This document shows positions 1 through 24,503 of a DNA stretch of 24,503 nt, piece after piece. Positions within the stretch are counted from its first letter, which is position 1; every line of letters begins with the position of its first letter. The position numbers and the translations under genes were made by a program. Location: positions 1-24,503 of the IMG/VR virus record IMGVR_UViG_3300032893_000268; one strand, 5' to 3'. Source of the DNA: a virus. Under the pieces are notes generated by a model. That model ran no database searches. It was not told the DNA's origin and was given only the letters and a program-made list of their open reading frames with translations.

Positions 1-271
1 TGTCTAGATTGAACGCTGAGAGATCAACTCCGGTGATGCCTAACACCCCGCGCAGTAGCAGATGCGCCTGGTAGTGGCTCTGCATGATCGAGTTGCGCGC
101 TGAGCCAGCGGTCAGAAGCTGCAGAAAATCGAAATTGGGCAGCACAATAGCCGGGCTCGCAGTCGAGAGCACCTGCACGAACTGCAGATGCTCTCGATGA
201 TGTCCGACATCATACGCGCCGTATCCCGGCATGTCCTTGAACGCGACGTCATCGGGCGCAAACTGCGGCAT
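1..271 (-). CDS. Phage structural-module protein, 3' part cut by window edge
   Basis: Only the first 90 codons are in the window; the gene runs off the left end, so neither length nor C-terminus is known. It starts at ATG 271, two bases after the stop of the 720-aa virion protein upstream, so it is translated in the same leftward structural operon. The visible N-terminus (MPQFAPDDVAFKDMPGYG...) has no signal peptide and no membrane segment; it is a soluble protein with an alternating aromatic and hydrophobic pattern. I do not recognise the family. Position after an adaptor and a hub-like protein would fit another head-completion or tail protein, but that is inference from gene order only. Confidence 0.75.
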   Translation of the reverse strand, partial: MPQFAPDDVAFKDMPGYGAYDVGHHREHLQFVQVLSTASPAIVLPNFDFLQLLTAGSARNSIMQSHYQAHLLLRGVLGITGVDLSAFNLD

Positions 272-273
272 GG

Positions 274-2436
274 CTACTTCGCAAACGGTCGGGAGATTTC
301 CTGATATTCGAGCGAGCAATTGACCATCGTGAACCCGGCAAGCGTTCCGGTGATGGTGATGCCGAGATATTCGCCCGATCCATCGGCGCTGAAGCCGGCG
401 AACTGGAAGCCGCTCACGAGCGTAGGCGTGTAGCTCACCGAGCCGTTGTCGGTGTCCGCCGTCAATGTGATGCTGCCGCCTCCCGATGGTCCAGTTGCCG
501 AGAAGCCGGCGTGCGTGATCTTCTTGCGCTGGACATCGTTGCCGTGATGGGTGAGCGCGGTCTGCAGCTTGAAGGAAACCGCGCCGGTGACACTGCTGCA
601 GATTTGCGTGATGTCCTGTCCCGAGCTGGTGTAAGTCTGCGTCTTTCCGCTAGCCAATGTCGAGGCCGTTGCAATGCTCACGATGGAATTCCCTTGGCTG
701 ACGATGAACCATTTTTTTCCGGTGAACACCAGAAGGATAGACCGCGTGCTCGACAGCGGGTCCTTGTAGCGGACCAGGAACGCGATGTGGTGGATACCGT
801 TGATATCGATGATCGCGGCCTGCGGCTCCTGCGTGAAGTCGATCAGCGGGAAGATGCCGTCGAGATCGTCGCTGATCTTCTGCACGCTGGAGCCCAGAAT
901 CGCGTAGATGCCGTTCGGATTCATGAACATGAAGACGCGGTTGAACGATCCGCAGGACAGCGGATAGATCGAGCCCTGATCCGATGAGAGCGTCAGGATG
1001 CTAAACAGCGTGGCGCTACCGGACACCGAGATGTTGCCTATCTGCTTGATCGATTGATCACCGACGATGAACAGATAGTTGTTGTAGTTTCGTAGCACGG
1101 TGATGGCGTGCGTGAGATCGGTGTCACCGATCGTGAGGGCGCCGGCCGCATTGCCGGCCGAGAAATCGTCGAAGCCTCCCGTTCCGGTCCATTGCAACAG
1201 GCGGTTGCCGCCGAGCCATACCCGCCCCTGAAAGACCGCCAGCGTGGTTCCCGCGGTGGCAAATGGCCAGACATGCGCGTCCGCCGTAGCTCCTGATCCG
1301 CCCCCGCCCGAAAATCCGACTGTCAGGGAATCGCTCGCGAGATATCCAGCACCGGGGCTAGTCAAAGTGAGGCCGGTGACGCTGGAACCGCCGATGACGG
1401 CCGCTGCGGTCGCGCGCACGCCGCCGCCTGTCGCGATGGAGACTGACGGCGCCGACGTATAGCCGCTCCCGCCATTCGTGACGGTTATCGACGTCACACC
1501 GCCATTTCCGATCGTGCAGGTGGCGGTCGCAGGAGTGACAGTCGCAGATGCGGTCACGTTGATCACCACCGTAGGTGGGGACGTGTACCCGCTGCCCAGC
1601 CCTTGGATCGGCAGGTTGTTGACGCCCCACTGATTGGTGCCTTGCGAATAAAAAACGATCGATGCCGCGGCGCCGCTCCCGCCTCCACCAACGAATGATA
1701 CCGTGCCGGTCGGAGATCCAAGGTTGAAATATTCGCCGTTGTTGGTGACGGTGAGAGATGTCAACCCGCGCTGGTCAATGGTCGTGGAGGCGGCAGCGCC
1801 CGTGCCGCCGCCGCCGGAAAAAGTCACGGCGGGCGGCGATCCATATTGCGTGCCCCCGTTGATGATGTTGACTGCAATGACCTGCGGCGTTCCGATCGTC
1901 GCGGTCGCGGTCGCCCCGGTGCCTGATCCTCCGGTGATTGAGACGGTTGGCGCCGAAGTGTAATTGGACCCGCCGTCCGTGATCGATAGCACGGGGGACA
2001 CACCGCCCTGTTGCACGAAAACTGTGCCGTTCCACGAGGCATAGCCCGAGGTCAGATCGTTGATCAGCAGGTATTGCGATTCCCAGACCGTCATGTCCGG
2101 ATTAGCAAACGTGCCGGGCGGGGCAAAGCGGGTCGAGACTGCCGTCGCAATGTTCGTAGCCCATCCTGATCCGACCGATGTGAACGAGATGATGTAATCG
2201 GTGATGCCGATGTTGGCGTAGAATTGCGAGACGATGGTCTCGGCGATGTTCGTAAGCGCGGTGCCCGGACCCGGCACCGTCACCAGATTGTTCGGCGCGA
2301 TCGGCTGCAGATTTTCAAGCCATGCGACTTCCTTTTCCGAGAGCGTCTGGCGCGCGCTCTGGGTGTTCATCTTCTCGAAGTGCTCGAAGACGATATACTT
2401 GAAGTCTTTGCGCTGGGTTGATCCGGGCGGCGCCAT
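274..2436 (-). CDS. Repeat-rich virion protein, possible tail hub / DNA-stabilisation type (720 aa)
   Basis: Residues about 1-140 form an alpha/beta N-terminal part. Residues about 145-395 hold five or six copies of a 45-50 residue beta-rich unit with the signature GxGY(T)SxPxVxIxGGGGxGAxAxA. Residues about 395-600 read like propeller blades (LAVFQGRVWLGG, YNNYLFIVGD, FMFMNPNGIYAI), and about 600-720 form a beta-rich C-terminal domain. Blade-like repeats after an adaptor gene recall podovirus packaged-DNA stabilisation or hub proteins such as P22 gp10, but this is analogy, not a proven match. The start ATG has a GAGGTG Shine-Dalgarno five to six bases upstream and lies four bases after the adaptor gene's stop. 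The same Gly-rich unit appears in two other proteins of this operon. Confidence 0.85.
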   Translation of the reverse strand: MAPPGSTQRKDFKYIVFEHFEKMNTQSARQTLSEKEVAWLENLQPIAPNNLVTVPGPGTALTNIAETIVSQFYANIGITDYIISFTSVGSGWATNIATAVSTRFAPPGTFANPDMTVWESQYLLINDLTSGYASWNGTVFVQQGGVSPVLSITDGGSNYTSAPTVSITGGSGTGATATATIGTPQVIAVNIINGGTQYGSPPAVTFSGGGGTGAAASTTIDQRGLTSLTVTNNGEYFNLGSPTGTVSFVGGGGSGAAASIVFYSQGTNQWGVNNLPIQGLGSGYTSPPTVVINVTASATVTPATATCTIGNGGVTSITVTNGGSGYTSAPSVSIATGGGVRATAAAVIGGSSVTGLTLTSPGAGYLASDSLTVGFSGGGGSGATADAHVWPFATAGTTLAVFQGRVWLGGNRLLQWTGTGGFDDFSAGNAAGALTIGDTDLTHAITVLRNYNNYLFIVGDQSIKQIGNISVSGSATLFSILTLSSDQGSIYPLSCGSFNRVFMFMNPNGIYAILGSSVQKISDDLDGIFPLIDFTQEPQAAIIDINGIHHIAFLVRYKDPLSSTRSILLVFTGKKWFIVSQGNSIVSIATASTLASGKTQTYTSSGQDITQICSSVTGAVSFKLQTALTHHGNDVQRKKITHAGFSATGPSGGGSITLTADTDNGSVSYTPTLVSGFQFAGFSADGSGEYLGITITGTLAGFTMVNCSLEYQEISRPFAK

Positions 2437-2439
2437 GGA

Positions 2440-3387
2440 TCACCTCGAAACGCGGCGCTGATATGTGCGATGATATGGGTTGGGAATGCGCGTCCCGCCG
2501 GCGCCGATGATGATCTTGGGCACCCGCGCGCTGTACAGCTTGAAGTAATGATCGGCCTGGTCGAAGTTCTGCAGCTTGTTCAGGCAGAGCATCGCCGCAT
2601 AGTACTGCACGGCATCATTCCACGGCGGCAGCACGTCGTTGTCGGCGTCGCTCGTATTGACCAGCGGCTGCGGCAGCGCCAGAACATCCCACTCGCTCAC
2701 ATAGGGTTGGTCCGGCGGCGGCTGGATCAGCACGATCCCGGACTGCTCGTGAATGGTCCAGATCAGGCCGCGCTGATTGAACGTCAGCAGCGAGCGCATA
2801 TAGGCCTGAAACAGCGTGAAGCCCCGGAACCTCAGCATGTAGCGCTGGTTGCCCCAGATGTAGGAGATCGATATCACGTTGAAGACGTTATTGAAGGCGA
2901 CCGCCGTTGCCGTGGCTCCCGAGCCGCCACCGGTGTCCGCAATCGTCACGGTCGGCAGCGTGCCCGGCGTGTAGCCCTGCCCCCACGCGGTCATGTTGAT
3001 GCCGGTGATGACGCCTGCCGTGATGACGGGGACGCCGGTGGCGCGCACGCTGCCCCCGGGGCCCGCGGCAAACGTCACGGTGGTGGCCGAGGTGTAGTTT
3101 GCGCCGCCCGCGGTGACGTTGGCGCCGACGATCTGCGAGTTGAGACCGTTCGGGCCCTGCAGGGGATAGGCCTCGACGTTCGTGATGACCGAGACCGGGC
3201 TGTAGAGCGAGGATGCCGGCGCGTTGTTCGGCGGGGCGATGTAGAGCTTGCGCACACAGTGGAAGTCGAGCGCCACCGCGTTGCGCGCGTTGTTGATGGC
3301 GTTCGTCAACTCTGCCTGGGTGAAGTCAGCGTTCGTCTGGTCGTGGACCAGAAACTGCACCTGCGTGGTGTAATCGGATAGCAGCAT
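2440..3387 (-). CDS. Head-tail adaptor-like protein with Gly-rich beta insert (315 aa)
   Basis: The N-terminus (MLLSDYTTQVQFLVHDQ, then a helix LTNAINNARNAVALDF) has the style of SU10-type/gp4-like phage adaptors, small helical proteins that bind beneath the portal and connect it to the tail. Residues about 85-175 are an inserted beta-rich segment with GGANYTSATTVTF and GQGYTPGTLPTVTI motifs, the same unit as in the 720-aa and 396-aa proteins. The C-terminal half (MLRFRGFTLFQAYMRSLLTF, then helices with LCLNKLQNFDQADHYFKLY) returns to the adaptor pattern. Thus a beta domain seems to be inserted into an adaptor core. An AAGGA Shine-Dalgarno lies just before ATG 3387. It is in the leftward structural operon between a 143-aa protein and the hub-like protein. 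The adaptor role is inferred from sequence style and position. Confidence 0.85.
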   Translation of the reverse strand: MLLSDYTTQVQFLVHDQTNADFTQAELTNAINNARNAVALDFHCVRKLYIAPPNNAPASSLYSPVSVITNVEAYPLQGPNGLNSQIVGANVTAGGANYTSATTVTFAAGPGGSVRATGVPVITAGVITGINMTAWGQGYTPGTLPTVTIADTGGGSGATATAVAFNNVFNVISISYIWGNQRYMLRFRGFTLFQAYMRSLLTFNQRGLIWTIHEQSGIVLIQPPPDQPYVSEWDVLALPQPLVNTSDADNDVLPPWNDAVQYYAAMLCLNKLQNFDQADHYFKLYSARVPKIIIGAGGTRIPNPYHRTYQRRVSR

Positions 3388-3393
3388 CCATCC

Positions 3394-3825
3394 TTACGCC
3401 TCGCGTCGGCGCCGTTGCGGCAGCGCGGGGAGATCGTCGTCCGGCAGGTTCTTTGGCAGCGGATCGGCCGGAATGGGCGATTCGAGGTCTGGCTTCTCCT
3501 CGACCATCTTGTATACGACCGGCTTGATCTCGAGCTTTGCGAACAGCGCCTCGGCGACTGTCTTGCCGGCCTCGGCCTCGCTCGGCTTCAGGTGCGCCGG
3601 CGTGTTCCAGCCCTGCCGGCGGCACACATGGCGGAACATCGCAGCGGCATCTGTGACATCGCCGAAGAAGTGCGCCGCCATGGCCAGGTCGAAATTGTCG
3701 GACTTGCCGGGCATGACCTTGACCGGCACGCCGTCGTGCATGTCGGTGAAAGGCACGTCGAGATGATTGGTAAGCCGCACGTAGTGCAGGCGAACATTGG
3801 GCTCGGTGATGTCGCGCTGTTCCAT
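3394..3825 (-). CDS. Uncharacterised structural-operon protein (143 aa)
   Basis: The protein begins MEQRDITEPNVRLHYVRLTN and includes a middle segment FFGDVTDAAAMFRHVCRRQGW and an acidic/proline-rich end followed by RRRR. A longer reading from 3936 is open, but its extra 37 residues are Arg/Ser-rich and shadow the upstream gene; ATG 3825 has AGGAAG six bases upstream and sits one base after the preceding stop, so I chose it. No signal peptide or membrane segment. I do not recognise a family. The tight spacing to the adaptor gene suggests a head-completion or accessory role. Confidence 0.8.
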   Translation of the reverse strand: MEQRDITEPNVRLHYVRLTNHLDVPFTDMHDGVPVKVMPGKSDNFDLAMAAHFFGDVTDAAAMFRHVCRRQGWNTPAHLKPSEAEAGKTVAEALFAKLEIKPVVYKMVEEKPDLESPIPADPLPKNLPDDDLPALPQRRRREA

Positions 3826-3826
3826 T

Positions 3827-4033
3827 TCACTTCCTGAATCTGTCCGGCATGCGGATGCGGCCGAGCCGGCCACCCTGTTGGCTGGGGACCGCCTTGTCGT
3901 TGCAGTGAACCATCGGCCGCGGCATGTCGGCGCCAATCTTCTGATTGAGGCCGGTGCGTGCGATATCGGGATTGAGGCGCTGGCTCATCGAGCCGCCGTA
4001 AACCCGCTCGTTGACGTCGTAGCGGTAGCCCAT
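3827..4033 (-). CDS. Small phage protein, unknown (68 aa)
   Basis: Basic, polar 68-residue protein beginning MGYRYDVNERVYGGS, rich in Asn, Arg and Gly with no hydrophobic core segment, signal peptide or cysteine pair. It starts one base after the stop of the 111-aa gene and ends one base before the start of the 143-aa gene, so it is firmly inside the operon. Length and composition fit small linker or minor head proteins, but no family is recognised. Confidence 0.75.
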   Translation of the reverse strand: MGYRYDVNERVYGGSMSQRLNPDIARTGLNQKIGADMPRPMVHCNDKAVPSQQGGRLGRIRMPDRFRK

Positions 4034-4034
4034 G

Positions 4035-4370
4035 TCAGGACTCCAGAATGGTCAGATTGCCGCCGGCCGCCGACGCGATGCCGTTCCATGCCGTGGTGCA
4101 CTGGAGCGAATCGAGGATGAAAAGATCACCGGGCTGCATGGTGATGGAGCCGGCGCCGTTGATGACGGCTTGGCCGACGGTCGCGCCCACATACGCGCCC
4201 TGCGTGAGCGCGATATTGGCGGTTGCCGGGATGATGGCGATGGCCGCCGTGGTTGACACGTTGCGGAATACCAGCGCAGTCCGCGAGGGATTGGCTGGCA
4301 AGACGAGGCCTGAGGTGAGCCCGACCGGCGTGCCCCATGCGACGGGAAGTGTTGCTCCGTTGGTTGCCAT
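4035..4370 (-). CDS. Small beta-rich virion protein (111 aa)
   Basis: The sequence is Ala/Thr/Gly-rich with alternating hydrophobics (ALVFRNVSTTAAIAIIP, INGAGSITMQPGDLFILDS), typical of a beta-sandwich; the last part resembles a small phage domain in which a GxxxLxPG-type turn precedes a strand. No charged N-terminus or membrane helix. It is next to another beta-rich protein of similar size (105 aa), and the pair probably serve as head decoration or fibre-base components. That role is inferred from composition and location only. Confidence 0.8.
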   Translation of the reverse strand: MATNGATLPVAWGTPVGLTSGLVLPANPSRTALVFRNVSTTAAIAIIPATANIALTQGAYVGATVGQAVINGAGSITMQPGDLFILDSLQCTTAWNGIASAAGGNLTILES

Positions 4371-4379
4371 CGTGGTTTC

Positions 4380-4697
4380 CTATGCTGCCGCGACCCATGC
4401 GGACACAGTGGGGGAGGTGCCGCCGGCCAGCGCGGTGAGGTTGGCCCGCAGGCCCAGCGCAGGGCCGAACCCATTCGATGCGCCGACCCCGACGAACGGT
4501 GAGTTGACTTGTGCGGCGGGACCAGAGACCCAGTCGGTACCGTTGATCGTGAACTCGATTGCAACTGTTGCTGTTGCCGGCGATCCCGTCGTGGTGATCT
4601 GCACGCCGAGAAACGCCTTGGGAACATCGAACATGATGGCCGTCCCCGGACCTGTCGAGGTTACGGCGTTGAGAGATTGTCCGGAGAGGGCCATCAT
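4380..4697 (-). CDS. Small beta-rich virion protein (105 aa)
   Basis: Beta-rich protein with the run FDVPKAFLGVQITTTGSPATATVAIEF-type pattern and a conserved-looking NGTDWVS turn, a motif style common in phage structural proteins that compare observed and Gaussian-like repeated strands. Two adjacent Met codons open the gene (4697 and 4694). AGGTGA lies about four bases from the first and seven from the second, so the second Met is at least as likely a start. It follows the 224-aa protein by nine bases. Confidence 0.8.
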   Translation of the reverse strand: MMALSGQSLNAVTSTGPGTAIMFDVPKAFLGVQITTTGSPATATVAIEFTINGTDWVSGPAAQVNSPFVGVGASNGFGPALGLRANLTALAGGTSPTVSAWVAAA

Positions 4698-4706
4698 ATC
4701 ACCTCG

Positions 4707-5381
4707 TTACAGCGGGGTTTCTTCCCAGTGGAAGCTGCAGTTCCACGTGCCGGCATCCGCGATGGACTGAGCCCACGCGAACAGCGTGCCCGGCGGGATG
4801 ATGATCGATCCGTCGAAATACTCGCTCACACCGATCGCCGTCTGCTGGGTCGTGATGGCGCCAGTCGATGCAGAAACGCCGCACGGAATGAACAGCGTAG
4901 ATGCCGAGGTCAGCGTCGCGGCGGAGCCGACCAGAGCCACCGAGTTGCCCTGACCAGCAACAAGCTGCGAGAAGTTCGCCGGGCCGCGGGTGGCCGTGAC
5001 CTGCGTGAAAGCCGAGATCGGAGCGGCGGTCCCGAGTGCGCTGCCGACGCCGGTCTGAACCACAAATCCGAGGGCGGCCATCGCGGCACCAACGGTAACC
5101 GTGGTCGCCACCGCGCGGATCAGAACGAGGTTCTTGCCGGAACCGGCGGGGTTCCACAGCGCGTGCCCCGTGTACGACGTGGCGCTGTAGACCGACAGCG
5201 TGACACCGGCAACGGCCGTCGCCGAGTAGTAGACGTTGCCGCGATAATTCTGGGTGTAGTACTTGCCGTGCAGCTCGCTGGCGAGCAACTCGCCCTGCTT
5301 GCCCTGCAGAGCAGGAAGGTTCGAACCATCGCCGGCCGAAGTCGTGGAAGGCGCGCTAACGCCACCATAGATAATAGGCAT
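4707..5381 (-). CDS. Structural protein, possible head decoration/fibre (224 aa)
   Basis: Soluble Ala/Thr/Ser/Gly-rich protein. The N-terminus MPIIYGGVSAPSTTSAGDGS is followed by LASELHGKYYTQNYRGNVYY and a long beta-rich region ending SIIIPPGTLFAWAQSIADAG and a Trp-containing strand. The final PPGT-x-F-x-W-x-Q pattern suits a capsid-surface beta-sandwich. No transmembrane segment or catalytic motif. Composition and position three genes downstream of the major capsid protein support a virion component; exact role unknown. Confidence 0.82.
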   Translation of the reverse strand: MPIIYGGVSAPSTTSAGDGSNLPALQGKQGELLASELHGKYYTQNYRGNVYYSATAVAGVTLSVYSATSYTGHALWNPAGSGKNLVLIRAVATTVTVGAAMAALGFVVQTGVGSALGTAAPISAFTQVTATRGPANFSQLVAGQGNSVALVGSAATLTSASTLFIPCGVSASTGAITTQQTAIGVSEYFDGSIIIPPGTLFAWAQSIADAGTWNCSFHWEETPL

Positions 5382-5420
5382 AGTTCTCTCTCCGTGTTAC
5401 CCGCCGAGACGCGCGGGCGG

Positions 5421-5606
5421 TTAGTTGCCGGGGACCACCGGCGGGACGAATCCAAGCTCGAAGGCTTGGTCGTTGCGAAGGACGCGAAGCTCGTCCTGCG
5501 ACTGCGCGGCCATTTCGCGCTGAAGCAGGTTCGAGATCACGCGAAGCTCGACCACGTCGAGGCTGGCGCTGGAGGCAATGCCGCTGCCAAGGACGTACTG
5601 GGTCAT
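5421..5606 (-). CDS. Small helical phage protein (61 aa)
   Basis: A 61-residue protein starting MTQYVLGSGIASSASLDVVE, followed by an amphipathic helix (LRVISNLLQREMAAQSQDEL). Its ATG overlaps the TGA of the 90-aa gene (ATGA), indicating coupled translation. Length and helicity fit a minor head or connector protein. No recognised family. Confidence 0.75.
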   Translation of the reverse strand: MTQYVLGSGIASSASLDVVELRVISNLLQREMAAQSQDELRVLRNDQAFELGFVPPVVPGN

Positions 5607-5875
5607 TTCTCGGTCTCCGTTTCTTCCGGATCAGCGGCTGGGACATCCTCGACCACCGCGACGATCTCGCCGATCTCGGCCGTTCCCTCAGCGGGACCAG
5701 AGCCCGGGGGCTCCACGGGCGCGGCAACCGGCGCCGGAGCGTCGGCGGCCTTCAGCGCGTCATAGGCGGCGATGAACGCGTGCGCCTGAAGTTCCGGGCC
5801 ATGAAGCCCGCTCATCGAGGCGTTCTCGGTCGCCGAGATGATCGCCGCGAGGACTGCCTGATATCGATCAGCCAT
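5603..5875 (-). CDS. Acidic Ala/Pro-rich phage protein (90 aa)
   Basis: The first 45 residues form a helical domain (MADRYQAVLAAIISATENAS...AHAFIAAYDALKAAD), then a Pro/Ala linker, then a very acidic tail (EIGEIVAVVEDVP...EETETEK). The frame stays open far upstream, but that part is an Arg-rich shadow of the 396-aa gene; ATG 5875 overlaps that gene's stop (TAATG) and gives a sensible protein. The acidic tail suggests binding to a basic partner or assembly factor; this is inference. Confidence 0.75.
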   Translation of the reverse strand: MADRYQAVLAAIISATENASMSGLHGPELQAHAFIAAYDALKAADAPAPVAAPVEPPGSGPAEGTAEIGEIVAVVEDVPAADPEETETEK

Positions 5876-7065
5876 TACTGGACCCTCGGTTGCAGGAGCG
5901 AAGTGTCGTTGACGCCGCCGACCACGGCGGTGCCCGTCGCCTGAGTTGCTGCGATCGCGGACGTATTGAGCACCGCGATCACGGGCACCTTCTGCAGGCC
6001 GAAGCCGGGGTCTTCGACGACGAACGAGGCGACAGCGCCGCCGGTCACCGTGGTGACGCCGGTCGCGTTGCGGGGCAGATAGATGTTGTTGCTGCTGGCG
6101 ATCGAGACCAGCCCTATCGAGCTGTGCCAGTTCGGTGGATTGCCGGCGCCATAGCCGGAGCCGCCGGAGCCCAGCGTCACCGACGTCATCGAGAACGACA
6201 TGATCGGCGTGGCGGTAGCGCCGACGAGGTTGCCGCCCGAGATGGTGACGCTCGGAATCGTCGTGCCGGTGTAGGTGGCGCCCGGCGTCAGGCTGACGAT
6301 GCCGGTCAGCGTGCCGGAGCCGGTCAGCGGCTGCGACGTCAGCTGCGCGCCGGTCGGTCCGATGTTCTGGTTGCCGGGAACGGCGTTGCCGGGCCACACG
6401 AGGCCGGGCGGGGGGATCGCGCCCGCGGCTACACCGCCGGACGGGCCGCCTGCGTAGAGGCCGACCTGCGGCATGATCCAGAAGTTCGGCGAAGCCGTGT
6501 AACCCGCGCCGACATTGACCATGGTGATAGCCGAGATGCCGCCGGTCGAGTTGATGCTGGCGATCGCGGTCGCCTGCACGCCACCGGGCGGGGGCGGGTC
6601 GATCACGATATTCGGCGGAACCAGGAAGCCGGAGCCGGCCTGCGTGATGGTGGGCGCCTGCACGGAGCCGCCGACAACGGGATAGGCAGTCGCGGTCTGG
6701 TTGGCCTGACCCGACCCGGGCGCGCCGACCACGACCGACACGCCGGTTGCGACCGAACCGATGCCGTTGGTGCCGCCGGTGCCGGCCGCGGTGATGTTGT
6801 AGCCGATCACGATGCCGGAGCAGTTCAGCAGCCGGTAATTGTAGCCATCGGTCGAGATGTACTGACCCTGCACGGCCGGCTGCTGCACGCTGCGCCAAAT
6901 CTGGTTGATCGGGTCGTACCACTGCAGGATCGTGGTGTTACCGGTGGTGACCAGCCACTCGCCGGGCGGGGGATAGAACACGCCGCCGGACGAAAGCGTG
7001 ATGACACCGCCGCCCTCGGCGACCTGCGCGATGGGGAATGGAAATGCGCCGCCAATACGAGACAT
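5875..7065 (-). CDS. Gly-rich beta-repeat virion protein (396 aa)
   Basis: N-terminal segment with PPPGEWLVTTGNTTILQWYDP, then several copies of the beta unit GSGF..PPxIVI, GAGYTASPNFWI, GATYTGTTIPSVTISGG and GSGGSGYGAGNPP, related to those of the 720-aa and 315-aa proteins. The end carries FVVEDPGFGLQKVPVIAVL. No membrane segment. It follows the major capsid gene by nine bases, a common place for capsid decoration or fibre proteins. The repeats probably form a fibrous or propeller-like surface; that is inferred from composition. Confidence 0.85.
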   Translation of the reverse strand: MSRIGGAFPFPIAQVAEGGGVITLSSGGVFYPPPGEWLVTTGNTTILQWYDPINQIWRSVQQPAVQGQYISTDGYNYRLLNCSGIVIGYNITAAGTGGTNGIGSVATGVSVVVGAPGSGQANQTATAYPVVGGSVQAPTITQAGSGFLVPPNIVIDPPPPGGVQATAIASINSTGGISAITMVNVGAGYTASPNFWIMPQVGLYAGGPSGGVAAGAIPPPGLVWPGNAVPGNQNIGPTGAQLTSQPLTGSGTLTGIVSLTPGATYTGTTIPSVTISGGNLVGATATPIMSFSMTSVTLGSGGSGYGAGNPPNWHSSIGLVSIASSNNIYLPRNATGVTTVTGGAVASFVVEDPGFGLQKVPVIAVLNTSAIAATQATGTAVVGGVNDTSLLQPRVQ

Positions 7066-7074
7066 TGGGTGCCC

Positions 7075-8085
7075 TCAGATGTTCAGGAACGCCAGCCCGT
7101 CGAACTTGCCGTGCGCCTTGCACTTCACGTCGACGAGCTCGAGCAGGCTCAGAATCGCGCCGATGTAGCCGAGTTGGTTGTTCGGCAAGGTCGACTCGAA
7201 CCCGGTGAATGAGAATGCGGCCCGTTCATGCAGGAACAGGCTCAGATAGTTGGTGTTGATGAGGTACAGCGTGCCCTCGGGGCAGTACGGATCGGCGTAG
7301 AAGGGGACGCCAGCGACGTCCAGTGCCCGGAACAGCGCCTCGGCCTTCTTGTCGGCACCGAAGGCGTTGCCGGGAGTGATGTTGTAGCGCTCCTGGCTGG
7401 TGAAATCCTGCGCCAGCAGGGTCCATGTGCCGAAACCCATGATGCCGATGGTCGGCATCTCGCCGGTCGTCTTGGAAACCTGGCTGATGAACTGCAGCAT
7501 CAGGTTGCGGGTCGGCGTGACGTTGCCGGCGCCGTGGACGTAGACCGACTTCCAGAACGGGTTGGCGGTGCGCGACACGCCGCCGTAGGACACCGAGAAG
7601 GTACCGTCATCGATCGCGGCCGGCAGGCCGATCAGCTGCTGCTGGTTGGAGACGTTGTTGAACAGCGAAGTGGCGAAGGTGTCGATCGTGACGTTCGTGG
7701 AGTCGTTCATGCGCGCTTCGATCAGCGGCACGACCGAATAATCCAGCTGGACCAGGCCTTCCATGCCGAGGAAGGGAATGGTCGACACGAAAGCCTTGAG
7801 GTTGAACTCGGCGTTCTGGATGCCGGGCTGCACGCCGGGCTGCTGGAACGAGCCGGAATAGTCGACCCACTGCCCCGATACCATCGGTGCGCCCTGTAGC
7901 GGGGCCGTGATCGGGGAAAGACCGCCGGTTGCGACCTGCGCCGAGGAGAGCAGCGCGGCCATCAACGGCGCCGATTTCCAGAGCTGCACGTACACCCGCG
8001 GCATGAACGCGCGGCGGACGACGCTGGAAAGCTCCGATGCGATGGCGCCGCTGCTCGGGACGATGCCTGTGCCGAATTGGGGCAT
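7075..8085 (-). CDS. Major capsid protein (336 aa)
   Basis: The protein builds the icosahedral head shell. Its length (336 aa) and pattern fit an HK97-fold capsid protein: a helical N-arm (SGAIASELSSVVRRAF), a substrate-like loop region WVDYSGSFQQPGVQPG, a long spine-helix region, a P-domain segment with MPTIGIMGFGTWTLLAQDF, and near the C-terminus VPFYADPYCPEGTLYLINTN, a wording typical of capsid A-domains (location of the subunit, then DPYCP, then Y-x-I-N). It follows the scaffold-like gene by six bases and has an AAGGT Shine-Dalgarno about ten bases before ATG. I am confident of the capsid role, less so of the exact family. Confidence 0.9.
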   Translation of the reverse strand: MPQFGTGIVPSSGAIASELSSVVRRAFMPRVYVQLWKSAPLMAALLSSAQVATGGLSPITAPLQGAPMVSGQWVDYSGSFQQPGVQPGIQNAEFNLKAFVSTIPFLGMEGLVQLDYSVVPLIEARMNDSTNVTIDTFATSLFNNVSNQQQLIGLPAAIDDGTFSVSYGGVSRTANPFWKSVYVHGAGNVTPTRNLMLQFISQVSKTTGEMPTIGIMGFGTWTLLAQDFTSQERYNITPGNAFGADKKAEALFRALDVAGVPFYADPYCPEGTLYLINTNYLSLFLHERAAFSFTGFESTLPNNQLGYIGAILSLLELVDVKCKAHGKFDGLAFLNI

Positions 8086-8091
8086 GATGTC

Positions 8092-8634
8092 TTACCTTTT
8101 CCTCATCAATTCGGTGATGGCGGCGTGCGCCTCGTCGCGGCTGGCCTTGATCGGGTCAGCGCCGAACTTGTTCCAGCTCGGGAATTCCCAGGTGGCGCCG
8201 TGCTGCGGAATCGGTTCCTCGCCGGGCGCGGGGCTGACGGGCGGCAGCGTCGCGGCATAGAGCGTCGCGCCATCCTCATAGTCACTGATGCCCTTCTTCT
8301 GCATCAGCGCCTCGATCGCCTTGACGTCGTCCTCGGAATACTTCCGGCCCTCGCCGTCGGGGCCGCCGGTCAGGAGCCGCGAGCGGGCGGCGTTCATGCG
8401 CGCCAGCATCTCGTCCTGCTGCCGCTTCAGATCGCGCGCTTCCTGCTCGGCCTTGAAGCTCTCAAACTGATCTGAAAGGTCAACATCCACAAAAGCTTGT
8501 GCATGGGGCGAGTCCGGGCGGGCCTTCTTGACCAGCTTGCCGATCTCCTTGCGGGTCTTCGGGTCGTGAGACAGCTCGAAGAACAGCTTTGCGAGGTCGG
8601 CTTGCGTGGCGGGATCGAGGTTCGGCGTGGCCAT
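8092..8634 (-). CDS. Scaffold-like head assembly protein (180 aa)
   Basis: Highly charged, largely helical protein. Residues about 10-40 are a helix with LAKLFFELSHDPKTRKEIGK; about 55-90 form a likely coiled coil (FESFKAEQEARDLKRQQDEM); about 100-120 read YSEDDVKAIEALMQKKGISD; the C-terminal part contains WEFPSWNKFGADP. Immediate position upstream of the major capsid gene, size, charge and coiled coil are those of phage scaffolding proteins, which direct shell assembly and then leave or are degraded. No protease motif seen. The role is an inference from these traits. Confidence 0.8.
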   Translation of the reverse strand: MATPNLDPATQADLAKLFFELSHDPKTRKEIGKLVKKARPDSPHAQAFVDVDLSDQFESFKAEQEARDLKRQQDEMLARMNAARSRLLTGGPDGEGRKYSEDDVKAIEALMQKKGISDYEDGATLYAATLPPVSPAPGEEPIPQHGATWEFPSWNKFGADPIKASRDEAHAAITELMRKR

Positions 8635-8646
8635 GTCGCATCAACC

Positions 8647-8859
8647 TCAGATCGGCTTGCCGCGCTGAGCGGTCGGGCCGCCGCGCTCCAGCGACGGCGC
8701 GCCGGTGCGGTCGCGCTCGCCGGAGGGATTGGTCAGCTTGGCCTCGCTCGTGAAGCCGCCGAGCTGGGTGTAGGTCGGCGGATTGCGGAACTGGCCGTCT
8801 TCCATGCGGCGGGTCGACAGATTGCCGACACGAACCTTCGGACGGAGGAAATCGGTCAT
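8647..8859 (-). CDS. Small polar phage protein (70 aa)
   Basis: Starts MTDFLRPKVRVGNLSTRRME and is rich in Arg, Gly, Pro and Thr with no hydrophobic helix, so probably extended or partner-folded. ATG 8859 overlaps the TGA of the preceding 143-aa gene by four bases, evidence of coupling. It is directly before the scaffold-like gene. No family recognised. Confidence 0.75.
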   Translation of the reverse strand: MTDFLRPKVRVGNLSTRRMEDGQFRNPPTYTQLGGFTSEAKLTNPSGERDRTGAPSLERGGPTAQRGKPI

Positions 8860-9287
8860 GCTGCAGCTCCTTCTGGAGGCGCTCCGGCACCCATGCCGGG
8901 CGGGGGTGAGTTGTTCGAGACAAGGCCGGGCGGCGGGGCCGCACTGAGCGGCCCCTGTTTGCCGGCCATCGCCAGCGCGGCAAGCCCCGCCGGGACCATG
9001 TTGGCGCCTTCTGCCTTGCCAAAAATCGGGTTGAGCGAGGACATGGCCCGGAGCAGCGCCTGCTGTTCCTTGGAACCGGCCTCGAATGCCATGGACGCCT
9101 TGAGCAGCATCGGCATGACCGCCTTCACGCTCTGGACCGCCGCGGCCTTGTTCCCCTCGCCGCCGCCTGGCGACAGCATCGGGGAGCCGCCGGGCCCGCC
9201 GGGGCCACCGACAGGCGATTTGGGCACAGCAGGCCCACCCGGCGGTTCGGGGGGCGGTGCGAGGGGCGAAGCAGGCTGGCCATCCAT
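8856..9287 (-). CDS. Gly/Pro-rich head-associated protein, first gene of the capsid operon (143 aa)
   Basis: Low-complexity Pro/Gly ends (residues 1-45 and 110-143) flank a helical core with AVMPMLLKASMAFEAGSKEQ and ALLRAMSSLNPIFGKAEG. This layout is common for small proteins encoded near phage portal and scaffold genes. No membrane segment or catalytic motif. It is the first gene of the leftward capsid operon; the promoter candidate upstream would put transcription start only a few bases from ATG 9287, and no Shine-Dalgarno is present. Function unknown. Confidence 0.75.
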   Translation of the reverse strand: MDGQPASPLAPPPEPPGGPAVPKSPVGGPGGPGGSPMLSPGGGEGNKAAAVQSVKAVMPMLLKASMAFEAGSKEQQALLRAMSSLNPIFGKAEGANMVPAGLAALAMAGKQGPLSAAPPPGLVSNNSPPPGMGAGAPPEGAAA

Positions 9288-9295
9288 GGCGGAAC

Positions 9296-9325
9296 TTAAT
9301 ACGGCACTTTAAGGTCCGTCGTCAA
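9296..9325 (-). promoter_or_regulatory. Sigma70-like promoter for capsid operon
   Basis: On the minus strand TTGACG (9325-9320) is followed after 17 bases by GTATTA (9302-9297), or after 18 bases by TATTAA. Transcription would begin about 9288-9290, leaving a leader of at most a few bases before ATG 9287. Seen by eye; activity untested. Confidence 0.5.
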
Positions 9326-9345
9326 CTGCCTGAAATCCAACACAC

Positions 9346-9374
9346 TTGCGGAACAGGCGCCGCTTGCCTTAAAT
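9346..9374 (+). promoter_or_regulatory. Sigma70-like promoter for portal cassette
   Basis: TTGCGG (9346-9351), a 17-base spacer, and TTAAAT (9369-9374). The -10 box overlaps the first possible ATG (9373), so a transcript from it would start near 9381 and favour the in-frame ATG at 9382. Moderate match to consensus. Confidence 0.4.
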
Positions 9375-9846
9375 GCCACGCATGATCCTGCGCTCCTGGA
9401 TTTGCGAGAATTCGCGCTGCGGCCACTGGTTCGACGCCTACGAGGCGAACCCGGCCTGCAGCAAATGCGGCTGCGTCCGCGTCTCATGGCGCCCGAACGG
9501 CGGCCATGTCGGCGGCAAGGGAAAGGGCGCCGAGCAGGAACTCCGCGCACTCGCCGACATCTTCAAGATGACCGACATGAACTCGGCCGAGGAAGGCCGC
9601 GCGGCGAAAAAGGTCCGGCTGCCCGATGCGCCGGCGGCTAACGGCGGCACAGTCAAGACTTTTGCCGGAGGATTTGCCGCGGCGATCGATCCCACGCAGC
9701 CAGCCTATAACGGCGCGCAGTGCGTGCCGACGGCGAACAAGATCGACTACAAGGTCAAGGCTACGCCGGGCTCGCGGCTCGCGCCGAACGGATCATTCCC
9801 CGGCGTGCGCTCGAACACCTCGATCGAAGGGGTGCATAAGGGATGA
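9373..9846 (+). CDS. Zinc-ribbon phage protein preceding portal (157 aa)
   Basis: The N-terminal 35 residues hold a C-x4-C-x12-C-x2-C ribbon (WICENSRCGHWF ... CSKCGC), expected to bind one zinc ion. Then follow SWRPNGGHVGGKGKG, a helix with AEQELRALADIFKMTDM, and a disordered C-terminal half. It is the first gene of a plus-strand cassette and its TGA overlaps the portal ATG (ATGA), so the two are co-translated. No Shine-Dalgarno is seen before ATG 9373 or the in-frame ATG 9382; the promoter candidate favours the second (154 aa). It might be a minor head protein or a regulator; the sequence does not decide. Confidence 0.82.
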   Translation: MPRMILRSWICENSRCGHWFDAYEANPACSKCGCVRVSWRPNGGHVGGKGKGAEQELRALADIFKMTDMNSAEEGRAAKKVRLPDAPAANGGTVKTFAGGFAAAIDPTQPAYNGAQCVPTANKIDYKVKATPGSRLAPNGSFPGVRSNTSIEGVHKG

Positions 9847-11597
9847 TCATCCCCGAGGGATCAGGCCAAGCCGAATGGCTCCGCTGGGTGCTGGACATCT
9901 GCTTGAACTCGCAGAAGGACCGCAAGGACCTGTACGATCGCCGCAAGCAGTATTTCCTGTATGGCACCGCGAGCGATCAGGAGATCATCTACAACAGGAT
10001 CGAGTCCCACCTCGACCTCGTCTCCTCGTTCCTCTACGCCTCCGACAGCGCCCAGTTTGCCCTGTCAGCCCCGCTGAATGCCAGCGACGAGGAGGTCAAG
10101 CAATACATGGCCGCGCAGGATTCGTTCAACAACGACTTCCGCGACGCCGGCCTGTTCGACTATTTCGGCGACTCCATCGTCGGATCGCTTACCTACGACT
10201 CGATGTTCATCAAGATGGGCTGGTCCGACGTCAACGAGGACGCGACCGCGACGATCGTCGAGCCATGGAAATTCGGCGTGTTCTCCGAGGAGATCACCGA
10301 GCTCGAATCCCAGCCCGCCTTTGTCCACAGCTATCACATCGACTACGACAACGCCTGCCAGCGTCTGACGCGCGCCGGCCTCTCTGCGCTGATCCCGAAA
10401 CTGAACGTGGTGAACACGCCCTTCCAGTCGCCCTTCCCCGAGCTGATCACGCGCATGATCATCGCCTCGACCTCGGGCGAGAACCTGATGGGCAACGTCA
10501 CTGGCAGCGTGAACCCCTCCTATGCCGGCCGGCCCACCTATCAGGCCAAAGTCGACCGCCCGCTGGTCGCCTTCCACGAACTCTACATCTGGGACGACGA
10601 ATGCACGGACTATCGGGTGTTCTGGATCATCGACCCCGACATCGTGATTGCGGATTCGAAGAAGACGATCAAGGCGCTGAAGGCGGCCAAGGGCTTCAAG
10701 CCGCAGCGCGAGCAGCAGGCCCCGTTTTACGACACCGAGTGCAATCCGTTCTTCCCCCGCGAGCAGCCGTTCGTGCACATCCGGCCCTACAACATCTACG
10801 AATATTTCTGGGGAAAAGCCCACATCGAAAGCCTGATCCCGCTGCAGGAGTGGTCGAACGAGCGGCTCGAGCAGATCCACGACATCCTCGACAAGCAGGC
10901 CTACCCGCCGCGGGTCGGCTCCGGCTTCATGGGTCTGTCGGACGAGAAGATGGAGGCCTTCGGCGGCGCCGATTCCTGGGTGATGGACCAGCTGCCGCAG
11001 GCCTCGATCAAGGAACTCACCCCGCAGATGCCGGACGACATCTTCGCCGACTACGGCCAGATCGGGCAGCTGTTCATCGAGGCGTCGGGGCTCACAGAGG
11101 TCATCCAGGGCAAGGGCACCGAGGGCGTGCGCTCGCGGGGCCATGCCAAACAGCTGGCGTCGACCGGCTCGGGGCGGATCAAGAAGGCGGCGATGCGGCT
11201 GGAGGGTCCGCTGGTTCGCATGGGCGATCTCGCGTTCAAGCTCAACATGCGCAACAACAACAACCCGATCACGCCGGACCCGAAAGAGGACGGCAAGCCG
11301 GGCGACCCGTTCTACTATGCGAATATGGTAGGCGAGTACAATCTGCGCATCGCCGGCCACTCGCACTCGCCGCTGTTCGTCGACGACACCAAGGAGATGG
11401 CGGCGGGGCTATTCAAGGCGCAGGCGATTGATCAGGAGGGCCTGATCCGGCTGCTCAATCCGCCGAACCGCGACAACCTGATCCATCAGCTGAGGACGCG
11501 GCAGAAGGCGGCGGCGAAGGCCAAGATGATGCAGGCGCAGATGGGCGGGCCGCCGGCCAAGCCCAACGGAAAGGGCGGCCATGCCGCGCACGCCTAG
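9843..11597 (+). CDS. Portal protein (584 aa)
   Basis: Portal proteins form the dodecameric DNA gate at one capsid vertex and dock terminase. Evidence: size; the opening RKDLYDRRKQYFLYGTASDQ followed by a domain describing region SLTYDSMFIKMGWSDVNEDA; a stem/clip-like stretch with IYEYFWGKAHIESLIPLQEW and LEQIHDILDKQAYPP; and SGLTEVIQGKGTEGVRSRGHA, all typical wording for portals of podovirus-like phages. The C-terminus is a basic Ala/Lys-rich helix (RTRQKAAAKAKMMQAQMGG), usual in portals. It overlaps the zinc-ribbon gene by four bases. The odd fact is orientation: it is on the plus strand while terminase and capsid genes are on the minus strand. Confidence 0.9.
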   Translation: MIIPEGSGQAEWLRWVLDICLNSQKDRKDLYDRRKQYFLYGTASDQEIIYNRIESHLDLVSSFLYASDSAQFALSAPLNASDEEVKQYMAAQDSFNNDFRDAGLFDYFGDSIVGSLTYDSMFIKMGWSDVNEDATATIVEPWKFGVFSEEITELESQPAFVHSYHIDYDNACQRLTRAGLSALIPKLNVVNTPFQSPFPELITRMIIASTSGENLMGNVTGSVNPSYAGRPTYQAKVDRPLVAFHELYIWDDECTDYRVFWIIDPDIVIADSKKTIKALKAAKGFKPQREQQAPFYDTECNPFFPREQPFVHIRPYNIYEYFWGKAHIESLIPLQEWSNERLEQIHDILDKQAYPPRVGSGFMGLSDEKMEAFGGADSWVMDQLPQASIKELTPQMPDDIFADYGQIGQLFIEASGLTEVIQGKGTEGVRSRGHAKQLASTGSGRIKKAAMRLEGPLVRMGDLAFKLNMRNNNNPITPDPKEDGKPGDPFYYANMVGEYNLRIAGHSHSPLFVDDTKEMAAGLFKAQAIDQEGLIRLLNPPNRDNLIHQLRTRQKAAAKAKMMQAQMGGPPAKPNGKGGHAAHA

Positions 11598-11696
11598 ACA
11601 TGAATCCGGATTCGCGGTAGCATTTCTTCGTTGAAACGGGCGTGTCGGGGTAACCCGATTCCGACCGCCTTATCCTCTCAGGAAAAGGAGCCTGCC

Positions 11697-11744
11697 ATGA
11701 AGCGTCGCCACAAACGCGGTCATCGTCGCCACAAGCGAAAGTAA
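11697..11744 (+). CDS. Ultra-short basic peptide (15 aa)
   Basis: The complete product is MKRRHKRGHRRHKRK: four Lys, six Arg, three His, one Gly and the initiator Met. A strong Shine-Dalgarno (AAAAGGAG, six bases before ATG) precedes it and TAA ends it. The peptide is a seven-codon tandem duplication: CGTCGCCACAA occurs at 11703 and 11724, 21 bases apart. It lies 100 bases after portal and 31 bases before the intrinsic terminator, so it would be the last gene of the portal cassette. A DNA- or RNA-binding, protamine-like role is possible but purely inferred. It would be missed by usual gene callers. Confidence 0.6.
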   Translation: MKRRHKRGHRRHKRK

Positions 11745-11774
11745 CCGCCGCCGATTCTCAAGGGATCTACCAGC

Positions 11775-11806
11775 AAGCAGCTCCCGAAAGGGGGCTGTTT
11801 TGTTTT
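11775..11806 (+). terminator. Intrinsic terminator of portal cassette
   Basis: A stem of 8-11 pairs (CAGCTCCC / GGGGGCTG with one T-G pair, extended by AAG/TTT) closes a GAAA tetraloop and is followed by TTTTGTTTT. On the opposite strand no T tract follows, so it acts rightward only. Confidence 0.9.
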
Positions 11807-11809
11807 GGG

Positions 11810-11998
11810 CTAATCGTAGAATTCCACATCAGGAATGTCAGGCTTGGGCGCCGGCCAAACGCGGCGATATTGGTCGAAACATACCGGAATCCCCATAATA
11901 CTAGACCGACGACGGTCCTTCAGGATATCGTCCATGTCCTCCGTCTCGATCCTGCGGAGAAGATATTCGATGCTTCCAATCGTGATTCTGGCTTTCAT
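11810..11998 (-). CDS. Small protein downstream of terminase (62 aa)
   Basis: ATG 11998 overlaps the terminase TGA (ATGA). The protein starts MKARITIGSIEYLLRRIETE, a short beta then helix, continues with a basic stretch DILKDRRRSS, and ends with Pro/Asp-rich VWPAPKPDIPDVEFYD. No membrane segment. A longer frame from 12133 is open, but its first 45 residues shadow the terminase. Function unknown; a terminase-linked accessory role is possible. Confidence 0.75.
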   Translation of the reverse strand: MKARITIGSIEYLLRRIETEDMDDILKDRRRSSIMGIPVCFDQYRRVWPAPKPDIPDVEFYD

Positions 11999-13860
11999 GT
12001 CGGAACCGTGATGTTCATCCGCTTCAGGTAGCCCTGAATGATACGCTCGGTCGGCGGCGTCCCGCCCTTCTCCTCGATCTCGTGGCTCTTGTCGAGCGAC
12101 AAGCCCAGCATCTTCACCTTCGGCTGCACCCACGAGTTAAACGCCTGCCACGCCAGCGCGGCCGCCATCACCCGGTCATCCTTGCCGCGGCCCTCGGCGC
12201 CGATCGTGCCGCCGTTGTTGACGATGCGCTGCATCTCCTCCAGAAGCGGCATCGAGCGCGGGATCATGCGGTGCAGCTCGATCGCGTTCTTCATCTGGTT
12301 GAGCGCGCGGGTCTTGAGGTCGTGCGTGGTCTTCCACTGAAACAGCATCTCGCCACCGCCGGGATTGTCCATGCGGCGGTAGAAATAGTGACGCATGTTG
12401 GCGAGGATGTTCGCAAGGTGGTAGTTCTCGTCGTGCGGGCGAATCTCGCTCGCCATCCTGCGTACCTTCTCGAGCTCGTCGAACACGGCCTGACCGGGCC
12501 CGTTCATCTCCAGAATTGGCATCAGGAAGGTGACGCCGAAGTATCCGGCCAGATGAGCAAGGACCCATGCGCACTGGTAAGTCGATGGCTGGGTAGAACA
12601 ATATTCGGCGACTTGCACAAGACAATCCGAATAACACCGCCAGATGCTAATGACTGTTCGATCTGCTTCGTCTGATGATCCGTAAGCTGGATCACAACCC
12701 AAGGCGTAGTATCCGAATCGGGTGGGCTGCTCCCAGATTCGCAGTTCTGCTCTGGTGTCCTTGACCTGCCTGACCTCTGTCTCATCAAACTTCATCCCGA
12801 GCTTGTAGCGGAAGGTCTGGAACGCCTGCTTCTTGGCGTAGCGCATGCAATCGGTCAGCGCCTCCGCGGTGAAGAAGTTGGAGCCTGTCGCCTGGAACGC
12901 ATCCTCCGGCACCCATGGATATTCCTGGTCCATCAGCGACTGGTCGCCGCCCTTCTCCGATTCCAGATGCCACCGATACCAGGCGATCTGCTGCAGCGAC
13001 ACCTCGAAATTGAACTGCTCCCTCACCTCCCGCACGCGCTTGCGCTCCAGCGGCGTCAGCGACGTCTTGATGCCCTGCGGCATGTACACCGAGAAGAACG
13101 GATGCGACACCGGGAACTGGTTCCGCTCGTCTCGCCACCAGCCGATGAAGATGAAGCACTTGGTCGGATCAGACTTCGCATCCTCGCACATGTCAGCGAA
13201 ATGATTGAACCCGTTCGCCGTCGACTCGTAGATCTGCAGCCGGTGCGGATACAGCGATGACATCTGCGAGCGGAATTCGCCTAGGTCCTCGCCGTTGCCG
13301 TAGAAGGCGGTTTCTGTTGAGTGCAGATAGTTGGCTGCGCCGCCGCGCCCAAGGCCGCCCCGCTTTGTCTCCGAAGTTCCTGCGATGAGGTAGCGGTAAC
13401 GGGAGCCGTTTTTGAGGATGAGCAGGTTGCGGTTGTGCCGTACGTAATTAATGCGGAATTTTGCTGGTGTCTCCGCAAAAAAGACTTCAACTGTCGCCCT
13501 GAAGTCATCCCTCGCCTCCTCCTTGTGCGTCATGAACACGCCCAGCAACCCCTTGTACTCGAACGACCAGAACATATCGAGCGCCAGGAAAAACGTGGAG
13601 ATGCCAGCCTGTCGGTTCTTCAGGATGATAAAAACCGTCACCCCCTTCGCCAACCCCTCGACGATGTTCTCCAGCACCCACCGCTGCGACCCGAGCAGTC
13701 GAAACGGCACCAACCCGAAATCCTTGCTCTGGACCTTCAGTCGCGACAGAAACGCCATGAAGCGCTCCGTCGGGAACGGCGCCACCCCCTTGTATTCGAG
13801 GGTGAAGGCGCCGTCTTCCATCTCGCTCGTGGGTAGCGGGAGATCCTCATCGTCGGTCAT
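11995..13860 (-). CDS. terL: Terminase large subunit (621 aa)
   Basis: Packaging motor ATPase and headful/site nuclease that pumps DNA through the portal. Residue positions from ATG 13860: a Walker A-like loop near 79-88 (ILKNRQAGIS, the Q/A-rich form found in many TerL), Walker-B-like/catalytic region HSTETAF near 180-186, then the RNase H-fold nuclease with D390 in GCDPAYG, E451 in LEMNGPG and D561/D562 in GKDDRVMAAALA. Length is typical. The start was chosen because ATG 13860 overlaps the TGA of the upstream gene (ATGA); an extension to 13914 adds 18 residues that shadow it. No separate small-subunit terminase is recognised nearby. It converges on the portal gene across the 11775-11806 terminator. 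Confidence 0.93.
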   Translation of the reverse strand: MTDDEDLPLPTSEMEDGAFTLEYKGVAPFPTERFMAFLSRLKVQSKDFGLVPFRLLGSQRWVLENIVEGLAKGVTVFIILKNRQAGISTFFLALDMFWSFEYKGLLGVFMTHKEEARDDFRATVEVFFAETPAKFRINYVRHNRNLLILKNGSRYRYLIAGTSETKRGGLGRGGAANYLHSTETAFYGNGEDLGEFRSQMSSLYPHRLQIYESTANGFNHFADMCEDAKSDPTKCFIFIGWWRDERNQFPVSHPFFSVYMPQGIKTSLTPLERKRVREVREQFNFEVSLQQIAWYRWHLESEKGGDQSLMDQEYPWVPEDAFQATGSNFFTAEALTDCMRYAKKQAFQTFRYKLGMKFDETEVRQVKDTRAELRIWEQPTRFGYYALGCDPAYGSSDEADRTVISIWRCYSDCLVQVAEYCSTQPSTYQCAWVLAHLAGYFGVTFLMPILEMNGPGQAVFDELEKVRRMASEIRPHDENYHLANILANMRHYFYRRMDNPGGGEMLFQWKTTHDLKTRALNQMKNAIELHRMIPRSMPLLEEMQRIVNNGGTIGAEGRGKDDRVMAAALAWQAFNSWVQPKVKMLGLSLDKSHEIEEKGGTPPTERIIQGYLKRMNITVPT

Positions 13861-14075
13861 GTGCACCAACGATCGAAATCGATATCCCTCGTCGTCAGCG
13901 CCGCGCGTGCGCACCCGGCAGGATCCGCGCAGGTGCCGGTGGAGATCGCCAGAAGAACTCGCTGGTGCAGGCCATCCTCAAACGAGTGAGCCACCTCATC
14001 ATCGCGCGCGATCGATCGAATCCTCTCCACCTCGGACAGGACCTCCTCGACCGTCAAGGTGACATCAACTGCCAT
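13857..14075 (-). CDS. Small protein upstream of terminase (72 aa)
   Basis: MAVDVTLTVEEVLSEVERIR opens an amphipathic helical protein; a second helix follows around EDGLHQRVLLAIS, and the tail has two Cys in TCADPAGC. The start ATG 14075 has GGAG about 11 bases upstream; a longer frame to 14150 adds Arg-rich residues and lacks a ribosome site. Its TGA overlaps the terminase start, showing coupling. Position directly before TerL would fit a small-terminase replacement or an accessory protein, but it is shorter than usual TerS and has no visible HTH. Confidence 0.75.
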   Translation of the reverse strand: MAVDVTLTVEEVLSEVERIRSIARDDEVAHSFEDGLHQRVLLAISTGTCADPAGCARAALTTRDIDFDRWCT

Positions 14076-14489
14076 TTTGTTGCATCTCCGCCACAAATTA
14101 CCGTCCACCCTACCCGGTTCCGCACCGCGTCGAAACCGGAAATGGGCCAAATACCCAGGGAACTCACGGCTATCAGGGCCCGATATCGGGATTCCGATAA
14201 CGAAAAACCCTGCCGCTATAGGCTATCACGCGACCCGCGCAGATCCCCAGGAATTTTTGGGGTGAAAGTTGTGTCGGGCGCCTCAAATCACCAACCTGAG
14301 CCCCATCGACCTCAGATGCGCCCGCGCGCGCCAGGCTGGGAACCGGCGTCAGGTTATGGAACATCTCGGGGGATTTCCCGATCAAACTGGCACGTGACTG
14401 ACACACCGTATGTGTAAGTAGTTGATATCATTACAAATGCATTCCCTTGCCCAGGAACTGCACGCTGTTGGGTTAGGAGCGTGCGTCGA
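14076..14489. other. Non-coding region upstream of terminase operon
   Basis: 414 bases without a credible gene. It holds overlapping inverted repeats at 14179-14199 (annotated separately), a weak hairpin CCCCA-N8-TGGGG at about 14245-14262, and ACACA-N5-TGTGT near 14401-14415. No promoter for the minus-strand terminase operon could be placed with confidence. An open frame on the minus strand (14173-14406) has no homolog-like pattern and I leave it out. GC is lower than in flanking genes near 14395-14450. Confidence 0.6.
14179..14199. repeat. Overlapping inverted repeats, possible operator
   Basis: A perfect 12-base palindrome CCCGATATCGGG (14179-14190) overlaps TATCGG-GATT-CCGATA (14184-14199), a perfect six-base inverted repeat with a four-base spacer. 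It lies about 105 bases before the start of the terminase operon, a plausible site for a late regulator. No T tract follows, so it is not a terminator. Confidence 0.55.
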
Positions 14490-14756
14490 CTAAGAGCGGC
14501 CCCGCTCGGGGGAACTCTGCGGGGTAGAGCGGGGTTCCGATCTTACACCGCCCATCTGATCACACTGCATCGCCGCGGTGAGAAGGACACGGGCTTGTGG
14601 GCCGAGTTTGCGTTGTCCGCCGGCGATCCTGTGCAGGTGTTCGCGGGACAATCCAGCGGCCTCGGCAAGCCTGCTGAAGGACTGTTTGGTTCTATCGGAC
14701 CAGGGCGAGTGCCGGATGGTCTTGAGCCGGCGGATGATCTCTTGGTCGGAGAGCAT
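14490..14756 (-). CDS. HTH-containing phage protein (88 aa)
   Basis: Residues about 26-55 read SFSRLAEAAGLSREHLHRIA followed by GGQRKLGP, a clear helix-turn-helix with the turn at AAGLS and the recognition helix SREHLHRIA. The fold is typical of Cro/XRE-like small regulators, though the wing and dimer region after it is short and polar. It is coupled to the upstream 55-aa gene (TGA, one base, ATG). Likely DNA-binding; target unknown, possibly the palindromes in the region immediately downstream. Confidence 0.8.
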   Translation of the reverse strand: MLSDQEIIRRLKTIRHSPWSDRTKQSFSRLAEAAGLSREHLHRIAGGQRKLGPQARVLLTAAMQCDQMGGVRSEPRSTPQSSPERGRS

Positions 14757-14757
14757 T

Positions 14758-14925
14758 TCAGACCTTAGTGATGGGATGAGTTGAGGCGGCGAGTTCGGCT
14801 GCCTCGCGTAGGGATTGCTTGTCGGTTGGGGGCGTGAGGCCTTTGCGCTGGAGGCGCTTGAGGCGGTTTATCCTTCGCCCCAGATTGGGGTTGAAGAAGA
14901 AAGGAAGTTGGCTTGGTTTGCGCAT
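14758..14925 (-). CDS. Small basic protein (55 aa)
   Basis: MRKPSQLPFFFNPNLGRRIN, then an Arg/Lys-rich helix (RLKRLQRKGLTPPTDKQSLR), then a hydrophobic Ala-rich helix. The gene is too short for many callers. Its TGA is one base before the ATG of the HTH gene, which suggests an operon. No Shine-Dalgarno is visible before ATG 14925 and the frame is open upstream to about 14991 without another ATG, so the start is uncertain. Composition fits a small nucleic-acid-binding protein. Confidence 0.5.
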   Translation of the reverse strand: MRKPSQLPFFFNPNLGRRINRLKRLQRKGLTPPTDKQSLREAAELAASTHPITKV

Positions 14926-14999
14926 GCACGCGTTGTCGGTCGGCTCTGTCTGCGCCTCGCGCGATGCCTGAACATCATCGTTTTGTCAAGTTGATGGGT

Positions 15000-15028
15000 T
15001 TTACAGCGGTAATTCGCATCGATATACA
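15000..15028 (+). promoter_or_regulatory. Sigma70-like promoter
   Basis: TTTACA (15000-15005), 17 bases, TATACA (15023-15028): one of the best promoter matches in the window. It serves the single plus-strand zinc-ribbon gene starting at GTG 15064. Confidence 0.6.
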
Positions 15029-15063
15029 TGCATCTGCATGGACCAGAAATAAGGCGAATCACC

Positions 15064-15252
15064 GTGGCCGCGATCAAAAAGTATCCGACTAAGCTTTACG
15101 TTCGATGTCCGGAATGCCGGCATCAGGGCGTGGCGCGGGTGTTTTTGGACAAACCCTACCGGCTACGCTGTTCGCTTTGTGGGAACCGGAATCCGATCGT
15201 GCAGGACCGGGACGCGACGCGCGTCTGGGCTGGCTATCGTCGCGGCCGCTGA
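15064..15252 (+). CDS. Isolated zinc-ribbon protein (62 aa)
   Basis: GTG start at 15064 with AAGGCG about eight bases before. An in-frame ATG at 15028 lies inside the -10 box of the promoter, so it cannot be on that transcript, and I prefer GTG. The protein has C-x2-C-x17-C-x2-C (RCPECRHQG ... CSLCGNRN), a zinc ribbon as in small phage or Com-type regulators, and a basic end. It is transcribed opposite to the genes on both sides and so looks like an inserted single-gene unit (moron-like). Function unknown; nucleic-acid binding is likely. Confidence 0.75.
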   Translation: MAAIKKYPTKLYVRCPECRHQGVARVFLDKPYRLRCSLCGNRNPIVQDRDATRVWAGYRRGR

Positions 15253-15282
15253 AAACGAAAACCCCGGCTCGGTGGCCGGGGC
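15252..15282 (-). terminator. Intrinsic terminator of the early leftward operon
   Basis: On the minus strand GCCGGGG and its complement CCCCGGC form a seven-pair stem around a six-base loop (15262-15281), followed by TTTTCGTTTT (15261-15252). It faces transcription from the 15430-20182 operon. There is no T tract on the plus strand. Confidence 0.85.
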
Positions 15283-15429
15283 TCGTATCGATCTGGATTT
15301 GGGTTTTGGGGTCTATCTGCTTCGACGCCTGGGCGCTGTTTCCCTTGTGGGCCGCCTTGGTCTCCTCGATGCTCCCCGCACGGTGTCTCGCTTGTCGATG
15401 GACAGACAATAGCACACAATCAGAGGGTG

Positions 15430-15744
15430 TCAACAGCTATTTTCACAATTTGTGATTTTATCGTCTGCACCCTCAACCAGGAAGGCGTGCATCTTTTGGG
15501 CAAACTCGATCACGTCGGAGATGTTTGTCCTGCCGCAATACTCGATCGCCTGATCCAGCGCCAGCTTCCGCAGCTCGATATCTTTCTTGATCTGCAGCAG
15601 CGCGTCGTTGTACTGCTTGGCAAGCGCGTTCATCTGTTGGCCGGACAGTGTCTGACCGTGCATTAGTCGGTAAGCCTGTTCTCGATCACGATCATCGCCT
15701 AACGCTGCCGCCCTGTTCTTTCTCTCTTCCTCGGTAATGCTCAT
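15430..15744 (-). CDS. Small helical phage protein, last gene of early leftward operon (104 aa)
   Basis: Begins MSITEEERKNRAAALGDDRD. Residues about 30-65 form helices with LSGQQMNALAKQYNDALLQI and KKDIELRKLALDQAIEYCG; a third helix is near DVIEFAQKMHAFLV. No membrane segment. ATG 15744 overlaps the stop of the upstream gene (ATGA). It is the last gene before the 15252-15282 terminator. No family recognised. Confidence 0.78.
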   Translation of the reverse strand: MSITEEERKNRAAALGDDRDREQAYRLMHGQTLSGQQMNALAKQYNDALLQIKKDIELRKLALDQAIEYCGRTNISDVIEFAQKMHAFLVEGADDKITNCENSC

Positions 15745-15977
15745 TGCGTGGGTCCTTTCGGTGCCATTGCCGCCCCCATGGTGACGGCGGTGTGCATGAT
15801 CATCCAGAACAGCAACTCACGCTGGTCGAGCGCTCCCATGGCGCGAAACAGCTCGGCCTGGCGCTTCGTGAATGCGTCGGCATTGGCTCGGTACTGCTCG
15901 AGCATGTGGGTTGGCGTGATCTCGCTCACTTCAGGGCTCCGTCGATTATGGCGTCGCAGATGCGTTTGGTTTTTCAT
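15741..15977 (-). CDS. Small protein with hydrophobic C-terminus (78 aa)
   Basis: Starts MKNQTHLRRHNRRSPEVSEI, then a helix with MLEQYRANADAFTKRQAELF, and ends in a moderately hydrophobic run LLFWMIMHTAVTMGAAMA that could be a short membrane helix or a buried one. A longer frame to 16019 is open; GGAA and coupling favour neither strongly, but its added residues shadow the upstream gene. Overlaps its downstream neighbour by four bases and the upstream gene by 32. Function unknown. Confidence 0.7.
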   Translation of the reverse strand: MKNQTHLRRHNRRSPEVSEITPTHMLEQYRANADAFTKRQAELFRAMGALDQRELLFWMIMHTAVTMGAAMAPKGPTQ

Positions 15978-16206
15978 GCCTGTTTCGTTCCGGCGGGTTG
16001 AGGTGCTGTTCGACCTCAAATTTCACGTCGCGCCACAGACTTCGCATGGTCCAGATGAAGTGTTCCTCTGGCGCATCCATGTCGATTACTGCGGATATTT
16101 GTAGCACCTCATTCTCGTTGCATTGGCAACGATAGCGCAGAGATGCGACCAGGGGATTGTGCCCTATCGCGCTCAGTGCATGGCGTTGTTGTAATCTGTG
16201 AGTCAT
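15946..16206 (-). CDS. Small phage protein (86 aa)
   Basis: MTHRLQQRHALSAIGHNPLV opens; then RYRCQCNENEVLQISAVIDM and WTMRSLWRDVKFEVEQHL. ATG 16206 overlaps the stop of the HTH gene (ATGA), so I take this start. The end overlaps the start of the 78-aa gene by 32 bases. The mixed pattern is consistent with a small alpha/beta protein; no family recognised. Confidence 0.7.
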   Translation of the reverse strand: MTHRLQQRHALSAIGHNPLVASLRYRCQCNENEVLQISAVIDMDAPEEHFIWTMRSLWRDVKFEVEQHLNPPERNRHEKPNASATP

Positions 16207-16616
16207 GTCATCACCTTCGCTCTGGACGGATTCCTGTGCCGCTCGGCAAACGCCACCGCAATCAGCTGCAGCCTCGCCCGGTCTTCCTTGCTCATATCCT
16301 GCATCGCCCGCGTAACCGTGCCGATCGTCGGATGAGTATAAAGCTTGCTCAACAAGTCAAACTGCTCCCCCCGCCCGTCAAATCCATCCTCCCGCTCGCC
16401 GAGCAGCGCCGACGTCGTGGTATTCAGCGCCAGCGCAATCCGATGCAGCGTGGCCGCCGGCGGATGCCCTTCCCCGCGCTCGTACAACCCGTATTGCACC
16501 TTGCTGATCTCGGCGGCGGCTGCAACCTGCGGCTGGGTTCGGCCGATGTGGATGCGCCGGGCCTTCATCCGGCGGCCCAGTTTGCGCAACAGCTCCATGG
16601 GGCGTCTTTTCGGCAT
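16203..16616 (-). CDS. XRE-family HTH regulator (137 aa)
   Basis: Residues 7-60 hold an XRE helix-turn-helix: MELLRKLGRRMKARRIHIGR, then TQPQVAAAAEISKVQYGLYE and RGEGHPPAATLHRIALALN, the typical Q-x-x-x-A-x-x-x-x-I-S ... Y-E-R-G pattern. The C-terminal half is helical (LLSKLYTHPTIGTVTRAMQD) and probably mediates dimerisation. The ATG overlaps the upstream stop (TGATG). It lies late in the early leftward operon, so it may regulate the switch to late genes; that is inference. Confidence 0.85.
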   Translation of the reverse strand: MPKRRPMELLRKLGRRMKARRIHIGRTQPQVAAAAEISKVQYGLYERGEGHPPAATLHRIALALNTTTSALLGEREDGFDGRGEQFDLLSKLYTHPTIGTVTRAMQDMSKEDRARLQLIAVAFAERHRNPSRAKVMT

Positions 16617-16951
16617 CAGCCCACCTTGTGCGCGGCGGCGATCTGCGCCTCAGCCTCAGCGCGATAGGTGTTCAGGCCCATTTCGCTCACGGAGGGCTGC
16701 GGCGCGGGCGGCGAGGCGCTGGAGAGCTCTAAAGGGCCCCCATTGGTCACTTTCGCCAGCGTCTTGGAAAGCTCCTGCATGCCCGTCTCTGCCTCGCTGA
16801 GGATAGCTTCGTGCGGACCGAAGAGCTGATCCGCCTGGGCCTCGATCCCGGGCTCCGCCGCGATGATCCGGTCGGCCCTCGCCTCGATCTTGGCCGCCTG
16901 CCGCGGCGCCACCTCCGCGGCCGCTTTCAACTTTTCCGTCAATCTGCTCAT
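16616..16951 (-). CDS. Coiled-coil phage protein (111 aa)
   Basis: Starts at ATG 16951 with GGAGG about eight bases upstream; the longer frame to 17050 lacks this. Ala/Glu-rich heptad-like helices (KLKAAAEVAPRQAAKIEARA, LSEAETGMQELSKTLAKV) suggest a coiled coil; the last 40 residues are Pro/Ser-rich and then helical. Not recognised. It is between a 61-aa gene and the XRE regulator. Confidence 0.75.
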   Translation of the reverse strand: MSRLTEKLKAAAEVAPRQAAKIEARADRIIAAEPGIEAQADQLFGPHEAILSEAETGMQELSKTLAKVTNGGPLELSSASPPAPQPSVSEMGLNTYRAEAEAQIAAAHKVG

Positions 16952-17030
16952 TGCCAATTCCCTCCAAATCGCGTCAGCCCGCCTGCCGAGCCGGTAATTT
17001 CTGCAACAGGTACAGCCGCACGGCTGCATC

Positions 17031-17216
17031 TCATTCCGCCGCCTCTGCAAGCCTGATCCGTTCCCTGCGAAGCACCTCTCCCAAGTCTACCACGCCCGCC
17101 TCGTAAGCGTCCGCAACCCGCTGCGCCGCCACATCCGACCGGATGTACGAGACCGGCCCCTCCAGATGATAGATCGGGGCCTCCCAGCTGCGCTTGCGGG
17201 CCTGGTGCTTGCTCAC
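17031..17216 (-). CDS. Small phage protein (61 aa)
   Basis: MSKHQARKRSWEAPIYHLEG, then VSYIRSDVAAQRVADAYEAG and a helix LGEVLRRERIRLAEAAE. ATG 17216 overlaps the preceding stop (ATGA). Basic N-terminus, amphipathic C-terminal helix, no membrane segment. Function unknown. Confidence 0.75.
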   Translation of the reverse strand: MSKHQARKRSWEAPIYHLEGPVSYIRSDVAAQRVADAYEAGVVDLGEVLRRERIRLAEAAE

Positions 17217-17941
17217 TCTGCAGCCTGCTTCATCGGTTCGGAGGCATAGGCTATTGCCTCCTCAAAGCTCATGGTTGATGCGAACGGGTCGCCCGCCTTG
17301 AGCGCCTTGTTGAGGCCAGCCATCGCCGCTCGACCTTGCTCAAGCTGCTTGGTGCAATCGACGTATTCGCGAGCGTCGATCATCCGTTGCATCACGCCAA
17401 TCCGCGCACCAACGACATAAACCTCCTCCATCGCTATTTTGCGAAGCGTACCAGGATCAGGTGCCCATTTGTAATCGTAGGCTTTGCCTCGTTCGTCAGA
17501 GCCGCATTCATGCCTGAACCAGCGCCTCACCGCTCCCTCGACTGCCCAGCAAGGCACATCGTCGAGAACGTCGAGGTAAACATCGCTGCGAGCCTCCTCG
17601 GCGATATCAGACTTGCGCTCGCCCGACAGCACAACGAGCAGTTTTGAAACCGCGGTGGCGATGCGCGTTTCAGCCAGCGGACTATTGGCCGGTGTATCGA
17701 AAAGGAAGGAGCGAAGGCTGTCGCGATGCACCATCATCGCTTGCTTCTGATCCTCCGTCGGCATCATCCCCGTAGGCACCACTAACACGTCCTCGAACTT
17801 CCTCCCGTCCTGGCTCAGCTGAAGATCGAGCCGCACGACGTCGCTCAAGCGCGCGGCCCATGCTGGCAACGACGGCAGTGTCGCGGGTCGGCGCGGATCC
17901 GAAAGCGGGATAGGTTCGAATGGGATTAGTTCCGTTGACAC
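17213..17941 (-). CDS. Phage protein of unknown function, overlapping the upstream gene by 260 bases (242 aa)
   Basis: GTG 17941 is preceded by GGAGG with a five-base gap, a near-ideal ribosome site; the frame also opens at TTG 17953. The protein begins MSTELIPFEPIPLSDPRRPA and has a helical middle (TRIATAVSKLLVVLSGERKS, AVEGAVRRWFRHECG) with WAPDPGTLRKIAMEEVYVV, then MQRMIDAREYVDCTKQLEQG. The pattern of a charged helical protein following a replication-initiator-like gene resembles helicase-loader or DnaC-like partners, but no Walker motif is visible, so it is not an AAA loader. It shares 17682-17941 with the preceding gene in another frame. Function unknown. Confidence 0.8.
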   Translation of the reverse strand: MSTELIPFEPIPLSDPRRPATLPSLPAWAARLSDVVRLDLQLSQDGRKFEDVLVVPTGMMPTEDQKQAMMVHRDSLRSFLFDTPANSPLAETRIATAVSKLLVVLSGERKSDIAEEARSDVYLDVLDDVPCWAVEGAVRRWFRHECGSDERGKAYDYKWAPDPGTLRKIAMEEVYVVGARIGVMQRMIDAREYVDCTKQLEQGRAAMAGLNKALKAGDPFASTMSFEEAIAYASEPMKQAAE

Positions 17942-18620
17942 TGCGTCCTCCAAGAAATGTTTCGCACCAATTGCGCCAGCGCGCGTCCCAGTCGAGACAA
18001 GCGCCCTTCGGCGAAGAGGCGGACCAATCCCGCATCCGTCGCCACTGAGTTTCTATTTCGAGATTCGTCAGCCCGAGGGCGACGGCGTCTGCAACGTTCC
18101 GTTCGCTCGGCACAGCATCACCCGGAAGCCTCGCAGCGCGCTTGCGCGTCTGCTGATCTTTCTTCTTTTCTGTATCTGTATCTGTATCTGTATCTGTATC
18201 TGTATCTGGTCGTTTTTCTGTCGTTACTCTGCCGTTACGCTCCGTTACGGGAGCGTTTTGTTTGCGTTTCTCTCTCCACCGACGTTGCCTTTCGGCGTTC
18301 GTGGCATCGGCCGCGTCGGTCTCGAATTGCCTTTCTTTCCATTTGGTTATGGTGATAGCGCCATGTCCCGAAGAGATCAGACCAGCATCGTCCATTTCCT
18401 CGAGAATGCGCTGCAGTTGTTCGCTCGGAAGGTCGAGAATGGCGGCGTAGAAGTCCTCACCACGCACCGCAACACCACGATGTTCGACGTGTGACGCGTC
18501 TTCGAGTAACGCCGCCCACACACCCAAGACGGTCGCTACCGTTACGGAGGCGTTACGCGCAACGCATCGAAACTTGCCATCCTCAGATGTACCCTCGTAC
18601 CACCTGAACCACTTGCTCAT
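17682..18620 (-). CDS. Winged-helix replication-type phage protein (312 aa)
   Basis: Residues 1-110 read like a winged-helix replication-organiser domain: MSKWFRWYEGTSEDGKFRCV, then TVATVLGVWAALLEDASHV, AAILDLPSEQLQRILEEMDD and GLISSGHGAITITKWKERQF, next a basic helix NAERQRRWREKRKQN. A linker carries a (DT)6 run from a hexanucleotide repeat. Residues about 175-230 form a second helical domain (LGLTNLEIETQWRRMRDWSA, LDWDARWRNWCETFL) seen at the C-terminus of many phage replication proteins; the last 85 are Arg/Ala/Gly-rich. ATG 18620 overlaps the RusA stop (ATGA). Probable role: recognises the phage origin or loads helicase. No origin was located. Confidence 0.8.
   Translation of the reverse strand: MSKWFRWYEGTSEDGKFRCVARNASVTVATVLGVWAALLEDASHVEHRGVAVRGEDFYAAILDLPSEQLQRILEEMDDAGLISSGHGAITITKWKERQFETDAADATNAERQRRWREKRKQNAPVTERNGRVTTEKRPDTDTDTDTDTDTEKKKDQQTRKRAARLPGDAVPSERNVADAVALGLTNLEIETQWRRMRDWSASSPKGACLDWDARWRNWCETFLGGRSVNGTNPIRTYPAFGSAPTRDTAVVASMGRALERRRAARSSAEPGREEVRGRVSGAYGDDADGGSEASDDGASRQPSLLPFRYTGQ
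18171..18206 (-). repeat. Hexanucleotide tandem repeat inside replication-like gene
   Basis: Six perfect copies of TGTATC on the plus strand, GATACA on the coding strand, each encoding Asp-Thr. Because the unit is six bases, changes in copy number lengthen or shorten the linker without frameshift. It sits between the two domains of the 312-aa protein. Confidence 0.95.
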
Positions 18621-19039
18621 TGCGCGGCCTCGCACGGCTTGATCACGACCCGACATCCGGCCGGCGCGAATCCCCAGGTCACGTGAACGGCGCGCATGTT
18701 CTTCTTGGCGTCGTTCTCGATCAGCTCGATCAGTCGCAGGTAGTCGATCAGGTGCTTCGGTGCGTTGTCGGCGTCGATGTTGACCAACGATTCTGAGAGC
18801 GTGATCCAGATTTCAAACCGTTTGATCTTGGTGAGCTTGAGCGGATTGATCTTGCGACGCTTCGCCTCGAGCACGAAGGCATCAGCCTTGCGCTTCCATT
18901 CGCCGAGGCGCCTATGTGCCGTCCAGTCGATCTTCCGCGTCTCGTTGACGCTGATCGGAGGAGGCAGATCGAGAATGATGTCCGGCGGCGCGTGGAACGG
19001 CGCGTCGGCCATCGATGGAGTTGCGTCCATCGCAGTCAC
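18617..19039 (-). CDS. rusA: RusA-type Holliday junction resolvase (140 aa)
   Basis: RusA cleaves four-way DNA junctions made by recombination and replication. The protein shows the family's N-terminal DLPPPISVNETRKIDW stretch (a P-P-x-S-x-N core) and the acidic cluster with D89, D91, N92, K95 in NIDADNAPKHLIDYL and then N109-D110 in ELIEND, which match the catalytic Asp layout DxDN ... D of RusA. Length 140 aa is in range (E. coli RusA is 120). A poorly structured N-terminal 20 residues precede the domain. ATG overlaps the upstream stop (ATGA). The product could act with the RecT/Bet annealase of the other arm. Confidence 0.85.
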   Translation of the reverse strand: MTAMDATPSMADAPFHAPPDIILDLPPPISVNETRKIDWTAHRRLGEWKRKADAFVLEAKRRKINPLKLTKIKRFEIWITLSESLVNIDADNAPKHLIDYLRLIELIENDAKKNMRAVHVTWGFAPAGCRVVIKPCEAAQ

Positions 19040-19287
19040 CGCGTGTTCAGAGTGGTCTTTTCCGGTATGTATGACCGCGGCTGGTAGCCGTGCCCGACTT
19101 TGTTTCGCCCCTTGCCGCGCGGCGATTTCAACCGAACGCTGGGCGGATGCCGCAGTCGAAAAACAACCCCAGCAACTGCGTTGCGCGTAATCCCAAGCAT
19201 TTCGGCAATCACGCCGTAGGAAAGACGCTGATCCCTTACGAGGTCAGAAATGGCCTTTGCTCGCTCCGTCTCTGCGAGTTTCGACAT
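19036..19287 (-). CDS. GcrA-like small HTH protein (83 aa)
   Basis: Residues about 8-45 read RAKAISDLVRDQRLSYGVIA, then EMLGITRNAVAGVVFRLRHP, a helix-turn-helix with the ITRNAVAGxVxRL wording of GcrA-family N-terminal domains. GcrA is an alphaproteobacterial cell-cycle regulator; phages carry short relatives. The basic tail PRGKGRNKVGHG may help DNA binding. An alternative TTG start at 19338 adds 17 residues without support; I chose ATG 19287. The stop overlaps the rusA start (ATGA). Confidence 0.78.
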   Translation of the reverse strand: MSKLAETERAKAISDLVRDQRLSYGVIAEMLGITRNAVAGVVFRLRHPPSVRLKSPRGKGRNKVGHGYQPRSYIPEKTTLNTR

Positions 19288-19356
19288 ATCGGTGATGCTC
19301 GATGCATTTGAGCCGGCTTCCTGCCGTGAAGGACGCAATGCACGCTTACAAACTAA

Positions 19357-19641
19357 CTAATCGCGCTGGTGAAAGCGCTTCATGATCTCGGCGAGGATGA
19401 CGCCAAGAGCTTCGGCCGGCGGTTCCGTGTCACCCGCCAACCATCGGCGGCAGGTGCGCGCGTCGTAACCGGTGAGATGTGAGAGAGAAGCCTCGGCCTT
19501 ACGCGGCCAGGCAAAGCGAGCAAGATCGCCAAAACTGATCCGCCCCGCATCAATCGGGATGACCTTCCGGACATTTCTGTCCGTGCGTGTCGAATCCTGA
19601 CCGTCGATTTTCTGCGGGTTTTCCCCAACAACAGCACGCAT
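19357..19641 (-). CDS. Small phage DNA-binding protein (94 aa)
   Basis: The first 30 residues are polar; the core reads ISFGDLARFAWPRKAEASLS, then HLTGYDARTCRRWLAGDTEP and LGVILAEIMKRFHQRD. L-x-x-x-T-G-Y-x-x-x-T-x-R-R-W is the turn and recognition helix of a helix-turn-helix protein often found early in rhizobial phages. The ATG has a GGGG ribosome-site core seven bases upstream. Inverted repeats of TGTCCG lie inside it (19568-19583) and upstream (19768-19781). Likely regulatory. Confidence 0.75.
   Translation of the reverse strand: MRAVVGENPQKIDGQDSTRTDRNVRKVIPIDAGRISFGDLARFAWPRKAEASLSHLTGYDARTCRRWLAGDTEPPAEALGVILAEIMKRFHQRD
19568..19583. repeat. Inverted repeat CGGACA-N4-TGTCCG
   Basis: Perfect six-base arms with a four-base spacer TTTC, within the 94-aa gene near its start. 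A mirror-order copy of the same arms occurs at 19768-19781. Confidence 0.6.
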
Positions 19642-19939
19642 CGAACGCCCCTACTCATACGCAACTGACACGAAGGATACGAAGATGATCTCGATCGCTC
19701 TGCACGCGAAAGTGCGTAACGCCGCCGTATTTCTACGGGGGAACTATCGTCCTGATTTGGCACATGTTGTCCGCCCGGACACACTCGTGACGGATTCATG
19801 TCAAGAAGTCGAAATGCTACTTGCACGCGAGAACGGCAAAGGATTGCATCCGCCTGCGTCGTTTTCGCCAACAAGGAAAAATCACGATGACTGGGAATGG
19901 GAATGTGGTAATTCGCCCACGTATTCGCGCCTGGAAACG
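19642..19939. other. Gap inside early leftward operon
   Basis: 298 bases between the 80-aa and 94-aa minus-strand genes. It contains the palindrome TGTCCG-CC-CGGACA and an isolated TTGACA on the minus strand (19804-19799) without a good -10 box. On the plus strand an ATG at 19685 has AAGGA nearby, but its frame has mixed third-position GC and runs antisense into the 80-aa gene, so I do not call it. No RNA gene was recognised. Confidence 0.55.
19768..19781. repeat. Palindrome TGTCCG-CC-CGGACA
   Basis: Perfect six-base arms, two-base spacer, in the gap upstream of the 94-aa gene. Arms are the same as those at 19568-19583 in opposite order. Possible operator for a second early regulator. Confidence 0.55.
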
Positions 19940-20182
19940 TCATGCCCGGACCTCAAAGAAAGGCCGCGGGATGTCAGATGGCCATGCAGTGTCGGCCGGC
20001 CAGTGCTCAGAGAACCATCGCAAAGCCTCTTCGAGGCGCCCGACTGTGATATCGGATCCGGTCTCCAACGCGCGGAGTTTCTTCCCGTCATTGAGGACTC
20101 GCGAGGAGACCGTCGAAAGCGGAACGCCCTCGATCTCTCCATACCGGCGCGCGATGCGAAGCAGTTCGTCTATGGCTGACAT
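19940..20182 (-). CDS. Cro-like small regulator, first gene of leftward operon (80 aa)
   Basis: MSAIDELLRIARRYGEIEGV, then PLSTVSSRVLNDGKKLRALE and GSDITVGRLEEALRWFSEHW. The PLSTVSSRV-L-ND-G-K-K-L segment is a helix-turn-helix recognition helix, with an amphipathic C-terminal helix for dimerisation. Size and position opposite the repressor across shared operators are those of a Cro. The promoter's -10 box ends seven bases before ATG 20182 and no Shine-Dalgarno exists, so the mRNA is probably leaderless. Cro role is inferred. Confidence 0.8.
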   Translation of the reverse strand: MSAIDELLRIARRYGEIEGVPLSTVSSRVLNDGKKLRALETGSDITVGRLEEALRWFSEHWPADTAWPSDIPRPFFEVRA

Positions 20183-20188
20183 GGGCGC

Positions 20189-20217
20189 AATATCGGTAAA
20201 CGTACCGGTCTTGTCAA
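20189..20217 (-). promoter_or_regulatory. Leftward early promoter with operator in its spacer
   Basis: On the minus strand: perfect TTGACA (20217-20212), 17-base spacer, GATATT (20194-20189). Operator O1 (20193-20208) fills most of the spacer, so bound repressor would block polymerase. Confidence 0.75.
20193..20208. promoter_or_regulatory. Operator O1
   Basis: TCGGTA-AACG-TACCGG. Five of six outer positions fit the CCGGTA-N4-TACCGG consensus. Inside the leftward promoter. Confidence 0.75.
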
Positions 20218-20232
20218 CGGTAAACTTGCCGA
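20217..20232. promoter_or_regulatory. Operator O2 (imperfect)
   Basis: ACGGTA-AACT-TGCCGA, a degenerate copy centred 24 bases from O1, at the edge of the leftward -35 box. Confidence 0.5.
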
Positions 20233-20250
20233 ATGCGCGGGAGGCCGATT

Positions 20251-20266
20251 CCGGTCATTCTACCGG
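20251..20266. promoter_or_regulatory. Operator O3
   Basis: CCGGTC-ATTC-TACCGG, ending one base before the repressor ATG at 20268; binding there would act on repressor expression itself. Confidence 0.65.
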
Positions 20267-20267
20267 T

Positions 20268-20585
20268 ATGGACCTCAAAGTTCTCATCGCGAACATAGAC
20301 CGGCTTGTGAAGGCCCAGCGGACGACCGACAACGCCGTCGGCATCAGAGCCGGCAAGCAGGACGCAATCCGGAATCTCCGCCGCTATGCCAGCGGGGATC
20401 TTAAGGGAATGTGGACGCTCGACACGCTCGAGGCCGTGGCTAAGGCTCTCGGCACCTCTTCTTGGGAGCTTCTACGGCCGCCTGGCGCCGTTGCCGCAGA
20501 CGAGGACCTCGAAGACCGTATCAATCGCGTGCTCGACCAGCGCCTAGGACCGGCTGAACCGGTACGGAAAAGAAAAAATCGGTAG
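20268..20585 (+). CDS. Phage immunity repressor, CI-like (105 aa)
   Basis: MDLKVLIANIDRLVKAQRTT, then DNAVGIRAGKQDAIRNLRRY and LDTLEAVAKALGTSSWELL: an XRE helix-turn-helix with the recognition helix around KQDAIRNLRR. A short helix EDLEDRINRVLDQRLGP follows, then a basic tail RKRKNR. It has no S24/LexA-like peptidase domain, so RecA-driven self-cleavage is not expected and induction must work otherwise. Five CCGGTA-N4-TACCGG sites flank the gene. GGGAGG lies 23 bases upstream, too far for a normal start, and O3 abuts the ATG. The frame continues upstream to 19821 but only as a shadow of the 80-aa gene. Confidence 0.8.
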   Translation: MDLKVLIANIDRLVKAQRTTDNAVGIRAGKQDAIRNLRRYASGDLKGMWTLDTLEAVAKALGTSSWELLRPPGAVAADEDLEDRINRVLDQRLGPAEPVRKRKNR

Positions 20586-20598
20586 GGCTACCGATTTT
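20575..20598. terminator. Hairpin at repressor stop: terminator plus operator O4
   Basis: AAAATCGGTA-GGGC-TACCGATTTT: ten-pair perfect stem with a four-base loop and A/T flanks on both sides, so a bidirectional intrinsic terminator is possible. Its core TCGGTA-N4-TACCGA (20579-20594) also fits the operator consensus. It includes the repressor's TAG. Confidence 0.7.
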
Positions 20599-20600
20599 GC

Positions 20601-20629
20601 TTGACCGGTAGGAATACCGGATTTATGGT
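20601..20629 (+). promoter_or_regulatory. Rightward early promoter with operator O5 in its spacer
   Basis: TTGACC (20601-20606), 17-base spacer, TATGGT (20624-20629). O5, a perfect CCGGTA-GGAA-TACCGG (20605-20620), lies between the two boxes, the same geometry as O1 in the leftward promoter. Confidence 0.75.
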
Positions 20630-20631
20630 GT

Positions 20632-20650
20632 CTCCAGCAAATCGCTGGAG
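20632..20650. repeat. Inverted repeat at the start of the rightward operon
   Basis: CTCCAGC-N5-GCTGGAG, perfect seven-base arms. The right arm includes most of the GGAGG Shine-Dalgarno of the next gene. If transcription starts near 20636 the full hairpin would not be in the RNA, so a protein-binding site is the other possibility. Confidence 0.6.
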
Positions 20651-20656
20651 GCACCC

Positions 20657-20899
20657 ATGTCCGCGCACTGCATTCACACACCGACCCCCTCCTATTTCGT
20701 CGTGATGATCGACTATGGCCGCCGCGGCCGTGAAGCGGTCGTCGACCCCGAGGTCACCCGCCGCGAGGTGATAGATCGCATCCGTTCGCGCGAGTATGAG
20801 CCGATCGCGTTCATCCACGAGGTCGTCGACGGCCACGCCTCCGACGTCACGAACGAGCTGCTCAAGGAAGCCGGCTTCTACGATCTGGAGTTCGTGTGA
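20657..20899 (+). CDS. Small phage protein, first gene of rightward operon (80 aa)
   Basis: GGAGG lies five bases before ATG 20657, an excellent ribosome site. The protein reads MSAHCIHTPTPSYFVVMIDY, then RRGREAVVDPEVTRREVIDR, then IAFIHEVVDG, a compact alpha/beta pattern. It follows the regulated rightward promoter directly, so it is the first product made after derepression. I do not recognise a function. Confidence 0.82.
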   Translation: MSAHCIHTPTPSYFVVMIDYGRRGREAVVDPEVTRREVIDRIRSREYEPIAFIHEVVDGHASDVTNELLKEAGFYDLEFV

Positions 20900-21087
20900 T
20901 GGACTCCCCCAAGATCACCACGGCGCTCGAAGTCGCCATCCTCGCCAAGTGCCTGCCCGACATCAACGCGGCGGCCGACCTGATCCAGCAATACGCCAAC
21001 ACGGTTGCGGCTGGGCAAAAGCTCGAGGCGAGCATCGCGCTGCGCAACCGCATCTTCGCAAAGCTGGAGGGCGGCACCGGTGCGTGA
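20899..21087 (+). CDS. Small helical phage protein (62 aa)
   Basis: ATG 20899 overlaps the upstream TGA (TGATG). MDSPKITTALEVAILAKCLP leads into helices ADLIQQYANTVAAGQKLEA and LRNRIFAKLEGG. A GTG three bases earlier is a possible start but less likely. Function unknown. Confidence 0.75.
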   Translation: MDSPKITTALEVAILAKCLPDINAAADLIQQYANTVAAGQKLEASIALRNRIFAKLEGGTGA

Positions 21088-21193
21088 GGTCCTCCACGAG
21101 ATCATCTCCGATCTGCCAGAGGCGATGTTCTGCGCCGCGGCTGTCGGTGTTTTCATCGGCGCAATCTTCGTCTGGTGCGGAGTGCTGGCATGA
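21080..21193 (+). CDS. Single-span membrane microprotein (37 aa)
   Basis: GTG 21080 has GGAGG eight bases upstream, inside the preceding gene. The short product starts MREVLHEIISDLPEAMFCAA and ends with a hydrophobic run [16 protein letters not shown], one likely membrane helix with N-terminus inside. A longer frame from 21005 has only shadow sequence. Its stop overlaps the next ATG. Possibly a superinfection or membrane-associated factor; unproven. Confidence 0.6.
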   Translation: MREVLHEIISDLPEAMFCAAAVGVFIGAIFVWCGVLA

Positions 21194-21402
21194 GGTGCTC
21201 GTTCCGCAACAATCCGGCGCAGCGGCGCTGCATCATTGAGGCCACGATCGATCACCTCCGGCCGTTCCGGCGCGGGTATGCACGATCCAAGGCGGGCCCG
21301 TTCTTCAGCCTGCGCACCGTTCAAATCCTGCTCGATGTCGGCGCGCTGCGATGGGTGCAGACCTGCGGCCGGATCAGGTTTCTCACAGCGAGGTCTCAAT
21401 GA
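21190..21402 (+). CDS. Small basic protein (70 aa)
   Basis: ATG 21190 overlaps the preceding [43 protein letters not shown] and [20 protein letters not shown]. Arg-rich with three Cys; a winged-helix-like C-terminal pattern ([16 protein letters not shown]) is possible. Stop overlaps the RecT ATG. Confidence 0.75.
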
Positions 21403-22634
21403 ACCTTCCAGCAATTCGACCCGATCAGCAGGTCTCCCGCTTCACACCGGATCAGGTTGATCTGATCAAGCGCACGATATGCCGGGATTCCACGAACGAT
21501 GAATTCCAGTTGTTCATGTATCAGTGCGAGCGCACCGGCCTCGACCCGTTCGCCAAGCAGATTTACGCAATCAAACGATGGGATAACCAGCTGCTCCGCG
21601 AGGTCATGGGTATCCAGACGTCGATTGACGGGCTGCGGTTGGTCGCCCAGCGTAGCAAGGAATACGCCGGCCAGGCTGGGCCGTTCTGGTGCGGGCCCGA
21701 TGGCGAATGGCGTGACGTATGGCTGGCCAGCAATCCGCCAGCTGCTGCCAAGGTCGGGGTTCTTCGCAAGGGCTTCAAAGAGCCCGCATGGGGCGTCGCG
21801 CGCTGGTCTGCATACGCGCAGACGAAGAAAAACGGAAGCGTGACCATGATGTGGGCGCGCATGCCCGACTTGATGCTCTCAAAGTGCGCCGAGGCGCTGG
21901 CGCTGCGCAAGGCGTTTCCGCAGGAGCTGTCCGGCCTCTACACCAACGACGAAATGGCATCCTCCAAGCGCGACGACGATCGCGATCCCGAGGAGATTAT
22001 CGAGGCCTGGGGCGAGAAGCGCGGTGCTGGCCTGATCAATGCGGTGGTGCAGACCGCTCCTCGGCGTGAGGAGGAGCCGACCGAGCTCTGGACTGAGGAC
22101 GGCGAAACCCCGCCGGAATGGCAAGGCGATAAATGGGAAGCCCTCGGTCCGGTTAAGCAGTCTGGCATTCTCGCTGAGGATGAATCCTTCATCAAATACG
22201 TGAACGAAGCATTCAAAATGGAGATCGACGCTAACGGCAGCGCTGCTGATTTTATCCGGAACGTATGCAAGGTTTCCTCTCGCAGAGAGCTGGCAACCAA
22301 TGAAGGCGCGAGAAAAGTCTGGCGCATTCTCGTTGAAAAATATCGCGCTTGGCAGCGAGAGCCCGAGATTATCGAACCCGTTTCGCCGCATCCAGCGGCG
22401 GAAGCAGCCGCCCCGGTCCGCTCCCAGCCCCCAGCCTCCGAGACCGGGGCGGCTGACGACAAAACCGCCGCCGAGTGGGACGTCGAACTCGGTGAGGCCG
22501 CAAAGCAAGGGATGGCTGCGCTGCAGGCGCTCTGGTCTCAGATCCCCGCCGAACACAAGCCGATGCTGAAGGCCGCGCTCGATCGCCGCCACAAGCCGAC
22601 AGCCAACGCAGCAGATGCGAGGGCACCAGCATGA
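21399..22634 (+). CDS. bet: RecT/Bet-family single-strand annealing recombinase (411 aa)
   Basis: Bet/RecT proteins bind single-stranded DNA and anneal it to complementary strands during phage recombination and replication. Residues about 15-185 carry the family wording: [129 protein letters not shown]. This is a near-perfect Bet core. The C-terminal half is a charged extension with a [11 protein letters not shown] segment, a proline/alanine linker and a final helix ([20 protein letters not shown]), longer than typical Bet (about 260 aa). ATG 21399 overlaps the upstream TGA. The matching exonuclease is not in the window. Confidence 0.92.
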
Positions 22635-22777
22635 GCGCACCCTGCCCGCGGGGAAGTTGGGGAACCGTCATTGGCGGCTCTGGCTACTGGCCGCCGTTGT
22701 GGTGGCGCAGATGGGGCCGGACCACCTGGCGATTATTGCCATGGGCCATCATCATTTTGCTGCTGGCTTTCCACTAA
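22631..22777 (+). CDS. Trp-rich microprotein with membrane helix (48 aa)
   Basis: ATG 22631 overlaps the RecT TGA (ATGA) and has GAGGG seven bases upstream. The protein begins [20 protein letters not shown], has seven Trp among 48 residues, a basic [11 protein letters not shown] stretch, and a terminal hydrophobic run [13 protein letters not shown], a single membrane helix with the basic part inside. Another frame over the same bases also encodes a 60-residue hydrophobic ORF; ribosome-site evidence favours this one. Function unknown. Confidence 0.55.
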
Positions 22778-22793
22778 CAGGAGAAATGACACC

Positions 22794-23207
22794 ATGACTC
22801 GCAAATCGAAGCAGCCCAAGTCCCGCAAGCTCGGCAACAAGAGCGACGACAAGATCCTCCGAGCTTCTGATGCCAGCGCAAAGCGGATCGTCGAGCTGTT
22901 CGTGGAGATCGTCAACAACCGCAGCAAAGAAGCGGGCGGCGTAGCCATGGGAGCCGATTACATGACGCGTGTCGATGGTTACCCAAGCAAAAATCAGGTG
23001 AAGTCGGGCATGGCCTACTTCTCCAACACGGGTCCATTTGGCACCTATTGCGGCAAGTGTGCATTCTATGAACCGCATGGCCGCGCCGGATACTGCAAGA
23101 AGTATCTTGAGATGGCGAAAGCGTGGGGCGCGCAGGTTCGCAAAAAACAATCGTCCTGCAAATACTATCAGCAGAAGCCTTCAGCGGAGAAGAAGAATGA
23201 CCAGTGA
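22794..23207 (+). CDS. Cysteine-cluster phage protein (137 aa)
   Basis: Starts MTRKSKQPKSRKLGNKSDDK, a very basic arm, followed by a helix SAKRIVELFVEIVNNRS. The second half has the motif C-x2-C-x11-C-x20-C (YCGKCAFYEPHGRAGYCKK ... SSCKYYQ), suited to bind a zinc ion or an iron-sulfur cluster. AGGAG is about eleven bases from ATG 22794. It overlaps the next gene by eleven bases. Not recognised as a known family; nucleic-acid binding is plausible. Confidence 0.78.
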   Translation: MTRKSKQPKSRKLGNKSDDKILRASDASAKRIVELFVEIVNNRSKEAGGVAMGADYMTRVDGYPSKNQVKSGMAYFSNTGPFGTYCGKCAFYEPHGRAGYCKKYLEMAKAWGAQVRKKQSSCKYYQQKPSAEKKNDQ

Positions 23208-24261
23208 TGATCGCTCCTCTGCCGGAACCAGCGCTGACTTGAAGCCGGTCAACGTGGAAAGCCTGATCGAAAACCTGTTGCAGACTTGCGTGGATTATGA
23301 GCGCGCCGAGCGTTTCGACGCGAAGTATCTACGTATGGAATTGGAAGAAGCCAAGCAGGCAATCCGAAATGCTCTAGCTGCGCCCCAACCCGCCGCACAG
23401 CCTACGCGTTCATATGGAGCACTTCCGCCTCCAGGCGCCCATCACCAAATAGGCGATCCTGTAATTGCCGCGTCCCAACCCGCCGGCAGCGCGCCTGACA
23501 GCGATGGCCGATATCTTGGCTATCGTGATGAGCATGGGCGCCGAATGCTATGTTCACATAAGCACTGCCCATCACCTGAAAAGTGCATCAATGGCTGTGT
23601 AGATTTTGGACCTGAAAATCAGGCTGGTCCTGCCCAAGGAGCGAGCGTGACTAACGTACAGAAGGCACTCGATCTATTGAATGCTGTTGCGCCAGCCGTC
23701 GAGAGTCTCGCCTGTCACCAGCAGCAATGTGATGATGACGGTGTCATGGTGATCGTTTCGCGACAGGCCGTTGACGAAACCGTCAATGCAGTGAACGACG
23801 CGGTTATTGCTCTTTCCAAGCCCGCTCTATCGCAGCCCGCCCAAGCACCAGCACTACCGATTGGTCCGGTTGAGCTAAAACCGATAACGATGAACGACAT
23901 CAGGCTGCATGCAGGTGAAGGCAAGTTGAGGGCACAGGATGTTTTGGCTGCGGCCAATGCCGTTCTTCGAATGCGTCAATCCAATTTGCCACAGTCATTG
24001 CGCGGTGAACCGCAGGCACCGCCACGAAGCGTCCAAGGCGGGATTCCAACCGAGGCGGAATTGGCGACCGCCTACAATTTCCTGCTTGAAAAGCCCTCGA
24101 CCAGCTACATCCAGCGCAAGATGGGTATCGGCTACAACCATGCATGCGCCATCATGGAGACGCTGGAGAACGAGGGCGCGATCTCGCTGCCCGATGCCAA
24201 CGGCAAGCGCGTCACGCTCTCGCGCCCTCACCAGCAGGTGACTAAGGAAGATCAGTCATGA
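23197..24261 (+). CDS. Phage protein with FtsK-gamma-like winged helix (354 aa)
   Basis: Start ATG 23197 has GGAG six to eight bases upstream and overlaps the previous stop by eleven bases. Residues 1-60 are a helix bundle (VESLIENLLQTCVDYERAER); about 60-110 Ala/Pro/Gln-rich linker; about 110-145 a Cys-containing patch (MLCSHKHCPSPEKCINGCVD); about 150-220 helical (QKALDLLNAVAPAVESLACH); about 300-350 a winged helix TEAELATAYNFLLEKPSTSY, IQRKMGIGYNHACAIMETLE, NEGAISLPDANGKRVTL, closely matching the FtsK gamma domain that reads DNA polarity signals. There is no ATPase domain, so it is not a translocase. Base composition is a little poorer in GC here. Confidence 0.8.
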   Translation: MTSDDRSSAGTSADLKPVNVESLIENLLQTCVDYERAERFDAKYLRMELEEAKQAIRNALAAPQPAAQPTRSYGALPPPGAHHQIGDPVIAASQPAGSAPDSDGRYLGYRDEHGRRMLCSHKHCPSPEKCINGCVDFGPENQAGPAQGASVTNVQKALDLLNAVAPAVESLACHQQQCDDDGVMVIVSRQAVDETVNAVNDAVIALSKPALSQPAQAPALPIGPVELKPITMNDIRLHAGEGKLRAQDVLAAANAVLRMRQSNLPQSLRGEPQAPPRSVQGGIPTEAELATAYNFLLEKPSTSYIQRKMGIGYNHACAIMETLENEGAISLPDANGKRVTLSRPHQQVTKEDQS

Positions 24262-24503
24262 GCGACTACAAGCCAATAATGCAAGAGGCGCTAGCAGAAG
24301 TGAGCCGCAAAGGCCGTCTGGCCATTCAGGAAAGGGTGTTCGGGAAGATGAAGCCCAATGATCCACTCGCCGATCTTGTTGCCGGTTTCTCCAAGGCGCT
24401 GCTGGAAAAGCTCCGCGCGGCTGAGGCGAAGTATGGCTATCAGAACGACTGGATGCGCGCCGATTGGGAGGCTGAATGTCAGAAGCACCTCGCGGAACAT
24501 CTA
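24258..24503 (+). CDS. Conserved phage protein, 3' end beyond window
   Basis: 82 codons visible. ATG 24258 overlaps the preceding TGA (ATGA). The product opens MSDYKPIMQEALAEVSRKGR and reaches LRAAEAKYGYQNDWMRADWE, AECQKHLAEHL. The K-Y-G-Y-x(2)-D-W-x(3)-D-W-x-x-E-C wording is common to a widespread family of phage early proteins of unknown or pyrophosphohydrolase-neighbour type; I do not assign an activity. The end is lost at the window edge. Confidence 0.8.
   Translation, partial: MSDYKPIMQEALAEVSRKGRLAIQERVFGKMKPNDPLADLVAGFSKALLEKLRAAEAKYGYQNDWMRADWEAECQKHLAEHL

Follow-up and report, generated by a model that had tools for sequence, protein, structure and literature searches.

We propose, with a probability of roughly 0.9, that positions 20,189 to 20,629 of the window (the whole 24,503-nucleotide stretch analysed here, a 24.5-kb viral record taken as a partial contig) hold the core of an immunity (lysis-lysogeny) switch of a temperate tailed phage, which, judged from its sequence, would follow the lambda-type cI/cro plan with three OR and two OL sites; the phage probably infects alphaproteobacteria. 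A repressor gene and a cro-position gene diverge with operators between them, and the same operator overlaps two opposed early promoters, OR on one side and OL on the other, whereas the C-terminal S24/LexA-like domain of lambda-type repressors is missing from the window's protein. The parts, all lying within about 450 bp and so forming a compact natural switch, are as follows, together with the start of the rightward operon.

19940 to 20182, minus strand: cro-position gene (P0001), 80 aa, of PHROG 7669, a family without assigned function; four-helix model
20189 to 20217, minus strand: predicted leftward promoter PR, TTGACA-17-GATATT, over O1; found at the same place in relatives
20193 to 20208: O1 (OR1-like), TCGGTAAACGTACCGG, core CGGTAAACGTACCG at 20194-20207, inside the spacer of PR
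20217 to 20232: O2 (OR2-like), ACGGTAAACTTGCCGA, core CGGTAAACTTGCCG at 20218-20231, abutting the -35 element of PR
20251 to 20266: O3 (OR3-like), CCGGTCATTCTACCGG, core CGGTCATTCTACCG at 20252-20265, directly before the repressor ATG
20268 to 20585, plus strand: repressor gene (cI-like; P0002), 105 aa, with an XRE/lambda-repressor-type helix-turn-helix (HTH) and one C-terminal helix, no S24 domain
20579 to 20594: O4 (OL2-like), TCGGTAGGGCTACCGA, core CGGTAGGGCTACCG at 20580-20593, holding the repressor stop codon and able to form a hairpin
20601 to 20629, plus strand: predicted rightward promoter PL, TTGACC-17-TATGGT, over O5
20605 to 20620: O5 (OL1-like), CCGGTAGGAATACCGG, core CGGTAGGAATACCG at 20606-20619, inside the spacer of PL
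20627 to 20655, plus strand: 12-bp leader stem-loop, spanning the end of the PL -10 element and the Shine-Dalgarno sequence of the first PL gene
20657 to 20899, plus strand: first gene of the PL (rightward early) operon, without assigned function

The five sites that the first-pass annotation had reported all lie where it placed them (starting at 20193, 20217, 20251, 20579 and 20605), and its view of them as operators of a phage immunity region is supported by what follows. The motif it gave, CCGGTA-N4-TACCGG, is exact in O5 only; the real core is the 14-mer CGGTA-N4-TACCG, which is perfect at 20194, 20580 and 20606 and carries one mismatch at 20218 (O2, TG for TA in the right arm) and at 20252 (O3, C for A at position 5). 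A scan of the whole 24.5-kb contig returned no perfect copy beyond these three, and none of 2000 dinucleotide shuffles of positions 20150-20650 reached three or more perfect sites or five or more one-mismatch sites. Chance palindromes were considered as an explanation of O1 to O5 and are ruled out by the shuffles and by conservation. A literature search with the operator strings, in which subscription literature lay mostly outside the search, returned no phage paper.

Both promoters were called by consensus match only, and the scan from 19300 to 21500 gave just these two σ70-like promoters, pointing outward over O1 and O5, so the earlier claim that the two operators occupy promoter spacers in the same geometry holds. 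The predicted transcription start of PR coincides with the ATG of the cro-like gene, which itself lies 12 nt from the O1 core. Leftward of that gene are RusA-like, replication and structural genes, and the PL operon runs through small genes to recT (21351-22634). The leftward operon also contains two small HTH genes, one above the Pfam cut-off (16203-16616, minus strand) and one below it (14490-14756, minus strand), which are possible secondary regulators or antirepressor candidates; Pfam gave nothing above cut-off for the 94-aa gene at 19357-19641. Within the structural block, a portal-like gene (9843-11597, plus strand) and terminase-like and tail-side genes (11995-13914, minus strand) stand in an unusual inversion.

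Close relatives found by protein searches carry all five sites at the same spacing. Two further scans were each blind to one half of the cassette. The first ignored proteins and searched viral contigs for pairs of perfect operators separated by 8-18 bp; it yielded 53 loci, and a PHROG 7669 homologue is present in 39 of the 53 contigs (30 plus 9 further); of the 14 left over, five contain a similar palindrome in tandem arrays. Separately, we observed that two contigs with no cro homologue contain long arrays of a CGGTA-N4-TACCG-type palindrome with a 24-bp period (L045, positions 1108-1770; L012, positions 8491-8721). The second scan ignored operators and used the short-repressor alignment as query; it returned 21 viral loci, one of which (L090) was set aside because its C-terminal piece alone had matched. 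Related phages that share the gene had been named at the outset as the place where missing repeats would count against the proposal, and the repressor ATG of each of the other 20 viral homologues proved to be preceded, at about -74, -50 and -16, by operator-like sites, some of which have two or three mismatches. Among genome contigs, a scan for the short repressor gave one match, likewise with operators, in a MAG labelled Salinibacterium (L070; SCSV01000188.1). Where phages and plasmids with the cro family have a named host, it is alphaproteobacterial, which makes the actinobacterial label doubtful, and the cassette contig is possibly mis-binned.

The resulting set of 12 short-repressor loci, one of them from this bacterial MAG, displays a rigid geometry. 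In all 12, O1, O2 and O3 lie at exactly -74, -50 and -16 from the repressor ATG, the stop codon falls within O4 and the step from O4 to O5 is 26 bp; TTGACCGGTA at PL is retained in 12/12 as well. Across these loci, the arms of O1, O4 and O5 do not change, unlike the four bases at their centre; O2 and O3 show recurring departures from symmetry, and the O3 of L073 has three mismatches. Nothing beyond the cro-like gene, OR, the repressor and OL is consistently shared, and flanking genes mostly differ; the cassette thus appears to travel as a module.

We then considered the two proteins. For the window's 105-aa repressor, Pfam returned no match above cut-off and thus no recognisable cleavable domain and no S24, in line with what the first-pass annotation had said of it; HTH_3, HTH_26 and HTH_31 are found in some of its homologues. 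Its structure model consists of an HTH domain and one less confident C-terminal helix (residues 79-92), and it matches the DNA-binding domains of P22 c2, 434 repressor and 434 Cro (Foldseek probability 1.0, E 0.02-0.1), which places a lambda-repressor/XRE fold in the N-terminal domain by model match. The 105-aa protein gave no match when searched directly against annotated phages; in the annotated phages that have a cro homologue, four repressors bear the label CI, phage repressor, Cro/CI family or putative transcriptional regulator, and two are called hypothetical. The gene on the other side of OR had been missed by the earlier description of a circuit around one gene. Its 80-aa product is the best conserved part of the cassette, all 27 aligned cro-position homologues match PHROG 7669, and those in annotated phages are called hypothetical. 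Pfam gave no match above cut-off for this protein, and the family profile gave no significant match among PDB sequences. The four-helix model is confident (pLDDT 91), and it matches the fold of XRE-type proteins weakly (best Z 5.2, Foldseek E about 1), so its putative DNA binding is suggested by position and co-occurrence.

Which of the two proteins would read the operator? Five residues of the repressor HTH (D32, I34, R35, N36 and R39) are invariant or nearly so over 25 operator-sharing repressors that are 23-85% identical to the window's, and the D.(I/L)RN pattern is retained in annotated phages with CGGT-type sites; Aurantimonas AmM-1, with a related CGG-armed repeat, keeps IRN. Different residues occupy these positions in two phages with other operator sequences (L068, L069); named examples of annotated phages with cro homologues, different inverted repeats and other residues here are Rhodobacter RC1 and Rhizobium RR1-A. 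Within this small sample of annotated phages, the pattern argues that the operator arms are read by the repressor itself. It is nevertheless possible, if on balance doubtful, that only one protein, the cro-like one or the repressor, uses these sites and that the other binds elsewhere or not at all. The stronger conservation of the cro-like protein and its presence beside the operator in 39 of the 53 contigs would fit such a division, and so would phiKO2, where CB and Cro bind different sites, Cro at OR3 only (PMC4997575). Against it stands the constancy of the recognition region D.IRN..R over divergent operator-sharing repressors, and some cro homologues (L067-L069) accompany other operator sequences, so that the operator is not tied to the cro-like protein alone. 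We retain binding by both proteins as the working assumption of the proposed switch. Should repressors with as little as 23% identity to the window's all recognise this operator, homoimmunity would extend across very different phages.

The short repressor itself invites a second alternative, namely that the 105-aa gene is the decayed repressor of a phage turned lytic and that the sites are remnants. The window protein does lack the S24 domain, and no integrase was found in the partial 24.5-kb contig. Yet the short form (103-126 aa in 12/12 members) constitutes one clade with 99/97 support in a tree built on the N-terminal domain, and its members keep an intact reading frame and all sites at identities to the window's repressor down to 34%. 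Moreover, an integrase or serine recombinase gene is present in five viral contigs of the clade and scores above the family cut-off in four. Decay is thus very unlikely, and the monophyly of the short repressors fits a single loss of the C-terminal domain; a few other short repressors (L016, L064) do not belong to this clade. Across the family as a whole, the repressor that follows this OR is usually about 180-260 aa long, in many cases with S24, and OL lies farther away; Peptidase_S24 (the LexA-like C-terminal domain) was detected in 10 of the 25 repressors aligned, and LexA chains and, weakly, lambda CI chains are matched by the A2 profile. That the repeats are iterons or centromere-like sites for replication or partition is scarcely credible: plasmid-like phages too have repeated palindromes near a small DNA-binding protein, and L012 and L045 carry their arrays without a cro homologue, but here the sites are locked at fixed spacing to opposed promoters and to the repressor ATG and stop codon in 12/12 loci, and S24 (LexA-like) repressors occupy the same place in many relatives.

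Returning to the immunity switch, its operation can be sketched as follows. The 105-aa HTH repressor and the divergent 80-aa protein would both bind the 14-bp CGGTA-N4-TACCG operator. In the prophage, repressor on O1 and O2 would cover PR and with it leftward replication and late genes, and repressor on O5 and O4 would cover PL and the rightward recT operon. O2, whose centre lies about 43.5 bp upstream of the repressor ATG, appears placed to help polymerase at a weak leaderless repressor promoter with a -10 element overlapping O3, and filling of O3 would turn the repressor down; during lytic growth, the cro-like protein would act at these operators against the repressor. Leaderless translation is suggested because O3, as the first-pass annotation had noted, ends just before the ATG at 20268 and leaves no room for a Shine-Dalgarno sequence. 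CATTCT, at 20256-20261 within O3, could serve as the -10 element, and there is no clear -35. In 12/12 short-repressor loci, O3 shows C or T in place of A at position 5 and A at position 6, and 25/27 long-repressor relatives likewise have A at position 6; if the repressor mRNA is leaderless, these would be positions -12 and -11 of the -10 element, with an operator T at -7.

At the other end of the gene, O4 encloses the TAG stop (20583-20585) and, on the plus strand, folds into a 10-pair hairpin. This part of the initial description stands, whereas a terminator role is weak, since the U-run is part of the stem with no separate U-run after it on the plus strand, and the longer A/U-flanked stem varies and is not retained in every relative. 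A second hairpin lies in the PL leader: in 12/12 short-repressor loci it occupies the same place, from the end of the PL -10 element to just before the first start codon, its 3' arm includes a Shine-Dalgarno-like sequence in 11/12, and among relatives the sequence changes while pairing is kept. Long-repressor PL leaders had z < -2 in 16 of 23 cases and control PR leaders in 3 of about 26, after two misassigned rows had been reassigned by hand. The 5' arm contains the predicted PL start, so that the full stem would form only in RNA that enters from upstream; the hairpin may act as an insulator that blocks translation of read-through RNA from the repressor gene. This resembles the arrangement at phage T4 gene e, where stem-loops inhibit translation from early transcripts (PMC3014915).

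A repressor without the C-terminal S24 domain is not expected to undergo RecA-stimulated self-cleavage, which implies another induction route, for example an antirepressor. It is tempting to speculate, though we hold the full scenario to be rather improbable, that this phage clade lost the C-terminal domain of its repressor while retaining the complete OR/OL geometry and moving OL onto the stop codon; cooperativity would then come from the C-terminal helix or from DNA spacing, the inducer would be non-SOS, and the PL leader hairpin would ensure that only PL-initiated RNA, not repressor read-through, expresses the lytic operon. Taken together, CGGTA-N4-TACCG offers a testable operator code common to many phages, alphaproteobacterial where a host is named, a likely cro function can be put on PHROG 7669, and the repressor of this switch appears to have lost the domain that gives lambda its cooperativity and SOS induction.

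Compared with lambda, 434 and P22, the switch has the same divergent repressor and cro genes with three sites between them and more at the opposite early promoter; its operators likewise sit in promoter spacers, and its repressor starts beside OR3. The 434 operator is likewise 14 bp long with a 4-bp centre. In lambda, too, OL and OR flank cI on either side, so that the initial wording "lambda-like but two-sided" draws a contrast where there is none. The differences are the operator CGGTA-N4-TACCG, a repressor of about 105 aa without a C-terminal domain, an OL directly at the repressor stop codon with two sites where the lambda type has three, and a PHROG 7669 protein in the place of cro. The operator also differs from that of Rhizobium phage 16-3, which is 434-like (ACAA-N4-TTGT). 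Phage 16-3 is likened to ours by description only, as a temperate alphaproteobacterial phage with a C repressor-operator immunity system (PMC10460002). The layout of three OR and two OL is that of immB in the telomere phages phiKO2 and N15: phiKO2 has three OR between repressor and cro and two OL on the repressor's other side, a further two-sided precedent, but operator sequence and host group differ, and phiKO2 Cro binds OR3 only (PMC4997575). Gifsy prophages have a small non-cleavable repressor of 136 aa and are induced via LexA-controlled antirepressors (PMC3121763); against these, no such antirepressor was identified in the window's partial contig, and a scan there for the alphaproteobacterial-type SOS box GTTC-N7-GTTC, the one LexA box covered, found none. 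The short repressor without an autocleavage motif is nonetheless shared with Gifsy (103-126 aa here, 136 aa there; PMC3121763), and it is this shortened repressor that sets the window's switch apart within the lambda kind.
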